DNA of 64,000 bases from Agromyces ramosus (GTDB lineage: Bacteria; Actinomycetota; Actinomycetes; Actinomycetales; Microbacteriaceae), in NCBI RefSeq assembly GCF_004216665.1, contig NZ_SGWY01000003.1, positions 806,001 to 870,000 on the forward strand. Direction: 5' to 3'. The position numbers and the translations under genes were made by a program. The notes beneath the pieces are model-generated. The model made no database searches, was not told where the DNA came from, and worked only from the letters and a program-made list of their open reading frames with translations. Every line of letters starts with the position of its first letter. Position 1 is the first letter of the stretch. Positions 1 through 64,000 of the stretch are shown here, piece after piece.

Positions 1-1
1 A

Positions 2-1447
2 GCGGTCGCGGCGATGCAGTTCACGGTCAGCGATCCGGCCGCGCTGGAGTTCTCGCGCGGCTTCTACTCGGCGCTCGCGAACGGGCGAGGGGTCGATGAA
101 GCGGTGCGCAGCGGACGGATCGCGATCCTGGGTCTCGGTCGGTTCACCCTGGAGTGGGTCACGCCCGTGCTGTACCTTGCGGGCGACGATGCACACCTCT
201 TCGACATCGACGCGGCCGCCGTGCCGGCGCTCGTGACCGCTCCGCCCCCGCCCACACCTGCCCCGATTGCCGAGCCCAGCCCCGAACCGGAGCCCGAACC
301 GGAGCCCGAACCCGGGCTCGAATCGGCGCCCGAACCCGAACCGGCGCCCGAACCCGAACCGGCGCCCGAACCCGAACCGGCGCCCGAACCCGAGCCGGCG
401 CCCGAACCGGAGCCCGAACCCGAGCCCGAACCCACAGCAGACGCCGAATCGGGGCCGGGGCGCGAGCCCGCCGAGCTGCCACCCACGTACGCACACCCCG
501 ATGTCCCGCCAGCACCCGGTCGCAGGTCGTCGCGGAAGCGCCGGCTCGTGCTCCTCATCGCTGGCGCGGCGGCACTCGTCGGGATCGGGACCGCCGTGGT
601 ATTCGCACTTGGCGGCTCGAGGTCGAGCGGGGGCGCGGTCGTGGGGGATGGCCCGTCCGAACCGGACCCACCGATGACCTTCACGATGCCGGGGAGCATC
701 CCGTGGACCTCGACCGGCGTCGAATGCACCGGCGGGAGCGCCCTCGAGATCACGGCCACGGGGACCGTGACCGATGAGTCGGACCCGTCGGCACCGGTGA
801 CGCCCGACGGACTCGACGACGTCGCCCGCCGTCAGGCGAACCTGCCCGCACTACCCGACGCCAATGCCCTCGCCCTGGTGGGTCGGGTCGGCGAGGACCA
901 GCCGTACTTCGTGATCGGCAGCGACTTCACCGGCATCTGCCCTGCCTCCGGCCCGCTCGATATCGGACTCAACGACACGGCGACCAGTGGCAACGGCGGA
1001 TCGTTCGAGGTCACCGCGACCATGACGCCGAGCAACGGTGTCGGCAATTACTTCGTCGAACCCGTGCCCGGAGACTCGACCTGGTCGCAGGCAGCCGTCA
1101 CCTGCGAGGCAGGCGACCGGATCCACTTCATGGCCAGCGGGCGGGTACTGCTCGGAGGGGCGCCGGACCGAGTCGCCGGACCCGACGGACGGCCGGGGGA
1201 CGACGCATCCTCGAACCTCCCCGGGCTCGAGTCGGCTCCACCCGGGGCGTTGATCGGGCGATTCGGTGACGCCCCGCCGTTCCTCATCGGTTCGTCGTCG
1301 TCGGTGGCGTGCCCGGGCGGCACCGAGTACTGGCTCGACCTGGCTCTGGGGATCAACGACGCGGGCCCGGATGTCGCCTACAACACCGGAACGTTCACGG
1401 TCGCGGTCGTGCCCCTCACCGAGACGGATCCGTCCGAATCGGACTGA
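2..1447 (+). CDS. CHAT-domain protein (3' part) with membrane helix and two PA-IL/LecA-like domains
   Basis: The reading frame is already open at the window edge, so the true N-terminus lies upstream; an internal ATG is at 14. Numbering from that ATG, residues 1-65 match the C-terminal end of a CHAT (caspase-like) peptidase domain: [31 protein letters not shown]. The catalytic His/Cys part is outside the window. Residues about 72-172 are a Pro/Glu linker ([11 protein letters not shown] repeats), then RRSSRKRR and one hydrophobic helix at about 176-199. Residues about 230-345 and 354-468 are two copies of a PA-IL/LecA-type fold ([23 protein letters not shown]), each with two cysteines, which suggests one disulfide per copy outside the cell. 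Predicted topology is CHAT inside and lectin-like domains outside. The family assignment is by motif memory; the ligand is unknown. Confidence 0.75.
283..435 (+). repeat. In-frame tandem repeats encoding the Pro/Glu linker
   Basis: Repeated 12- and 18-base units of the type GCGCCCGAACCCGAACCG encode the PEP/APEP linker between the CHAT end and the membrane helix. Units are in frame, so copy-number change would alter linker length without breaking the gene. Confidence 0.8.
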
Positions 1448-1492
1448 CGACCGTCGAGGCATCCGACCGTGACGAGCGGGGGGCGACCGACC

Positions 1493-1498
1493 TAGGCT
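1493..1498 (+). promoter_or_regulatory. -10 box TAGGCT of a probable leaderless lpdA promoter
   Basis: TAGGCT ends 7 bases before the lpdA ATG at 1506, so transcription should start at or next to the start codon. No Shine-Dalgarno sequence is present in the 7-base gap. Confidence 0.6.
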
Positions 1499-1505
1499 GG
1501 CCCGC

Positions 1506-2906
1506 ATGACCAGCCAATTCGACGTCATCGTCCTCGGCGCGGGCCCCGGCGGCTACGTTGCCGCGATCCGCGCCGCGCAGCTCGGCCTGAAGGTGGCCGT
1601 CATCGAGGAGAAGTACTGGGGCGGAGTGTGCCTCAACGTGGGCTGCATCCCCTCGAAGGCGCTGCTGCGAAATGCCGAGCTCGCGCACATCTTCCACGAC
1701 CAAGCCGCCACGTTCGGCATCTCGGGCGACGTGCAGTTCGACTTCGGTGCCGCCTTCGACCGAAGTCGTCAGGTGTCCGAGAAGCACGTCAAGGGCGTGC
1801 ACTTCCTCATGAAGAAGAACGGGATCACCGAGTTCGACGGCCGAGGCACGTTCCGTGACGCGAACACCATCGACGTCGCGAAGTCCGACGGCTCGACCGA
1901 GACGGTCTCCTTCCGCAATGCGATCATCGCGACGGGCTCTCGCGTCCGGCTCCTGCCCGGCGTGCAGTTGTCGCAGAACGTCGTCACCTACGAGGAGCAG
2001 ATCCTCACCCGCGACCTGCCCCGTTCGATCGCGATCGTCGGCGCGGGCGCGATCGGCATGGAGTTCGCGTACGTGCTGCGCAACTACGGCGTCGAGGTCA
2101 CCGTCATCGAGTTCCTCGACCGCGCCCTCCCCAACGAGGACGTCGAGGTCTCGAAGGAGATCACGCGGCAGTACCGCAACCTCGGCATCCCGATCCTCGC
2201 CTCGACGAAGGTCGAGACCGTCGTCGACAACGGCTCATCCGTCACCGTGTCGTACACCGGCGCCGACGGCAACCCCGGCTCGCTCGAGGTCGACAAGGCG
2301 CTCATCTCCGTCGGCTTCGCGCCGAACGTCGAGGGCTTCGGGCTCGAGAACGCCGGCGTGCAGCTCACCGAGCGCGGTGCGATCGCCATCGACGAGCGGA
2401 TGCGCACGAACGTGCCGCACATCTACGCCATCGGCGACGTCACCGCCAAGCTCATGCTCGCGCACGTGGCCGAGGCGCAGGGCGTCGTCGCGGCCGAGAC
2501 CATCGGCGACGCCGAGACGCTCGAGCTCGGCGACTACCGGATGATGCCCCGCGCGACCTTCTGCTCGCCGCAGGTCGCGAGCTTCGGCCTCACCGAGCAG
2601 CAGGCCCGCGACGAGGGCTACGACGTGGTCGTCGCGAAGTTCCCGTTCACCGCGAACGGCAAGGCGAACGGCCTCGGCGACCCGGTCGGCTTCGTGAAGC
2701 TCGTGGCCGACAGGCAGTACCTCGAGCTGCTCGGCGGTCACCTCATCGGCCCGGATGTCTCGGAGTTGCTGCCCGAGCTGACACTCGCGCAGAAGTGGGA
2801 CCTCGGCGCGCTCGAGCTCGCCCGCAACGTGCACACCCATCCGACCCTGTCGGAGGCGCTGCAGGAGGCGTACCACGGCCTCGTGGGCCACATGATCAAC
2901 ATGTAG
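1506..2906 (+). CDS. lpdA: Dihydrolipoyl dehydrogenase
   Basis: FAD enzyme that reoxidises the dihydrolipoyl groups of 2-oxoacid dehydrogenase complexes with NAD+, in the cytoplasm. At 466 residues it has the usual family length. N-terminal FAD-binding motif [10 protein letters not shown]; redox-active disulfide in [13 protein letters not shown] (Cys42 and Cys47); second nucleotide-binding motif [13 protein letters not shown] for NAD; FAD-contact motif [17 protein letters not shown]-terminal catalytic His445 and Glu450 in [10 protein letters not shown]. The start ATG is preceded by a TAGGCT -10 box rather than a ribosome-binding site, so the message is probably leaderless. No E1 or E2 subunit gene lies beside it, which fits the stand-alone lpd common in actinobacteria that serves several complexes. 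Confidence 0.95.
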
Positions 2907-2986
2907 AACGATCTGCGGACCCCCGGGCGTCGACTCCCGGCGGTGACGCGTCTCGAGTCGCAGCACACTGATCTGGAAGGGCGACC

Positions 2987-3187
2987 ATGAACGGATTCCT
3001 GATCGGCCTCGGCGTCCTGATGATCGTCGTCGGCGGCGTCTGGACCTTGCAGGGCGTGGGCGTGCTGCCCGGCTCCGTCATGAGCGGGGTGGCGCTGTGG
3101 GCGATCCTGGGGCCGGTCGTGGCACTCATCGGCGTGGCCCTGCTCGTCTGGGGCATCGCACGGCGACGCCGCAACGCCCGGGGCTAG
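2987..3187 (+). CDS. Small two-helix membrane protein, unknown function
   Basis: A 66-residue protein with two hydrophobic helices (about residues 3-24 and 30-56) separated by a short Gly/Ser turn and ending in a basic tail RRRRNARG, which would sit in the cytoplasm. A GGAAGGG ribosome-binding site lies just before the ATG. It starts 80 bases after lpdA on the same strand and may be cotranscribed. I recognise no family and no catalytic residues; the base composition and spacing fit a real gene. Confidence 0.7.
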   Translation: MNGFLIGLGVLMIVVGGVWTLQGVGVLPGSVMSGVALWAILGPVVALIGVALLVWGIARRRRNARG

Positions 3188-3235
3188 GCGGCATCGCACG
3201 GCGGCGGTGCCGCTGACGCGGCGACGCGCGACGAA

Positions 3236-3274
3236 GGGGCGGATGCTGCGACTCGACGTCGCGGCATCCGCCCC
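3236..3274. terminator. Strong hairpin between convergent genes
   Basis: GGGGCGGATGC (3236-3246) pairs with GCATCCGCCCC (3264-3274); the loop holds a second perfect stem GCGAC/GTCGC (3248-3252 and 3258-3262). There is no T-run. It lies between the small membrane protein on plus and actP on minus, so it could end transcription from both sides. The stem is built from inverted copies of the GGATGC word that recurs across the window. Confidence 0.7.
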
Positions 3275-3364
3275 GGGTGTTCCATCGACGCGGCTGGGCA
3301 GGCGTTCCTGCCGTGTCGAAGGTGATCCGGCGGCGGGGACTTCCCAGCTCCCGCCGCCGGAACC

Positions 3365-4972
3365 CTAGTGCTGGACCGCCTTCTCGGCGCCGACGCCGGT
3401 GAGCGAGCGCACCTCCATCTCGGACTGCTTGGCCGGGTCCTCGGTGCTCTTGTCGAGCACGGTGCCGAGCCAGCCGAGGAAGAAGGCCAGCGGGATCGAG
3501 ATGATGCCGGGGTTCGACAGCGGCACGATGTCGAAGTCGGCGCCCGGGATCATCGAGGTGGGGGTGCCCGAGACGACGGGCGAGAGCGCGATGAGGATGA
3601 TCGCCGACGCGAGTCCGCCGTACATGCTCCAGAGCGCGCCCCTGGTGGTGAATCGCTTCCAGAAGAGCGAGTACACGATGGTGGGCAGGTTGGCGGATGC
3701 CGCGACCGCGAACGCGAGCGCCACGAGGAACGCGACGTTCTGGCCGTTGGCCCCGATGCCGCCGATGATCGCGATGATGCCGATCACGACGACCGTGCGA
3801 CGGGCCACCTTGACCTCGGCGCCGGCCTCGGGCCTGCCCTTCTTCACGACGCTCGCGTAGATGTCGTGGGCGAAGGAGGCCGCCGCGGTGATGGTGAGGC
3901 CGGCGACGACCGCGAGGATCGTCGCGAACGCGATCGCCGCGATGAGGCCCAGCAGGATCGGCCCGCCGAGCTCGAACGCGAGCAGCGGCGCGGCCGAGTT
4001 GGCGCCGCCGGGAGCCGCGGCGATGGCCTCGGGTCCGATGAGCGCCGCGGCTCCGTAGCCGAGCACGAGGGTGAACACGTAGAAGATGCCGATGAGCCAG
4101 ATGGCCCAGACGACCGACTTGCGGGCCTCCTTCGCCGAGGGCACCGTGTAGAAGCGCATCAGCACGTGCGGCAGGGCCGCGGTGCCGAGCACGAGTGCCA
4201 GGCCGAGCGAGAGGAAGTCGAGCTTCGCGATCTCGGACACGCCGTACTTGAGGCCCGGGTCGAGGATCGCCGGGTTGCCGGCGGTCGCGACCGCGTTGTC
4301 GAGCAGCGTCGAGAAGCTGAAGCCGTTGATCGCGAGCACCCACACGGTCATCACCGCGGCGCCCGCGATGAGCAGGCCCGCCTTGATGATCTGGACCCAG
4401 GTGGTGCCCTTCATGCCGCCGATGAGCACGTAGAGGATCATCAGGCCGCCGACCACGGTGATGACGACGCCCTGGCCGACCTTGTCGCCGATGCCGAGCA
4501 GCAGCGACACGAGCCCGCCGGCGCCGGCCATCTGCGCGAGCAGGTAGAAGAAGCACACGACGAGGGTGGTGGTCGCCGCGGCGATGCGCACGGGCTTCTG
4601 CTTCAGCCGGAACGAGAGCACGTCGGCCATCGTGAATCGGCCGGTGTTGCGCAGCAGCTCGGCGACGAGCAGCAGCGCGACGAGCCATGCCACGAGGAAG
4701 CCGATCGAGTAGAGGAACCCGTCGTAGCCCGTGACCGCGATCGCCCCGACGATGCCGAGGAAGGAGGCCGCCGACAGGTAGTCGCCGGCGATGGCCGCGC
4801 CGTTCTGGCCGCCGGTAAACGAACGGCCCGCCGCGTAGTAGTCGGACGCGGTCTTGTTGTTGCGGCTCGCGCGGAACACGATGATCATCGTGATCGCGAC
4901 GAACGCGCCGAAGATGGCGATGTTCAGCCAGGGGTCGCCGGGCGACGTGGCGGCTGCCTCGAAGGGTCGCAT
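3365..4972 (-). CDS. actP: Sodium:solute symporter, cation/acetate type
   Basis: A 535-residue member of the sodium:solute symporter family with about 13 hydrophobic helices. Features typical of the acetate branch are SDYYAAGRSFTGGQNG near the N-terminus, GDYLSAASFLGIVGAI, the AQMAGAGGLVSLL stretch and the LPHVLMRFYTV motif. It should import acetate or a related small monocarboxylate with a cation across the cytoplasmic membrane. The start (ATG at 4972) overlaps the stop of the upstream DUF485 gene by an ATGA junction, the usual yjcH-actP arrangement, so the pair is an operon. A divergent LytS/LytTR system and a second symporter follow next door, which suggests nutrient-sensing control. Confidence 0.9.
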   Translation of the reverse strand: MRPFEAAATSPGDPWLNIAIFGAFVAITMIIVFRASRNNKTASDYYAAGRSFTGGQNGAAIAGDYLSAASFLGIVGAIAVTGYDGFLYSIGFLVAWLVALLLVAELLRNTGRFTMADVLSFRLKQKPVRIAAATTTLVVCFFYLLAQMAGAGGLVSLLLGIGDKVGQGVVITVVGGLMILYVLIGGMKGTTWVQIIKAGLLIAGAAVMTVWVLAINGFSFSTLLDNAVATAGNPAILDPGLKYGVSEIAKLDFLSLGLALVLGTAALPHVLMRFYTVPSAKEARKSVVWAIWLIGIFYVFTLVLGYGAAALIGPEAIAAAPGGANSAAPLLAFELGGPILLGLIAAIAFATILAVVAGLTITAAASFAHDIYASVVKKGRPEAGAEVKVARRTVVVIGIIAIIGGIGANGQNVAFLVALAFAVAASANLPTIVYSLFWKRFTTRGALWSMYGGLASAIILIALSPVVSGTPTSMIPGADFDIVPLSNPGIISIPLAFFLGWLGTVLDKSTEDPAKQSEMEVRSLTGVGAEKAVQH

Positions 4973-5352
4973 CAGCGGGTCACCCCCGCGGTGACGGATG
5001 CCGCGGCGGCATCCGCCTCGATCTCCTCGCGGATCTCGGTGGCGAGCGGGTCGAGGCGCCGGTTGGCGAAGTGCACGTACCAGGTGGTCACGGCGAACGT
5101 CGTGACGACCTGCGCGAGGCCGAGGAGCATCGCCATGTTGATGCTGCCGAACACGGGCGTCGACATGAAGTCGTGCGCGTAGCTCGCGAGCAGCACGTAG
5201 GCGAGGTACCACGCGAGGCACGCGCCGAGCACGGGGAACACGAAGCTCCGGTGCGTGCGGCGAAGGGTCTGGAACTCGGGTGATTGCTGGACCGCGCGGT
5301 AGTCGACGTCGAGTGGGGTCGTCGTCTCCGCGCTCAGGGCTTCGTTGCCCAT
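4972..5352 (-). CDS. DUF485 membrane protein (YjcH-like), symporter partner
   Basis: A 126-residue protein of the DUF485 family that almost always precedes an actP-type symporter gene. Signature segments are FQTLRRTHRSFVFPVLGACL, two hydrophobic helices (about 41-62 and 77-97), and YVHFANRRLDPLATEIREEI after the second helix. The start was set at ATG 5352, which has GGAGAG 5 bases upstream, rather than at longer upstream frames. It ends in an ATGA overlap with actP. Its C-terminal EADAAAASV is encoded by the palindrome at 4994-5015, a juxtaposed inverted pair of the GGATGCC word. Role in transport is not established for the family. Confidence 0.88.
   Translation of the reverse strand: MGNEALSAETTTPLDVDYRAVQQSPEFQTLRRTHRSFVFPVLGACLAWYLAYVLLASYAHDFMSTPVFGSINMAMLLGLAQVVTTFAVTTWYVHFANRRLDPLATEIREEIEADAAAASVTAGVTR
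4994..5015. repeat. GGATGCC/GGCATCC inverted pair inside a coding region
   Basis: An interrupted palindrome with arms CGGATGCCG and CGGCATCCG. The same 22 bases recur exactly at 28871-28892 inside the unrelated mntR-like gene, each time encoding Asp-Ala-Ala-Ala-Ala-Ser or its equivalent on the coding strand. Confidence 0.8.
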
Positions 5353-5490
5353 GGCGTCTCTCCTTCGAGGGGGGTCTCGGCGGGCCGTTCGCCGCGCCGG
5401 TGCGCTGTGCCGTCGTGGCCGGCGGGCAGTGCAGTGGCACCATGCTGGCGCTCGCTCCGGGCCGCCGGGGGGCCGTGCCGCTCGTCGTCG

Positions 5491-5542
5491 GTGAACGGCG
5501 TCCATCCTGCGACGAACGGCGATTCGGCGACGACGAACGACG
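5491..5542. promoter_or_regulatory. Three direct repeats at exact 21-bp spacing, candidate LytTR binding sites
   Basis: GTGAACGGCG (5491-5500), ACGAACGGCG (5512-5521) and ACGAACGACG (5533-5542) share the GAACGGCG core with at most two changes. The 21-bp period is two helical turns. Regulators with LytTR domains are known to bind paired direct repeats with about this spacing. They sit in the divergent region between the DUF485/actP operon and the lytS-like gene, the last copy directly abutting the -10 box of the latter. Function is inferred. Confidence 0.55.
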
Positions 5543-5544
5543 GC

Positions 5545-5550
5545 TACGCT
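5545..5550 (+). promoter_or_regulatory. -10 box TACGCT of the histidine kinase operon
   Basis: TACGCT ends 7 bases before the ATG at 5558, predicting a leaderless transcript. The phased repeats lie immediately upstream and would overlap RNA polymerase. Confidence 0.5.
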
Positions 5551-5557
5551 GACCTGC

Positions 5558-6778
5558 ATGCCCGAGTCGATGTTGCTCGCCGCTGCCGCCGGCGTCGTCG
5601 CGGGGGCGCTGGCGGTCGGCGTGGTGCTGCTGTTGCGACGCCTCGTGGTGGCATCGAGAGAACTCGGCACCGACGTGGAGCGGGCGACGTACCAGACGCT
5701 CCACCTGGCCAGCCGTGCGGCGAAGCACCTGCGGGGCGGCATCGACGAGGTCGACGCGATGCGGGCGGGCCGCTACCTCCGGGCCCTCCTCGGCTGCGAG
5801 TCGCTCGCACTGGTCGACCGCGCGGGTGGCGTCACGGTCGAGGGCGACGACGCGGTCCGCTCGGTCGCCGGCCGCCTGGCGGCCGAGGCGAGCGCGTCGG
5901 GCAAGTCGCAGGTGCAGCGGCGCATCCCGTTGGGCGACGGCGAGACGGATGCCGTGGCGGCACCGATCCTCGCCGACGGACGGGCAGTCGGGGCGATCGT
6001 CGCGTTCGCGGCGCCCGTGCGCGCCGGGCTCGTGCGCGCGACCGGGGAGGTCGCGGACTGGGTCGCCGCCCAGGTCGAGCTGGGCGAGCTCGACGCGTCG
6101 CGAGCGGCCCTCGCGGAGGCAGAGGTGCGCGCCCTGCGCGCGCAGATCAGCCCGCACTTCATCTACAACTCGCTCAACGCGATCGCGTCGTTCATCAACA
6201 CGGATCCGGCACAGGCCCGGGAGCTGGTGCTCGAGTTCGCCGACTTCACGCGCTACTCGTTCCGCAGGCACGGCGACTTCACGACGGTCGCCGAGGAGCT
6301 CCGCTCGATCGACAGCTACCTGCGCCTCGAGCGTGCGCGGTTCGGCGACCGGCTGAAGGTGACGCTGCAGGTCGCCCCCGAGGTGCTCTCCACGGTGGTG
6401 CCGTTCCTGTCCATCCAGCCGCTCGTCGAGAACGCGGTGCGGCACGGGCTCGAGTCGAAGGAGGGCGGCGGCCGCATCACGATCACCGCCGAGGACTCCG
6501 GCGCCTTCGCCGAGATCAGCGTTGAGGACGACGGTGTCGGCATCGACCCCGCGGTGCTCGAGTCGGTGCTCGCGGGCGGTGCGCCCGGCGAGCACGTGGG
6601 CCTGCGCAACGTCGACGCGCGCCTCCGGCAGGTCTACGGCGAGGAGCACGGGCTCGTCGTCGAGACCAACGTGGGGGCGGGCACGCTCGTGCGCATGCGC
6701 GTGCCGAAGTCGCAGCCCGGCCGCGTCGCGGCATCCGCCGACGCCGCCCTCGGGCCCGATGGGAGACTGGAACGGTGA
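5558..6778 (+). CDS. LytS-family sensor histidine kinase
   Basis: A 406-residue sensor of the His_kinase (PF06580) type that pairs with LytTR regulators. One N-terminal membrane helix (about 5-27), then a GAF-like sensory region (about 35-180), then the phosphoacceptor block ALRAQISPHFIYNSLNAI with His200, the N box VENAVRHGLESK, and the ATP-binding loops VEDDGVGIDP and GEHVGLRNVDARL. It lacks the multi-helix 5TM-LYT input domain of classical LytS, so the signal is probably cytoplasmic, sensed by the GAF-like part. Its stop overlaps the GTG start of the response regulator gene (GTGA). Divergent from an acetate-type symporter operon and upstream of another symporter, it probably senses a carboxylate or metabolic state. 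Confidence 0.88.
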   Translation: MPESMLLAAAAGVVAGALAVGVVLLLRRLVVASRELGTDVERATYQTLHLASRAAKHLRGGIDEVDAMRAGRYLRALLGCESLALVDRAGGVTVEGDDAVRSVAGRLAAEASASGKSQVQRRIPLGDGETDAVAAPILADGRAVGAIVAFAAPVRAGLVRATGEVADWVAAQVELGELDASRAALAEAEVRALRAQISPHFIYNSLNAIASFINTDPAQARELVLEFADFTRYSFRRHGDFTTVAEELRSIDSYLRLERARFGDRLKVTLQVAPEVLSTVVPFLSIQPLVENAVRHGLESKEGGGRITITAEDSGAFAEISVEDDGVGIDPAVLESVLAGGAPGEHVGLRNVDARLRQVYGEEHGLVVETNVGAGTLVRMRVPKSQPGRVAASADAALGPDGRLER

Positions 6779-7524
6779 CCATCAGCGTGCTCATCGCCGA
6801 CGACGAGCAGCCCGCGATCGACGAGCTGGCGTTCCTGCTCGGCCAGGATCCGCGCATCGGGATCATCCACCAGGCCGCCTCGGGCGCGGAGGCCATCCGC
6901 CTGCTCACGCGCGAGCCCGTGGACGCGGCCTTCCTCGATATTCACATGCCCGGCCTCACCGGGTTCGACCTCGCCCGCGCGATGCAGCGCTTCGAGCGCC
7001 GCCCCGCCCTGGTGTTCGTGACCGCCGACGAGGAGGGGGCCCTCGAGGCCTTCGACCTCGCGGCGGTCGACTACCTCCTGAAGCCGGTGCGCACCGAGCG
7101 CCTGCACCGCTCGGTCACCCGTATCGTCGAGGCGTTGAAGGCGGCATCGGCTCCGGCCGCCGGCGCCGCGGCGTCCGAGCAGCAGCCCGAGGTGATCGCC
7201 GTGACCCTCGGCGGCACCACCCGCATGATCCGCCGCGACGAGGTGCGGTACGTGCAGGCGCAGGGCGACTACGCGCGCCTGCACACCGAGGAGGCGAGCT
7301 ACCTCGTGCGCGTGCCGATGTCCGACCTCGAGCGGCAGTGGTCCGAGGCGTTCGTGCGCATCCACCGCTCGTACCTCGTGGCGATCGGGCACCTCACCCG
7401 CATCCGCCTCGGCGGCGACCACCCGAGCGTGGTGGTCGGGGCGGCCGAGCTGCCCGTGAGCCGCCGGCTGCTGCCCGCCCTGCGGGAACGGCTCGAGGCG
7501 GCGACGATCCGGCCGCGGCCATGA
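6775..7524 (+). CDS. LytTR-family response regulator
   Basis: A 249-residue transcription regulator. The receiver domain (1-120) shows the acidic pair DDEQ near the start, the phosphoacceptor Asp55 in AAFLDIHMPGLTG and the conserved Lys in YLLKPVRTERL. A short Ala-rich linker leads to a LytTR DNA-binding domain (about 140-245) with RRDEVRYVQAQGDYARLHT, FVRIHRSYLVAIGHLTRI and LPVSRRLLPALRERL. It starts with GTG overlapping the kinase stop, so kinase and regulator are cotranscribed and translationally coupled. It is the obvious candidate to bind the 21-bp-phased repeats at 5491-5542 and to control both flanking symporters. Confidence 0.92.
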   Translation: MTISVLIADDEQPAIDELAFLLGQDPRIGIIHQAASGAEAIRLLTREPVDAAFLDIHMPGLTGFDLARAMQRFERRPALVFVTADEEGALEAFDLAAVDYLLKPVRTERLHRSVTRIVEALKAASAPAAGAAASEQQPEVIAVTLGGTTRMIRRDEVRYVQAQGDYARLHTEEASYLVRVPMSDLERQWSEAFVRIHRSYLVAIGHLTRIRLGGDHPSVVVGAAELPVSRRLLPALRERLEAATIRPRP

Positions 7525-7964
7525 GCGACGAGCGAGCGGATGCCGCGGGGCCGGCGCCCGATCCACGCGAGCCGGCCGGCGAGCGAGCGGATGCCCCGCC
7601 CGCGCGCGTGCGCGTGACCGCCCGGAGCGCGGGCTCCGCTGCGGCATCCGCACGGCCGGCCCTGATCACGGGCAGCGACGCCCCCACGAGCGACATCGCC
7701 GGGGTCTACGTGCGCTCGCTGATCCGCTCGCAGCTGCGGCTCGGGATCGTGTTCGCCGTCGGCTTCGCCGTGGCGACCGCGTCGTTCGTCATGGCGATCG
7801 CGGTCGTGCCGGAGCTCGACGCCACGTTCGTGCTCGGCGTTCCGCTGTCGTGGCTCCTCCTCGGCGTCGGGGTCTACCCGCTCGCGATCACCGTCGGCGG
7901 CCTCTACGTGCGAGCCGCCTCGCGGAACGAGGCCCGCTACCGCTCGCTCACGGAGGACGAGTGA
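7521..7964 (+). CDS. Two-helix membrane protein, DUF485-like symporter partner
   Basis: A 147-residue protein. The first 60 residues are Ala/Pro/Arg-rich and probably disordered; the rest has two hydrophobic helices (about 74-95 and 105-127) flanked by VRSLIRSQLRLGIVFAVGF and GGLYVRAASRNEARYRSLTE. The helix spacing and the position directly before a symporter gene mirror the DUF485/actP pair on the other side of the kinase genes, although the similarity to DUF485 is only topological by eye. The start overlaps the regulator stop (ATGA) and the stop overlaps the symporter GTG start, so all four plus-strand genes form one coupled operon. Confidence 0.7.
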   Translation: MSDERADAAGPAPDPREPAGERADAPPARVRVTARSAGSAAASARPALITGSDAPTSDIAGVYVRSLIRSQLRLGIVFAVGFAVATASFVMAIAVVPELDATFVLGVPLSWLLLGVGVYPLAITVGGLYVRAASRNEARYRSLTEDE

Positions 7965-9472
7965 ACCCCGCCATCGGCTACGCCGCGATCACGGTGGTGG
8001 CCGTCGCCTCGGCGCTCATCGGGTTCTACGGGCTGCGCGTCTCGCGCACGACGAGCGACTTCTACGTCGCGTCCCGCACCGTGCGACCGTGGTGGAACGC
8101 CTCGGCGATCGGCGGCGAGTACCTCTCGGCGGCGTCGTTCCTCGGCATCGCCGGGCTCATCCTGCTCACCGGGTCGGCGGCGCTGTGGTTCCCGATCGGG
8201 TACACGGCGGGCTACCTCATGCTGCTGCTGTTCGTGGCGGCCCCGCTGCGCCGTTCGGGCGCGTACACGATCCCCGACTTCACCGAGGCGCGGCTCGAGT
8301 CGGAGTGGGCCCGCCGGGTCACGAGCCTGCTCGTGATCGTGATCGGCTGGTTCTACATCGTGCCGCAGCTCCAGGGCGCGGCACTGACGGTGCGCATCAC
8401 GACCGGCCTGCCGGCGTGGGCGGGGTCGCTCGCGGTCGCGGTCATCGTGGCCGTCGTCGTGGCGGCCGGCGGCATGCGCTCGATCACGTTCGTGCAGGCG
8501 TTCCAGTTCTGGCTGAAGCTGACCGCCCTCGCGGTGCCGGTGATCGCACTGCTGCTCGTGGTGAACGGGGGCGAGCCGCCCGCGCAGCTGACGCCGGCCG
8601 AGGCGTTCCCTCCCGCGGCGGGGCCGGGCGACCTCGACGTCTACCGCACGGTGTCGTTGATGGTCGCGCTGCTGCTCGGCACCCTCGGCCTGCCGCACGT
8701 GCTGGTGCGCTTCTACACGAACCCCGACGGGGTCGCGGCCCGTCGCACGACCGTGATCGTGCTCGTGCTGCTCTCGGTGTTCTACCTGTTCCCCACCGCC
8801 TTCGGGTTCCTCGGACGGGCGTTCGCGCCCGACCTCGCGGCGCCCGGGGAGTCGGACGCGCTCGTGCTGCTGCTGCCCGACCGGCTGGTGCCGGGGCCGC
8901 TCGGCGAGCTGCTCACCGCGCTCGTGATCGCCGGCGCGTTCGCGGCCTTCCTCTCCACCTCGTCGGGACTCGTGGTCTCGCTGGCGGGCGTGATCAGCCA
9001 GGACCTGCTCGGGGGCAGCGTCCGCGGCTTCCGCATCGCCGCGGTGATCTCGTCGTTCGTGCCGCTCGTCGTCGCCCTCGCCACGGAGTCGACGGGGCTC
9101 GCCGGCAGCGTCGGACTCGTGTTCGCGTTCACGGCGTCGACCCTGTGCCCGGTGCTCATCCTCGGCATCTGGTGGCGGGGCCTCACCGCCCGCGGCGCGA
9201 TCGCCGGCATGGCCACCGGCGCGGTGCTGTCGGGCTCGGCCATCCTCGGCGGCGCCGCGCTCTCGGCCCTCCTGCCCGGCATGCGTCCCTTCCTGGAGCA
9301 GCCCGCGGCGTGGACGGTGCCGCTCGCCGTGCTCGTGACCGTGCTCGTGTCGCGTGGCGACCGCCGGGGTGTGCCCCGCGGCACCGACGCGTTCCTGATG
9401 CGCCTGCACGTGCCCGAGCACACCCGTCACCGCGCGGGGCCCGAGACCTCCGGCCGGATGCCGCGCCAGTGA
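7961..9472 (+). CDS. Second sodium:solute symporter (acetate/carboxylate type)
   Basis: A 503-residue sodium:solute symporter with about 13 helices. SDFYVASRTVRPWWNASAIG, GEYLSAASFLGIAGLI and LPHVLVRFYTNPDG are the same landmarks as in the actP gene nearby, but the sequence is clearly diverged, so it is a paralogue and not a recent duplication. The start is the GTG at 7961, which overlaps the stop of the preceding gene; a longer frame upstream would run across that gene. Substrate is unproven; acetate, pyruvate or a similar monocarboxylate is likely. It is the last gene of the kinase-regulator operon. Confidence 0.88.
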   Translation: MNPAIGYAAITVVAVASALIGFYGLRVSRTTSDFYVASRTVRPWWNASAIGGEYLSAASFLGIAGLILLTGSAALWFPIGYTAGYLMLLLFVAAPLRRSGAYTIPDFTEARLESEWARRVTSLLVIVIGWFYIVPQLQGAALTVRITTGLPAWAGSLAVAVIVAVVVAAGGMRSITFVQAFQFWLKLTALAVPVIALLLVVNGGEPPAQLTPAEAFPPAAGPGDLDVYRTVSLMVALLLGTLGLPHVLVRFYTNPDGVAARRTTVIVLVLLSVFYLFPTAFGFLGRAFAPDLAAPGESDALVLLLPDRLVPGPLGELLTALVIAGAFAAFLSTSSGLVVSLAGVISQDLLGGSVRGFRIAAVISSFVPLVVALATESTGLAGSVGLVFAFTASTLCPVLILGIWWRGLTARGAIAGMATGAVLSGSAILGGAALSALLPGMRPFLEQPAAWTVPLAVLVTVLVSRGDRRGVPRGTDAFLMRLHVPEHTRHRAGPETSGRMPRQ

Positions 9473-9518
9473 CGCGCCGACCTCGGCGGCGGCGTCGCCG
9501 CCATCGTCGAGGGCGGGA

Positions 9519-10169
9519 TCAGCCTGCCGGGCTGACGTCGAGCCGCACGGACTCGCCGCGCCGAGCCGCGAGTCGCTGCTCCAGGCCCGCGCGCACCGAT
9601 GGCCAGTCGTCGACGATGACCGAGTACACCGCCGAGTCGCGCCACGAGCCGTCGGCTCGCGGCTTGTGTCGGCGGGCGATGCCCTCGAACTGCGCACCCA
9701 GCTTCACGATCGCGGCGCGCGAACGGTCGTTGCGCGCGTCGGCCTGCAGCTTGACGCGGCCGAAGCCGTGGTCGAACGCGAGCCCGAGCAGGAGCAGCTT
9801 CGCCTCGGGGTTCACCGCGGTGCCCCAGACCCGCGGGTCGTAGGCGGTCCAGCCGATGTGGGCCGACTCGTTCGGCAGGTCGAGGTCGCCGAGCTTGGTG
9901 GCGCCGACGACCGTGCCTCCGTCGGGTCCGCCCTCGAGGCGCACGGTCCACGGCATCGCCGCCGACCCTCCCGACCAGGTCGCTCGGGCGAAGGCGTCGA
10001 ACGCCCTGGCGTCGACGGGCAGTCCGGCCGGGCCGCCGCCGAAGCCGCCCGCGAAGACCTCGGGGCGTCGGAGGGCCCGCTCGAGCGCGGGGACGTCGGC
10101 CTCGCTGAACGGCGTGAGGCGGATGAATCGGCCGACGAGCGGTTCGTCGGGGGGACGCGTGGCGGTCAT
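9519..10169 (-). CDS. GNAT-family N-acetyltransferase (RimJ/RimL type)
   Basis: A 216-residue acetyl-CoA-dependent acetyltransferase. FIRLTPFSEADVPALERAL at the N-terminus, the AHIGWTAYDPRVWGTAVNPE stretch and the acetyl-CoA-binding/C-terminal region GFGRVKLQADARNDRSRAAI with KLGAQFEGIARRH are typical of the RimJ/RimL-like branch that acts on protein N-termini or on small-molecule amines. The substrate cannot be read from the sequence. The start was set at ATG 10169 because the family N-terminus begins there. It converges with the symporter operon with a 46-base gap. Confidence 0.82.
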   Translation of the reverse strand: MTATRPPDEPLVGRFIRLTPFSEADVPALERALRRPEVFAGGFGGGPAGLPVDARAFDAFARATWSGGSAAMPWTVRLEGGPDGGTVVGATKLGDLDLPNESAHIGWTAYDPRVWGTAVNPEAKLLLLGLAFDHGFGRVKLQADARNDRSRAAIVKLGAQFEGIARRHKPRADGSWRDSAVYSVIVDDWPSVRAGLEQRLAARRGESVRLDVSPAG

Positions 10170-10313
10170 CCCGTCGAGTCTGGCATGGAACGGATCGCCC
10201 ATCGGCGCCGCCCCGCACCGCCCCGGGGCGGCGGTCCGCCGAGCCTTCCGTCGCCCGGGCGCCGGCCATACGATGACCTGAGCAGTGTTCCGACGATGGA
10301 AGGTGTGGGGGAT

Positions 10314-10535
10314 ATGGGTGCACTGGACGACCTGACGAAGAAGGCCCAGGACTTCGTCGAGGAGAACAAGGACACGATCAACGAGGCGCTCAACAGCGAG
10401 CAGGCCGAGGACATCAGCGACAAGGTCCTCGACGGCATCGCCGAGGCGGCCAAGAAGGTCACGCCCGACGAGCACGACGCCAAGGTCGACGACGTGCGCG
10501 ACAAGATCGACACGTCGATCGGCACCGAGCCGTAG
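10314..10535 (+). CDS. MT0933-family antitoxin-like protein
   Basis: A 73-residue, highly charged helical protein (MGALDDLTKKAQDFVEENKD, then alternating Lys/Asp/Glu heptads) that matches the MT0933 antitoxin family of actinobacteria. GGAAGG lies 9 bases before the ATG at 10314; an in-frame ATG at 10296 lacks a ribosome-binding site. No toxin gene adjoins it: the neighbours are an acetyltransferase on the other strand and an AraC regulator. It may be a solitary stress-related or chaperone-like protein rather than half of a toxin-antitoxin pair; the family name rests on limited evidence. Confidence 0.7.
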   Translation: MGALDDLTKKAQDFVEENKDTINEALNSEQAEDISDKVLDGIAEAAKKVTPDEHDAKVDDVRDKIDTSIGTEP

Positions 10536-10552
10536 GCCGGCGGGTCATGAGT

Positions 10553-10582
10553 GGCGGATGTCGCGCGGTCGCGGCATCCGCC
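10553..10582. terminator. 13-bp hairpin between convergent genes
   Basis: GGCGGATGTCGCG (10553-10565) pairs with CGCGGCATCCGCC (10570-10582) around a CGGT loop, with a single G-U pair. It lies 18 bases after the antitoxin-like gene and 40 bases after the end of the minus-strand AraC gene. Again the arms carry GGATG and GGCATCC. Confidence 0.7.
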
Positions 10583-10621
10583 CCCTTCATGCCCGCCCGA
10601 GGAGACGCCGCCATGGCGGTG

Positions 10622-11437
10622 TCACGCGAAGGCGGCCGCCGGGTCGGGCACGAAGCGCGCTGCGTCGGCGCCGGCCGCACTCACGCGGCGGTGGTACTCG
10701 GCGGGCGTGAACCCGGTGAACCGCTTGAAGTCGCGGATGACGTGCGACTGGTCGTAGTAGCCGCCGTCGACGGCGAGGTCGCTCCACGCGGCCGCCTCGG
10801 CCACGGGCGTGCGATCGATGAGGCGATGGAACCGCACGAGCTCCGCGTAGCGCTTGGGCGCGATGCCCGTCGCCCGCCGGAATCGCGCCACGAACGCCGG
10901 ATGCCGCAGCCCCGCCGCCGCGGCCAGGGCGGCGATCGGCGACGACGGGTCGGCGTCGAGGCGATCGATCGCCGCTCGCACCACCGTGTCCGCGTGTCGA
11001 TCGGGACGCATCCTCGCCGTGAGCACCTGCTCGACCGCGTCGAGCACCGCCTCGGCGTCGGCGTCGGCCCCGAGCCGGGCTGGAGCGTCGAACCACGGCT
11101 GCGGCGTGATGCCGCCGGCGAGCACCTCGGGATCGAGTCCGAGCATCCGCGGGCCGTCGGGCCGCACCACCGCACCCGCGTTCACGATGGGATCGGGCGC
11201 CTCGCTCACCACGAACCGCGATCGGAGCCCGGAACCGAATCCGGGCCCGAGCGTGCGCCACGGGGCATCCGCCGCATCGAGCACCCGGTAGGGCGCCGCG
11301 GCGAGGTTCACGATGAGGTGCACCTCGGTCATCGGGAAGATCCGCTCGAAGCGCGAGGGCGCCGGCCCGCGCAGGAACCACAGCTCGCGCACCGACTCGG
11401 CGAGCGCGCCGTGCACCAGCCGCCGCGCGTACTCCAC
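10622..11437 (-). CDS. AraC-family transcriptional regulator
   Basis: A 271-residue regulator. The N-terminal 140 residues (FERIFPMTEVHLIVNLAAAP and LGLDPEVLAGGITPQPWFD) match the sensor half of the DUF6597-type AraC group. The C-terminal 100 residues hold two helix-turn-helix motifs: IAALAAAAGLRHPAFVARFR and WSDLAVDGGYYDQSHVIRDF, ending in FTGFTPAEYHRR, which is typical AraC/XylS. The start is GTG 11437 with GGAGGG 6 bases upstream. It is divergent from the SRPBCC gene with an 80-base gap and may control it. Confidence 0.88.
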   Translation of the reverse strand: MEYARRLVHGALAESVRELWFLRGPAPSRFERIFPMTEVHLIVNLAAAPYRVLDAADAPWRTLGPGFGSGLRSRFVVSEAPDPIVNAGAVVRPDGPRMLGLDPEVLAGGITPQPWFDAPARLGADADAEAVLDAVEQVLTARMRPDRHADTVVRAAIDRLDADPSSPIAALAAAAGLRHPAFVARFRRATGIAPKRYAELVRFHRLIDRTPVAEAAAWSDLAVDGGYYDQSHVIRDFKRFTGFTPAEYHRRVSAAGADAARFVPDPAAAFA

Positions 11438-11517
11438 GTGCCACCCTCCCCGTGAAATCCATCCAATCGGATGCCGCGACCGGCGGTCTACCCTGCGGAA
11501 GAGCCCGGGAGGTCATC

Positions 11518-11955
11518 ATGAAGGCGGCATTCACCGACGAGCAGGCCATCGACGTCGCACCCGACGTGGCGTGGTCGCGCCTGACCGACTGGACCGAGGC
11601 GACCCACTGGATGCCGGGCGTCGAGTCGATGCGGGCGGATGGGCCGATCTCCAGGGGCACGGAGCTGCGGTTCGTCGCGCGCGGGAAGGAGCGCACGTCG
11701 ACCATCACCGCCGTCGAGCCCGGACGCTCGCTCACGCTCCGCAGCACGGTCGGCGGCGTGACGGCCGACTACACGTACACGATGCGACCGGGCGCGACCG
11801 GGGGCGGCACCCTCGTCCGCCTCGAGGCCCTCGTGGGCACGCGCGGCATCATGACCCTGCTGGCGCCGGTGATCCGCGGCGCGATCGCCCGTGAGGACGG
11901 CGTGCAGCTGGCGCGCCTGAAGGCGTGGGTCGAAGCGACGGCCTCAGTCGAGTAG
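11518..11955 (+). CDS. SRPBCC-family (polyketide cyclase/START-like) protein
   Basis: A 145-residue single-domain protein of the helix-grip SRPBCC fold. [20 protein letters not shown] near the N-terminus, the central strands TELRFVARG and [17 protein letters not shown], and the C-terminal helix [20 protein letters not shown] are typical. Such proteins bind hydrophobic ligands or act as coenzyme-free cyclases; the ligand is unknown. Start ATG 11518 has GGGAGG 5 bases upstream. Its last 12 bases overlap the end of purA on the opposite strand. Divergent from an AraC regulator, which may respond to the same ligand. Confidence 0.78.
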
Positions 11956-13230
11956 GTCGTGCAGCTGCACGATCTGCTCGCGGCCGGGGCCGACGCCGAT
12001 GGCGGAGATGCGCGATCCGCTCATCGCCTCGAGCTCGCGCACGTAGGCCTGCGCGTTGGCCGGGAGCTCCGAGAACTCACGGGCGCCCGAGATGTCCTCC
12101 TGCCAGCCGGGGAACTCCTCGTAGACCGGCACGGCGTGGTGGAAGTCCGACTGCGACACCGGCACCTCGTCGACCCGCTGCCCGTCGACCTCGTAGCCGA
12201 CCGCGACGGGGATCCTCTCGAGTCCCGTGAGCACGTCGAGCTTCGTGAGCACGAAGTCGGTGACGCCGTTGATGCGCGACGCATAGCGCGCGATGGGCGC
12301 GTCGTACCATCCGGTGCGGCGGCGGCGGCCCGTGGTCGTGCCGAACTCGAAGCCGCGCTCGCTGAGGAACTCGCCCCACTCGTCGAAGAGCTCGGTGGGG
12401 AACGGACCGGCGCCGACGCGCGTCGTGTACGCCTTCACCACGGCGATGACCCGGTCGATGCGGTTCGGCGCGATGCCCGAGCCGGTGACCGCCCCGCCGC
12501 TCGTGGCGTTCGACGACGTGACGAAGGGGTAGGTTCCGTGATCGACGTCGAGCATGGTGGCCTGGCCGCCCTCGAAGAGCACGGTCTCGCCGCGCTCGAG
12601 CGCCTCGTGCAGCAGCAGCGACGTGTCGGTGACCATGGGGCGCAGGCGGTCGACGTAGCCGAGCAGCTCCTCGACGACCTCGTCGACGCCGATCGCGCGG
12701 CGGTTGTACACCTTCACGAGCAGGTGGTTCTTCTGGTCGAGGGCGCCCTCGACCTTCTGCCGCAGGATGTTCTCGTCGAAGAGGTCCTGCATGCGCAGGC
12801 CCACGCGGTTGATCTTGTCGGCGTAGGCGGGGCCGATGCCGCGGCCGGTGGTGCCGATCTGGCGCTTGCCGAGGAAGCGCTCGGTGACCTTGTCGAGCGT
12901 GCGGTGGTACTGGGTGATGAGGTGCGCGTTCGCCGAGATGCGCAGGCGCGAGACATCCACCCCGCGGCTCGCGAGCCCCTCGAGCTCCTCGAACAGCACC
13001 TCGACGTCGACGACGACGCCGTTGCCGATGACCGGCGTGACCCCCGGCGTGAGGATGCCGGACGGCAGGAGGTGCAGGGCGTACTTCTCCTCGCCCACCA
13101 CCACGGTGTGCCCGGCGTTGTTGCCCCCGTTGAACTTCACGACGTAGTCGAGCCGGGATCCCAGGAGATCGGTCGCCTTGCCCTTGCCCTCGTCGCCCCA
13201 TTGCGCTCCGATGAGTACGGCTGCGGGCAT
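11944..13230 (-). CDS. purA: Adenylosuccinate synthetase
   Basis: GTP-dependent ligation of IMP and aspartate, the first committed step of AMP synthesis. 428 residues, the usual length. The P-loop-like [16 protein letters not shown] carries catalytic Asp13, and [11 protein letters not shown] carries catalytic His41, the same numbers as in the E. coli enzyme. Further landmarks are [37 protein letters not shown] and the GTP-binding end [15 protein letters not shown]. The gene follows the DUF3151 gene directly (1-base gap), so the two are cotranscribed. The 3' ends of purA and the SRPBCC gene overlap by 12 bases. Confidence 0.97.
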
Positions 13231-13231
13231 G

Positions 13232-17008
<3,777 letters not shown>

Positions 17009-17014
17009 CCCGGC

Positions 17015-17036
17015 GTCGCCCTTTCACGCGGGCGAC
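17015..17036 (+). terminator. 7-bp hairpin after argG
   Basis: GTCGCCC (17015-17021) pairs with GGGCGAC (17030-17036) around an 8-base loop, 6 bases after the argG stop codon. Short and without a T-run. Confidence 0.5.
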
Positions 17037-17148
17037 AGCGGTGCCATACTCAGACGACTGACCGGCGGGCGCGGCGAGCGCCGGCCGGCGCGACCGTACT
17101 GGGAGGCGCGATGGCCGGTGGTCCCATGCACCGAACGAGTGGGCCGGC

Positions 17149-18621
17149 GTGAGCGCCGAGACCGCCAACATCGTCGGCGGCATCCTGATCCTCGCCGACC
17201 TGGCCATCAGGATCGCCGCGCTCATCATCATCCCCCGCGATCGCAAGCCCTCGGCCGCCATGGCCTGGCTCCTCGCGATCTTCCTGATCCCGTTCGTCGG
17301 CATCATCCTGTTCCTGGTGATCGGCAGCCCGAAGCTGCCCAAGGCGCGGCGTGAGCGGCAGCTCGAGATCAACCGGATGATCGCCGAGCGCGGCGACCGG
17401 CTCGACCTGCCCGACGGCCGCGCCGAATGGCCGGCCTGGTTCGCGTCGGTCGTGGAGCAGAACCGCAGGCTCGGCGCGCTGCCGGCGGTCGGCGGCAACG
17501 CGGCACGGCTCATCGGCGACTACCGCGGGTCGATCGACGCGATGGCCGCGGACATCGACACGGCGACGCGGTTCGTGCACGTCGAGTTCTTCATCGTCGC
17601 CCTCGACGACACCACCAAGGGGTTCTTCGCCGCCATGGAGCGAGCGGTGCAGCGCGGCGTCGTGGTGCGCCTGCTGCTCGACTACGTGGCGTCCAAGCGC
17701 GTCTCCCTGCACGCGGCGACCATCGCCGAGCTCGACCGCATCGGCGTGAAGTGGAGCTACATGCTCGCCGTGCAGCCGACGAAGGGCAAGTACCAGCGCC
17801 CCGACCTGCGGAACCACCGCAAGCTCGTCGTCGTCGACGGCCTGGTCGGGTACACCGGGTCGCAGAACCTCATCGACCGCAGCTACGACTCGGAGAAGAA
17901 CCTGAAGCGGGGCCTGCAGTGGCAGGAGCTGGTGACCCGGGTGACCGGACCGGCGGTGACCGCCATCAACGCGGTGTTCCTGTCCGACTGGTACAGCGAG
18001 ACCGACGAACTGCTCGGCGACGAGGAGAACGTGCCGGCCGCCGCGGTTCCCGCCGACCCATCGCCCGACGCGCTCGTCTGCCAGGTGGTGCCGAGCGGGC
18101 CCGCGTACGAGGCCGAGAACAACCTCCGGCTGTTCCTCTCGCTCGTGTCCTCCGCCCAGGAGCGGGTCATCATCACGAGCCCCTACTTCGTGCCCGACGA
18201 GGCGATGATGTACGCCATCACCTCGGCGAGGTTCCGCGGCCTCGACGTGCAGCTGTTCGTCTCCGAGATCGGCGACCAGGGCTCCGTGTGGCACGCGCAG
18301 CGTTCGTACTACAGCGACCTGCTGCGCGCGGGCGTGCGCATCTGGCTCTATCCGGGTCCCTTCATCCTGCACGCCAAGCACCTCTCGATCGACGACGACG
18401 TGGCGGTCATCGGCTCGAGCAACATGGACATCCGCTCGTTCAACCTCAACTTCGAGATCTCGCTGCTGGTGCGCGGGCGCTCGTTCGTCTCGGAGATGCG
18501 CGAGGTCGAGGAGGGGTACCGCTCCATCGGCCGCGAGCTCACCCTCGAGGAGTGGCAGCGCGAGCCGGCGTCCGCCACGTTCCTCGACGGCGTCGCACGG
18601 CTCACGTCGGCGCTGCAGTAG
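17149..18621 (+). CDS. cls: Cardiolipin synthase (phospholipase D superfamily)
   Basis: A 490-residue membrane enzyme that joins two phosphatidylglycerols (or PG and CDP-diacylglycerol) to make cardiolipin. Two N-terminal membrane helices (about 5-25 and 35-58, PLDc_N type), then two HKD domains: NHRKLVVVDGLVGYTGSQN and HAKHLSIDDDVAVIGSSNMD, both with intact His-x-Lys-x4-Asp. The start is GTG 17149; two ATGs just upstream are out of frame. The small GAP-family gene begins 17 bases after its stop and is probably cotranscribed. Confidence 0.92.
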   Translation: MSAETANIVGGILILADLAIRIAALIIIPRDRKPSAAMAWLLAIFLIPFVGIILFLVIGSPKLPKARRERQLEINRMIAERGDRLDLPDGRAEWPAWFASVVEQNRRLGALPAVGGNAARLIGDYRGSIDAMAADIDTATRFVHVEFFIVALDDTTKGFFAAMERAVQRGVVVRLLLDYVASKRVSLHAATIAELDRIGVKWSYMLAVQPTKGKYQRPDLRNHRKLVVVDGLVGYTGSQNLIDRSYDSEKNLKRGLQWQELVTRVTGPAVTAINAVFLSDWYSETDELLGDEENVPAAAVPADPSPDALVCQVVPSGPAYEAENNLRLFLSLVSSAQERVIITSPYFVPDEAMMYAITSARFRGLDVQLFVSEIGDQGSVWHAQRSYYSDLLRAGVRIWLYPGPFILHAKHLSIDDDVAVIGSSNMDIRSFNLNFEISLLVRGRSFVSEMREVEEGYRSIGRELTLEEWQREPASATFLDGVARLTSALQ

Positions 18622-18638
18622 CAGGACGGGCGTGACGG

Positions 18639-19307
18639 ATGCTCCAGGCGATCGGCCACATCCTCCCCATCGCGCTCGCCGTGGCGATCAGCTCGGTGCC
18701 GATCATGGCGACGATCGTCATCCTGCTCTCCCCGAAGGGCACGAAGACCGCGCTCCCGTTCCTCATCGGGTGGGTGCTCGGGATGGCCGTGGTCGTGACC
18801 GTCTGCACGCTCGGCGCCCAGGTGATCCCCGCCCCGCGGACCGGCCGTCGCGAGGCCACGGCGATCGCCGTGGCGGGAATCCTCGTCGGCATCGCGCTCG
18901 TGGTCGTCGCGATCGTCGAGTGGCGTCGCGCCCGTCGCCATCCCTCCGACGCCCTCCCGAAGTGGCTCGCCTCGGTCGACAAGCTGGGACCGTGGAGCGC
19001 CTTCGGCATCGCGTTCGCCCTCAACGCCCGGCCGAAAGGCCTGCTCCTGGCCATCGCGGCCGGCCTCGCGATCCGTGCCGCGAACCTCTCCGTGGGGGAG
19101 TCGGCGATCGTGATCGCGATCTACACGATCATCGGCGCCCTCACCGTCGCCGTTCCGGTCATCCTGTCGCTGGTCGATCGGAAGGGCATGGAGCCGCGAC
19201 TCCTCGAAGCGAAGGACTGGCTCTCGCGCAACAGCGTCACGGTGACCGCGCTCATCGTGCTCCTCATCGGCGTGGTCATCATCGGGGCGGGGCTCGCGAA
19301 CCTGTGA
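18639..19307 (+). CDS. GAP-family (Sap/LysE-like) membrane transport protein
   Basis: A 222-residue protein with six hydrophobic helices in a three-plus-three pattern: SSVPIMATIVILLSPKG in the first half and ALNARPKGLLLAIAAGLAI in the second. This matches the GAP/Sap family named after a mycobacterial protein that addresses sulfolipid to the cell surface; it belongs to the LysE exporter superfamily. Substrate unknown; placement directly behind cardiolipin synthase suggests a lipid or envelope link, but that is inference. Confidence 0.72.
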   Translation: MLQAIGHILPIALAVAISSVPIMATIVILLSPKGTKTALPFLIGWVLGMAVVVTVCTLGAQVIPAPRTGRREATAIAVAGILVGIALVVVAIVEWRRARRHPSDALPKWLASVDKLGPWSAFGIAFALNARPKGLLLAIAAGLAIRAANLSVGESAIVIAIYTIIGALTVAVPVILSLVDRKGMEPRLLEAKDWLSRNSVTVTALIVLLIGVVIIGAGLANL

Positions 19308-19392
19308 TCCGGTGAACTTGCACCCGCCGTCGGCGTGACCCGCATGACGCATCACCGCACGCTGCGCGACCTGCAGCCGAGCCTCATCGGCT

Positions 19393-19415
19393 GAGCGGAT
19401 GCGCGGCATCCGCTC
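19393..19415. terminator. 10-bp perfect hairpin between convergent genes
   Basis: GAGCGGATGC (19393-19402) pairs with GCATCCGCTC (19406-19415) around GCG. It lies between the GAP-family gene and the convergent SnoaL-like gene and is again built from inverted GGATGC copies. Confidence 0.7.
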
Positions 19416-19430
19416 GCCGTCGTCGAACGC

Positions 19431-19799
19431 TCAGGCGGGCGTCTGCTGGTGCGCGGCGACGTGCCACGCGCCGTCGTCGTACAGGTACGTCGTCGACATG
19501 CGCAGGTTCACGGTGTCGCCGCCGCGTCGCGCGACCGCACGGTAGACGACCATGCCGGCCCGATCGCCGAGGCGGATCACGGCCGGCTCGTGCAACTCGT
19601 AGGACTCCCAGGGCGGTGTGCTGCGGAACGCGGCGAGGATCTCGTCGCGGCCGAGCATCGCCCCCTCGACGACCATGAGCGCGTCGCGGGTCATCGCGCG
19701 CTGGTAGTGCTCGCCGCCGCGACCGTCGAGGATCGCCTTCCATCCGACGTGCTCCTCGTGCAGCAGGCGGGCGGGCAGATCGTCGGTGATCTCGGTCAT
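19431..19799 (-). CDS. SnoaL/DUF4440-like (NTF2 fold) protein
   Basis: A 122-residue single-domain protein. LLHEEHVGWKAILDGRGGEH at the N-terminus, VEGAMLGRDEILAAFRSTPP in the middle and TTYLYDDGAWHVAAHQQTPA at the end are the landmarks of the NTF2-like DUF4440/SnoaL group. Members are often ligand-binding or small isomerase-type enzymes; no function can be assigned here. It converges with the GAP-family gene and is followed on the same strand by nothing; corA starts upstream on the same strand across a 100-base gap that contains inverted GGATGCC copies. Confidence 0.75.
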   Translation of the reverse strand: MTEITDDLPARLLHEEHVGWKAILDGRGGEHYQRAMTRDALMVVEGAMLGRDEILAAFRSTPPWESYELHEPAVIRLGDRAGMVVYRAVARRGGDTVNLRMSTTYLYDDGAWHVAAHQQTPA

Positions 19800-19899
19800 G
19801 CCCCAACGCTAACCGCGATCGGATGCCGCGGGAAGGACGGATGCCGCATCCGCGCGAAGTCGGCGCCCGGTCGCGGCGCGGGCGCCCCGCGGCATCCGC

Positions 19900-20916
19900 T
19901 CAGAGCCAGCCGCGGCGCTTGAACACCAGGTAGAGGCCGCCGGCGAAGCCGAGCATGAGCGCGACGGCGAACGGGTAGCCCCACGGCTCGTCGAGCTCGG
20001 GCATGTAGACGAAGTTCATGCCGTAGACCGCCGCGACGAGGCTCGGCGCGAAGATGATCGCGGCCCAGCTCGAGATCTTCTTCGACTGCTCGCTCTGCGC
20101 GAGGGCCGTCTCGGAGAGCACGCGGATCTCCTCGTTCTGGCGCTGGGCCACGAGGGTGGAATGCACCTGCAGCGCGTTCTGCAGCAGCTGGCGGAACGTG
20201 TCGCCGCGCTCCACGATGCGGATCACGTGGTCCTTCACGTCGCGCAGGTACCGCTGCAGCTCGAGGTCGACCGCGTACTTCTCGAACCCGCGCTCGAGCG
20301 CCTCGAACATCGCGATGAGCGGCCGGGTGGCGCGCTGGAACTCCATCACCTCGCTCGCGAGGTCGTACATGCGCCGGGTCACCTCGGGGTCGCCCGAGAA
20401 GAGCTGCTCCTCGATCTCGTCGATGTCGTTCTCGAGGCCGGCGTCGACGGGCGAGTACTCGTCGACGACCTCGTCGAGCACGGCGTAGAGCACCGCCTCC
20501 GGCCCCTTGGCGAGCAGGTCGGGCGAGGATTCGAGTCGCCGTCGCACGCGTGCGAGGTCGGGGGACTCCGCGTGGCGGATCGTGATGGCGAAATCGGGAC
20601 CGATGAACACGTGCAGCTCGCCGAACTCGACCTGCTCCACGTCGTCGAGGTACCGGGCGGGACGGAGCACGACGAACAGCGTGTCGCCGTAGCGCTCGAG
20701 CTTCGCCCGCTGATGACCCTTCCTCGCGTCCTCGATCGCGAGCGGGTGGAGCCCGAACTCGCTGGCGAGCGCGTCCAGCTCGGCGTCGGTGGGTCGATAG
20801 AGCCCGATCCAGGCGAATCCGCCGTGCGTCTGGCGGCTCTCGAACGTCTCCTCGAGGGTGGCCGGGGTGGCGACCCGGCGGCCGCCCCGGTAGATCGCGT
20901 TGTCGACGACGGGCAT
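19900..20916 (-). CDS. corA: CorA-family magnesium/divalent cation channel
   Basis: A 338-residue protein. The N-terminal 270 residues form the cytoplasmic funnel domain (WIGLYRPTDAELDALASEFG, LHVFIGPDFAITIRH, long charged helices). The two C-terminal membrane helices carry the selectivity signature YGMNFVYMPELDEPWGYPF between them, followed by the basic tail KRRGWL. The start was placed at ATG 20916 because the upstream extension is an improbable Pro/Arg-rich stretch. It should carry Mg2+ into the cell. The TetR gene lies upstream on the same strand. Confidence 0.93.
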   Translation of the reverse strand: MPVVDNAIYRGGRRVATPATLEETFESRQTHGGFAWIGLYRPTDAELDALASEFGLHPLAIEDARKGHQRAKLERYGDTLFVVLRPARYLDDVEQVEFGELHVFIGPDFAITIRHAESPDLARVRRRLESSPDLLAKGPEAVLYAVLDEVVDEYSPVDAGLENDIDEIEEQLFSGDPEVTRRMYDLASEVMEFQRATRPLIAMFEALERGFEKYAVDLELQRYLRDVKDHVIRIVERGDTFRQLLQNALQVHSTLVAQRQNEEIRVLSETALAQSEQSKKISSWAAIIFAPSLVAAVYGMNFVYMPELDEPWGYPFAVALMLGFAGGLYLVFKRRGWL

Positions 20917-21027
20917 CGGGTCAAGTCTCGTGCGCGGGCGCGCGCGCGACCCGCCGACACGCGGCGGGGGGCCGGCGCCGGGCACCGCTCGCGGGTTCAG
21001 CCGGAGCTGCGATCCGAGCGGGCGGGG

Positions 21028-21666
21028 TCAGGCGCCCGGGTTCGCGGCCCACTGCCCGCGCACGGCCGTCGGGCGCGAGTGCTCGAGCGTTCCCGGCGCC
21101 AGGCCGAGACGCTCCTCCGCGGCGGTGAACACGACCCGGTCCGCCTCCTCCCGGCTCACGAGGCCGATCGCGTGGTGCTGCACCGCCATGCCGTCGACGA
21201 GCGCCGTGAGCATGCGGGCATCGGAAGCCGGGTCGGCGCTCGTGCCGAGCCCCGCCTCGTCGAGGCGCTCGATGATGCGCGCGAGCCGTCGCTCGCAATC
21301 GCGATGATGACGCCTGAGGGCGGCGTGCAGCTCGGGGTTGCGCGGCGCCTCGCTCCACGCGTCGATCCAGACGAAGTAGTGGTCGCGCGGGGTCGAGGTG
21401 AGCCAGTCGGCCAGTGCCTCGACGGGCTCGACCCGCTCGGCGACCTCCTCGTCGTTCTCGAGCTCGGCGAGCACCGCGGCGTCGAACGCCTCGGCGACGA
21501 GCTGCTCGCGGGTGGGGAAGTAGTGGCGGATGAGCCCGTGCACGACGCCGACCTCGGCGGCGACGTCGCGCAGCGTGACCCGTGCGAAGCCGTCGCGTGC
21601 CACGAGCTGCAGCGTCGCGGCGAGGATCTGCTCACGCCGCGCCGCGGGGTCGAGGCGGGTCACCAT
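21028..21666 (-). CDS. TetR-family repressor, divergent from an MFS exporter
   Basis: A 212-residue regulator. REQILAATLQLVARDGFARV and TLRDVAAEVGVVHGLIRHYF form the TetR helix-turn-helix; the C-terminal part (DHYFVWIDAWSEAPRNPEL, then a long helical region) resembles the BetI/TetR_C_6 group. The start is ATG 21666; a TACGAT -10 box ends 6 bases upstream on the minus strand, so the mRNA is probably leaderless. Its gene is divergent from the MFS gene with 54 bases between start codons, and two near-identical operators lie in that gap, so the repressor very likely controls both genes. Confidence 0.9.
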   Translation of the reverse strand: MVTRLDPAARREQILAATLQLVARDGFARVTLRDVAAEVGVVHGLIRHYFPTREQLVAEAFDAAVLAELENDEEVAERVEPVEALADWLTSTPRDHYFVWIDAWSEAPRNPELHAALRRHHRDCERRLARIIERLDEAGLGTSADPASDARMLTALVDGMAVQHHAIGLVSREEADRVVFTAAEERLGLAPGTLEHSRPTAVRGQWAANPGA

Positions 21667-21684
21667 GCGTCCATCGTACCGCTC

Positions 21685-21700
21685 TTGTCCAAGCGGACAA
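21685..21700. promoter_or_regulatory. Palindromic operator 1, also the -35 region for both divergent promoters
   Basis: TTGTCC-AAGC-GGACAA is a perfect 6+6 inverted repeat. Read on plus, TTGTCC is a -35 box 17 bases before the -10 TAATTT at 21708-21713. Read on minus, the other arm is TTGTCC 16 bases before TACGAT (21673-21678). One site can therefore occlude both promoters. Confidence 0.75.
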
Positions 21701-21707
21701 CGAGTGC

Positions 21708-21713
21708 TAATTT
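21708..21713 (+). promoter_or_regulatory. -10 box TAATTT of the MFS gene
   Basis: TAATTT, with an upstream TG at 21705-21706, ends 7 bases before the ATG at 21721, predicting a leaderless transcript. Confidence 0.6.
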
Positions 21714-21714
21714 G

Positions 21715-21730
21715 TTGTCCATGCGGATAA
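21715..21730. promoter_or_regulatory. Operator 2, overlapping the MFS start codon
   Basis: TTGTCC-ATGC-GGATAA matches operator 1 at 14 of 16 positions; the start ATG (21721) lies in its spacer. The centres of the two operators are exactly 30 bp apart, three helical turns, which favours cooperative binding on one face. Confidence 0.7.
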
Positions 21731-23094
21731 GAGCGGGCGTGCAGCGCGACGCCGTCGACGGCGACCGGCGGCGCCTCACCATCGGCGTGGTCACGGCGAC
21801 CGTGCTCATGTCCTCGGGCGCCATGGTCATCTTCCCCCTGCTGCCGTCGCTGCAGTCGCAGCTCGGCATCTCCACGGCCGACATCGGCTTCGTCGCCGCG
21901 GCGGGGTTCGCGGCCTCGCTCGCCGCCGAACTCATCGTCGCGCCCTACGCCGATCGCGGTCGCGCACGCACGATGGGCGTCGTCGGGATGGTGCTGATGG
22001 CGGCCGCCCTGCTCGGATCCGCCCTCGCCACCGAATCCTGGCACCTCATCGCCGGACGTGCGCTCGGCGGCTTCGGCTTCGGCGCGTTCATGGCCGCCGC
22101 GAGCGCGCTGCTCGTGCGTGCCGACCCCGCACGCGCCGGCGAGTCGCTCGGCCGCCTCGGCGCCGCCGAGCTCGCGGGCGTCTCGCTCGGCCCGCTCGCC
22201 TCGGGCCTCGCGATCGCGTTCACCACGCCCGGCACCATCCTCGCGTGGTCGGGCGCGGTCGTGCTGCTCGGCGTGATCCCGGTCGCACTCACGTTCCGCG
22301 AGCGTGCAGCGGCGGCCGCCCAGACGACGGATGCCGCGGCGGCAGGTGCGACGGGGGTCCACGGCGCCGCGGCATCCGCCGACCCCGCCCCACCGCCTCG
22401 CGTCAGCCTCGACCTGCTGCGTTCGCCGCACGTGGTCGGCGTGCTGCTGCTCTACGGCGCCGTGATGGTGCCGACCGGCGCCTACGACGCCATCTGGCCG
22501 CGGTTCATGGCCGACATCGGAGCGAGCGAGTGGCTCACGGCGCTCAGCTACACCCTGTTCGCCGTTCCCTTCGCGCTCGTCGCGAGCTGGGCCGGCCGAC
22601 TCGCCGACCGCCGCGGAGGGGTCTCGGCGTTCGTGCGCGGGGCCGTCGTGCTCGTGCCGATCGTGGCGCTCTACGGCGTGGTCGGCGACCCGTGGGTCGC
22701 CACAGGCGTGGGGTTCGTCGAGTCGTCCGGCCAGGCGCTCGCGTTCATCGGCGCGGCCGCGGCGATGGCGCAGGCCGTGCCCGCTGCCAGGGCCGGAGCC
22801 TCGCAGGGCCTCATGCGCGCCTTCGGCCTGCTCACCGCCACGCTCGCCGCGGCGCTCTCGGGCGTGGCGTACGAGGCGGGTGGTGCGCTCGCCCTGTTCG
22901 GCGGGACCGCGGTCGTCGTCGTGCTCATGATCGCCGGCGGGCTGCTGGTCCTGCGGGCCGCGCGGGTACGCAGGGCGTCCACCGAATCGCCCCGGTCACC
23001 GGCCACGGCGGCCGCCGAGGCCGAGACCGACGCCCGACCCCGGGCTCGGGCCGAGCTCAGCGACGAGCGTGCCTGCGCACCCACTCGTGCATGA
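21721..23094 (+). CDS. MFS transporter (drug exporter type)
   Basis: A 457-residue protein with 12 hydrophobic helices. Helix-1 region MSSGAMVIFPLLPSLQSQLG, the loop 2-3 motif APYADRGRARTMGVVGM (variant of GRxxDRxGRR), and IAGRALGGFGFGAFMAA fit the MFS-1 efflux group. An Ala-rich cytoplasmic loop of about 45 residues separates the halves; the C-terminal tail is Arg/Ala/Glu-rich. The divergent TetR repressor with two operators suggests substrate-inducible efflux. Its last 38 bases overlap the end of the minus-strand methyltransferase gene. The start ATG 21721 is set by the promoter; longer upstream frames are antisense to corA and tetR. Confidence 0.9.
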   Translation: MRIRAGVQRDAVDGDRRRLTIGVVTATVLMSSGAMVIFPLLPSLQSQLGISTADIGFVAAAGFAASLAAELIVAPYADRGRARTMGVVGMVLMAAALLGSALATESWHLIAGRALGGFGFGAFMAAASALLVRADPARAGESLGRLGAAELAGVSLGPLASGLAIAFTTPGTILAWSGAVVLLGVIPVALTFRERAAAAAQTTDAAAAGATGVHGAAASADPAPPPRVSLDLLRSPHVVGVLLLYGAVMVPTGAYDAIWPRFMADIGASEWLTALSYTLFAVPFALVASWAGRLADRRGGVSAFVRGAVVLVPIVALYGVVGDPWVATGVGFVESSGQALAFIGAAAAMAQAVPAARAGASQGLMRAFGLLTATLAAALSGVAYEAGGALALFGGTAVVVVLMIAGGLLVLRAARVRRASTESPRSPATAAAEAETDARPRARAELSDERACAPTRA

Positions 23095-23779
23095 CGATGG
23101 CAGCGGCCGCGCTGGCGTTGATGGAGCGCGTCGAGCCGTACTGCGTGATCTCCACCACGTGATCGGCGGCCGCGAGCGCCGCATCGCTGAGGCCCGGTCC
23201 CTCCTGGCCGAAGAGCAGCACGCACCGCTCGGGGAGGTCGACGTCGTCGACCGGGCGTGAGCCCTCGACGTTGTCGACCGCGATGATCGGCAGGCCCTCC
23301 GTGCGCGCCCACGCGACGAAGTCGGCGACATCCGGGTGGTAGGCCAGGTGCTGGTAGCGGTCGGTGACCATCGCACCGCGCTTGTTCCACCGGCGACGAC
23401 CGATGATGTGCACGGTCTCGGCGGCGAACGCGTTGGCCGTGCGCACGATCGAGCCGATGTTCAGGTCGTGCTGCCAGTTCTCGATGGCGACGTGGAACGG
23501 ATGCCGCCGCGTGTCGAGGTCGGCCACGATCGCGTCCATGCGCCAGTAGCGGTAGCGGTCCACGACGTTGCGGGCGTCGCCGTGCTCGAGCAGCTCGGGG
23601 TCGTAGCGGGGATCGTCGGGCCACGCGACACGCCCGCCGGGCCACGGTCCGGCGCCCTGCGGCACGGTCGGCTCGGCGGGCTCGGCGTGCTCGGCGCGGT
23701 CGGCATGCTCGGCGCGGTCGGCATGCTCGGCGTGCTCGGCCTGGGCGTCCGCCCGCTCGGCGTCGGTCTCGTGGATCAC
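23057..23779 (-). CDS. SpoU/TrmH-family RNA 2'-O-methyltransferase
   Basis: A 240-residue SPOUT enzyme that uses S-adenosylmethionine to methylate a ribose in tRNA or rRNA. The three SpoU motifs are present: HDLNIGSIVRTANAFAAE, VLLFGQEGPGLSDAAL, and EITQYGSTRSINASAAAAI. The core starts at about residue 60; residues 8-37 are a tandem AEHADR-type repeat (encoded by 18-base units at about 23679-23750) that is probably disordered. GTG 23779 is the start. Target RNA unknown. Transcribed towards the MFS gene and overlapping its 3' end. Confidence 0.9.
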   Translation of the reverse strand: MIHETDAERADAQAEHAEHADRAEHADRAEHAEPAEPTVPQGAGPWPGGRVAWPDDPRYDPELLEHGDARNVVDRYRYWRMDAIVADLDTRRHPFHVAIENWQHDLNIGSIVRTANAFAAETVHIIGRRRWNKRGAMVTDRYQHLAYHPDVADFVAWARTEGLPIIAVDNVEGSRPVDDVDLPERCVLLFGQEGPGLSDAALAAADHVVEITQYGSTRSINASAAAAIVMHEWVRRHARR

Positions 23780-23914
23780 GCTGCAACGCTACCCGGGCAG
23801 CCGCAACGACCCCGCACACCAGGGCCCCGGTGACCGTCCGAGGCCCGGGAACCCGCTCCACCCACGCACGACGCGATCCCCCGGGAACGGGTGCCCACAC
23901 ACCGGGCGGAGGGT

Positions 23915-23930
23915 TTTCGGTTCGCCGAAA
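23915..23930. promoter_or_regulatory. Palindromic operator 1 upstream of mntH
   Basis: TTTCGG-TTCG-CCGAAA, a perfect 6+6 inverted repeat located over the -35 region of the mntH promoter (-10 box TGTAAT at 23935-23940). Confidence 0.7.
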
Positions 23931-23941
23931 TCTGTGTAATC

Positions 23942-23957
23942 TTTCGGTATGCCGAAA
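23942..23957. promoter_or_regulatory. Palindromic operator 2 containing the mntH start codon
   Basis: TTTCGG-TATG-CCGAAA, identical in both arms to operator 1 and centred 27 bp from it. The ATG at 23949 lies in the spacer. A metal-responsive repressor of the MntR type, possibly the one encoded at 28313, is the natural candidate. Confidence 0.7.
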
Positions 23958-25421
23958 TCCCCGGATGCCGCAGCGACGCGGCCCCGAACCGCCACCGATC
24001 CCCAGCCCGGCAATCGCGACGACGTGCCGACGGAGAAGCACGTGCCCGAACCCGCCGAGGCCGCGGCATCCGCAGTCACCGACGCGACGCCGCGCCGCCC
24101 GTCGTCCCAGCCCTCGATCCCGCGCGTCGCCTGGCTGATCGGCCCGGCGCTCGTGGCGGGCGTCGCCTACCTCGACCCCGGCAACGTCGCGAGCAACATG
24201 ACGGCGGGCGCCCAGTACGGCTACCTGCTCGTGTGGGTCGTGGTGCTCGGCAATGTCATGGCCTGGCTCATCCAGTACCTGTCGGCGAAGCTCGGCATCG
24301 TCACCGGCCGCAGCCTCCCCGAGGTGCTCGGCGGCCGCATCCGCAGTCGGTGGGGGCGACGCGCCTACTGGCTGCAGGCCGAGCTCGTGGCCATGGCCAC
24401 CGACCTCGCCGAGGTCATCGGCGGCGCGGTCGCACTCAACCTGCTGTTCGGCGTCCCGCTCATCTGGGGCGGCCTCATCACCGGCACCGTCTCGATCGTG
24501 CTGCTCGTCCTGCAGTCCCGGCGCGGTCCGCGCACCTTCGAGTTCGTGATCATGGGCCTGCTCGTGATCATCGCGATCGGGTTCACGGTCGGCGTGTTCG
24601 TCGCGCCGCCGTCTCCCGCAGGCATCCTCCCGGGCCTGGTGCCGCGCTTCGCAGACGCCAACTCGGTGCTGCTCGCCGCCTCGATCCTGGGCGCGACCAT
24701 CATGCCGCACGCCATCTACGCGCACTCGGCGCTCAGCAGGGACCGGTTCGCGACCCGCCCGGGTGAGCAGGCCGGCGGGCGCGAGCGTGGTGCGTGGCAC
24801 GGCTTCGGCATCCGACGGGGAACGGATGCCCAGCCCGAGCTCCTGCCCGGCACCGCGACTGCCGTGCCGACGAACCGGCTGCTGCGCGCCACGCGCTGGG
24901 ACGTGTCGATCGCCATGGCGATCGCCGGAACGGTGAACCTCTGCATCCTCCTGCTCGCGGCCGTGAACCTCTCCGGCGTCGAGGGCACCGACAGCCTCGA
25001 AGGCGCATACGCGGCGCTGGGCGTGGCACTCGGCCCGGCCATCGCGACGCTCTTCGCGGTCGGCCTCCTCGCCTCGGGTCTCGCGTCGACCTCGGTCGGC
25101 GCCTACGCCGGTGCCGAGATCATGTACGGGCTGTTGCGCGTGCGGGTGCCGCTCATCCTCCGCCGGCTGGTGACGCTGATCCCCGCGCTCGCCATCCTGT
25201 GGCTCGGCTTCGACCCCACGCTCTCGCTGGTGCTCAGCCAGGTCGTGCTCTCGTTCGGCATCCCGTTCGCCCTCGTGCCGCTCGTCGCCCTCACCGCGAA
25301 GGCGGGCGTGCTCGGACAGTGGCGCAACCACTGGGCGACGACCGCGGCGGGCATCGCGGCATCCGTCTTCCTGATCACGCTGAACGGCGTGCTGCTCTGG
25401 CTGATCTTCACGGGAGCGTGA
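23949..25421 (+). CDS. mntH: Nramp-family Mn2+/Fe2+ transporter
   Basis: A 490-residue proton-coupled importer of manganese (and iron). Helix 1 carries the metal-binding DPGN (YLDPGNVASNMTAGAQYGY) and helix 6 the partner motif ATIMPHAIYAHSAL. Eleven helices fit the family; the first 60 residues are a charged, low-complexity tail, and a 45-residue hydrophilic loop follows helix 6. The ATG at 23949 sits 8 bases after TGTAAT, so the mRNA is probably leaderless and the operator overlaps the first codons. Expected control: repression when Mn is sufficient. It is followed within 5 bases by a hairpin. Confidence 0.92.
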   Translation: MPKSPDAAATRPRTATDPQPGNRDDVPTEKHVPEPAEAAASAVTDATPRRPSSQPSIPRVAWLIGPALVAGVAYLDPGNVASNMTAGAQYGYLLVWVVVLGNVMAWLIQYLSAKLGIVTGRSLPEVLGGRIRSRWGRRAYWLQAELVAMATDLAEVIGGAVALNLLFGVPLIWGGLITGTVSIVLLVLQSRRGPRTFEFVIMGLLVIIAIGFTVGVFVAPPSPAGILPGLVPRFADANSVLLAASILGATIMPHAIYAHSALSRDRFATRPGEQAGGRERGAWHGFGIRRGTDAQPELLPGTATAVPTNRLLRATRWDVSIAMAIAGTVNLCILLLAAVNLSGVEGTDSLEGAYAALGVALGPAIATLFAVGLLASGLASTSVGAYAGAEIMYGLLRVRVPLILRRLVTLIPALAILWLGFDPTLSLVLSQVVLSFGIPFALVPLVALTAKAGVLGQWRNHWATTAAGIAASVFLITLNGVLLWLIFTGA

Positions 25422-25425
25422 GCGG

Positions 25426-25450
25426 ATGCCGCGGCGCAGCGCCGCGGCAT
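25426..25450 (+). terminator. Hairpin directly after mntH
   Basis: ATGCCGCGGCGC (25426-25437) mirrors GCGCCGCGGCAT (25439-25450); sterically this forms a stem of about 10 bp with a small loop. It begins 5 bases after the mntH stop codon. Confidence 0.65.
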
Positions 25451-25478
25451 GGGCGATGCGCCGCGGCGGTCATGGGGG

Positions 25479-25521
25479 ACCGCCCCGGGTGCCGGCACGG
25501 AATTGCGGTACCCGGGGCGGT
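25479..25521. terminator. 15-bp hairpin between convergent mntH and lyase genes
   Basis: The arm at 25479-25493 (core ACCGCCCCGGGT) pairs with 25507-25521 (core ACCCGGGGCGGT), 15 pairs with one G-U, 13-base loop. It lies 70 bases beyond the lyase stop on minus and 58 beyond mntH on plus, so it can serve both directions. Confidence 0.75.
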
Positions 25522-25589
25522 CGTCTGCGGGCGGGTGACGGATGCGGCCGTGGGGGGTCGGCGCGTCCGTCACCCGGTTCGACGACGGA

Positions 25590-28142
25590 TCAGTCGTCGA
25601 GCTCGGCGCTCCACTCCGAGGTCGCACCCTCGGCGATGGAGTACCAGGCGGTGGGCACGGCGACCACGGTCGCCTCGCCGGTGACCGCGACCTTGCCGTT
25701 CGGCTCGGTGACCAGCTCGCCGTTCACGTAGTACACGATGCCGGCGACGTTGGTCGGCACCTGCACCTCGTCGTGGGCCGTGCCGGGACGGTCCTTGAAC
25801 GTCGGCTCGCGCGGCGTCGCCGGGGTCGTGAGCACGGGCGCCTTCGACCAGTCGACGTCGCTCGCGAGGTAGAACGAGGTGTACGCCGGCTGGTTGTAGG
25901 TGGTCTGCTGGCGGGCCGTCTCAGCGCGGTACTGCACGTCGTGCATGAGCGTCGTCAGCTTGTGCGTCGTGACCTCGGTGCTCGTGTAGATGCGCAGTGC
26001 GGTCGAGTCGGTCGTTCGCAGCAGCAGCTCCTCGCGCCAGTCGCCGAGCACGTCGGCCACGAGTGAGGGGTTGCCCTTCGTGCCGTTGTTCGTCAGCGTG
26101 CCCGTCGCCGTGAGGAGGCGGCCTCGCGTCCAGTCGTCGATCGTCGGCGTCTGGGTGCCGCTGCCGTTGACGATCTGGGTGGTGAGGTCACCCGCCCAGC
26201 GGATCGACATGTTCGTGCCGGGCGTCGCGGCCGAGAGGATCTCGCCCTTCGCGCTCAGCAGTCCGCTCGCGTCGGTGCCTCCGGGCAGGCTCGACCAGAC
26301 CTCGATGCCGGGCACGTCCGTGCGGACATCGCCGATCATCGCGCGGCCGGTGTCGCGGCCCGAGTAGGCGCCGAAGAGCACGGCGCCGGGGGCCTCGGCT
26401 TGCCGCATCGCCGAACCGTAGGGCGCACCGGTGGCACCCTCGTGGGCGGTCCAGATCTCGATGCCGTCGCGCGAGGGATCGATGTCGGTCACGTGCATGG
26501 CGTCGCCGTGGCCGAGGCGCACATTCGCACCCGGTGCGGCACTGCCAGGAGGCAGCACGTCGAACGAGCTGTAGAGCAGGCTGCCGTCGTCGTCGATCGT
26601 CGCCGACCCGTAGACGAGCTCGTGCTTGCCGTCGCCGTCGACGTCGGCGAGGCTCAGCGAGTGGTCGCCCTGCGTCGTGATGGTGGCGTACTCGGGATTC
26701 GTGCCGTCACGGCCGTGCGGCGAGTCGTTGAACGGGTTCGTCATCGGCACGTGGCCGCTGTCGACGTACCAGCGCTCCTTCAGGTGCTTGCCGTCCCAGT
26801 CGTAGGTCGTGATCGTGGTGCGCGTGTAGTACCCGCGGGCGAACACGGCAGACGGGTGCTCGCCGTCGAAGTAGCCCACGCCCGACAGGAACCGGTCGAC
26901 GCGGTTGGCCGGCTCGATGCGCGCCATCGCGTAGTCGCCCCAGAGCAGGCCGTCGTCGTCGCGTCCGGGCTTGTAGGCGATGGTCTGCAGCTCCTCGCCC
27001 GTGGCGCTGTCGAACACCGTGAGGTACTCGGGGCCGTCGACGATGAAGCCCTCGAACTTGCGGAGCTCGTTGCGGGCGCTACGCGACGGAGCGTACACGT
27101 CGATGAAGTGGTCGACGAGCTCCTCTGCGCTCTCGCGAGACAGCGGGTACTCGTGCGTCACCGGGATGCCCCACGCCTCCTCGAGCGTTGCAGGCCAATT
27201 GCCCGCGACGACCTCGGGATGCTCGGTCCAGCCCTGGAAGACCTGCGTGAGGCGCTCCTCGTAGTCGGCGGCGCTGAGGCGGTAGTCGTCGGTGTGCGCG
27301 TACCCGGCCGCGACATCCGCCTCGGGCATGGTGATGTACGACTCGCTCGCGACGGTGCCGTCGGCGTCGTACGTGATCGACTTCGTGCCGGGCGCGGTCT
27401 TCAGCATCGTCTCGGAACGACCGTCGCCGTCGAAGTCGTAGACCAGGAACTGCGTGTAGTGGGCGCCGGCACGGATGTTCACGCCGAGGTCGAGGCGGTT
27501 CAGCAGCGTGCCGTCGAGCTCGTAGGTGTCGATGTAGACCGGGCCGGTGTAGCCCTTGATCGAGACGTCCTGCGAGTTCGAGGGGTCCCACTTCACGATG
27601 TACTCGTACGCACCGTCCCCGTCCACGTCTCCGACGGAGACGTCGTTGGCCGAGTAGGTGTAAGGCTGCCCGTCGGGGAAGGCCACGCTCTTCGGTGAGA
27701 TCCCGTCCTCCGGCTTCTGCAGCGGCAGGTCGTGGTAGCCCTGGGCCCAGGCCGAGACGGGGGCGGATGCCTCGAGCTCGATGCCGTTCACCACGGGGGC
27801 GACCGTGTACCGGGCGGTCGCGGAGCCCGCGGCATCCGCGTAGTTGGTGCTGTCGCTGACGGTCGCGAGCTTCGTGCCGTCGCGGTAGACGACGAAGTCG
27901 GGGCCGGCGAGGCCCGTGTCGGTGGCGCCGGTCGCCTCGGAGGCGAGCAGGCGCCAGCTGAGGAACACGCCCTCGCTCGTCGACACCGCGACGAGGCCGC
28001 GGTCGAGCGCCTCGAGCTGCGCGATGCCCGCCGGCACGGCGTCGGGTGGTGCCGCGGTCGCCGGTTGGGCGACGCCGGCGATCAGGCAGCCGGCGGCAGC
28101 CACCGCCAGCGCAGCGCGGAATGGATGGGTACCGAGATTCAT
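25590..28142 (-). CDS. Secreted rhamnogalacturonan lyase (polysaccharide lyase family 11)
   Basis: An 850-residue secreted enzyme that cleaves the rhamnose-galacturonate backbone of pectin by beta-elimination. Signal peptide at 1-31 (RAALAVAAAGCLIAGVAQPA, then TAAPP). The catalytic body has FG-GAP-like calcium-binding strands: SVGDVDGDGAYEYIVKWDPS, YDFDGDGRSETMLKTAPGT and ADVDGDGKHELVYGSATID, as in the PL11 beta-propeller. Start ATG 28142 has AAGGA 8 bases upstream. A complete -35/-10 pair and a LacI-type operator precede it, so it is probably induced by a pectin fragment. No other pectin gene lies in the window. Confidence 0.88.
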   Translation of the reverse strand: MNLGTHPFRAALAVAAAGCLIAGVAQPATAAPPDAVPAGIAQLEALDRGLVAVSTSEGVFLSWRLLASEATGATDTGLAGPDFVVYRDGTKLATVSDSTNYADAAGSATARYTVAPVVNGIELEASAPVSAWAQGYHDLPLQKPEDGISPKSVAFPDGQPYTYSANDVSVGDVDGDGAYEYIVKWDPSNSQDVSIKGYTGPVYIDTYELDGTLLNRLDLGVNIRAGAHYTQFLVYDFDGDGRSETMLKTAPGTKSITYDADGTVASESYITMPEADVAAGYAHTDDYRLSAADYEERLTQVFQGWTEHPEVVAGNWPATLEEAWGIPVTHEYPLSRESAEELVDHFIDVYAPSRSARNELRKFEGFIVDGPEYLTVFDSATGEELQTIAYKPGRDDDGLLWGDYAMARIEPANRVDRFLSGVGYFDGEHPSAVFARGYYTRTTITTYDWDGKHLKERWYVDSGHVPMTNPFNDSPHGRDGTNPEYATITTQGDHSLSLADVDGDGKHELVYGSATIDDDGSLLYSSFDVLPPGSAAPGANVRLGHGDAMHVTDIDPSRDGIEIWTAHEGATGAPYGSAMRQAEAPGAVLFGAYSGRDTGRAMIGDVRTDVPGIEVWSSLPGGTDASGLLSAKGEILSAATPGTNMSIRWAGDLTTQIVNGSGTQTPTIDDWTRGRLLTATGTLTNNGTKGNPSLVADVLGDWREELLLRTTDSTALRIYTSTEVTTHKLTTLMHDVQYRAETARQQTTYNQPAYTSFYLASDVDWSKAPVLTTPATPREPTFKDRPGTAHDEVQVPTNVAGIVYYVNGELVTEPNGKVAVTGEATVVAVPTAWYSIAEGATSEWSAELDD

Positions 28143-28178
28143 CGTCGAATCCTTCTCTGGGCTCATGGCCCGTCGGTG

Positions 28179-28192
28179 GGATAGCGCTTTCC
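28179..28192. promoter_or_regulatory. LacI-type operator downstream of the lyase transcription start
   Basis: GGATAGCGCTTTCC is a palindrome with a single mismatched pair around the AGCGCT core typical of LacI-family operators. It lies just downstream of the start point expected from the promoter at 28204-28232, the classic position for repression. No LacI-family gene is in the window. Confidence 0.65.
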
Positions 28193-28203
28193 GTGCGAAG
28201 TCG

Positions 28204-28232
28204 AACGTAGCCCCCGAAGGAGGGGCGGTCAA
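28204..28232 (-). promoter_or_regulatory. Promoter of the rhamnogalacturonan lyase gene
   Basis: On the minus strand TTGACC (28227-28232) is followed after exactly 17 bases by TACGTT (28204-28209), close to the vegetative sigma consensus. Confidence 0.65.
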
Positions 28233-28299
28233 GACCCGGGGGCCAAATTGACACGATTCAGCCATCGGCGGCCGAGCGCCGCGGTGTCGAACCTGCCGC

Positions 28300-28305
28300 T
28301 ATCCT
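28300..28305 (+). promoter_or_regulatory. -10 box TATCCT of the mntR-like gene
   Basis: TATCCT ends 7 bases before the ATG at 28313, predicting a leaderless transcript. Confidence 0.5.
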
Positions 28306-28312
28306 GAGGCCG

Positions 28313-28966
28313 ATGCCTGCCACGAGCCCTGCGATCGAGGACTACCTCAAGACGGTGTACGCCCACACCGAATGGCAGCCCGACCCCATCACGCCGAAGG
28401 TGCTCGCCGACCGCCTCGGCGTCGCGCCGTCGTCGGTCACCGAGATGGTGAAGAAGATGGCGGCGGCCGGACTCGTCTCGCACGTGCCCTACGGCGCGGT
28501 GCGCCTGACGGATGCCGGTCTCGCGCGCGCCCTCGCGGTGGTGCGCCGCCACCGCCTCATCGAGACCTGGCTCGTGCAGGAGATGGGGTACGGCTGGGAC
28601 GAGGTGCACGACGAGGCCGAGATCCTCGAGCACGCGATCTCCGACCGGCTGCTCGAGGCGATCGACGCCCGGCTCGGGCGACCGGGGCGCGACCCGCACG
28701 GCGACGCCATCCCGTCGGCCGCCGGCACGCTCGAACCGCGCAACGCCGTGCTCCTCGCCGACACCGAGCGGGGCCACGAGGGCGCCGTCGTGCGCATCAG
28801 CGACCGCGATCCCGCGGTGCTGCGCGCGCTTGACGACGCGGGCATCGGGCTCGACACGGTGCTCACGGTCACGGATGCCGCGGCGGCATCCGTGAGCGTC
28901 ACGGTCGCCGATCGGGCGCACACGCTCCCCCGCGGCGCGGCCCAGGCGATCTGGGTCACGGCGTAG
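28313..28966 (+). CDS. mntR: DtxR/MntR-family metal-dependent repressor
   Basis: A 217-residue regulator. Winged helix at 1-70 (ITPKVLADRLGVAPSSVTEM), dimerisation and metal-binding domain at 75-135, SH3-like FeoA domain to the end. Aligned by eye with DtxR, the metal ligands are His80, Glu84, His99, Glu103, Glu106 and His107 in DEAEILEHAISDRL. DtxR/IdeR iron regulators have Cys where this protein has Glu103; Glu is the residue found in manganese-specific MntR. This supports Mn2+ as co-repressor and mntH, 4 kb away, as target. The gene itself carries no TTTCGG palindrome upstream, so it may not be autoregulated. The palindrome at 28870-28894 is part of its coding region. Confidence 0.85.
   Translation: MPATSPAIEDYLKTVYAHTEWQPDPITPKVLADRLGVAPSSVTEMVKKMAAAGLVSHVPYGAVRLTDAGLARALAVVRRHRLIETWLVQEMGYGWDEVHDEAEILEHAISDRLLEAIDARLGRPGRDPHGDAIPSAAGTLEPRNAVLLADTERGHEGAVVRISDRDPAVLRALDDAGIGLDTVLTVTDAAAASVSVTVADRAHTLPRGAAQAIWVTA
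28870..28894. repeat. 11-bp hairpin of inverted GGATGCC copies inside mntR
   Basis: CACGGATGCCG (28870-28880) and CGGCATCCGTG (28884-28894) with a CGG loop. It encodes the TDAAAASV linker of the SH3-like domain, using GAT and GCA codons that are rare elsewhere in this window. Confidence 0.75.
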
Positions 28967-29029
28967 CACATGCGTCGCGCGTGCGACCCGGCGGCATCCG
29001 CTGTTCATCGGGCTGTGATCTTCGCGCCC

Positions 29030-29035
29030 TAGTCT
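29030..29035 (+). promoter_or_regulatory. -10 box TAGTCT of the HAD gene
   Basis: TAGTCT ends 6 bases before the ATG at 29042; no ribosome-binding site is present, so a leaderless transcript is expected. Confidence 0.55.
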
Positions 29036-29041
29036 GTGCAC

Positions 29042-29839
29042 ATGGGACGACGTGATGAAGTCGAGTGCTGGCTCACCGACATGGACGGCGTGCTGGTGCA
29101 CGAGAACCACGCCCTGCCCGGCGCGGCCGAGCTGCTGCAGCAGTGGGAGGACGCGGGTACGCCCTACCTGGTGCTCACGAACAACTCGATCTTCACGGCC
29201 CGCGACCTGTCGGCGCGGCTGCGGGCCAGCGGGCTGCACGTGCCCGAGCACCGCATCTGGACCTCGGCGCTCGCGACCGCCGACTTCCTCAAGCAGCAGC
29301 TGCCCGGCGGCACGGCGTTCGTCATCGGCGAGGCCGGCATCCTGACGGCCCTGCACGAGGCGGGCTTCGTGATGACCGAGACCGATCCCGACTTCGTCGT
29401 GGTGGGCGAGACCCGCAACTACTCGTTCGAGGCGATCACCAAGGCGATCCGCCTGATCGGCAACGGGGCACGGTTCATCGTCACCAATCCGGATGCCACG
29501 GGCCCGTCGGCCGATGGCCCACTGCCCGCAACCGGGGCGATCGCCGCGCTGATCACCAAGGCCACGGGCAAGGAGCCGTACGTGGTGGGCAAGCCGAACC
29601 CGATGATGTTCCGGTCGGCGCTCAACAAGATCGGCGCGCACTCCGAGAACACGGCCATGATCGGCGACCGCATGGACACCGACATCGTCGCGGGCATCGA
29701 GGCCGGGCTGCACACGGTGCTCGTGCTCACGGGCATCAGCGACCAGGCCGAGATCGAGCGGTATCCGTTCCGGCCCGAGGAGATCCTCTCGGGCGTGCAC
29801 GAGCTCGTGCGCCGGGAGCCGACGGAGTCGGACCTCTAG
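29042..29839 (+). CDS. HAD-IIA family sugar phosphatase (NagD-like)
   Basis: A 265-residue phosphatase of the haloacid dehalogenase superfamily. Motif I LTDMDGVLVHENHALPGAAE carries the nucleophile Asp and general acid Asp; motif II VLTNNS; motif III KPNPMMFRSALNKIG; motif IV MIGDRMDTDIVAGIEAG. The C2-type cap lies between motifs II and III, as in NagD and phosphoglycolate phosphatase. NagD hydrolyses nucleoside 5'-monophosphates, which would fit the nucleoside hydrolase and ribokinase genes next door, but they are on the opposite strand and the substrate is not proven. Confidence 0.9.
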   Translation: MGRRDEVECWLTDMDGVLVHENHALPGAAELLQQWEDAGTPYLVLTNNSIFTARDLSARLRASGLHVPEHRIWTSALATADFLKQQLPGGTAFVIGEAGILTALHEAGFVMTETDPDFVVVGETRNYSFEAITKAIRLIGNGARFIVTNPDATGPSADGPLPATGAIAALITKATGKEPYVVGKPNPMMFRSALNKIGAHSENTAMIGDRMDTDIVAGIEAGLHTVLVLTGISDQAEIERYPFRPEEILSGVHELVRREPTESDL

Positions 29840-29867
29840 CCGCGACGGATCCGTCGGAGCGCCGAGC

Positions 29868-30800
29868 TCAGGCGAGCCGCGCGATCGCCGCCTCGAGCAG
29901 GCCCCAGAACCGGTCGACGTCGAGGTGGGTCGCCACCCACGCGTTCGGCTCCCGCCGCAGCATCCCGTCGAGGTCGACGCTCGTCGCGCCCGCCGTCTCG
30001 GTGCCGGCGAGCTCGACATCGAGGCGGGTGTGCGCGAGCGCGACGGCGTCGGGGTCGACGAGCACCGCCACCGCCACCGGATCGTGCAGCGGCCCGTCGG
30101 GCATGCCGAAGACCTCGGCGTTGGTGCGGCAGAAGAACTCGAGCAGCTCGTCGCCGAACGCCGCGGTCGCGGTGCCGACCCTGCCGAGCCGCTCGCGCAC
30201 TGCCGCGGTCACGAGCGCCCGGTGCGTGACGTTCAGCCCGACCATCGTGAAGCGGATGCCGCTGCCGACCACGAGGGCGAGCGCCTCGGGATCGACCCAC
30301 GCGTTGAACTCGGCGTACGGCGTGACGTTGCCGCGCCCGGTCGATCCGCCCATCCACACGACCTCGCGGATGCGGGACGCGACGTCGGCACGGTCGCGCA
30401 GCAGGATCGCCACGTTGGTGAGCGGGCCCGTGGCCACGATCGCGACGGGATCGGGTGAGGCGAGCAGGGTGTCGGCCATGAGCTCGGTCGCCGTGCGCGG
30501 GTCGAGCGGCATCGCCGGCTCGGGCAGCACCGGGCCGCCGAGCCCGTTCTCGCCGTGGATCCACTCCGCGGTCTCGAGCGCGCGTGCGATCGGCCCCGCG
30601 GCGCCCGCGGCGACCGGCACCCCGGTCACGCCGGCCACGGTGAGCGCGATGCGCGCGTTGCGGCTGGTGTGCTCGATCGACACGTTGCCGCCGACCGTCG
30701 TGACGGCGAGCAGCTCGAGCGACGGATGCCCCGCCGCGAGCCAGAGTCCGAAGACGTCGTCGTGCCCGGGGTCGCAGTCGACGATCACGGGCACCGTCAT
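29868..30800 (-). CDS. Nucleoside hydrolase
   Basis: A 310-residue calcium enzyme that cleaves ribonucleosides to base and ribose. The N-terminal signature PVIVDCDPGHDDVFGLWLAA holds the Asp cluster that binds Ca2+ and water; further landmarks are TVGGNVSIEHTSRNARIALT, ATGPLTNVAILLR and EFNAWVDPEALALVV. The start ATG overlaps the ribokinase stop (ATGA), so the two are one operon: hydrolase releases ribose, ribokinase phosphorylates it. Base specificity (pyrimidine or purine) is not clear from motifs alone. The liberated pyrimidine bases could feed the catabolic cluster at 39-49 kb. Confidence 0.93.
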   Translation of the reverse strand: MTVPVIVDCDPGHDDVFGLWLAAGHPSLELLAVTTVGGNVSIEHTSRNARIALTVAGVTGVPVAAGAAGPIARALETAEWIHGENGLGGPVLPEPAMPLDPRTATELMADTLLASPDPVAIVATGPLTNVAILLRDRADVASRIREVVWMGGSTGRGNVTPYAEFNAWVDPEALALVVGSGIRFTMVGLNVTHRALVTAAVRERLGRVGTATAAFGDELLEFFCRTNAEVFGMPDGPLHDPVAVAVLVDPDAVALAHTRLDVELAGTETAGATSVDLDGMLRREPNAWVATHLDVDRFWGLLEAAIARLA

Positions 30801-31750
30801 GCGGGGTCCTGCGCGTCCGTGAGCCCGGCAGACGACAGCACCGCGTGCCGGGGCGCGTACGAGTCGACCGTGCCGCGCGACTGCACCGCGAGCGCGCCCG
30901 CGGCGACCGCGAATCGCAACGCCTCGTCGAGAGGTCGCCCCTCCGCGAGGAATGCGGCGAGGGCGCCGGTGAAGCCGTCACCGGCACCGGTCGTGTCCAC
31001 GGCGTCGACGCGGGGGGCGGCGGCCGTCCACGAGCCGTCCGCGGAGGCCGCCACCGCACCGGCCGAGCCGAGCGTCACGACGATCGAGCGGGCGGTCCGG
31101 GCGACGGCGGATGCCGCGAGCTCGCGCCACGCGTCGAGCGATGCGCCGGCGGCATCCGTGCCGAGGCCCACCGCGCGCGCCTCGTGCTCGTTGACGACCA
31201 GCGGGTCGGCGAACCGCAGCGTCGCCGCATCGACCGGCGCGGGCGGCGCGAGGTTCAGCACGAAGCGCACGCCCGCGTCTGCCGCGAGCTCGGCGACGCG
31301 CTGGATGGTGGCCACCGGGAGCTCACCCTGGGTGAGCACGACCGCCGCGGACGCGATGCGCCCGGAGTCGGCCTCGGCGGCGGCGGGCGTCAGGGCGAGG
31401 TTGGCGCCGCCCGTGACGATGATCGTGTTCTCGCCCGAGTCCGCGACCGTGATCTGGGCGACGCCGGTGGGGGCGTCCGCCTCGCGACCGACCGCGCCGG
31501 TCGACAGCCCGAACCGCTCGAGGGTCGCCAGCGCGAAGTCGCCCGCGGCATCCGTGCCGATCCGCGCGACGAGCTCGACGGATGCCCCGACGACGTGCGC
31601 GGCGACCGCCTGGTTCGAGCCCTTGCCTCCGAGCGCCACGCGGAAGCCGTGGGAGAGGATCGTCTGACCCGGCGCGGGGAACGCCTCGACGTAGCTCGTC
31701 GAGTCGACGTTCAGGGAGCCGACGACGACGACCCGGCCGTGCGAGCCCAC
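30797..31750 (-). CDS. rbsK: Ribokinase
   Basis: A 317-residue PfkB-family kinase that makes ribose 5-phosphate from ribose and ATP. VVVGSLNVDSTSYVEAFP, the substrate-binding GGKGSNQAVAAHVVGA and the catalytic DTTGAGDGFTGALAAFL are intact. The start is GTG 31750, one base after the stop of the large Septum_form gene on the same strand; no ATG is available. Overlaps the nucleoside hydrolase start by four bases. Together they form a nucleoside-ribose salvage unit. Confidence 0.92.
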   Translation of the reverse strand: MGSHGRVVVVGSLNVDSTSYVEAFPAPGQTILSHGFRVALGGKGSNQAVAAHVVGASVELVARIGTDAAGDFALATLERFGLSTGAVGREADAPTGVAQITVADSGENTIIVTGGANLALTPAAAEADSGRIASAAVVLTQGELPVATIQRVAELAADAGVRFVLNLAPPAPVDAATLRFADPLVVNEHEARAVGLGTDAAGASLDAWRELAASAVARTARSIVVTLGSAGAVAASADGSWTAAAPRVDAVDTTGAGDGFTGALAAFLAEGRPLDEALRFAVAAGALAVQSRGTVDSYAPRHAVLSSAGLTDAQDPA

Positions 31751-31751
31751 G

Positions 31752-34712
31752 CTATGCCGCGGGCCCCGGCCCGGCGATGCTCGCCGTGAGCGGCTCGCCA
31801 CCGGCGCGGTTCGCGAAGCAGTAGTACGTGCGCTCGCCCGCCGCCCACTGCTCCTCGGTGACGGGGAACGCCGCCTGCACCTGCAGGTCGTTCACGCCCG
31901 ACACCGCGGCGACGTCGATCACGCCGGGCGCCGTGCAGAGCAGGTTCATCTGCGAGGCGATCTCGCTCTCGCCGGGGAACGGCGTCGTCGCGTCGCCGGG
32001 CAGCGTGCCGCGGTACACGAGCTGTGCCGCGTGGGGTGCCGCGCAGTCGACGACGGTGAACTCCTCGTCCCAGGCCGACCCGAACGGGTCGATGCACTCG
32101 CCTCCGAAGAGCGTGTTCCACGCGTGCACGCCGACGGGCTGCGGGGCGGTCGGCGCGGCGACCGGCGTCTCGGTCGGGGTGGGGGACGCGGACGGCCCGG
32201 CGGCCTCGCCGCCGCCGGAGATCAGGGTGCCGACGTAGAACAGTCCGGCGAGCACGACGAGCACCACGAGGCCGCCCGCGATCCAGAGCAGCGTGCGGAC
32301 CGTGCGGTGGTCGCCTCCCGGGCCGGAGCCGCCGGGACCGGCCGAGCCGCCCGAACCGGGAGGTCGTGGTGCAGGGCCCGAGGGCCGGGGTTGTGCGGGC
32401 GCCGGTGCGGGTTGCGGCGTGGCCGCCCTCGCCCCCGTGGTGCCCGCCAGGCCCGCGCCCGCGACGGCCGTGTCGGCCGCGAAGGGCCAACCCGACGGAC
32501 CGGAATCCGGCTCGGCCGGCAGGCGGGCGGAGCCGAAGAGCGCGGCGAGCGGATCGTCGTCGTGATCCGCCGGCGCGGCCGGGGTCGGTCGGCTCGCCCC
32601 GGCGGACGTCGGGAACAGCGCGGTGAGCGCATCGTCGCCACCCGGCGGCGTCGTCGACTGGGCGGTCGGGTACGCCGCCGTGGCCGGCTCGGCCGCATCG
32701 GTGGCCGCGAGATCGTCGTCGACCGACCGACCGGGCTCGGGCCCGGGCTCGGGCTCGGGTTCCGGTTCCGGTTCCGGCTCGGGTTCGGGCTCCGGCTCGG
32801 GTTCGGCCTGGATCGGCACCATCCAGAACGGCAGGGGCTCGTCGGGCTCCTCGGCCTCGTGCTCCGCCGCCACCTCGGTGGGCTCGACGGCCACGGCCGC
32901 AGGCTCGTCGGCCGCGGGCGTGCCGGCGAGCGGCTCGTCGATCGCCGGCCCATCGGGCGCGGTCCCATCTCGGTTGCCGTCCGCGATCGGCGACGGCACG
33001 ACGTCGTCCCCTCCGCCGGCCGCAGCGGCCTTCGGGTCCGCGGCGGACGGGTCGGGCGTGAGGTTCCAGAAGTATCCGGTCTCGGCGAGCTCGCGGGCGA
33101 TCGGTGACTCCGCATCGGGCGCAGGCTCGGACTCGGCGGTGGCGTCCGCGCGCCCGCGCCCGAAGAATCGCGCGGCCCCGTTGCGCGGCGGCTCCGGCTC
33201 GTCGGCCTCCTCTTCGGCGTCGTCATCGTCGCCGAACGCGAGGCCGAGGGCGTCGAGGGCCTCGTCGCCGGGGCGGACCGGCGGCGTTCCCCCGCCGTCG
33301 GACCCGAACCCGGAACCCGACCGCTCGTCGGGCACGTCGGTCGATCCCTCGTCGGACGCCGGGCGACCCCCGCCTGCGGCGAGGGCGGCGAGCAGGTCGT
33401 CGACCGGCTCGTCGGACTCCCGGTCGCCGCCACGGTCGTCGCCACCACCGCCGGCCGCGGCGAAGGCCGGGAGCGGCACGCGACGATTCGCGGCCGACTC
33501 GGTCTGCACGCCGACGGGTTCGGAGACCGACGACTCCGCCTCGCCCCGCACCTCGATGAAGGGGAAGTCGTTCGTGGTCATGGTCGCCTCGGCGGGCGTC
33601 GCCGGCGGAGTGGTCGTCGCCGAGGGACGGGTCAGCGCCGCGAACGGGTCGACGGTGTCGGCGGCGAACGCGCCGAATCGGTCCGACGCGGGTGCCGGGA
33701 GCGGGTCGGACGGGACGGCCCCTGCCGGCGTCGCTGACGCGGACGACCCCTCGTCACGGAGGGCCGACCACAGCTCGTCGTCGTGGCCGGCAGCTCGTCC
33801 GGGCTGGGCGGCCCGTTCGTCCCAGCCGGCCGGAGCGGTCGTCGGCGCGATCGGATGCCGCGGCGGACGCACCGTCTCGGCGGGCGGCTGCGCCGGCTCG
33901 GGCGACGGCGACGTGGGCGCGGTCGACGCGGGCGGAGCCGGCGGCTCGGGCGTCACGGGGGGCGTCGCCACCGGCGTGAACGACTGGCGGGCCACGGGCG
34001 GAGGCGTGAAGCCGGCGAACGGCGTCGCCTCGGGCTCACGGCTCGTCGCCTCGGGCTCCCGGCTGCTCGGCTCGGGCTCCCGGCTGCTCGGCTCGGGCTC
34101 CCGGCTGCTCGGCTCGGGCGGCGCCGGCGACGGCGCTCGGTCGTCGGCCGTCGGCTCGGGGGACGGGGGCGCCGAGAGGTTGCGGAAGGCCGCCCGGATG
34201 GCGTCCTCCGAGTCGAGGTCGCCCGACCCCCAGGTGAGGGCGAAGGGCGCCGTCGGCGTGACGGGGCCGGGCGGCGTCGCCGGCTCGGATGGCGCGACGG
34301 GCGCCGACGGGACCGCGCCCGGTCGACCGACGGTGAACGGCGGGTTCCACGCGGGGAGCCCGGCAGCCGTCTCCGCCTCGGCGGCGGGTGTCGACACCGG
34401 AGGCTCGACCTGCGACGGCACGCCCTCGGGAGCCGAGGGGGCGGGCGGCCCGCCGATCACGGGCAGCGCACGCGTCGGGGCATCCGGGGCCACCGGCGAC
34501 TCGGCCAGCGAGAACCAGTCGAGCACCTCCTCGCGACGGGGCGCGGGAGCGGGTGGCTCCGTCGGGGCGGGCGCCGGAGCCGCCTGCTCGGGCGGCGCGA
34601 CCGGCGACGGCGGTGCGACGGGCGGGTCCTGACGCGCTGGAGTGGACCCGGCCGCGAGTTGCGCGAGCAGCCAGTCGGCGTCGTCGTCGAAGTCACGCCC
34701 GTCGCGATTCAT
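31752..34712 (-). CDS. Large low-complexity membrane protein with C-terminal Septum_form domain
   Basis: A 986-residue protein. About 830 residues at the N-terminus are Pro/Ala/Glu/Ser-rich and probably disordered, with PEPEPEP runs and SREPEPS repeats. One membrane helix (LLWIAGGLVVLVVLAGLFYV) at about 840-860 is followed by an extracellular domain of about 110 residues with four cysteines (GGECIDPFG, VVDCAAPHAAQLVY, LLCTAPGV, YYCFANRAGGEPLTAS) that matches the Septum_form family of actinobacteria. The topology (N-in, domain out) suggests a cell-envelope or division role; the family is poorly characterised. The start ATG shares one base with the pyrE stop (TGATG), so it is translationally coupled to pyrE. 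Confidence 0.8.
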   Translation of the reverse strand: MNRDGRDFDDDADWLLAQLAAGSTPARQDPPVAPPSPVAPPEQAAPAPAPTEPPAPAPRREEVLDWFSLAESPVAPDAPTRALPVIGGPPAPSAPEGVPSQVEPPVSTPAAEAETAAGLPAWNPPFTVGRPGAVPSAPVAPSEPATPPGPVTPTAPFALTWGSGDLDSEDAIRAAFRNLSAPPSPEPTADDRAPSPAPPEPSSREPEPSSREPEPSSREPEATSREPEATPFAGFTPPPVARQSFTPVATPPVTPEPPAPPASTAPTSPSPEPAQPPAETVRPPRHPIAPTTAPAGWDERAAQPGRAAGHDDELWSALRDEGSSASATPAGAVPSDPLPAPASDRFGAFAADTVDPFAALTRPSATTTPPATPAEATMTTNDFPFIEVRGEAESSVSEPVGVQTESAANRRVPLPAFAAAGGGGDDRGGDRESDEPVDDLLAALAAGGGRPASDEGSTDVPDERSGSGFGSDGGGTPPVRPGDEALDALGLAFGDDDDAEEEADEPEPPRNGAARFFGRGRADATAESEPAPDAESPIARELAETGYFWNLTPDPSAADPKAAAAGGGDDVVPSPIADGNRDGTAPDGPAIDEPLAGTPAADEPAAVAVEPTEVAAEHEAEEPDEPLPFWMVPIQAEPEPEPEPEPEPEPEPEPEPGPEPGRSVDDDLAATDAAEPATAAYPTAQSTTPPGGDDALTALFPTSAGASRPTPAAPADHDDDPLAALFGSARLPAEPDSGPSGWPFAADTAVAGAGLAGTTGARAATPQPAPAPAQPRPSGPAPRPPGSGGSAGPGGSGPGGDHRTVRTLLWIAGGLVVLVVLAGLFYVGTLISGGGEAAGPSASPTPTETPVAAPTAPQPVGVHAWNTLFGGECIDPFGSAWDEEFTVVDCAAPHAAQLVYRGTLPGDATTPFPGESEIASQMNLLCTAPGVIDVAAVSGVNDLQVQAAFPVTEEQWAAGERTYYCFANRAGGEPLTASIAGPGPAA
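34029..34120. repeat. 21-bp in-frame tandem repeats in the Septum_form gene
   Basis: About four copies of a 21-base unit (CTCGGGCTCCCGGCTGCTCG plus one base on the plus strand) encode consecutive SREPEPS heptapeptides. Copy-number variation between strains would be expected and would stay in frame. Confidence 0.75.
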
Positions 34713-35284
34713 CAGGCCAATCCCAGGTCTTCGAGGCCGATCGCCGCCAGGTAGGGCACCCCTGCACCCTCGATCACCTCGCGGGCCCCGGTGGCGCGGT
34801 CCACCACGACGGCGACGGCGACCACCTCGGCGCCGACGGCACGCAGGGCCTCGATCGCCTTGAGCGGCGAGCCGCCGGTGGTGGAGGTGTCCTCGAGCAC
34901 GATGACGCGCCGGCCCGCGACGTCGGGGCCCTCGACCTGCTTGCCGCGACCGTGGTCCTTCGGCTCCTTGCGCACGACGAACGCGTCGTAGGCGAGCCCG
35001 CGAGCGGCGCCCTGGTGCAGGATCGCCGACGCGATGGGGTCGGCGCCCATGGTCATGCCCCCGACGGCATCGACGTCGGGCACGTCGGCGATGAGGTCGA
35101 GCATGACCTGGCCGATCAGCGGCGCGACGCGGTGGTCGAGGCTCACCTTGCGCAGGTCGACGTAGTACGAGGCCTTCTTGCCGCTGGTCAGCGTGAAGTC
35201 GCCGTGGAACACCGCGTCGGCCGAGATGTGCTCGATGAGCTGTCGGCGTGCGTCGGTGCTGCTGAGCTGGGGCGCAAGGGTCAC
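34712..35284 (-). CDS. pyrE: Orotate phosphoribosyltransferase
   Basis: A 190-residue enzyme that joins orotate and PRPP to make OMP in pyrimidine synthesis. The PRPP-binding motif VIVLEDTSTTGGSPLKAIEA is intact, with FTLTSGKKASYYVDLRKVSL at the N-terminus and the Lys-rich flexible loop FVVRKEPKDHGRGKQVEG. It is the usual first gene here, with the Septum_form gene coupled behind it. No other pyr gene lies in the window. Confidence 0.95.
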   Translation of the reverse strand: MTLAPQLSSTDARRQLIEHISADAVFHGDFTLTSGKKASYYVDLRKVSLDHRVAPLIGQVMLDLIADVPDVDAVGGMTMGADPIASAILHQGAARGLAYDAFVVRKEPKDHGRGKQVEGPDVAGRRVIVLEDTSTTGGSPLKAIEALRAVGAEVVAVAVVVDRATGAREVIEGAGVPYLAAIGLEDLGLA

Positions 35285-35346
35285 CTGAATACTCTACGGC
35301 TCCCCTGCCTCTGAGGGAGGGCCGGATGCCGCGTCGCCTCCCGACG

Positions 35347-35390
35347 GCGTGCGCATCGGGATCCCCCCGGGCGCATGCCGATGCGCACGC
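35347..35390. terminator. 13-bp perfect hairpin between pyrE and the small peptide gene
   Basis: GCGTGCGCATCGG (35347-35359) pairs with CCGATGCGCACGC (35378-35390) around an 18-base loop. On the minus strand it follows the 40-residue peptide gene and its first hairpin and precedes pyrE. Confidence 0.6.
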
Positions 35391-35423
35391 GGGCCGGGGA
35401 CGTCCGCCGGCATCGGCAGACGA

Positions 35424-35465
35424 AGGGCCGCTCCGCGGGGTGTCCCTCCCCCGCGCAGCGGCCCT
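35424..35465 (-). terminator. Terminator hairpin of the 40-residue peptide gene
   Basis: The arms at 35424-35440 and 35449-35465 pair over 17 positions with one C-C mismatch (core AGGGCCGCT/AGCGGCCCT and CGCGGGG/CCCCGCG), 8-base loop. It begins 35 bases after the peptide stop codon on the minus strand. Confidence 0.75.
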
Positions 35466-35499
35466 GCGCCCGGGCGCGGCCCGGGCCGTCGCGACGCGC

Positions 35500-35622
35500 T
35501 CAGACGGTGCGCGCGAACGTCTCCTTGTGACGGCGGCCGTAGCCGTCGCGCGCCGAGACGACGATCGAGCCGGCGATGCCGGCGACGGACACGGTGGCGA
35601 GGATGGCGAGGAGCGTGAACAC
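35500..35622 (-). CDS. 40-residue single-helix membrane peptide
   Basis: A short gene between pyrE and the LysR gene. GTG 35622 is preceded at 7 bases by AAGGAA; the product is a hydrophobic helix (FTLLAILATVSVAGIAGSIV) followed by a polar tail with ARDGYGRRHKETF and a TGA stop at 35500. A strong hairpin follows the stop and a plausible promoter (TTGTGC at 35715-35720, CAGAAT at 35692-35697 on minus) precedes it. Similar short peptides with an RDGY motif next to LysR genes seem familiar from Micrococcales, but I cannot name a family. Divergent from the LysR gene, which probably controls it. Function unknown. Confidence 0.68.
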   Translation of the reverse strand: MFTLLAILATVSVAGIAGSIVVSARDGYGRRHKETFARTV

Positions 35623-35702
35623 GGTGGTTCCTTTCGAATGAGGTGGGCTCGTCGAGCGACGGATGCGCCGTTGCACGTGTTCGACTCCTCAATTCTGACT
35701 CC

Positions 35703-35715
35703 CTGAACCGTTCAG
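35703..35715. promoter_or_regulatory. Inverted repeat between the peptide gene and the LysR gene
   Basis: CTGAAC-C-GTTCAG is a perfect palindrome 42 bases before the LysR start and within the -35/spacer region of the divergent peptide promoter, the usual location of a LysR-type site. Confidence 0.6.
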
Positions 35716-35744
35716 CACAAGCGCACAATACTTCAATGACGATG

Positions 35745-35750
35745 TAGGCT
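35745..35750 (+). promoter_or_regulatory. -10 box TAGGCT of the LysR gene
   Basis: TAGGCT ends 6 bases before ATG 35757; predicts a leaderless transcript. Confidence 0.6.
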
Positions 35751-35756
35751 GGCTAC

Positions 35757-36716
35757 ATGGACGTTCGTCGTTTGGACCTACTCAGGGAGCTCGCCGAGCG
35801 CGGCAGCGTGACGGCCGTCGCCGAGGCCACCGGCCGCACGCCCTCGGCCGTGTCCCAGCAGCTCAAGGTGCTCGAGCGCGAGGCCGGCATGCCGCTCACC
35901 GAGCGCAGCGGACGCGGGCTGGTGCTGACCAGCGCCGGGCACGCACTCGCCCGCAGCGCCGCGGATGTCGCGATCGCGCTCGAGCGGGCCTCCGCCCTCT
36001 GGGACGAGTTCCGGAACCACCCGAGCGGCGAGGTCACGCTGCTCACCTTCCCCACGGTGGGGGCGACCCTGCTGCCGAGCGTCCTCGGCGACCTGTCCCA
36101 GGTCGCCGGGCTCGTCGTCCGATGCACCGACCTCGACCCCGAGCTCGCGGAGTTCCCCGACCTCACGGCCGACTACGACATCGTGCTCGCGCACACCATG
36201 CCCGGGGTGCTGCCGTGGGGCGGTCGCGGGCTGAGGGCCGTGCCGCTGCTCACCGAGCCGCTCGACATCGGTCTCCCCGCCGACCACCGCCTGGCCGGGC
36301 GATCGCACGTCACCCCGGCCGACCTGGTCGACGAGACGTGGCTGGGGGTGCCGCCGGGCTTCCCCTTCGAGCGCATCCTGCATGCCATCGAGCAGGAGGG
36401 CGGCAAGCGCGTGCACGTCAGCCAGCGCTTCAGCGACATGCGCATCGTGGAGGCGTTCATCGAGGCCGGCCTCGGCATCGCGTTCGTGCCGAGGTTCACC
36501 TCCGGCACCGTCTCGTCGGGCATCGTGCTGAAGCCGATCCGCGGCGTGGCCTCCGCGCGGCAGATCGTCGCCCTGGTGCGTCCGGATGTCGCGGAGCGGC
36601 TCGCCGTGCGCACGGTGCTCGACGTGCTCGTGGCCCGCGCCGCCCGGCTCGAGCAGGCCTACGGCCATCCGTCGCGCGGCGGCGGCGCGATCGAGCCGCC
36701 GGCCTCTGCGAACTAG
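35757..36716 (+). CDS. LysR-family transcriptional regulator
   Basis: A 319-residue regulator. The N-terminal winged helix-turn-helix reads MDVRRLDLLRELAERGSVTA and VAEATGRTPSAVSQQLKVLE, followed by the linker helix and a two-lobe effector domain (VTLLTFPTVGATLLPSVLGD to about 290). The co-inducer is unknown. Divergent from the 40-residue peptide gene with a shared palindrome between them. Its TAG stop codon is also the first half of the -10 box TAGACT of the next gene. Confidence 0.92.
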   Translation: MDVRRLDLLRELAERGSVTAVAEATGRTPSAVSQQLKVLEREAGMPLTERSGRGLVLTSAGHALARSAADVAIALERASALWDEFRNHPSGEVTLLTFPTVGATLLPSVLGDLSQVAGLVVRCTDLDPELAEFPDLTADYDIVLAHTMPGVLPWGGRGLRAVPLLTEPLDIGLPADHRLAGRSHVTPADLVDETWLGVPPGFPFERILHAIEQEGGKRVHVSQRFSDMRIVEAFIEAGLGIAFVPRFTSGTVSSGIVLKPIRGVASARQIVALVRPDVAERLAVRTVLDVLVARAARLEQAYGHPSRGGGAIEPPASAN

Positions 36717-36719
36717 ACT
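36714..36719 (+). promoter_or_regulatory. -10 box TAGACT of the enoyl-CoA hydratase gene, overlapping the lysR stop codon
   Basis: TAGACT ends 8 bases before ATG 36728; its first three bases are the stop codon of the LysR gene. Confidence 0.5.
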
Positions 36720-36727
36720 CCTCGATC

Positions 36728-37546
36728 ATGAGCGACGCTGCCCACGACGAGGCGATCCTGTTCGACGTGCGTGACGGGCTCGCCCACGTCACGCTCAACC
36801 GCCCGTCCCGCCTGAACGCGGTCGACCCCCACGCCATCAGGCGGTGGCAGTCGATCGCGCACGAGATCGCCGAGCGCGACGACATCGGTGCGGTGCTCTT
36901 CGACGCGGAGGGACGCGCGTTCTGCGCCGGCGGCGACGTGCGGGCGATGGCCGAGCTGGCCGGCTCGTCGGATGCCCCGGGGCGGACGATCACCGACCTC
37001 GCCGACCTGATCCACGACGGGCACCGCACCCTGCGCGAGAGCACGAAGCCCATCGTCGCCGCCGTGCAGGGGCCCGTCGCGGGCGGCGGACTCGGCTTCA
37101 TGCTCGTGGCCGACCTCGTCGTGGCATCCGACCGCGCGACCTTCGCCAGCCGGTACGCCGACGTCGGGCTCACCCCCGACTGCGGCGTGAGCACGCTCCT
37201 GCCCGAAGCGGTGGGCACGCGGCGGGCGCTCGAGCTCACGCTCACCTCGCGCACGCTGACCGCTGCCGAAGCCCTCGACTGGGGGCTCGTCGCGGAGGTC
37301 GTGGCGCCCGACGCGCTCGACGCATGCGCACGCGAGATCGCCGGCGCGTGGCTGTCGGGCGCGACCGACGCCTTCGGGCAGGCCAAGCGCCTCGTGCGCT
37401 CGGGGCTGTCCCGGAGCTTCCGAGACGCGCTCGACGACGAGGCCCGTACGATCGGGGCCGCCTTCGAGACCCCCCACGCGCAGGCGGCCGTCGCGCGGTT
37501 CGCCGCCGGCTCCGAACGGCGACCCGTCGGCGGCGCATCCGACTGA
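36728..37546 (+). CDS. Enoyl-CoA hydratase/isomerase family protein
   Basis: A 272-residue crotonase-fold enzyme acting on acyl-CoA thioesters. Oxyanion-hole segments FCAGGDVRAMAEL and VQGPVAGGGLGFMLVADLVV are intact. In the second catalytic position VGLTPDCGVSTLLPEAVG has Asp where classical hydratases have the second Glu, the pattern of PaaG-type isomerases, so 2-enoyl-CoA isomerase or phenylacetate-type activity is as likely as hydration. Nothing adjacent identifies the pathway. Confidence 0.85.
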   Translation: MSDAAHDEAILFDVRDGLAHVTLNRPSRLNAVDPHAIRRWQSIAHEIAERDDIGAVLFDAEGRAFCAGGDVRAMAELAGSSDAPGRTITDLADLIHDGHRTLRESTKPIVAAVQGPVAGGGLGFMLVADLVVASDRATFASRYADVGLTPDCGVSTLLPEAVGTRRALELTLTSRTLTAAEALDWGLVAEVVAPDALDACAREIAGAWLSGATDAFGQAKRLVRSGLSRSFRDALDDEARTIGAAFETPHAQAAVARFAAGSERRPVGGASD

Positions 37547-37579
37547 CCGCCGCGAACCGAATCCCGAACGGAGGGCACG

Positions 37580-38062
37580 ATGCAGGATCCGGCCGAGGAA
37601 CTCGCGGGCCTCGCCCAGGAGATCGCGCGACGGGCACGTGACGCGGGGATGACGGTCGCGGCCGCGGAATCGCTGACCACCGGCGCGATCTCGAACGCCC
37701 TCGGCGCCGCCCCTGAGGCATCCGAATGGCTGCGCGGCGGCGTCGTCGCCTACGCGGAGGGCGTCAAGCGCGACCTGCTCGGTGTCACGGCCGACAAGGT
37801 CGCTTCGGCGCAGTGCGCGCGCGAGCTCGCGGCCGGCGTCGCCCGCCTGCTCGACGCGGATGCCGCCGTCGCCGTCACCGGGGTCGGCGGGCCCGATCCC
37901 GACGAGGGCGAGCCGCCGGGCAGCGTATACGGGTCGGTGGCCGTGCGCGGCCGCATCCGCGATGTGCACTGGCAGTTCGAAGGGGACCCGGCGGAGGTGG
38001 TGCACCGCACCGCCCGCGCCGCGCTGGAGCTGCTCCGCGACGCGCTGCCGCCCTCGTCCTGA
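37580..38062 (+). CDS. pncC: CinA C-terminal-type nicotinamide-nucleotide amidase
   Basis: A 160-residue stand-alone domain that deamidates nicotinamide mononucleotide to nicotinate mononucleotide in pyridine-nucleotide recycling. Signature segments: AAAESLTTGAISNALGAAP, WLRGGVVAYAEGVKRDLLGV and TGVGGPDPDEGEPPGSVYGS. The N-terminal competence/damage-type domain of full CinA is absent, as is normal for the short form. GGAGGG lies 5 bases upstream of the ATG. It follows the enoyl-CoA hydratase gene by 33 bases. Confidence 0.88.
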   Translation: MQDPAEELAGLAQEIARRARDAGMTVAAAESLTTGAISNALGAAPEASEWLRGGVVAYAEGVKRDLLGVTADKVASAQCARELAAGVARLLDADAAVAVTGVGGPDPDEGEPPGSVYGSVAVRGRIRDVHWQFEGDPAEVVHRTARAALELLRDALPPSS

Positions 38063-38123
38063 CCCGGCCCGCGAGCGGCGAGGTGGCTTGACGACGAGGG
38101 GTATGTGGTGTGCGATATATTGC

Positions 38124-38837
38124 GTGCCGATTCCCCATGATGCTTCCCCCGCCGACCGCACGCTCCTCCGCGACGGCGTCTTCCGCCGCCTGCGGGACGC
38201 CATCGTCGACGGCACGTTCGAACCCGGCGAGCAGCTCAAGGACGGGGAGCTGGCCACCTGGCTCGGAGTGAGTCGCACCCCGGTGCGGGAGGCGCTGCTG
38301 CGACTCGCGCACGGAGGGCTGGTGGTGGCGCAGCCGGGTCGGTCGACGATCGTGAGCACGCTCGACCGGCGGGCGGTCTGGAACGCGCGCGACGTCGTCG
38401 CGGCGATGCACGAGCTCGCGGTTCGCGAGGCGGTGCCGCAGGTCACCGAGGCCGATCTCGAGGCGATGCGCGATGCGAACCGGCGTTTCGCGTCGGCCAT
38501 CGACGCCCGGGACGTCGAGGCCGCGCTGCGTGCCGACGACGACTTCCACGGCGTGCTCGTGGCGGTCGCCGGCAACGGCGCACTCGACACGGTGCTCGAC
38601 CAGTTCATGCCCGTGCTCCGCCGAGCCGAGTACCTGCGGTTCACCTCCCTCGACGGGCGCGCCTCGGTCGCGCGTCACGACGAGCTGATCCGCCTCGCCG
38701 CCGCCCTCGACGTGGAAGGAGCCGCCGCGGTCGCCTTCGACACGTGGCACAGCCTGCCGACCGTCGACCCGACCGGCGACGGCGGCGACCACGGCAACGG
38801 CGATGGACCGCCCGAACCGGCGAGCACGAGGGAGTGA
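38124..38837 (+). CDS. GntR-family regulator (FCD/FadR type)
   Basis: A 237-residue regulator. Winged helix: LRDGVFRRLRDAIVDGTFEP and DGELATWLGVSRTPVREALL, with LVVAQPGRSTIVSTLD for the wing; the C-terminal 130 residues form an all-helical FCD effector domain with the metal/carboxylate His pattern (DDDFHGVLVAVAGN and VARHDELIRLAAAL). The start is uncertain: GTG 38124 lies just downstream of the AT-rich block GCGATATATTGC, which is an imperfect palindrome and likely promoter or autoregulatory site; ATG 38103 is an in-frame alternative. It converges with mmsA and may or may not relate to it. Confidence 0.85.
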   Translation: MPIPHDASPADRTLLRDGVFRRLRDAIVDGTFEPGEQLKDGELATWLGVSRTPVREALLRLAHGGLVVAQPGRSTIVSTLDRRAVWNARDVVAAMHELAVREAVPQVTEADLEAMRDANRRFASAIDARDVEAALRADDDFHGVLVAVAGNGALDTVLDQFMPVLRRAEYLRFTSLDGRASVARHDELIRLAAALDVEGAAAVAFDTWHSLPTVDPTGDGGDHGNGDGPPEPASTRE

Positions 38838-38904
38838 CGCCGCTCCCGGTCACGCCGGAACGGCGGTCACGGCCTCGTGATCGCTCGGGGCGGCTCACCC
38901 CCGA

Positions 38905-40437
38905 TCAGTCGTGCTGCGGGAACCCCAGGTTCAGCCCGCCGTGGCTCGGGTCGAGCCAGCGCGAGGTGATCGCCTTCTCCTGCGTGAAGAAGTCGAACCC
39001 TCGCGGGCCGTAGGCCTTGGCGTCGCCGAACAGCGAGTCCTTCCAGCCGCCGAACGAGTGGTAGGCCACCGGCACCGGGATCGGCACGTTGATGCCGACC
39101 ATGCCGACCGTCACCTCGCGCTGGAATCGCCGCGCGGCGCCGCCGTCGTTCGTGAAGATGGCGGTGCCGTTGCCGTACCTGCTCGAGTTGATGAGGTCGA
39201 GCCCGTCCTCGTAGCCGTCGACCCGCACGACCGAGAGCACCGGTCCGAAGATCTCGTCGCGATACACGGCCGATGAGGTCGGCACCTTGTCGACGAGGGT
39301 CGGGCCGAGCCAGAATCCGTCGGGCTCGCCGTCGACCTCGGGGTCGCGTCCGTCGACCACGACGGCGGCCCCGTCGGTCGCCGCGACGTCGAGGTAGCCC
39401 GCGACCTTGTCGCGGTGCTCGCGCGTGATGAGGGGACCCATGTCGCAGCCGCGGGTGCCGTCGCCGATCTTCAGCCGCGACATCCGCTCGGCAACCTTCG
39501 CGACGAACTCGTCGGCGATGGAGTCGACGGCGAGCACCGCCGAGATGGCCATGCAGCGCTCCCCGGCCGACCCGAAGCCCGCGTTCACGGCAGCGTCGGC
39601 CGCGAGGTCGAGGTCGGCGTCGGGCAGCACGAGCATGTGGTTCTTCGCGCCGCCGAGCGCCTGCACGCGCTTGCCGTTGGCCGTCGCCGTCGAGTAGATG
39701 TACTGGGCGATCGGCGTCGAGCCGACGAACGAGATCGAGCGCACGATCGGATGATGCAGCAGCGCGTCGACGGCGACCTTGTCGCCGTGCACGACGTTGA
39801 GCACGCCGTCGGGAAGGCCCGCCTCCTGCATGAGCTTCGCGAGCCACACCGCGGCGCTCGGGTCCTTCTCGGAGGGCTTCAGCACCACGGTGTTGCCCGT
39901 CGCGATCGCCAGCGGGAAGAACCACAGCGGCACCATGGCCGGGAAGTTGAACGGGCTGATGATGCCCACCACCCCGACCGGCTGGCGCGTCGTGTAGACG
40001 TCGATGCCCGTCGAGACGTTCTCGGAGTACTCGCCCTTCGTGTAGCCCGGCATGGCGCAGGCGAGCTCGACGACCTCGAGTCCGCGCGCGATCTCGCCCG
40101 CGGCATCCGAGGTCACCTTGCCGTGCTCGCTCGTGAGGATCGCGGCGAGCTCGCCCGTGCGCGCGTTCAGCAGCTCGCGGAACGCGAACATCACCTGCTG
40201 CCGCTTCGCGATCGACGTGTCCCGCCAGGCGGGGAACGCCCGCGCGGCGGCCTGGACGGCGAGGTCGACGTCTTCCGTGGAGGCGAAGCGGACGCGCTTC
40301 TGCTCGACGCCGAGCGCGGGGTTGTAGACGGGTCCGCTGCGGTCGGAATCGCCGGCGACGGATGCCCCGTCGATCCAGTGCTCGACGGTCGCCGTCTCGG
40401 CGGCCCGCGGCTGGGTTTCGGTCAGTGTCTGGCTCAT
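38905..40437 (-). CDS. mmsA: CoA-acylating methylmalonate-/malonate-semialdehyde dehydrogenase
   Basis: A 510-residue aldehyde dehydrogenase that converts malonate semialdehyde to acetyl-CoA or methylmalonate semialdehyde to propionyl-CoA with NAD+ and CoA and loss of CO2. Catalytic Cys295 in GSAGERCMAISAV; Asn164 in IISPFNFPAMVPLWF; NAD-binding SFVGSTPIAQYIY. The CMAIS sequence in place of CxxxS-type aldehyde dehydrogenase variants and QALGGAKNHMLVLPDAD are hallmarks of the MmsA/IolA group. It is the last gene of the nine-gene minus-strand cluster, 3 bases after the aminotransferase stop, and supplies the last step of beta-alanine/beta-aminoisobutyrate catabolism. Confidence 0.94.
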   Translation of the reverse strand: MSQTLTETQPRAAETATVEHWIDGASVAGDSDRSGPVYNPALGVEQKRVRFASTEDVDLAVQAAARAFPAWRDTSIAKRQQVMFAFRELLNARTGELAAILTSEHGKVTSDAAGEIARGLEVVELACAMPGYTKGEYSENVSTGIDVYTTRQPVGVVGIISPFNFPAMVPLWFFPLAIATGNTVVLKPSEKDPSAAVWLAKLMQEAGLPDGVLNVVHGDKVAVDALLHHPIVRSISFVGSTPIAQYIYSTATANGKRVQALGGAKNHMLVLPDADLDLAADAAVNAGFGSAGERCMAISAVLAVDSIADEFVAKVAERMSRLKIGDGTRGCDMGPLITREHRDKVAGYLDVAATDGAAVVVDGRDPEVDGEPDGFWLGPTLVDKVPTSSAVYRDEIFGPVLSVVRVDGYEDGLDLINSSRYGNGTAIFTNDGGAARRFQREVTVGMVGINVPIPVPVAYHSFGGWKDSLFGDAKAYGPRGFDFFTQEKAITSRWLDPSHGGLNLGFPQHD

Positions 40438-40440
40438 GAG

Positions 40441-41769
40441 TCAGCCCTCTCCTTCGAGTGCGGTGCTCAGTACTTCATCGTAGATCGGCATCGCCTCGGC
40501 GACATCCTCGACCGTGACGACGCACGGGGGCACCACGTGGATGCGATTGTCCTGGATGAACGGCAGCAGGCCGCGCGCCACCAGCCCGGACTTGATCCGG
40601 CCCATCGCGGCGGCCGGCAGGGGTTCGCGCGTGTCGCGGTCGGCGACCAGCTCGATCGCCCAGAACACGCCTTCGCCGCGCACCTCGCCGATCACGGCGT
40701 GTCGCTCGGCGAGCTCGGCGAGCGCCGGGCCGATCTCGGTCTCGCCGATCGCGCGCGCGTTCTCGACGATGCCCTCCGACTCCATGGCGTCGAGCGTCGC
40801 GACGATGGAAGCCATCGCGAGCGGATGCCCCGAGTAGGTGAGCCCGCCCGGGAACACGCGGTCGTCGAACGTGGCGGCGATCGGGTCGGAGATGACGACG
40901 CCGCCCGCGGGGATGTAGCCCGAGTTCACGCCCTTCGCGAAGGTGATCAGGTCGGGCCTGACCTCGTAGCCGTCGAACGCGAACCAGCGGCCGCTGCGAC
41001 CGAACCCGCACATCACCTCGTCGAGGATGAGCAGGATGCCGTGACGGTCGGCGAGCTCGCGCACGCCGGCGAGGTAGCCGGGCGGCGGCAGCATGATGCC
41101 CGCCGTGCCCGGGATGGTCTCGAGCAGGATCGCGGCGATCGACGACGGCCCCTCGGCCTCGATGACGCGGCGCAGGTGGTGCAGGGCGCGCTCCGACTCC
41201 TCCTCGGGCGTCGTCGCCCAGAACTCGGAGCGGTAGAGGTAGGGCCCGAAGAAGTGCACGTGGCCCCGCGCGAACTCGTTCGGGATGCGTCGCCAGTCGC
41301 CCGTGGACACGATCGCCGCGCCCGTGTTGCCGTGGTACGAGCGGTAGGTCGAGAGGATCTTGTCGCGCCCGGTGTGGAGGCGCGCCATCCGGATCGCGTT
41401 CTCGTTGGCGTCGGCGCCGCCGTTCGTGAAGAACACCTTGTGGAACCCGGGCGGCGCATGGCCGATGATGCGCTTCGCGGCCTCGCCGCGGGCCAGGCTC
41501 ACGGTCGAGGGCGCGATCGTCGTGAGCAGTTCGGCCTGCTCGCGGATCGCCTGCACGACGGCCGGATGCTGGTGGCCGATGTTGACGTTCACGAGCTGGC
41601 TCGAGAAGTCGAGGTACTCGCGCCCGGCGTGATCCCAGACGCGGCATCCGCGGCCACTGGCGACGACCAGCGACGACAGTTGCGACTGCGCCGACCACGA
41701 GTGGAAGACGTGGTCGCGGTCGAGCCCGCGGGCGAGCTCGTCGAGGTCCTCGGCGAGGTTCTCGGTCAT
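40441..41769 (-). CDS. Class-III aminotransferase, probable beta-alanine/beta-aminoisobutyrate transaminase
   Basis: A 442-residue PLP enzyme. Asp250 in ILLILDEVMCGFGRSGRWFA and the Schiff-base Lys279 in LITFAKGVNSGYIPAGGVVI are intact; TNGGADANENAIRMAR binds the PLP phosphate. Context fixes the likely substrate: upstream genes make beta-alanine from dihydrouracil and the downstream gene consumes malonate semialdehyde, so this should move the amino group from beta-alanine (or beta-aminoisobutyrate) to a 2-oxo acid. The ATG at 41769 is separated from the upstream transporter genes by a perfect 18-bp hairpin and 8-bp tandem repeats, so it may have its own expression level. Confidence 0.88.
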   Translation of the reverse strand: MTENLAEDLDELARGLDRDHVFHSWSAQSQLSSLVVASGRGCRVWDHAGREYLDFSSQLVNVNIGHQHPAVVQAIREQAELLTTIAPSTVSLARGEAAKRIIGHAPPGFHKVFFTNGGADANENAIRMARLHTGRDKILSTYRSYHGNTGAAIVSTGDWRRIPNEFARGHVHFFGPYLYRSEFWATTPEEESERALHHLRRVIEAEGPSSIAAILLETIPGTAGIMLPPPGYLAGVRELADRHGILLILDEVMCGFGRSGRWFAFDGYEVRPDLITFAKGVNSGYIPAGGVVISDPIAATFDDRVFPGGLTYSGHPLAMASIVATLDAMESEGIVENARAIGETEIGPALAELAERHAVIGEVRGEGVFWAIELVADRDTREPLPAAAMGRIKSGLVARGLLPFIQDNRIHVVPPCVVTVEDVAEAMPIYDEVLSTALEGEG

Positions 41770-41798
41770 GGCTTCGGTGCCTTTCGTTCGGATGCGAC

Positions 41799-41846
41799 GG
41801 TGTCGCGGTGTCGCAGTGTCGCGGTGTCGCGGTGTCGCGGTGTCGG
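41799..41846. repeat. Six tandem 8-bp repeats in the leader of the aminotransferase gene
   Basis: GGTGTCGC repeated six times (third copy AGTGTCGC, last copy GGTGTCGG), directly between the hairpin at 41853-41898 and the aminotransferase start at 41769. Slippage would change the distance from hairpin to start codon. Confidence 0.85.
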
Positions 41847-41852
41847 CGGTGG

Positions 41853-41898
41853 CGGATGCCGCGCGGCCGGCCGGGACGCACCGGCCGCGCGGCATCCG
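41853..41898 (-). terminator. 18-bp perfect hairpin inside the pyrimidine cluster
   Basis: CGGATGCCGCGCGGCCGG (41853-41870) pairs perfectly with CCGGCCGCGCGGCATCCG (41881-41898), 10-base loop. On the minus strand it begins 5 bases after the stop of the substrate-binding protein gene. It should reduce read-through from the transporter genes to the aminotransferase and mmsA, or stabilise the upstream mRNA. Confidence 0.8.
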
Positions 41899-41903
41899 GA
41901 CCG

Positions 41904-43046
41904 CTAGTTGCCGCCCTCCTCGAGCGTGACCTCGATCGGCTCGTAGTCCGCGCCGAGGATGTCGACCCCGTCGGCCTCGAGGTTCTCGAGGGCCTGGTCG
42001 ACGTACTCGTTCGTGTACGCCGTGTCGGGCGGGTCGGTGGTGATGACCTGGGCGCCGTCCTGGTTCTTGGTGCCCAGCGCCATCTCGACCGTGGCATCCC
42101 ACGCGATCTCGTTGATGTGCCCGATGCCGTCGGTGGAGGGCCAGATCAGCTTGTTGATCTCGTTGGCCATCCACAGCTGGTGGCTCGTGCCGAGGGTGGA
42201 CCCGGCCGCGGTGACCGCGTCGGCGGCCGCCTGCGGGTCGTCGCGCTGGTCGATCCAGCCGAGGATCGCGCCCTGGATGAGCTTGACCGCCGTGTCGGCG
42301 TACTCCTCGTCGGATTCGAGCCGCTCGGTGTTCGCCCAGATCGCGTCCTGGAGCATCGAGGTGCCGACCTCGTTCCAGTCGATGACCGAGAAGTCCTCGG
42401 GCTGGTAGAGCTCGCCGGTCTCGGGGTTGACGGCCTCGAGCAGCTGCGCGTACTCGTTGTAGGTCATGGCCTGCGCGGCGTCGATCTCGCGATTCAGCAG
42501 GGCGTTCATGTCGAAGTTCTGCTGCACGATCGTGTAGCCCGACGCGTTCGCCTCGGTGAGGCCCGCGAAGAGCTCCCACTCGTTGCCGAATCCCCAGCTG
42601 CCGACCTGCTTGTTCGACAGGTCCGCGGGCCCCTCGATGCCGCTGTCGGCCCAGGCGACCTGCAGGGTGCCGCTGCGCTCGAAGATCTGCGCGATGTTCG
42701 TGATGTTCGCGCCCGCCTCGATGGACGCGAGCGCCTTCGGCACCCACGCGATGGCGAAGTCCACGTCGCCGGCGGCGAGCACGTCCTGCGGCACGATGTC
42801 GACCGCGCCCGGGATGATCTCGACGTCGAGGCCGAGGTCCTCCCAGTACCCGTTCGCCTGGGCGAGGTAGTACCCGCCGAACTGGGCCTGCGTGAGCCAC
42901 TGGAGCTGGAGGGTCACCGGCGTGAGTTCGCCGTCCCCGCCGTCCGTGGCGTCGTCGGTGTCGGTGCCCCCGCTGGTGCAGCCGGCGAGCACGAGCGCGG
43001 TCGCGGCGGCTGCCGCCGCGCCCGCGATGATCCTGTTGCGCATCAT
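41904..43046 (-). CDS. ABC transporter substrate-binding lipoprotein (NMT1/SsuA-like)
   Basis: A 380-residue lipoprotein. Signal peptide with lipobox ALVLAGC at about 17-23, then an acidic linker, then the NMT1/THI5-like binding domain: LQLQWLTQAQFGGYYLAQAN, GYWEDLGLDVEIIPGAVDIV and GDVDFAIAWVPKALASIEAG. This fold binds pyrimidine precursors (ThiY), sulfonates and nitriles; the surrounding genes suggest a pyrimidine, dihydropyrimidine or hydantoin. It ends the transporter unit, 98 bases after the second permease gene, with an AGGA-containing ribosome-binding site before the ATG-ATG start. Confidence 0.85.
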   Translation of the reverse strand: MMRNRIIAGAAAAAATALVLAGCTSGGTDTDDATDGGDGELTPVTLQLQWLTQAQFGGYYLAQANGYWEDLGLDVEIIPGAVDIVPQDVLAAGDVDFAIAWVPKALASIEAGANITNIAQIFERSGTLQVAWADSGIEGPADLSNKQVGSWGFGNEWELFAGLTEANASGYTIVQQNFDMNALLNREIDAAQAMTYNEYAQLLEAVNPETGELYQPEDFSVIDWNEVGTSMLQDAIWANTERLESDEEYADTAVKLIQGAILGWIDQRDDPQAAADAVTAAGSTLGTSHQLWMANEINKLIWPSTDGIGHINEIAWDATVEMALGTKNQDGAQVITTDPPDTAYTNEYVDQALENLEADGVDILGADYEPIEVTLEEGGN

Positions 43047-43144
43047 CTGCGTTCCTCTCCTGGTGGTGGTGCTCTGTGGTGCGGTTCCGACCGGCAGGGG
43101 TGCCGGTGGCGTGGGCCGCGCGTCGTCGCGCGACGTGGCTCGGG

Positions 43145-43981
43145 TCATCGGTGGCGGGAGGCGATCCTCTCGATCACGGTCGTGAGGGCGAAGAACACGA
43201 GGCCGAGCAGGATGGCGCCGATGACGAACGCCCAGGCCCGGGCGTAGGCACTGGATGCCGCGGCGGTCGTGATCGCCGAGCCGAGTCCCTGTCTCGGCCC
43301 GCCGAAGTACTCGGCGACGAGGGCCGAGATCACGGCGAGCGACGAGGCGATGCGCAGGCCCGTGAAGAAGTGCGGCAGCGCGGACGGGATGGTGACCGCC
43401 CGCGTCTCCTGCCGCGGGGTGGCCGCGTAGGAGCGCATGAGGTCGCGATGCACCGGCCGCACCTGGCGCAGGCCGCGGAGCGTGTTCAGGAACACGGGGA
43501 CGAACGCGGCGATGGAGGCGATGATGATGCGCGCCACCTCGGACGTGGACCCGAACATCGTGTACAGCACGGGGGCGAGGGCCACGATCGGCACGACGGC
43601 GACGGCGGCGACGATCGGCACGAGCATGCCGTCGATGGCGCGGATGAACGACGCGACGATCGCGAGCAGCACGCCGATGACCGCGCCGATCACGAGCCCG
43701 ATGAGCGCGTTGAGCCCCGTGACGAGCGTGGCCTGGAGCACCTGCGGCGCGTACTGCACGAGCTGGCCCCAGATCGCGGAGGGGCTGGCGAGCACGAACG
43801 GCGGGATGCCCGCCGCGACCACCACGAGCTCGACGAGCAGCACGAGCACGATGAAGAGCACGATCGGCGGCACGACGAGCCCGATGAACCGCCGGAGCGG
43901 GCGGTCGCCGGGGCCGCGGCGACGGCGCTCGGCCGGCGGTGCGAGCTGCGTCGCGATCGCGGCGTCGGGCAGGCCGGTCAT
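43145..43981 (-). CDS. ABC transporter permease (SsuC/TauC-like) 2
   Basis: A 278-residue membrane protein with about six helices. The EAA-type loop that contacts the ATPase is LRQVRPVHRDLMRSYAATPR with ETRAVTIPSALPHFFTGLRI. It belongs to the binding-protein-dependent permease group of nitrate/sulfonate/pyrimidine importers. The start overlaps the ATPase stop (ATGA). It pairs with the first permease to form a heterodimeric channel. Confidence 0.88.
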   Translation of the reverse strand: MTGLPDAAIATQLAPPAERRRRGPGDRPLRRFIGLVVPPIVLFIVLVLLVELVVVAAGIPPFVLASPSAIWGQLVQYAPQVLQATLVTGLNALIGLVIGAVIGVLLAIVASFIRAIDGMLVPIVAAVAVVPIVALAPVLYTMFGSTSEVARIIIASIAAFVPVFLNTLRGLRQVRPVHRDLMRSYAATPRQETRAVTIPSALPHFFTGLRIASSLAVISALVAEYFGGPRQGLGSAITTAAASSAYARAWAFVIGAILLGLVFFALTTVIERIASRHR

Positions 43982-44853
43982 CGCACGTCCACCCCCCTCG
44001 CCGCACCGGCGGATGACGCCTGCGGGCCGTGGAGAGCCTCGCGCACCGCGGTGACGCCCTCGAAGAACGCGGTGTCCTCGCGCAGGTCCTCGCCGCGCTC
44101 GGCGGCCTCGCCGAGCCGCACGTCGATCTCGTCGGTGATGCGACCCGGACGCGGCGACATGACGACGACCCGGTCGGACAGGTACACTGCCTCGGGGATC
44201 GAGTGGGTCACGAACACGACCGCGGCCCCCGTCTCGGCGCGGATGCGGAGGAGCTCGGTCTGCATGCGCTCGCGGGTCATCTCGTCGAGCGCGCCGAACG
44301 GCTCGTCCATGAGCAGCAGCCGCGGCGATTCGGCCAGCGACCGGGCGATGGCCACGCGCTGCTGCATGCCGCCCGAGAGCTGGTCGGGGTAGTGCTTCGC
44401 GAAGTCGGAGAGCCCGACGAGCTCGACCAGCTCCGCCACGCGCGCCCGGCGCGCGCTCGCCCCCACGCCGTGCAGCTGCAGGGGCAGCTCGATGTTGGCC
44501 GCGACGGAGCGCCACGGCAGCAGGCCGGCCTGCTGGAACGCGATGCCGTACGCCTGGTCGATGCGCGCCTGCCGTGCGGTCCTGCCGAAGACCCGGATGT
44601 CGCCGGCCGTGGGTTCGTCGAGGTCGGCGATGAGGCGGAGCAGGGTGGACTTGCCGCACCCCGATGGGCCGATGAGCGACACGAACTCCCCGTCGTGCAC
44701 CGTGAGCTCGATGCCGGTGAGCGCGGTGACCGTGGCCCCCTTCGCCCCGGTGAAGACCCGCTCGACGCCGCGCACGACGACGGCCTCGGTCGCATCGGCG
44801 GGGGGCGTCGGCCCGGTGGCGGCTGCGCTCGGCTGGGGCGCTGACGTGCTCAT
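43978..44853 (-). CDS. ABC transporter ATPase (SsuB/TauB-like)
   Basis: A 291-residue ATPase. Walker A LIGPSGCGKSTLLRLIADL, Q-loop IAFQQAGLLPWRSVAANIEL, signature LSGGMQQRVAIARSL, Walker B LLLMDEPFGALDEMTRERMQ and switch His in VFVTHSIPEAVYLSDRVVVM are intact. The N-terminal 25 residues are an Ala/Pro extension. Overlaps both neighbouring permease genes by four bases, so all three are coupled. Confidence 0.92.
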   Translation of the reverse strand: MSTSAPQPSAAATGPTPPADATEAVVVRGVERVFTGAKGATVTALTGIELTVHDGEFVSLIGPSGCGKSTLLRLIADLDEPTAGDIRVFGRTARQARIDQAYGIAFQQAGLLPWRSVAANIELPLQLHGVGASARRARVAELVELVGLSDFAKHYPDQLSGGMQQRVAIARSLAESPRLLLMDEPFGALDEMTRERMQTELLRIRAETGAAVVFVTHSIPEAVYLSDRVVVMSPRPGRITDEIDVRLGEAAERGEDLREDTAFFEGVTAVREALHGPQASSAGAARGVDVR

Positions 44854-45773
44854 GCGGCGGTCTCCTGTCGGCGGAACGGGCTGAGGAAGGCGGCGAGGAG
44901 CGCGACGAACCCGGCGGCGACGAGGCCGAGCAGCACCGCACCGAGGATCGGCGACCACGGCTTGGCGGGATCGCTCGAGGCCGCGACGGCGGTCTCGAGG
45001 ATGAGCCGGCCGATGCCCCCGCTGAACCCGACCGAGATCTCGGCCACGACGGTGCCGACCACGGCGTTCGCGGCGGCGAGCCGCAGGGCGGGGATGAGGA
45101 ACGGCACGCTCGCGGGCAGCCGGAGCCGGAAGAGGGTGGTCCACCATCCCGCCGCGTAGCTGCGCATCAGGTCGAGGTCGGCGGCCTCCGGACTCTGCAG
45201 GCCGCGCAGGGCGCCGACGGCGACCGGGAAGAAGGCGAGGTAGCTCGCGATGATCACGACCGACATCCAGCTCTCCCACGAGAACGCGCCGAACTCCAGT
45301 CGCGAGCCCCAGTTGCGGATGAGCGGGGCGAGCGCGATGAGCGGCACGGTCTGGCTGAGGATGACGAACGGCAGCACGGCACGCTCGGCGATGCGGAACC
45401 CGAGCATGAGCAGGGCGAGCGCGAAGCCCACCACGACCCCGACCAGCCAGCCGAGCGCCGCGATGCCGAGGCTCACGAGCGCCGCGAGGAGCACCACGAC
45501 TCCCAGCGGCAGCGCGCCCGGGGCACGGGTCACCGGCGTGGCCGCACGCGCGAGCATCTCCCACGTGTGCGGCATCGCCTGGTCGCTCGTGCGGGGAAGC
45601 AGCCGGATGCCGCTGCCGGTGACGCCTTCCCGGGCGCCGATCAGCCAGCCGTCGGCCGGCCCCACGAGCTTGTACAGCTCCCACACCGCGGCGAGCGCCA
45701 CGAGGCCCAGCACGCCCCAGAGCACCGCGCGCCATCGCCGCGCTCGCCTGGTTGCGGGGGTCGTCGTCGTCAT
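44850..45773 (-). CDS. ABC transporter permease 1, with an N-terminal insertion
   Basis: A 307-residue permease. After the first helix there is an unusual hydrophilic stretch (about 38-80: GWLIGAREGVTGSGIRLLPR...) before the second, longer than in permease 2. The EAA-like loop reads LRGLQSPEAADLDLMRSYAA with RLRLPASVPFLIPALRLAAA. It overlaps the LLM enzyme gene by four bases and the ATPase gene by four. Confidence 0.86.
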   Translation of the reverse strand: MTTTTPATRRARRWRAVLWGVLGLVALAAVWELYKLVGPADGWLIGAREGVTGSGIRLLPRTSDQAMPHTWEMLARAATPVTRAPGALPLGVVVLLAALVSLGIAALGWLVGVVVGFALALLMLGFRIAERAVLPFVILSQTVPLIALAPLIRNWGSRLEFGAFSWESWMSVVIIASYLAFFPVAVGALRGLQSPEAADLDLMRSYAAGWWTTLFRLRLPASVPFLIPALRLAAANAVVGTVVAEISVGFSGGIGRLILETAVAASSDPAKPWSPILGAVLLGLVAAGFVALLAAFLSPFRRQETAA

Positions 45774-46786
45774 GCCTTCGCCGTGATGTGCTCGGTCATG
45801 GCGGGGATCACGGTCTCGCCGTACACGCGCAGCGTCTCCTCCTTGTTGTCATGCTGGAGGTACCCGGCGAACTGGTCGACGCCGAGCTCGGCGAGCTGCT
45901 TCAGCTTGTCGAGGTGCTGGTCGGCGGTGCCCAGGAGGCAGAATCGGTCGACGATCTCGTCGGGCACGAACTGGGTGTGCACGTTGCCCGCCCGCCCGTG
46001 CTCGTTGTAGTCGTAGTCCTCGCGGCCCTTGATGTAGTCGGTCAACGCGTCGGGCACGGTGCCGTGCATGCCGTACTTCGCGACGATGTCGGCGACGTGG
46101 TTGCCCACCATGCCGCCGAACCAGCGGCACTGGTCGCGCATGTGCGCCCAGTCGTCGCCGATGTAGAACGGCGCGGCGACGCAGAACTTCACCGACTTCG
46201 GGTCGCGGCCGGCCGCCTCCGCGGCATCCCGGACCGTCTTGATCATCCAGGCGGCGATGTCGACGTCGGCGAGCTGCAGGATGAACCCGTCGCCCACCTC
46301 GCCCGCGAGCTTCAGCGCCATCGGGCCGTAGGCGGCGACCCACACCTCGAGCTCGGAGCCCCGGCTCCACGGGAACCGGATCGTCGAGCCGTGGTACTCC
46401 ACCGGGCGCGAGTTGCCGAGTTCCCGGATGACGTGGATCGACTCGCGCAGCTCGGCGATGGTGGTCGGCTTGCCGTTCGTGACGCGCACGGCCGAGTCGC
46501 CCCGCCCGATGCCGCACACGGTGCGATTGCCGAACATCTCGTTCAGGGTCGCGAACACCGACGCGGTGACCGTCCAGTCGCGGGTGGCCGGATTCGTCAC
46601 GAACGGGCCGACCTTGATGCGCTGGGTCTGCGACAGGATCTGGCTGTAGATGACGTACGGCTCCTGCCACAGCAGGTGCGAGTCGAAGGTCCACACGTGC
46701 GTGAACCCGTGCGCCTCGGCGAGCTTCGCGAGCTGGATGGTCCGCGATGCCGGGGGGTTGGTCTGCAGGACCGCTCCGAATTCCAT
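45770..46786 (-). CDS. LLM-class, F420-type oxidoreductase (TIGR03842-like)
   Basis: A 338-residue (beta/alpha)8 enzyme of the luciferase-like/F420 superfamily, close to methylene-tetrahydromethanopterin reductase. N-terminal MEFGAVLQTNPPASRTIQLA, AEAHGFTHVWTFDSHLLWQE, RIKVGPFVTNPATRDWTVTA and the cofactor-binding GNRTVCGIGRGDSAVRVTNG are the landmarks I associate with TIGR03842, a family of unknown function. GGGGAG precedes the ATG. It lies between dihydropyrimidinase and the transporter genes in one coupled operon. The cluster lacks dihydropyrimidine dehydrogenase; this enzyme could supply a pyrimidine reduction or an oxidation of an unusual substrate. cofD at 56 kb shows the cell can make F420. 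The reaction is unknown; the role is inference. Confidence 0.82.
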   Translation of the reverse strand: MEFGAVLQTNPPASRTIQLAKLAEAHGFTHVWTFDSHLLWQEPYVIYSQILSQTQRIKVGPFVTNPATRDWTVTASVFATLNEMFGNRTVCGIGRGDSAVRVTNGKPTTIAELRESIHVIRELGNSRPVEYHGSTIRFPWSRGSELEVWVAAYGPMALKLAGEVGDGFILQLADVDIAAWMIKTVRDAAEAAGRDPKSVKFCVAAPFYIGDDWAHMRDQCRWFGGMVGNHVADIVAKYGMHGTVPDALTDYIKGREDYDYNEHGRAGNVHTQFVPDEIVDRFCLLGTADQHLDKLKQLAELGVDQFAGYLQHDNKEETLRVYGETVIPAMTEHITAKA

Positions 46787-46819
46787 CGGCGCTCCCCTTT
46801 CGTGGTCGTGTGCGGGGGA

Positions 46820-48256
46820 TCAGACGAGGTACGAGCTGAGGCCGCGCTTGAGGAAGCGGCCGTCGCCCTTGGCGCCGAGGTACTCGTCGCCGTCGACGAT
46901 GACCTTGCCGCGCGAGAGCACCGTGTCGACGTGGCCGTCGATCTCGTAGCCCTCCCACGCGGAGTAGTCCATGTTCATGTGGTGGGTCTTCTCGAGGCCG
47001 ATCGACGTGTGGCCGTTCGGGTCGTACACCACGATGTCCGCGTCGGCGCCGGGCTGGATGGCGCCCTTCCTGCCGGCGAGGCCGAACATCCGCGCGGGCG
47101 TGGTGCTGGTGAGCTCCACCCAGCGCTCGAGCGTGATCTCGCCCGTGACGACGCCCTGGTACATGAGGTCCATGCGGTGCTCGATCGAGCCGATGCCGTT
47201 CGGGATCTTGCGGAAGTCGCCGAGGCCGAGCTCCTTCTGGTCCTTCATGCAGAACGGGCAGTGGTCGGTCGAGACCATCTGCAGGTCGTTCGTGCGGAGC
47301 GCCTGCCACATCGCGTCCTGGTGCCGCTCCTCCCGGCTGCGGAGCGGCGTCGAGCACACCCACTTCGCGCCCTCGAAGTGCCCCCACTGCTCGCTCTCCG
47401 CGCCGAGCTGCTCCTCGAGCGAGAGGTAGAGGTACTGCGGACACGTCTCGCCGTAGACGTTCTGGCCCTTGTCGCGCGCCCACGCGAGCTGCTCCACGGC
47501 CTGCTTCGCCGACACGTGCACGACGTAGAGCGGCGCACCCGTCAGCTTCGCGAGCATGATCGCGCGGTGCGTCGCCTCCTCCTCCATCTCCCAGGCGCGG
47601 GCGATGCCGTGGTAGTACGGATCGGTCTTGCCCTGGTCGACGAGCTGCTGGGCGAGCACGTCGATGGCAGGGCCGTTCTCGGCGTGCATCATCGTGAGCA
47701 TGCCGGTGTCGCGGGAGACCTGCATGGCCTTCAGGATCTGCGCGTCATCCGAGTAGAAGACGCCCGGATAGGCCATGAAGAGCTTGAAGCTCGACACGCC
47801 CTCGTCGGGCAGCCGTCGCATCGCCGCGAGCGAGTCCTCGTTGACGTCGCCGACGATCTGGTGGAACCCGTAGTCGATCGCGCAGTTGCCCGCCGCCTTC
47901 TCGTGCCACGCGGCAAGCCCGTCCTCGACGCGCTGACCGTAGGTCTGCACCGCGAAGTCGATGATCGACGTCGTGCCGCCCCAGGCGGCCGCCCGCGTGC
48001 CCGTCTCGAAGGTGTCGGATGCCTCGGTGCCGCCGAACGGCAGCTGCATGTGCGTGTGCGCGTCGATGCCGCCCGGGATCACGTACTTGCCGGCGGCGTC
48101 GATGACGCGATCGACGGATGCCGCGACATCCGTGCCCAGCAGGGTGCTGCCGGGCTCGAGCACGGCCCGGATCGTCTCGCCGTCGACGAGCACGTCGGCG
48201 ACGGCGCGACCCGTGGCGCTCACGACGGTGCCGCCGGTGATGAGGGTGGTGGTCAT
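46820..48256 (-). CDS. hydA: Dihydropyrimidinase (hydantoinase)
   Basis: A 478-residue metal-dependent cyclic amidohydrolase that opens dihydrouracil or dihydrothymine to N-carbamoyl-beta-amino acids (and often hydantoins). Metal ligands His67 and His69 in GGIDAHTHMQLPFGGTEASD, carboxylated Lys158 in SSFKLFMAYPG, then APLYVVHVSAKQAVEQLAWA and STDHCPFCMKDQKELGLGDF. Length is usual. GGAG lies before the ATG at 48256. It sits 27 bases after the nitrilase gene and 33 before the LLM gene, as the second gene of the cluster. Confidence 0.94.
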   Translation of the reverse strand: MTTTLITGGTVVSATGRAVADVLVDGETIRAVLEPGSTLLGTDVAASVDRVIDAAGKYVIPGGIDAHTHMQLPFGGTEASDTFETGTRAAAWGGTTSIIDFAVQTYGQRVEDGLAAWHEKAAGNCAIDYGFHQIVGDVNEDSLAAMRRLPDEGVSSFKLFMAYPGVFYSDDAQILKAMQVSRDTGMLTMMHAENGPAIDVLAQQLVDQGKTDPYYHGIARAWEMEEEATHRAIMLAKLTGAPLYVVHVSAKQAVEQLAWARDKGQNVYGETCPQYLYLSLEEQLGAESEQWGHFEGAKWVCSTPLRSREERHQDAMWQALRTNDLQMVSTDHCPFCMKDQKELGLGDFRKIPNGIGSIEHRMDLMYQGVVTGEITLERWVELTSTTPARMFGLAGRKGAIQPGADADIVVYDPNGHTSIGLEKTHHMNMDYSAWEGYEIDGHVDTVLSRGKVIVDGDEYLGAKGDGRFLKRGLSSYLV

Positions 48257-48283
48257 GGTTCGCTCCTTCGCGTGGCTCGTCGA

Positions 48284-49132
48284 CTACGGCTTCGGGATGG
48301 AGGTGTAGGAGTCGGGACGCCGGTCGCGGTAGAACTGCCAGGCGTTGCGGACGTCGCGGATCATGTCCATGTCGAGGTCGCGCACCACGACCTCCTCGTC
48401 GGTCTCCGAGCCGTACCCGCCGACGATGTTGCCCTGCGGGTCGACGAACTGGCTCTTGCCGTAGAAGTTCACGGCGAGTTCGCCGTACTCGTTGTCCTCG
48501 AGGCCGACCCGGTTGGCGGCGGCCACGAAGTAGCCGTTGGCGGCGGCGGCGGCCGGCTGCTCGATCTCCCAGAGGCGGTTCGAGAGGCCCGGCTTCGTGG
48601 CGTTCGGGTTGAAGACGATCTGCGCGCCGTTCAGGCCCAGCTCGCGCCAGCCCTCGGGGAAGTGCCGGTCGTAGCAGATGTACGCGCCGATGGGCCCGAC
48701 GGCCGTGTGGAACACCGGATAGCCGAGGTTGCCGGGGCGGAAGTAGAACTTCTCCCAGAACTTGTCGAGGTTGGGGATGTGGTGCTTGCGGTACGAACCG
48801 AGGATCGTGCCGTCGGCGTCGACGACGACCGCGGTGTTGTAGTAGACGCCGGGCTGCTCCTCCTCGTAGATCGGCAGCACCATGACCATGCCGAGCTCCT
48901 TGGCGAGCGCCGCGAAGCGCTGCACGATCGGGCCGTCGGCCGGCTCGGCGTAGTCGTAGTACTTCACGTCCTCGGTGATGCCGAAGTACGGGCCGTAGAA
49001 GAGCTCCTGGAAGCAGATCACCTGGGCGCCCTGCTCCTTCGCGTCGCGGGCGAACTGCTCGTGCTTGTCGAGCATGGACTCCTTGTCGCCGGTCCAGGTC
49101 GTCTGCGTGATGGCCGCTCGGACGATGGTCAT
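48284..49132 (-). CDS. Nitrilase-superfamily amidase, probable beta-ureidopropionase
   Basis: A 282-residue carbon-nitrogen hydrolase with the complete catalytic triad Glu43 (ICFQELFYGPYF), Lys116 (GSYRKHHIPNLDKFWEKFYF) and Cys153 (GAYICYDRHFPEGWRELGL). The sequence around these sites fits N-carbamoyl-beta-alanine amidohydrolase/N-carbamoylputrescine amidase. Placed directly before dihydropyrimidinase, the product of which it would hydrolyse to beta-alanine, CO2 and ammonia. First gene of the minus-strand cluster, with AGGAGG 4 bases before the ATG and a divergent MocR-type regulator 220 bases away. Confidence 0.92.
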   Translation of the reverse strand: MTIVRAAITQTTWTGDKESMLDKHEQFARDAKEQGAQVICFQELFYGPYFGITEDVKYYDYAEPADGPIVQRFAALAKELGMVMVLPIYEEEQPGVYYNTAVVVDADGTILGSYRKHHIPNLDKFWEKFYFRPGNLGYPVFHTAVGPIGAYICYDRHFPEGWRELGLNGAQIVFNPNATKPGLSNRLWEIEQPAAAAANGYFVAAANRVGLEDNEYGELAVNFYGKSQFVDPQGNIVGGYGSETDEEVVVRDLDMDMIRDVRNAWQFYRDRRPDSYTSIPKP

Positions 49133-49271
49133 GTTGCCTCCTGAGTCGGTCGGCGTCGTTGCCGTCCGCTCGGTGCTCTGGGCGGGGGAGTGCTGCTCAG
49201 GTGCTACCGGGCGATGCTGCGACGCCGAGAGGTGGGGGTTTCCGAACGGGACTCGCGACCCGTTCTGTTAT

Positions 49272-49286
49272 TGTTCGGCGTGAACA
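49272..49286. promoter_or_regulatory. Inverted repeat in the divergent region, candidate MocR-type site
   Basis: TGTTC-GGCGT-GAACA lies within an AT-richer island (about 49260-49335), 73 bases before the regulator gene and 139 bases before the nitrilase gene. MocR regulators usually bind between themselves and a divergent target; the assignment is inference. Confidence 0.5.
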
Positions 49287-49352
49287 TTTCTCTTTTGTTT
49301 CACTCTGTGTCGCTGTGGTTAATCATCCTGTCCCTTGCTTCGTGAGGAGGCA

Positions 49353-50798
49353 ATGGTCGTGTCGGGTATTCATGTGACTGGTGCTCATCCGACGGGGCTT
49401 CGTGCGGATGCCTCCGCGCTGACCGCGCTCGCCGAGTTCCCCGATACAACCCCCCGCGGCATCGCCGGGGTGATCGCCCGCCTCGTGAACACGGGCGACC
49501 TGGCGGCCGGCGAACGGCTCCCCACCGTGCGCGAGCTCGCAAGCGCCCTCGGCGTGAGCCCGGCGACGGTGAGCCAGGCGTGGCAGGCGCTGTCGCGGGC
49601 GGGACTCATCGAGTCACGCGGCCGAGCGGGCAGCTTCGTGCGCAGCGCGACCTCCGCTCGCCTCGCGCCCCGGATGCGCGGGATGGCGGCCCCGAACGAC
49701 CCCGTGCGCCTCGACCTCTCGCGCGGGACCCCCGACCCGCTGCTGCTGCCCGCGCTCGGGCCGGCGCTGTCGCGGGTGTCGGCGCGCGCGGAGACCGGGA
49801 GCTACCAGGCCGAACCGGTGATCCCCGCGCTCGCGTCGGTGCTCGCGGCGTCGTGGCCCTCGACGGTGGAGTCGATCATGGTCGTCGACGGCGCGCTCGA
49901 CGCCATCTCGCGCACGCTCGAGCAGGTCGTGCGCTTCGGCGATCGCGTGATCGTCGAGAGCCCCGGGTTCCCGCCCTTCCTCGACCTGCTCGACGTGCTC
50001 GGCGCCGAAGCCGTGCCCGTGCGGCTCGACGAGTACGGCATGGTGCCCGACGCCCTCGGCCGTGCGCTGCACCGGCGACCGGTCGCGGTGCTGCTGCAGC
50101 CGCGCGCCCAGAATCCCACGGGCGCGTCGATGACCCCGGCGCGCGCCGAGGAGCTCGCACGCGTCATCCGGGCGGCATCCGACGTGGACGACCTCGTCGT
50201 GATCGAGGACGACCACTCGGGGCTGATCTCCACCGAGGGCGACGTGACGCTCGGCACGTGGCTCCCCGACCGCGTCGTGCACGTGCGCAGCTTCTCGAAG
50301 TCGCACGGACCCGACCTCCGCATCGCGGCGCTCGGCGGTCCCCGCGAGCTCGTCGACCGCGTCGTCGCCCGACGCATGCTCGGCCCGGGCTGGACGTCGC
50401 GGATGCTGCAGACGATCCTGCTCGACCTGCTCACCGAGGGCGCATCGATCGATGCGGTGGCGGAGGCGCGGCGCCAGTACTACACACGCCAGCGCGCCCT
50501 CGGCGACGCCCTCCGCGCCCGCGGCGTGCCCGTGGCGCCGGCCGACGGCATCAACCTCTGGGTGCCGGTGCTGAGCGAGCGTTCGGCGCTCGTGCAGCTC
50601 GCCGCGGCCGGCATCCGGGTGGCGGCCGGCACGCCCTTCCTCGCCGCATCCGACTCGGCGGATGCCGCGAACGGCTCGCGCTCGCGGCCGGGCGGCGACT
50701 TCGTGCGCGTCACCGTCGGCGTGCTGCGCGACGGCACCGACGAGGTCGCGGACGCCCTCGCCACGGCGGCGCACCACCTCGCCGCGGGCGGCTACTGA
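49353..50798 (+). CDS. MocR/PdxR-type regulator (GntR helix-turn-helix fused to an aminotransferase fold)
   Basis: A 481-residue fusion. Winged helix at about 30-95 (LVNTGDLAAGERLPTVRELA and SALGVSPATVSQAWQALSRA), then a class-I aminotransferase-like domain to the end with the PLP lysine in VRSFSKSHGPDLRIAALGG. Such regulators bind PLP and sense amino compounds. GAGGAGG ends 2 bases before ATG 49353 and 8 before an in-frame GTG at 49359, so the start may be either. It is divergent from the pyrimidine-catabolism cluster, and beta-alanine or a related amine adduct of PLP is a plausible effector. Confidence 0.9.
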   Translation: MVVSGIHVTGAHPTGLRADASALTALAEFPDTTPRGIAGVIARLVNTGDLAAGERLPTVRELASALGVSPATVSQAWQALSRAGLIESRGRAGSFVRSATSARLAPRMRGMAAPNDPVRLDLSRGTPDPLLLPALGPALSRVSARAETGSYQAEPVIPALASVLAASWPSTVESIMVVDGALDAISRTLEQVVRFGDRVIVESPGFPPFLDLLDVLGAEAVPVRLDEYGMVPDALGRALHRRPVAVLLQPRAQNPTGASMTPARAEELARVIRAASDVDDLVVIEDDHSGLISTEGDVTLGTWLPDRVVHVRSFSKSHGPDLRIAALGGPRELVDRVVARRMLGPGWTSRMLQTILLDLLTEGASIDAVAEARRQYYTRQRALGDALRARGVPVAPADGINLWVPVLSERSALVQLAAAGIRVAAGTPFLAASDSADAANGSRSRPGGDFVRVTVGVLRDGTDEVADALATAAHHLAAGGY

Positions 50799-52006
50799 CG
50801 GCTCAGCGGCTCGGTGCGGTCCGACGGCGCGCCGTCTGATCCGGCCGCGCGATCGATGGACCGAGGGCGCGGTCGCGCGTAGTCGAGGATCCAGACCGCG
50901 GCTGCGCCCAGCGGCAGCAGCGCGTACTCGGCGGAGCGCCCCGTGACGACGACGACCGCCGTGACGCCGACGGCCGCAAGAACGACCGCGACCGTCATGA
51001 CGCGATACCACGGCGGTCTGCCCGCGGTCACGCGAGCCCACCACTGGAACACCCGGAACGGACCGGGCAGGGGAATCCGCGACTCCAGCCAGATGCTCTC
51101 CGCCCTCGTGGCCGGTCCCGCGACCTCGGCACCCGGCAGCTCGAGCGGGTCGAGACTGCCCTCGGCCACGAGCGCCACTTCGGCGGGAATGCCGCAGTAG
51201 TCCGCCATACGCGCGAACGTGTCGGGCGAACTCGAGGGCTTCCGCAGCTCGATGCGGAACTCCTGCGCGCGGTGCTCGCGAACGCGTGCCGCTCTCGCCA
51301 TGATCCTGAACGACGGGTCGAGCTCGAACTGGCTCTCGACGATCTGGCGCATCGTGAGGCCGTCATGGTCGACCTGCCACCCGTCGGACGGGTCGACGAC
51401 CACGAAGTGCTGGTCCCACCATCGGAGGTCCGACCGGAACCGCCCGCCGGCGGCGAAGGCACGACGCGACCGGCTGGCCCACATCAGCACGGATCGGCCC
51501 CGTCGCCAGTACCCGGAGATGACGAGCGCCTGAGGGTCGTGCGGGACGTACAGCACTCCCCTGCCGAGTGGGACCCAGGTCACGGGGCCGCCGAGGGCGT
51601 GCGCGACGAGCTCCGGCGCTCCGAACTGCTGCGACTCGGTGTACCACGCGAACGAGCGGATGCCCCAGCCATGCGACGGCGGACCCGTTTCGTCATCGGC
51701 CGGGGCGTCTGGTTCGCCGACCCACGCCGCGCGCCCGAATCGCTCGCGCAGACGCATTCGGAAGCCTTCGAGCTCACCCCTCCCGAAACCCACGGCGGCC
51801 TCATCGGGGAACCATTGGGCGGGAACGCCCGACTCGTCGGCGAACAGCACGCCGTACACCTCGGCCGAGGAATCACCCGCGAGCACGTTGACGGCGCCCA
51901 CGACGCCCTCGGCTTCGAGGAAGGCGACGAGCTCGTGGCTCGGGTCGTGCCCGTCGTGGACGGGTACGCCGAATTCGGTCATTCCGAGCGTCTCGAGGCG
52001 CTCCAT
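50792..52006 (-). CDS. Unknown protein with C-terminal membrane helices
   Basis: A 404-residue protein I do not recognise. Residues 1-330 are soluble with many aromatic residues (GWGIRSFAWYTESQQFGAPE, VISGYWRRGRSVLMWASRSR, FRSDLRWWDQHFVVVDPSDG); two hydrophobic helices follow (about 340-362, WYRVMTVAVVLAAVGVTAVV, and about 367-385), then a short charged tail. ATG 52006 has GGAGC 4 bases upstream. Codon use is like its neighbours. Ends convergently with the MocR gene, overlapping it by 7 bases, and is followed upstream by nothing on the same strand except the EF-G-like gene on minus. Confidence 0.75.
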   Translation of the reverse strand: MERLETLGMTEFGVPVHDGHDPSHELVAFLEAEGVVGAVNVLAGDSSAEVYGVLFADESGVPAQWFPDEAAVGFGRGELEGFRMRLRERFGRAAWVGEPDAPADDETGPPSHGWGIRSFAWYTESQQFGAPELVAHALGGPVTWVPLGRGVLYVPHDPQALVISGYWRRGRSVLMWASRSRRAFAAGGRFRSDLRWWDQHFVVVDPSDGWQVDHDGLTMRQIVESQFELDPSFRIMARAARVREHRAQEFRIELRKPSSSPDTFARMADYCGIPAEVALVAEGSLDPLELPGAEVAGPATRAESIWLESRIPLPGPFRVFQWWARVTAGRPPWYRVMTVAVVLAAVGVTAVVVVTGRSAEYALLPLGAAAVWILDYARPRPRSIDRAAGSDGAPSDRTEPLSRQ

Positions 52007-52168
52007 CGCGGCTCCTTCGGGTCGGCCGTGTGTCGGCCAGTGCCGCGCTCCTCGATCGTAGGGCCGAGGCCGCGCCCGGGGCATCCGAGCCGATAACGGT
52101 TCGGAGAAGATCAGCCGTTCCCGACCGACCGGCCCCAGGTGCGTCTCGCGGTCGCTGCGCGCGCCGCG

Positions 52169-54238
52169 TCACGCCTTGACGGGGTTCGGCACCCGCGCGT
52201 ACCTGTCGGGCGCGATCGTGAGCTCCGCCCGCCCGCCGGTCATCGACCGCAGGTCGAGCACGTACTGGCCGAGCTCCGCCTCAGGCACGTTCGCCACCAC
52301 GCGGGCGCGCCCGTCCTCGGTCGTCTCCGTGGCGTGCACCCGCCCACGACGGCCGGACAGGTCGGTCAGCACGGTGCCCTGCAGGTCGGCCGGGACCGTG
52401 ACGGTGACGATCGAGAGGGGCTCGAGCATCACGGTGCCCGCTTCGGCCAGCGCCGCCTTGACCCCGATCGACGCCGCCGTGCGGAAGGCCATTTCCGAGG
52501 AGTCGACCGAGTGCGACTTGCCGTCGTAGAGCTCCACCTTCACGTCGACCACCGGATGCCCCTGCGGACCGCCTGCCGCGAGCGCGTCACGCGCGCCCTT
52601 CTCCACGGCCGGGATGTACGTGCGCGGCACGGAGCCGCCCACCACGGAGTCGACGAATTCGAAGCCGCCGCCCGGCGGCAGCGGCGACACCCGCAGCTGC
52701 ACGACCGCGAACTGGCCGTGGCCGCCCGACTGCTTCTTGAGCTTGCCCTCCACCTGCGCGTTGCCCGCGATGGTCTCCCGGTAGGCGACGGGTGCGGGAG
52801 ACGTCGTCACGTGCACGCCGAACACGCGCGCGAGGCGCTCGACCGCGACCGCGACGTGGGTGTCGCCGAGGCCGCGCAGCACGGTGTGGCCGCCCGTTCG
52901 GTCGATCATGAGCGTCGGGTCCTCCGCGACCAGCCGGGCGAGCGAGGACATCAGCTTCTCGTCGTCGGACTGCGTGGCCGGGGCGAGGCTCACGGCGAAG
53001 ACCGGCTCCCGCCGCGGCTGCGGGGTGGGGCGCGCCGTGCCGTTCGTGCGGGTCCACAGCAGGGATCCCGACGGCGATCCCGTCAGCTTGGCGACGGCGC
53101 CGACCTCCCCCGCGCGCAGCGCGTCGACGGGAAGGTGCTCCGAGCCCCGCAACCGGAACAGCCCGTGAATGCGCTCGTCGGCGCCGGTCGTCGCGTTGTG
53201 CAGACGGTCGCTCGGACGCACCACGCCGGAGAGGACCTTGAACATCGAGATCTGGCCGACGAACGGGTCGGCCACGGTGCGGAACACCTGCAGCAGCGTC
53301 TCTCCGTCGGCACTCGGCGCGACTCGGTGCTCCGTGCCGCCCTCGCCGTCGGCCGCCCCGCCGACCACGATGCGGCTGTCGTGCTCGAGGGACGACGGCG
53401 CCAGGCTGCAGAGCAGGTCGGCCACGCGGTCGACGCCGGTGCCGGTCGCAGCGGAGCAGACGACCACGGGCACCGCCTCGCCGGTCGCCACCTCCCGGGC
53501 GAACGAGCGCTCGAGCTCGGGAGCCGACGGCTCGTTCCCGTCGAGGTACGCCTCGAGCTGGTCGTCGTCGTGCGACACGATCTCCTCGGTCACCTCGACG
53601 TGCAGCCGGTGCTCCTCGGCCTCGGCGTCGGCCGGCATCGGACCGTCATGGTGGCGGCCCTCGTCGTCGTACTCGAGGGCCTGCTCGCTGAGCACGTCCG
53701 CGATCCCGTGGAATGCCTGCTCCTCGCCGAGCGGCAGCTCCAGCGCCCAGAGCCCCTCGCCGAAGGCCGCCTGCAGCTCGCCCAGCACCCGCCGGAAGTC
53801 CGCGCGCGCCTTGTCCTCCTGCGTGACGACGACGATCCGCGGCACGCCTGCCGCCTCCGCGGCCGCCCAGACGAACCTCGTGCCCGCCGTGACCCCGTCG
53901 ACGGCGCTCACGGCGACCAGGGCCACGTCCGCCACCGCGAGCGCGGTGTCGACGCCGCCCACGAAGTCGGGATGTCCCGGTGTGTCGACGAGCGTGATGG
54001 TGTGCTCGACGCCGTCGGGATCCGACCATCGGAGCAGGGCGAGCGAGAGCCCGAGGGTCATGCCTCTCGCAATCTCCTCGGGCTCGTGGTCGCAGACCGT
54101 GTTGCCCTGTTCGACGGTGCCCGCCCTCGAGATCTCGCCTGCCCGAAGCAGCAGGGCCTCCGCCAGGGTCGTCTTGCCCGAACCCGCCCCGCCGATCAGG
54201 GCGACCGTCCGGTGTGTCGGAGTCGCTGCCGAGTTCAT
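52169..54238 (-). CDS. EF-G-like translational GTPase (FusA2 type)
   Basis: A 689-residue EF-G paralogue. P-loop GGAGSGKTTLAEALLLRAGE, switch II DTPGHPDFVGGVDTAL and domains II-V (VFAVSLAPATQSDDEKLMSS, GHGQFAVVQLRVSPLPPGGG, YDGKSHSVDSSEMAFRTAAS) are recognisable. The guanine-specificity motif is TQED (VVTQEDKARADF) where canonical EF-G has NKxD, so nucleotide recognition may be altered. Start ATG 54238 has GGAGG 4 bases upstream. Actinobacterial EF-G-like proteins of this type do not replace EF-G in elongation; a ribosome-associated stress role is possible but unproven. Confidence 0.88.
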   Translation of the reverse strand: MNSAATPTHRTVALIGGAGSGKTTLAEALLLRAGEISRAGTVEQGNTVCDHEPEEIARGMTLGLSLALLRWSDPDGVEHTITLVDTPGHPDFVGGVDTALAVADVALVAVSAVDGVTAGTRFVWAAAEAAGVPRIVVVTQEDKARADFRRVLGELQAAFGEGLWALELPLGEEQAFHGIADVLSEQALEYDDEGRHHDGPMPADAEAEEHRLHVEVTEEIVSHDDDQLEAYLDGNEPSAPELERSFAREVATGEAVPVVVCSAATGTGVDRVADLLCSLAPSSLEHDSRIVVGGAADGEGGTEHRVAPSADGETLLQVFRTVADPFVGQISMFKVLSGVVRPSDRLHNATTGADERIHGLFRLRGSEHLPVDALRAGEVGAVAKLTGSPSGSLLWTRTNGTARPTPQPRREPVFAVSLAPATQSDDEKLMSSLARLVAEDPTLMIDRTGGHTVLRGLGDTHVAVAVERLARVFGVHVTTSPAPVAYRETIAGNAQVEGKLKKQSGGHGQFAVVQLRVSPLPPGGGFEFVDSVVGGSVPRTYIPAVEKGARDALAAGGPQGHPVVDVKVELYDGKSHSVDSSEMAFRTAASIGVKAALAEAGTVMLEPLSIVTVTVPADLQGTVLTDLSGRRGRVHATETTEDGRARVVANVPEAELGQYVLDLRSMTGGRAELTIAPDRYARVPNPVKA

Positions 54239-54496
54239 GAAACCTCCCGCGCCGCTGCGGACCTGTCCGTCCATCGTGTACCCGTCGGGCCGGGAATGCC
54301 AGAGGCACGGCGATCGAGCTTGGGGTCTCCTCGTCCCCGCGCATCGGCTGCGACGTGACCATGTCCGATCGCGGGGCGCCGGTTCGACTCGTCCTCCACA
54401 AGCATCGTCAGGAGGGTCCCTTCCACAGGTAAAACACCTGATCACGACGATTTCACGCGTGATCCGGATGTCGGTGGGTGGGTGCAGGATCGAGCC

Positions 54497-55885
54497 ATGG
54501 ACGATTCGCTGCACTCTTTCCGACGACACGTCGAGGAGCTGCACGCGGCGTGGGCCGGCGGCGTGCCCGCGTCGTCGCACGTCGGCGGCGACGCGCACGC
54601 CGAGGTCGAGCAGATGAGCGACGACGCGCTCGTACGCGTCGGCGACCTGCTCGCACGGGTGCGGCGCGACGCCGAGGCGATGCTGGCACTCGTGGCCGCC
54701 GAGATGTCACGGCGGTCGGGGCCCGAGTTCGGTGAGACGGGCCTCGCGAAGGCACATGGGTTCCACAACGCCGCGCGACTCATCGCCGCTTCCACCGGCG
54801 GTTCTCGGCACGATGCCGGGCGACTCATCGCGGTGGGTCGGGCTACCGCGAGTCGCCGGGCATTCGGTGGCGAGCGGCTTCCCGCCCGGCATCCGCACGT
54901 CGCCGCAGCCATTCGAGCGGCCGAGATCTCGCTCGAGGCGGCCTCCGCGATCACGGCGATGCTCGACCGCGTGTCCGTGAGGGCCGATCCGGCTCGAGCC
55001 GACGATGTGGAGTCGGCGCTCGTGGCACTCGCGTCGCAGGTGCCGCTCGACCTCCTCATGCGGGGTGTGCGCGAAGCCGAGGCGCGACTCGACGAAGACG
55101 GCGTCGAACCACGCGAGCAGCAACTGCGACACGAGCGCACGCTCACGATGCGCGAGGACATCCACGGGATGCTCCATCTGCACGCACGGCTCGACCCCGA
55201 GAACGCGGCGCCCGTGAAGGCCGCGATCGAGGCGCTCGTGAGCGACGTCCTGCGACGACGCATGCCGAGGTCCTCCGATGAGGGCCCCATCGTCGACGAC
55301 CTGCGCACCATTCCCCAGCTCCAGGCCGACGCGCTCGCGCAGGTCGCTCGGCACTTGCTGGGCTGCGAGCAGACGCTCACGCCGCTCGCGAAGACCACCG
55401 TCGTCGTGCGCCTCGACCTCGACACCCTCGTCAGCGGCATCGGGCACGCGCGCGTCGACGGCATCGACCAGCCGATCTCCGCCGCGACCGCGCGCCGCAT
55501 GGCCGCCGACGCCGAGGTGATCCCCGCGGTCCTCGGTGGGCAGAGCCTCCCGCTCGACCTCGGGCGGGCCGCTCGCCTGTTCAGCAGGGCGCAGCGCATC
55601 GCCCTCGGCGAGCGCGACGGCGGCTGCGCGTCGTGCGGACAGAACATCGCCTACGTCGAGGCGCACCACATCGACTGGTGGGAGCGCGACGCCGGCCCGA
55701 CCGACCTCGCGAACGGCGTGCTGCTCTGCAGCTTCTGCCACCACGCGGCGCACCGGGAGGGATGGGGAATCCGAGCGACGGCGGGTTCGGTGTGGTTCAT
55801 CCCGCCGCCGCATATCGATCCCCGCCAGACGCCCCGACTCGGCGGACGCGCCCGATTCGAATCGGCGGAGGCCCTGAGTGCATAG
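54497..55885 (+). CDS. DUF222 protein with C-terminal HNH endonuclease domain
   Basis: A 462-residue protein of the DUF222-HNH group, the same family as the 13E12 repeat proteins of mycobacteria. The N-terminal 340 residues are helical DUF222 (GLAKAHGFHNAARLIAASTG, AIRAAEISLEAASAITAMLD, TTVVVRLDLDTLVSGIG). The HNH domain at the end has CASCGQNIAYVEAHHIDWWE with the His-His pair, NGVLLCSFCHHAAHREGWGI and two Cys pairs that bind zinc. ATG 54497 is chosen over an earlier in-frame codon for its position after AGGATCG. Microbacteriaceae usually carry several paralogues; function unproven, possibly mobile or phage-defence related. Confidence 0.88.
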   Translation: MDDSLHSFRRHVEELHAAWAGGVPASSHVGGDAHAEVEQMSDDALVRVGDLLARVRRDAEAMLALVAAEMSRRSGPEFGETGLAKAHGFHNAARLIAASTGGSRHDAGRLIAVGRATASRRAFGGERLPARHPHVAAAIRAAEISLEAASAITAMLDRVSVRADPARADDVESALVALASQVPLDLLMRGVREAEARLDEDGVEPREQQLRHERTLTMREDIHGMLHLHARLDPENAAPVKAAIEALVSDVLRRRMPRSSDEGPIVDDLRTIPQLQADALAQVARHLLGCEQTLTPLAKTTVVVRLDLDTLVSGIGHARVDGIDQPISAATARRMAADAEVIPAVLGGQSLPLDLGRAARLFSRAQRIALGERDGGCASCGQNIAYVEAHHIDWWERDAGPTDLANGVLLCSFCHHAAHREGWGIRATAGSVWFIPPPHIDPRQTPRLGGRARFESAEALSA

Positions 55886-56007
55886 CGTGCGATGCGCCGA
55901 GGGCGGATACGACAGGCTGAGCCACCTGTATGCCGAGCCGCGGAGCCCGCCCGGCGCGGCAAGTACGGAGCGACGACGGGCGATGCGACGCGCGCCCAGC
56001 ACGACCC

Positions 56008-56013
56008 TAGGCT
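56008..56013 (+). promoter_or_regulatory. -10 box TAGGCT of cofD
   Basis: TAGGCT ends 6 bases before ATG 56020; predicts a leaderless transcript. Confidence 0.55.
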
Positions 56014-56019
56014 TGCAGG

Positions 56020-57042
56020 ATGCGGATCACGGTGCTCGCTGGCGGGGTGGGTGGGGCGCGCTTCGTGCGCGGCGTTCGAGAGGAGTGCGCCCGACGCTGG
56101 CCCGATGGGAGTGGCGGCACCGACGCATCCGTGACGGTGGTGGTGAACACCGGCGACGACCTGTGGCTCGCCGGCGTACGGCTGATGCCCGACTTCGACT
56201 CGCTGCTCTACTCGCTCGCGGGGGTGAACGACACCGAGCGCGGCTGGGGTCGCGCCGGCGAGACCGAGCGGGTCGCCGCCGAGCTGCGCGAGTGGGGTGT
56301 CGGCTGGCCGTGGTTCACGCTCGGCGACCTCGACCTCGGCACGCATCTCGCGCGCACCGCCTGGCTGCGCGAGGGCGCGACGCCCTCGGAGGTCGCGAGG
56401 CGCCTCCAGTTGCGCTGGCCGCTCGGCGTGCGACTCATCCCGGCGACCGACACCGAGGTCGACACGCACGTGCTCGTCGCCGACGCCGACCAGCTCGACG
56501 GCGAGCGCGAACTGCATTTCCAGGAGTGGTGGACCCGCTACCGCGCCGCGCTGCCCGCCATCGCATTCCGCCAGCGGAATATCGAGGATGCGCGGCCGGC
56601 GCCGGGCGTGGTGGAGGCGATCCTCGGCTCCGACCTCGTGCTCGTGGCCCCGTCGAATCCGGTCGTCTCGATCGGCACGATCGTGTCGGTGCCCGGCATC
56701 CGCGAAGCGATCCTCGAGACTCGTGCGCCGGTCGTCGGGGTCTCGCCGATCATCGGCGGCAAGGTGGTGCGTGGCATGGCCGACGCGTGCCTGCCGGCGA
56801 TCGGCGTCGACACGAGCGCCGAGGCAGTCGGACGCCACTACGGCGCGAGGTCCGCCGGCGGCATCCTCGACGGCTGGCTCGTCGACGAGGCGGATGCCGC
56901 CGCGGTCGCATCGCTCGAGGAGGCCGGCCTCGTCGCGGCATCCGTGCCCCTCTGGATGCGCGACCTCGACACGTCCGCGGCGCTCGCGGGTGCGTCGATC
57001 GAGCTCGGCGATCGGATCCAGGAGCACCGCGAGCTCCGCTGA
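56020..57042 (+). CDS. cofD: 2-phospho-L-lactate (phosphoenolpyruvyl) transferase of F420 synthesis
   Basis: A 340-residue enzyme (FbiA in mycobacteria) that transfers the phospholactyl or phosphoenolpyruvyl group from a GDP-activated donor to the deazaflavin Fo, making F420-0 or its dehydro form. N-terminal VLAGGVGGARFVRGVREEC and VTVVVNTGDDLWLAGVRLMP with FDSLLYSLAGVNDTERGWG are the GDP- and Fo-binding segments; VLVAPSNPVVSIGTIVSVPG and VVGVSPIIGGKVVRGMADAC are conserved family blocks. It proves the organism belongs to the F420 users. No fbiB, fbiC or fbiD is in the window. It is followed on the same strand by a short-chain epimerase gene and then the F420-0-type ABC cassette. Confidence 0.94.
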   Translation: MRITVLAGGVGGARFVRGVREECARRWPDGSGGTDASVTVVVNTGDDLWLAGVRLMPDFDSLLYSLAGVNDTERGWGRAGETERVAAELREWGVGWPWFTLGDLDLGTHLARTAWLREGATPSEVARRLQLRWPLGVRLIPATDTEVDTHVLVADADQLDGERELHFQEWWTRYRAALPAIAFRQRNIEDARPAPGVVEAILGSDLVLVAPSNPVVSIGTIVSVPGIREAILETRAPVVGVSPIIGGKVVRGMADACLPAIGVDTSAEAVGRHYGARSAGGILDGWLVDEADAAAVASLEEAGLVAASVPLWMRDLDTSAALAGASIELGDRIQEHRELR

Positions 57043-57087
57043 TCGCGGACCCGGGCCCCGGGGCCGCACCGGGCCGATCAGGCCGAC

Positions 57088-57137
57088 CAGGTCGGCGCAG
57101 GTCGGCGCAGGTCGCCTCAGGTCGGCGCAGGTCGACC
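57088..57137. repeat. Five tandem 10-bp repeats between cofD and the epimerase gene
   Basis: CAGGTCGGCG repeated five times (copies 3 and 5 end in CCT and ACC variants), exactly one helical turn per unit, within a 190-base intergenic gap. A TAGCCT -10-like box and a GGAGGGAG ribosome-binding site for the next gene follow at about 57198 and 57220. Confidence 0.8.
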
Positions 57138-57233
57138 CCGGTTCGACGCACCCGTCGACGCATCCGTCAACCCGGTGATCGGCGCCGCGGGCCCACGTAG
57201 CCTGCATCAGGTCGGCGACGGAGGGAGATCCAC

Positions 57234-58259
57234 GTGCGCATCGTGATCATCGGAGCGACGGGCAACATCGGCACGGCGGTGCTGCGGCGGCTGCACGACG
57301 CAGCGGCGCCGCACGAGCTCGTCGGAATCGCGAGGCGACGACCCGACGAACGCGCGGAACCCTACCGCGGCGTCGAATGGCACCTCGTGGACGTCTCCGT
57401 TCCCGGCGCGGTCCCCGAGCTCGCCTCCCTCCTCGACGGCGCCGACGCGGTGCTCCACCTCGCCTGGATCCTGCAGCCGAACCACCGTGAACGCGAGCTG
57501 TGGGCGACCAACGTCGACGGCCTGCGGCGCACTCTCGGGGCGGCCGTGACCGCCCGCGTTCCGCACGTCGTGGTCGCCTCCTCGGTCGGCGCGTACAGCC
57601 GCGGCCCGAAGCACTCGAGGGTCGGCGAGGAGTGGCCGACGGGCGGCGTGCACACCTCCCACTACAGCCGCCACAAGGCGGTGGACGAACGCGTCCTCGA
57701 CGCCTTCGAGGCCGCGAATCCCGACGTCGTGGTCACGCGCGTGCGACCCGGACTCGTCTTCCAGCGCGACGCGGCGAGCGAGATCGCACGGCTGTTCGTC
57801 GGCGCACTGCTGCCGGTGGGCTGGCTCGGACGAGTGCGAGTCCCGGTGCTTCCGGTGCCCGCGCAGGTGATCTCCCAGGCCGTGCACGCCGACGACCTCG
57901 CCGACGCGATCGTGCGCATCATCGAGCGCCGGGTGGGCGGTGCGTTCAACGTCGCCGGAGAACCGGTGCTCGACCCGGTCGCCCTCAGCGAGGTGGTCGG
58001 CGCCCGTCGCGTCGTGCCCGTGCGCCTGGCGGTGGTGCGGGCGCTCATGTGGCTGAGCTGGAAGCTGCGCCTGCAGAACTCCGACCCCGGCTGGCTCGAC
58101 ATCGCCGCGAACGTGCCGGTGATGTCGACCGATCGGGCGCGCTCGGAGCTCGACTGGGCGCCGCGTCGACGATCGACCGACGCGCTGCGCGAGGTGCTCG
58201 ACGGCCTCGCCGACGGTGCCGGACTGGATGCCTCCCCTCCGCTCGCGCCGCGGGCCTGA
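57234..58259 (+). CDS. NAD(P)-dependent epimerase/dehydratase (extended SDR)
   Basis: A 341-residue extended short-chain dehydrogenase. The Rossmann motif GATGNIGTAVLRRLHDA is at the N-terminus; the catalytic segment SVGAYSRGPKHSRVGEEW... and YSRHKAVDERVL provides Ser, Tyr and Lys (YxxxK). The C-terminal part binds a nucleotide-sugar or similar substrate. GTG 57234 has GGAGGGAG upstream. Substrate unknown. It sits between cofD and the F420-0-type transporter; a functional link to F420 is possible but not shown. Confidence 0.85.
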   Translation: MRIVIIGATGNIGTAVLRRLHDAAAPHELVGIARRRPDERAEPYRGVEWHLVDVSVPGAVPELASLLDGADAVLHLAWILQPNHRERELWATNVDGLRRTLGAAVTARVPHVVVASSVGAYSRGPKHSRVGEEWPTGGVHTSHYSRHKAVDERVLDAFEAANPDVVVTRVRPGLVFQRDAASEIARLFVGALLPVGWLGRVRVPVLPVPAQVISQAVHADDLADAIVRIIERRVGGAFNVAGEPVLDPVALSEVVGARRVVPVRLAVVRALMWLSWKLRLQNSDPGWLDIAANVPVMSTDRARSELDWAPRRRSTDALREVLDGLADGAGLDASPPLAPRA

Positions 58260-58379
58260 CCGCGCTGGCGCCCGGCCGCGCACGGGAGCACGCAGACGGC
58301 GCAGGTCGACGGGAGCGGACGGCACGGCCGGCGCCAGCGCCGCCGCCAGCGCCGCCGACCCAGACGCCCGTCGCGGGTC

Positions 58380-58461
58380 TACGATGGAGACGACCGCCGG
58401 TCTGGATCTGACCGGTGCGCGTGTGGCCCGGGATTGGGCCGCGAGTCCCCGACCTCGTCGG
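58380..58461 (+). promoter_or_regulatory. Promoter and structured leader of the ABC cassette
   Basis: A TACGAT -10-like box (58380-58385) would start a leader of about 100 bases before ATG 58493. Three successive short hairpins lie in it: CCGGTC/GACCGG (58397-58402, 58410-58415), GGCCC/GGGCC (58425-58429, 58436-58440) and CCGA/TCGG (58449-58452, 58458-58461). I see no cobalamin-riboswitch boxes. In such GC-rich DNA short stems also arise by chance. Confidence 0.35.
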
Positions 58462-58492
58462 AACGTCACTTGCACACCGTCCCGGAGGCCCC

Positions 58493-59581
58493 ATGCCCGC
58501 CCCCACCCCCGTCGTCCCGCCGTCCAGCCGCGCGCGAGGCCGCAATCGCGCTCCTCGCGCGCCTCGCGCTCCTCGCGCGACGACCATCGCCGCGCTCGGC
58601 GCCCTCCCGCTCGCCGCACTCCTGCTCGCCGCCTGCGCGAGCGGGTCGACCGCCTCGCCCGCGGCGGAGTCGGATGCCGCGAGCGACGGCGCTGCGGCAT
58701 CCGCATACCCGCTCACCATCGACAACTGCGGCACCGACGCGACCTTCGAGGCGCCACCGCAGCGCGTGGTCACCATCAAGTCCTCGACGCTCGAGCTGCT
58801 CCTCGCACTCGGCCTCGAGGACCGCATCGTCGGCACCGCCTTCACCGACGGGCCGGTGCCCGACGAGTACGCCGATGCGGCATCCGGCCTCGAGTCGCTG
58901 TCGGACAAGGTGCCGTCGCAGGAGGCGACCCTCGCGTCCGAGCCCGACCTCGTGTTCGCCGGCTGGGAGTCGAACCTGACGGCCGAGGGCGCGGGTGATC
59001 GCGACACGCTCGCACGGCTCGGCGTCGCCACCTACGTCGCGCCCGCCGCCTGCAAGGGCGCGGGCTACATGCCGAACCCGCTCACGTTCGACGAGGTGTT
59101 CCGCGAGTTCGAGGAGGCCGGCGTGATCTTCGATGTGCCGGATGCCGCGGCCGACCTCGTCGCGACCCAGCGTGCCGAGCTCGACGCGATCGAGCCGAGC
59201 GATGCCGGCCTCACCGCACTCTGGTACAGCTCGGGAGACGACACCCCCTATGTCGGCGCGGGCATCGGCGCGCCGCAGATGATCATGGACGCGGCAGGCC
59301 TCGACAACGTCGCGGCCGACGTCGAGGACACCTGGACGTCGATGGGCTGGGAGGCGATCGTCGCCGCGAACCCCGACGTGATCGTGCTCGTCGACGCCGC
59401 CTGGAACACCGCCGAGCAGAAGATCGCGCACCTCGAGTCGAACCCCGCGACCGCGGCGCTGCCCGCCGTGCAGCAGGAGCGATACCTCGTCATCGACTTC
59501 CCCGCGACCGAGGCGGGCGTGCGCAACGTCGGCGCGGTCGCGTCGCTCGTCGACCAGCTCGGGGAGCTCGGCCTGCGATGA
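58493..59581 (+). CDS. Substrate-binding lipoprotein, proposed F420-0 ABC transporter type
   Basis: A 362-residue lipoprotein with lipobox LLLAAC near residue 45 after an Arg/Ala-rich stretch. The binding domain is of the BtuF/FepB class: APPQRVVTIKSSTLELLLAL, GLEDRIVGTAFTDGPVPDEY, EPDLVFAGWESNLTAEGAGD and IVAANPDVIVLVDAAWNTAE. In actinobacteria a three-gene cassette of this kind has been proposed to carry F420-0 (TIGR03868/69/73); its place beside cofD supports that reading. GGAGG is 4 bases before the ATG. Its stop overlaps the permease start (ATGA). A cobalamin or siderophore substrate cannot be excluded. Confidence 0.8.
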   Translation: MPAPTPVVPPSSRARGRNRAPRAPRAPRATTIAALGALPLAALLLAACASGSTASPAAESDAASDGAAASAYPLTIDNCGTDATFEAPPQRVVTIKSSTLELLLALGLEDRIVGTAFTDGPVPDEYADAASGLESLSDKVPSQEATLASEPDLVFAGWESNLTAEGAGDRDTLARLGVATYVAPAACKGAGYMPNPLTFDEVFREFEEAGVIFDVPDAAADLVATQRAELDAIEPSDAGLTALWYSSGDDTPYVGAGIGAPQMIMDAAGLDNVAADVEDTWTSMGWEAIVAANPDVIVLVDAAWNTAEQKIAHLESNPATAALPAVQQERYLVIDFPATEAGVRNVGAVASLVDQLGELGLR

Positions 59582-60713
59582 GCACCACGCGGGCGCAGGC
59601 GGGCGCGGCCGGACCGGCGGGCGCGGCCGGACCGGCGGGCGCGGCCGGACCGGCGGGCGCGGCCCGCGCGGTTGCGGATGCCGCGACGTCTCCTCCCGCC
59701 CGCTCGCGCACCGGCCTGCGCACCGGCGCCTGGGCCGTGGGCCTCGGCCTGGTGCTCGTGGCATCCGTCGTCGTCGCCGTGACCATCGGTCCCGCCGGCC
59801 TCAGCCCGGCCGACGTGTGGGCGAGTGTGCTCGCGCACCTCGGCATCGGCGAGCCCACGCTGACGCCGCTGCGCGACGGCATCGTGTGGGAGCTGCGGAT
59901 GCCCCGCGTTCTCACCGCCGCCGCGGTCGGGGCGGGGCTCGCCCTCTGCGGCGCCGTCATGCAGGCGCTCACCCGCAACCCGCTCGCCGACCCGTACCTG
60001 CTCGGCCTCTCGTCGGGCGCGTCGGTGGGCGCCGTGGTCGTGATCGTGCTCGGCGTCGGCCTCCTGCTGCCGTTCGCCGCGTTCGCCGGGGCGCTCGTCG
60101 CGCTGGCGGCCACGCTCGCGATCGCGAACGCGGCCGGTGCGCTGACGCCGACGCGCACCGTGCTCGCCGGTCTCGCGGTGTCGTCGGTGTTCGGCGCGAT
60201 CACGAGCCTCGTCATCTTCTGGAGCGCCACCGGCGACAGCTACCGAGAGATCCTGAACTGGCTCCTCGGCTCCCTCGCGGGCACCGACTGGACCTCGGTC
60301 GCCCTCGCCGGCGGGGCGATCGTGCTCATCGGCGTGCCGCTGCTCGCGAGCGCCCGAACGCTCGACGCGTTCGCGTTCGGCGACACCGCGGCGGCAGCCC
60401 TGGGCGTGCACGTGGGCCGGAGCCGCGTTCTCCTCCTGGTCGGCACCGCGCTGCTCACGGGCGCCCTCGTCGCGGTGAGCGGCGCGATCGGCTTCGTGGG
60501 CCTCATCCTTCCGCACGCCGTGCGGCTGCTCGTCGGGTCGCGGCACCGGGCGCTGCTCCCGCTCTCGGCGCTCGCCGGCGCGATCTTCCTGATCTGGGCC
60601 GACACGATCGCGCGCACGATGTTCGACCCGCGCGAGCTGCCCGTCGGCATCGTCACCGCGCTCGTCGGCGGCCCCGTGTTCGCGGTGCTGATGCTCCGGA
60701 ACCGGAGGCTGGC

Positions 60714-60717
<4 letters not shown>
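59578..60717 (+). CDS. FecCD/BtuC-type permease, proposed F420-0 ABC transporter type
   Basis: A 379-residue permease with about ten helices after a 40-residue Ala/Gly/Pro N-terminal tail. BtuC/FecCD landmarks are LRMPRVLTAAAVGAGLALCG, MQALTRNPLADPYLLGLSSG and the ATPase-contact loop SGAIGFVGLILPHAVRLLVG with SRHRALLPLSALAGAIFLI. Its N-terminal tail contains three GAAGPA repeats encoded by an 18-bp tandem repeat. It overlaps both neighbouring cassette genes by four bases. Confidence 0.85.
59601..59664 (+). repeat. 18-bp tandem repeats in the permease N-terminus
   Basis: Three and a half copies of GGGCGCGGCCGGACCGGC (59601-59618, 59619-59636, 59637-59654, partial to 59664) encode the collagen-like GAAGPA repeats before the first helix. 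Confidence 0.85.
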
Positions 60718-61607
<890 letters not shown>

Positions 61608-61617
61608 CCTTGACGAC

Positions 61618-62118
61618 ATGGCTGAGCTGAGCGACGAGCGGCGGGCGCTGCTCGACTGGATCGCCGAGGAGTTCCTGCACAACTCGTGGGCGGGGCGGCG
61701 GCTGGTGGCCGTCGAGGGCGCGACCGACGCACCGGCGGCTCGCTTCGCCGACGACCTCGCGACCGTCCTCCGCGATCGCGGCCAGGCGGTGGTGCGCGTC
61801 TCCGTCGGCGACGTCGACGAGGCGACGCTGCGCCGCGACACGGTCGAGCCGTTCCGCGCCGGGACGCTCCCCGGTGACGAGGGGGCCGACACGGTCCTGG
61901 TCGTCGACGGACGGCGGCTGCTCAACGACGCCGTGCGCGGCATCTGGCATTTCTCGGCGTGGACGCTCGCCGGTGACGAGCTGGCCAAGACGGGCGTGAA
62001 CGTCAACGTCGACGTCACCGACGAGGCGTCGCCGAGCCGGTACTTCTACGACTACTGCGCGATCCCGCCGAGCTTCGGCGAGCGTGGCGCGTCGACCGTC
62101 TCGGGCAGCCCGGGCTGA
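61618..62118 (+). CDS. Nucleoside/uridine-kinase-like protein lacking a P-loop
   Basis: A 166-residue protein. Layout resembles small uridine-kinase-like NTPases: an N-terminal helix, a strand that should end in a Walker A loop (LVAVEGATDAPAARFADDLA), VVRVSVGDVDEATLRRDTVE, and TVLVVDGRRLLNDAVRGIWH in the place of Walker B. The expected GxxxxGK[ST] is replaced by GATDAPAA, so ATP binding in the usual way is not possible. The C-terminal SRYFYDYCAIPPSF is of unknown meaning. ATG 61618 follows a TAGCCT box by 7 bases. It may be a pseudoenzyme or a distinct fold; the homology is by eye. Confidence 0.65.
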   Translation: MAELSDERRALLDWIAEEFLHNSWAGRRLVAVEGATDAPAARFADDLATVLRDRGQAVVRVSVGDVDEATLRRDTVEPFRAGTLPGDEGADTVLVVDGRRLLNDAVRGIWHFSAWTLAGDELAKTGVNVNVDVTDEASPSRYFYDYCAIPPSFGERGASTVSGSPG

Positions 62119-62122
62119 GCCG

Positions 62123-63022
62123 TCACGACAGGACGTCCTTCGTGAGGAACCGGCCGATCGCGAGCGCGCCGAACACCACGAGGTAGCCCGCCTGCAGCAC
62201 GGCGTTGTCGATGAAGTTGTCCCACACCATCGGCTCGCGCAGCAGGTCGGCGAAGCCCAGCCAGTAGTGGGTGAACAGCCATGGATGCAGCCACTCGAGC
62301 TGCGGCAGCGCGTCGAGGATCTGCGACACGACCGCGAGGATCGCCGTGGCCGCCATCGCACCGACGGGCACGGTCGTGAGCGTCGAGAGGAAGAGCCCGA
62401 TCGCCGACATGCCGAGCAGCGAGACCGTGACGAAGGCGGCGATGGCGAGGAGCCGCACCAGCGCGTCGCCGACGCTCACCGTGGCGCCCGAGAGCAGCGT
62501 CACCGGCCCGATCGGGAACAGCAGCCAGCCCACCAGCGTGCCGACGACCACCACGGTGAGGGTCCCCGCCACGCAGAACGCGGCCGCCCCGGCGTACTTC
62601 ACGAGCAGCAGCCGGATGCGTCCGGCCGGTGCGATGAGCAGGTAGCGGAGCGTGCCGTGGCTCGCCTCCCCCGCGATCGTGTCGCCGGCGACGACGCCGA
62701 TGGTGAGCGGCAGGAACAGCGGGATCGCGACGAGGATCGCCGTGACGCCCACGAACAGTCCGTTGTTCGTGATCTCGCTGAGGAACGCCGGCCCGCGGCC
62801 GGTCGGCGCCGGCCCCGCGATGATGATGGCGACGGCGATGAGGATCGGGATGAGCGCGAGCGCGCCGAGCATCGCCCACGTGCGACGGCGGCGGAACAGG
62901 GTGAGCAGCTCGGAGCCGAGCAGCCAGGCGGTGCCGCCACCGGTGCGCGCGTCCCGCGTCGCGACCGACCCGGCGGATGCCTCGACGGTCTCACCGGGCA
63001 ACGTCGAACCCTCACTGGACAA
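62123..63022 (-). CDS. ABC-2 type exporter permease
   Basis: A 299-residue membrane protein with six hydrophobic helices typical of ABC-2 permeases: an N-terminal cytoplasmic part (LGSELLTLFRRRRTWAMLGA), a periplasmic loop after helix 1, VAGDTIAGEASHGTLRYLLI and the C-terminal group. The start is TTG 63022, with GAGGGG 7 bases upstream, overlapping the ATPase gene by 11 bases. Substrate unknown; such pairs export peptides, lipids or drugs, or confer antibiotic resistance. Confidence 0.85.
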   Translation of the reverse strand: MSSEGSTLPGETVEASAGSVATRDARTGGGTAWLLGSELLTLFRRRRTWAMLGALALIPILIAVAIIIAGPAPTGRGPAFLSEITNNGLFVGVTAILVAIPLFLPLTIGVVAGDTIAGEASHGTLRYLLIAPAGRIRLLLVKYAGAAAFCVAGTLTVVVVGTLVGWLLFPIGPVTLLSGATVSVGDALVRLLAIAAFVTVSLLGMSAIGLFLSTLTTVPVGAMAATAILAVVSQILDALPQLEWLHPWLFTHYWLGFADLLREPMVWDNFIDNAVLQAGYLVVFGALAIGRFLTKDVLS

Positions 63023-63995
63023 CGTCGAACCCCTCGCCCGTGAGTTCCACGAACCGCTGCTCGAGGTCGGCGTGCACGGTCTCGAAGCCGCGCACCCGCA
63101 CGCCCGCCTCGACGAGTGCGGCCACCACGACCTCGGGCGGGGTCGCGCCGAGGCGGGCGGTCACCGACCCGTCGGGATCGTCGTCGCCCGCGGCATCCGC
63201 AGCGCTCGGTCTCGAGACGGGATGGTCGGCACCTGCCCGAGCCTCGAGCACGCGAGCGAGCACCTCGCGGGCGAGGGCCGCGTCGGGCGTGCGCACGAGC
63301 ACCCGGGCCTCGCCCTCGTCGCGGAACTCGTCGAGCGTGCCCTGCGCGACCAGTCGGCCGGCGCTCATGACGCCCACGTGCGTGCACACCTGCTCGACCT
63401 CGGCGAGCAGGTGGCTCGACACGAACACGGTCGTGCCGTCGTCGGCGAACGATCGGATGAGCGCGCGCACCTCGCGCGTGCCCTGCGGATCGAGCCCGTT
63501 CGTGGGTTCGTCGAGCACGAGCAGCTCGCGTCGCATCAGCAGCGCGTTCGCGATGCCGAGCCGCTGCTTCATGCCGAGCGAGTAGGCGTGCACCTTCTTC
63601 CGGGCCGCGTGCGACAGGCCCACGCGGTCGAGCGCCTCCGCGACGCGGGCGTTCCGAGTGCCGCGCGGCGCGTGCCGGTCGGCGGCGTCGAATCGCCGCA
63701 GGTTCGCCTCACCCGAGAGGTACGGCGAGAACGCCGGCCCCTCCACGAGCGCGCCGACTCGCGGCAGCACCACATCGACGTGCCGAGGCATGTCGGCGCC
63801 GAGGACGCGCGCGTCGCCCGCGTTCGCCGCGACGAGGCCGAGGAGCATCCGGATGGTGGTGGTCTTGCCGGAGCCGTTCGGCCCGAGGAACCCGAACACG
63901 GACCCGTGCGGCACCGCAAGGTCGATCCCGTCGACGGCGAGCTGCGAGCGGAAGCGCTTGGTGAGGCCGTGCGTCTCGATCGCGAGGTCGGGCAC
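63012..63995 (-). CDS. ABC exporter ATPase (DrrA/CcmA type)
   Basis: A 327-residue ATPase. Walker A LGPNGSGKTTTIRMLLGLVA, signature SLGMKQRLGIANALL, Walker B LLVLDEPTNGLDPQGTREVR and the switch His in VFVSSHLLAEVEQVCTHVGV are intact; the C-terminal 100 residues are the DrrA-type regulatory extension. The start is GTG 63995, five bases from the window edge; a slightly longer N-terminus beyond the window cannot be excluded. Coupled to the permease gene. Confidence 0.88.
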   Translation of the reverse strand: MPDLAIETHGLTKRFRSQLAVDGIDLAVPHGSVFGFLGPNGSGKTTTIRMLLGLVAANAGDARVLGADMPRHVDVVLPRVGALVEGPAFSPYLSGEANLRRFDAADRHAPRGTRNARVAEALDRVGLSHAARKKVHAYSLGMKQRLGIANALLMRRELLVLDEPTNGLDPQGTREVRALIRSFADDGTTVFVSSHLLAEVEQVCTHVGVMSAGRLVAQGTLDEFRDEGEARVLVRTPDAALAREVLARVLEARAGADHPVSRPSAADAAGDDDPDGSVTARLGATPPEVVVAALVEAGVRVRGFETVHADLEQRFVELTGEGFDVVQ

Positions 63996-64000
63996 GCGCG

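Follow-up and report, generated by a model that had tools for sequence, protein, structure and literature searches.

Copy T at the edge of the window

The DNA analysed, referred to below as the window, is a stretch of 64,000 nucleotides from Agromyces ramosus (G000:C3:806001-870000; genome of 3.84 Mb in six contigs). Its first gene, designated copy T, occupies window 2-1447 (+) with 481 open codons. In region L009, which includes the 10 kb upstream of the window (L009:10001 is window base 1), the frame was found to extend upstream to L009:9342 (window -658), giving 701 open codons at L009:9342-11447. The usual N-terminus of the family (MSAIIEVEIGPG...) begins at L009:9111 in the same frame, and a TAG in that frame, at L009:9339-9341 (window -661 to -659), splits the first 76 codons from the rest of T. 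Copy T and a tandem neighbour, with two PA-IL-like domains each, are followed by a gene reading as dihydrolipoamide dehydrogenase. The parts of T are as follows (window positions unless marked L009).

L009:9783 and L009:9927 (+): catalytic His and Cys, counted by hand, upstream of the window; motifs read in the sequence
1-208 (+): C-terminal end of the CHAT cysteine protease; the PF12770 match reaches window 133, and the conserved family part reaches LFDI at 208 in the alignment
209-520 (+): Pro/Glu-rich low-complexity linker with PEPEPAPE repeats, from the translation
521-541 (+): basic cluster, predicted cytoplasmic side by the positive-inside rule (six K/R before the helix, one after)
542-619 (+): predicted single transmembrane helix, hydropathy 2.53
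674-1036 (+): first PA-IL/LecA-like ectodomain, T1 (HMM 9e-42; model pLDDT 93.4; LecA Z 17.4)
1055-1426 (+): second PA-IL/LecA-like ectodomain, T2 (HMM 8e-35; alignments to related domains)
1445-1447 (+): stop codon, from the frame translation

The original prediction, made from the window alone, had described the end of a CHAT protease, a Pro/Glu linker, a basic-flanked helix and a pair of PA-IL-like repeats with paired cysteines, and this whole anatomy was borne out; each repeat has two cysteines. Elsewhere in the window, the DNA at 32744-32806 (-) matches the Pro/Glu repeat of the T linker at 89%, probably a low-complexity coincidence.

The CHAT protease half

The catalytic half of the protease had been expected to lie upstream of the window. 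The upstream sequence was retrieved and inspected for a CHAT fold and its catalytic residues, and it completes a CHAT protease: the motifs HFVGHG (His) and VVLNSC (Cys) were read there, and the 701-codon frame matched CHAT (PF12770) at 99.3 bits (cut-off 24) over residues 29-264. Twenty-seven CHAT-PA-IL copies, several of them close relatives of each other, were then compared, leaving out the broken copy L038:8222-9867 and copies truncated by contig ends. A script found the His motif in all 27 and the Cys motif in 26; the 27th is T, whose Cys fell outside the slice scored by the script and was read in the sequence. Judged by these motifs, His and Cys are kept in every copy compared. Among 76 CHAT rows checked for the motifs as written, 71 had His and 66 had Cys. 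The rows lacking a motif are distant relatives, except L050, which is without the His motif, and T.

L040, a full-length relative from Microbacterium psychrotolerans, was modelled in place of the CHAT part of T (pLDDT 84). Residues 1-365 of the model aligned with TPR-CHAT of Craspase (8d9g, residues 399-716) at Z 23.1, SAVED-CHAT at Z 21.8, Csx29 (8eey) at Z 21.7, separase at Z 21.2 and gingipain at Z 17.7, and residues 452-569 aligned with LecA at Z about 16. On the model of this relative, the predicted fold of the CHAT part is caspase/separase-like. Residues 1-353 also matched DdvA (PDB 8rot, residues 707-991; Z 17.9), and the CHAT part could by that likeness be a non-proteolytic scaffold to which a signalling protein is held, a role that DdvA's CHAT-like part may have. 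The retention of His and Cys in all 27 PA-IL copies argues against such a scaffold, which we consider highly improbable, and the CHAT part is treated below as a putative protease.

No TPR part of the kind seen in Craspase was matched in T or in the six other CHAT-PA-IL proteins of the genome (E up to 1). The best NCBIfam match was HetF (NF045509) at 66.2 bits, far under the equivalog cut-off of 1200. PADLOC returned SAVED_CHAT matches on the CHAT part, and their coverage is limited to the shared CHAT fold.

Membrane topology

The helix had a hydropathy of at least 2.04 in all 27 copies. Lysine and arginine were richer before the helix than after it in 26 of them (totals 101 vs 20). Linkers were 0 to 137 residues long. 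In the ectodomains there were two cysteines for each PA-IL domain, apart from one two-domain copy with an odd total of five. A single-pass topology with the N-terminus inside and the C-terminus outside is the best reading of these sequences.

The PA-IL/LecA-like ectodomain

For the window repeats, the PA-IL relationship is seen through profiles and a structure model only. Searches of the PDB with single window repeats (phmmer, E up to 10) gave no match, and neither did Pfam PA-IL (PF07828) on the window protein (E up to 1). The tandem neighbour of T scored 12.5 bits against a curated PA-IL cut-off of 22.5, and three of the nine single domains of the genome matched weakly (best E 6.3e-4). A profile built from those nine domains matched PllA (E 5.3e-8) and LecA (E 0.005) in the PDB, and a sixteen-domain profile matched the same two proteins at 2.9e-7 and 3e-4.

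The T1 model, made from 16 alignment rows, had a pLDDT of 93.4 and a pTM of 0.86. Its first ten Foldseek matches were all LecA, PllA or EclA entries, and VIA-align gave LecA Z 17.4 (1.6 A over 115 residues), PllA 15.9 and EclA 14.0, with the next other fold at 8.3. As modelled, T1 is a LecA beta-sandwich, and the PA-IL-likeness proposed earlier for the C-terminal repeats thus holds for the repeat whose structure was predicted.

Twenty PA-IL-like domains, two of them on kinases and one secreted, were aligned, and the columns G47, N99, D100, N106 and G108 (reference-row numbering) were invariant. Reference-row D100 and N106, kept in 20/20, align with LecA D100 and N108 in alignments to LecA; D100, N107 and N108 are the three side-chain calcium ligands of LecA. 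At the third position (LecA N107) nine domains have D, eight have G, and Y, R and Q occur once each; the domains with G include T1, and the Y is that of T2. The LecA galactose-specificity loop and residues are not conserved in the alignments. Since two of the three calcium-ligand positions are invariant, calcium-assisted binding is plausible, and by the same sequence comparison binding of a sugar or of the cell wall by the ectodomain is plausible.

Related copies in the genome and their neighbours

The genome contains ten CHAT (PF12770) genes. Nine PA-IL-like domains were found in it (E up to 0.01), all on seven CHAT-TM proteins: T and its neighbour, four copies in an array at L010 together with a Trypco1 gene (81.3 bits vs 24.6), and one lone copy at L011 (C1). 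Two other CHAT genes, at L012, adjoin another Trypco1-type gene (NF041216, 56 vs 23 bits). This cluster (L012:2542-10899) holds the Trypco1-type gene and the two CHAT genes, one having some ten hydrophobic segments and the other a weak TPR-like end; an ORF reading as tyrosine recombinase lies about 1.5 kb further on. The third-position GC of copy C1 (L011:6262-8769) is 0.73, against 0.83-0.94 in the other six copies, which suggests a later arrival of C1.

A similar stretch 3' of both T and its neighbour led to the proposal that T is a recent tandem duplicate of that gene. This was dropped because the CHAT parts of the two differ at pS 0.50 and T forms a long separate branch.

Trypco1 is named for its co-occurrence with trypsin-like peptidases in conflict systems, as an excerpt of PMC7159879 describes. 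Of the 66 CHAT loci, 21 have a Trypco1-like gene on one strand or the other, as do 7 of the 12 PA-IL loci, some loci being cut by contig ends. Trypco1 was not found beside T (L009) or at L011, and with these counts a role for Trypco1 as the constant partner of the family would be too strong a claim. When ORFs from 17 loci were grouped by blastp, the recurrent families were chromosomal genes that surround the Agromyces spots in common, antisense frames and, at some loci, Trypco1. Inspected by eye, these 17 loci showed no recurrently linked gene recognisable as a gasdermin, pore-former, nuclease or other killer; the gasdermin gene that the original prediction had proposed to look for was likewise not recognised by eye beside T.

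Distribution across genomes

A survey of domain fusions was run on the genus and on wider sets, as had been proposed with the original prediction, and found a CHAT-TM-PA-IL family as well as other PA-IL-like fusions. A pattern-based scan of the collected genome contigs with the seven-protein alignment gave at least 66 CHAT loci, a lower bound, as the scan was built on two short peptide patterns. PA-IL followed CHAT and one helix at 12 of the 66, in Agromyces, Microbacterium and two Humibacillus genomes.

Ten of 60 Agromyces genomes carry PA-IL-like domains, nine of them on CHAT. In the tenth (G589) the domain belongs to a separate protein (L134, end of 4977-7679 (+)), which is stand-alone, has a signal-peptide-like start and is without the cysteine pair. 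A CHAT match at E 0.001 was obtained in 20 of the 60 genomes and in none of the other 40. All nine CHAT-PA-IL genomes, one of which (G603) consists of many small contigs, have an array of one to four copies within 5 kb of one gene, of NYN type by reading, and that gene has a match below E 1e-70 in 58 of the 60 genomes. CHAT lay within 1.5 kb of the NYN-type-reading gene at 6 of 30 loci examined. The arrangement resembles an accessory island that occupies one fixed place in the chromosome. Copy T and its neighbour are at a second spot, common to G632 and G612, each of which has one copy there and is without T; gain and loss of T fit this absence equally.

PA-IL-like domains were also counted at wider levels by scoring a set number of candidates per genome. 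They occurred in at least 1 of 299 genomes at the family level, this being the genome's own (14 candidates scored per genome), in at least 3 of 296 at the class level, own genome included (14 candidates), in at least 8 of 200 in a Streptomyces-like family (22 candidates), and in at least 4 of 396 at the phylum level, own genome and G371 included (11 candidates).

The second CHAT-PA-IL copy of Agromyces sp. Soil535 (L038:8222-9867, equal to L137:7265-8910) is disrupted, its sequence spread over three frames; broken copies are thus recurrent in CHAT-PA-IL arrays.

The stop codon in copy T

The TAG of T is its codon 77, and paralogs carry a sense codon at the same position. Counted by hand, the equivalent position in the L040 model falls within helix 65-80, in a segment matched structurally by the N-terminal part of the protease regions of TPR-CHAT and of separase. 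Because this position is inside the N-terminal protease fold, a product beginning after the stop would be without part of the fold. Copy T is probably inactive, or made as two pieces.

That T alone is a decaying pseudogene, the relic of a live family, we regard as probable, and it is compatible with the explanation that we prefer for the family as a whole. The stop at a codon that is sense in paralogs, the absence of T from the corresponding site of both G632 and G612 and another broken copy, in Soil535, all agree with decay. Yet the 701 codons past the stop are open and retain the active site, the helix and both ectodomains, a TTG directly after the TAG makes re-initiation possible, and the TAG itself may be a sequencing error.

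Evolution of the ectodomain relative to CHAT

Copy B4 and its A. humi counterpart are 92% identical in CHAT and 52% in the ectodomain, and for B3 and A. humatus the values are 85% and 25%. B2-type copies from different genera show 83% identity in the ectodomain and 77% in CHAT; their ectodomains are conserved as strongly as CHAT across genera.

The dN/dS of the ectodomain exceeded that of CHAT in all eight sister pairs, ranging from 0.16 vs 0.15 to 1.06 vs 0.16, with a small gap in two of the eight (0.16 vs 0.15 and 0.23 vs 0.13). Over all 351 pairs of the 27 copies, which are not independent and for which only the first ectodomain was used, it was higher in 347 (medians 0.86 vs 0.34). Among 24 selected pairs the same held for 22, the two others being B2-Mpsy and B2-Mtri. 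Many ectodomain pS values come close to those between unrelated paralogs, and an ectodomain dN/dS of about 1 could be a product of saturation, of exchange or of relaxed constraint; because of saturation, positive selection cannot be claimed. In the humi2-G632c pair, pS was 0.28 for CHAT and 0.09 for the ectodomain, a sign of module exchange.

The CHAT tree was built from 65 rows by a 'quick' method, leaving out L081-L099 and duplicate loci; the rows L048 and L035_2630, labelled noTM inside the PA-IL clade, are copies cut by contig ends. In this tree L044 (Agromyces sp. Soil535) groups within the PA-IL clade with copy C1 of the A. ramosus genome (SH-aLRT 98), yet it has a different ectodomain.

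The ectodomain on other signalling proteins

CHAT relatives also end in other parts. L049 has a helix and a C-terminal beta-propeller (Lactonase/NHL matches), and further relatives end, by reading, in other ectodomains beyond the helix or in TPR/WD-like parts. The PA-IL-like domain in turn was found C-terminal on four Ser/Thr kinases (Pkinase; L140/L032, L033, L143 and L144), encoded in large genomes of one Streptomyces-like family by the following genes.

L140:7049-8965 (-): kinase-PA-IL gene
L033:163-1872: kinase-PA-IL gene
L143:148-1890: kinase-PA-IL gene
L144:58-1890: kinase-PA-IL gene

In descending order, the hydrophobic stretches between their domains scored 2.29, 1.84, 1.73 and 1.49, the last being weak. 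An EACC1-type C14 caspase with a PA-IL-like domain is encoded at L150:1477-2799 (-) in genome G997 (C14 55.7 vs 21.4 bits; NF047832 163.4 vs 140; hydropathy 2.86 between the domains). The PA-IL-like domain also occurs on apparently secreted proteins (L134, L151 and the cutinase-like L146).

The best evidence of sensing is that the ectodomain is reused with three different signalling outputs. The original prediction had read T as a transmembrane receptor in which binding of a sugar or of the cell wall outside is passed to a cytoplasmic protease. The sensor part of that idea gains support from the same ectodomain standing after a hydrophobic stretch on Ser/Thr kinases and a caspase. Binding of a sugar or of the cell wall is plausible, two calcium-ligand positions being conserved but not the third, nor the galactose loop.

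The ectodomain could instead be an anchor rather than a sensor, tying the protease to the cell wall or septa, with CHAT acting in division or wall homeostasis as in the cyanobacterial HetF. LecA-type folds bind sugars, in which the wall is rich, HetF is the best NCBIfam match (66 bits, far under 1200), and an excerpt of PMC8406250 places HetF at midcell. The family, however, is patchily distributed (CHAT-PA-IL in 9 of 60 genomes, with no CHAT match at E 0.001 in 40 of 60), which is unlike a division protein. Strong divergence of the ectodomain between several sister copies and its recurrence on kinases and a caspase also count against an anchor, and we think it unlikely.

Relation to known systems

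By the L040 model, SAVED-CHAT and TPR-CHAT/Csx29 (Craspase) share with the CHAT-PA-IL family the CHAT fold and the His/Cys pair. The predicted input differs, being an extracytoplasmic PA-IL fold in place of TPR/Cas7-11 or SAVED. HetF resembles the CHAT-PA-IL family in combining CHAT with one transmembrane helix, but the HetF match is far under the HetF cut-off; an excerpt of PMC8406250 gives HetF a CHAT domain, one transmembrane helix, a TPR part and midcell localisation. DdvA (PDB 8rot), by its PDB title a transmembrane anti-sigma factor, is likewise a transmembrane protein with a CHAT-like part, whereas in the CHAT-PA-IL family CHAT is N-terminal and is followed by the helix and the PA-IL domains. 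LecA, PllA and EclA have the predicted fold of the T1 ectodomain and the same positions of two calcium ligands; the ectodomain differs from these lectins in being membrane-tethered on a protease instead of a free lectin, in its cysteine pair and in the unconserved galactose loop.

Coupling of a lectin-type fold to a caspase-like effector is found in other systems. The lectin-fold sensors NPCBM and FGS, coupled to caspases in conflict systems, are called intracellular in an excerpt of PMC8195603. CLec is a DGR target with CHAT and TIR; for this CHAT-TIR-CLec target (DGR 2) an excerpt of PMC10907252 predicts a cytoplasmic location. These are other lectin folds, and in the CHAT-PA-IL family the lectin-like part lies beyond the predicted membrane helix. 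No paper bringing a CHAT domain and PA-IL together was found in the open-access literature. CHAT membrane proteins (HetF) and lectin-fold sensors coupled to caspases are already known, and the combination of CHAT with PA-IL appears to be new.

Interpretation

Copy T probably belongs to a diversifying family of single-pass receptor proteases that sense a ligand, likely a glycan held through calcium. In this explanation, the extracytoplasmic region, made of one or two PA-IL/LecA-type beta-sandwiches with a cysteine pair each, would bind the ligand, most likely a glycan, by way of a calcium ion. Binding would alter the packing or clustering of the receptor, and the cytoplasmic separase-like CHAT cysteine protease would then cleave one or more cytoplasmic proteins. 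The Trypco1 protein, whose gene often adjoins, is a likely partner and could be an adaptor, an inhibitor or a substrate. Accessory tandem arrays with diversifying ectodomains would be expected of receptors for changing non-self or neighbour surfaces. The class of ligand, activation on binding, proteolysis, the substrate and the biological outcome are what we infer here.

A narrower form of the same explanation has these receptors sensing the surfaces of phages, predators or competitors and answering, through the protease, with self-killing or arrest. It would account for the accessory arrays of one to four copies at a shared spot and for the faster evolution of the ectodomain. It also agrees with the nearby Trypco1 genes, whose domain has been described from conflict systems (excerpt of PMC7159879), with lectin-fold sensors coupled to caspases in such systems (excerpt of PMC8195603), and with the PADLOC SAVED_CHAT matches. 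Those matches are limited to the shared CHAT fold, however, and by eye no pore-former, nuclease or other killer gene was recognised across the loci; self-killing or arrest is a possible outcome, though we lean against it.

The broader receptor reading can be extended beyond Agromyces. We tentatively propose an actinobacterial system of cell-surface lectin receptors in which an exchangeable PA-IL-type ectodomain is joined to a CHAT protease, an EACC1 caspase or a Ser/Thr kinase as output, and in which the Agromyces arrays may read outside glycans from phages, competitors or kin, with proteolysis by a caspase-family enzyme as the response. To our knowledge, bacterial caspase-family proteases are mostly known with intracellular inputs. 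If the proposal is true, the system would be the bacterial parallel, in logic and not in descent, to the death receptors of animals and the lectin-receptor kinases of plants. With its small soluble ectodomains and a candidate partner gene in Trypco1, the CHAT-PA-IL family offers a direct way to test whether a bacterial caspase-like protease is activated across the membrane.
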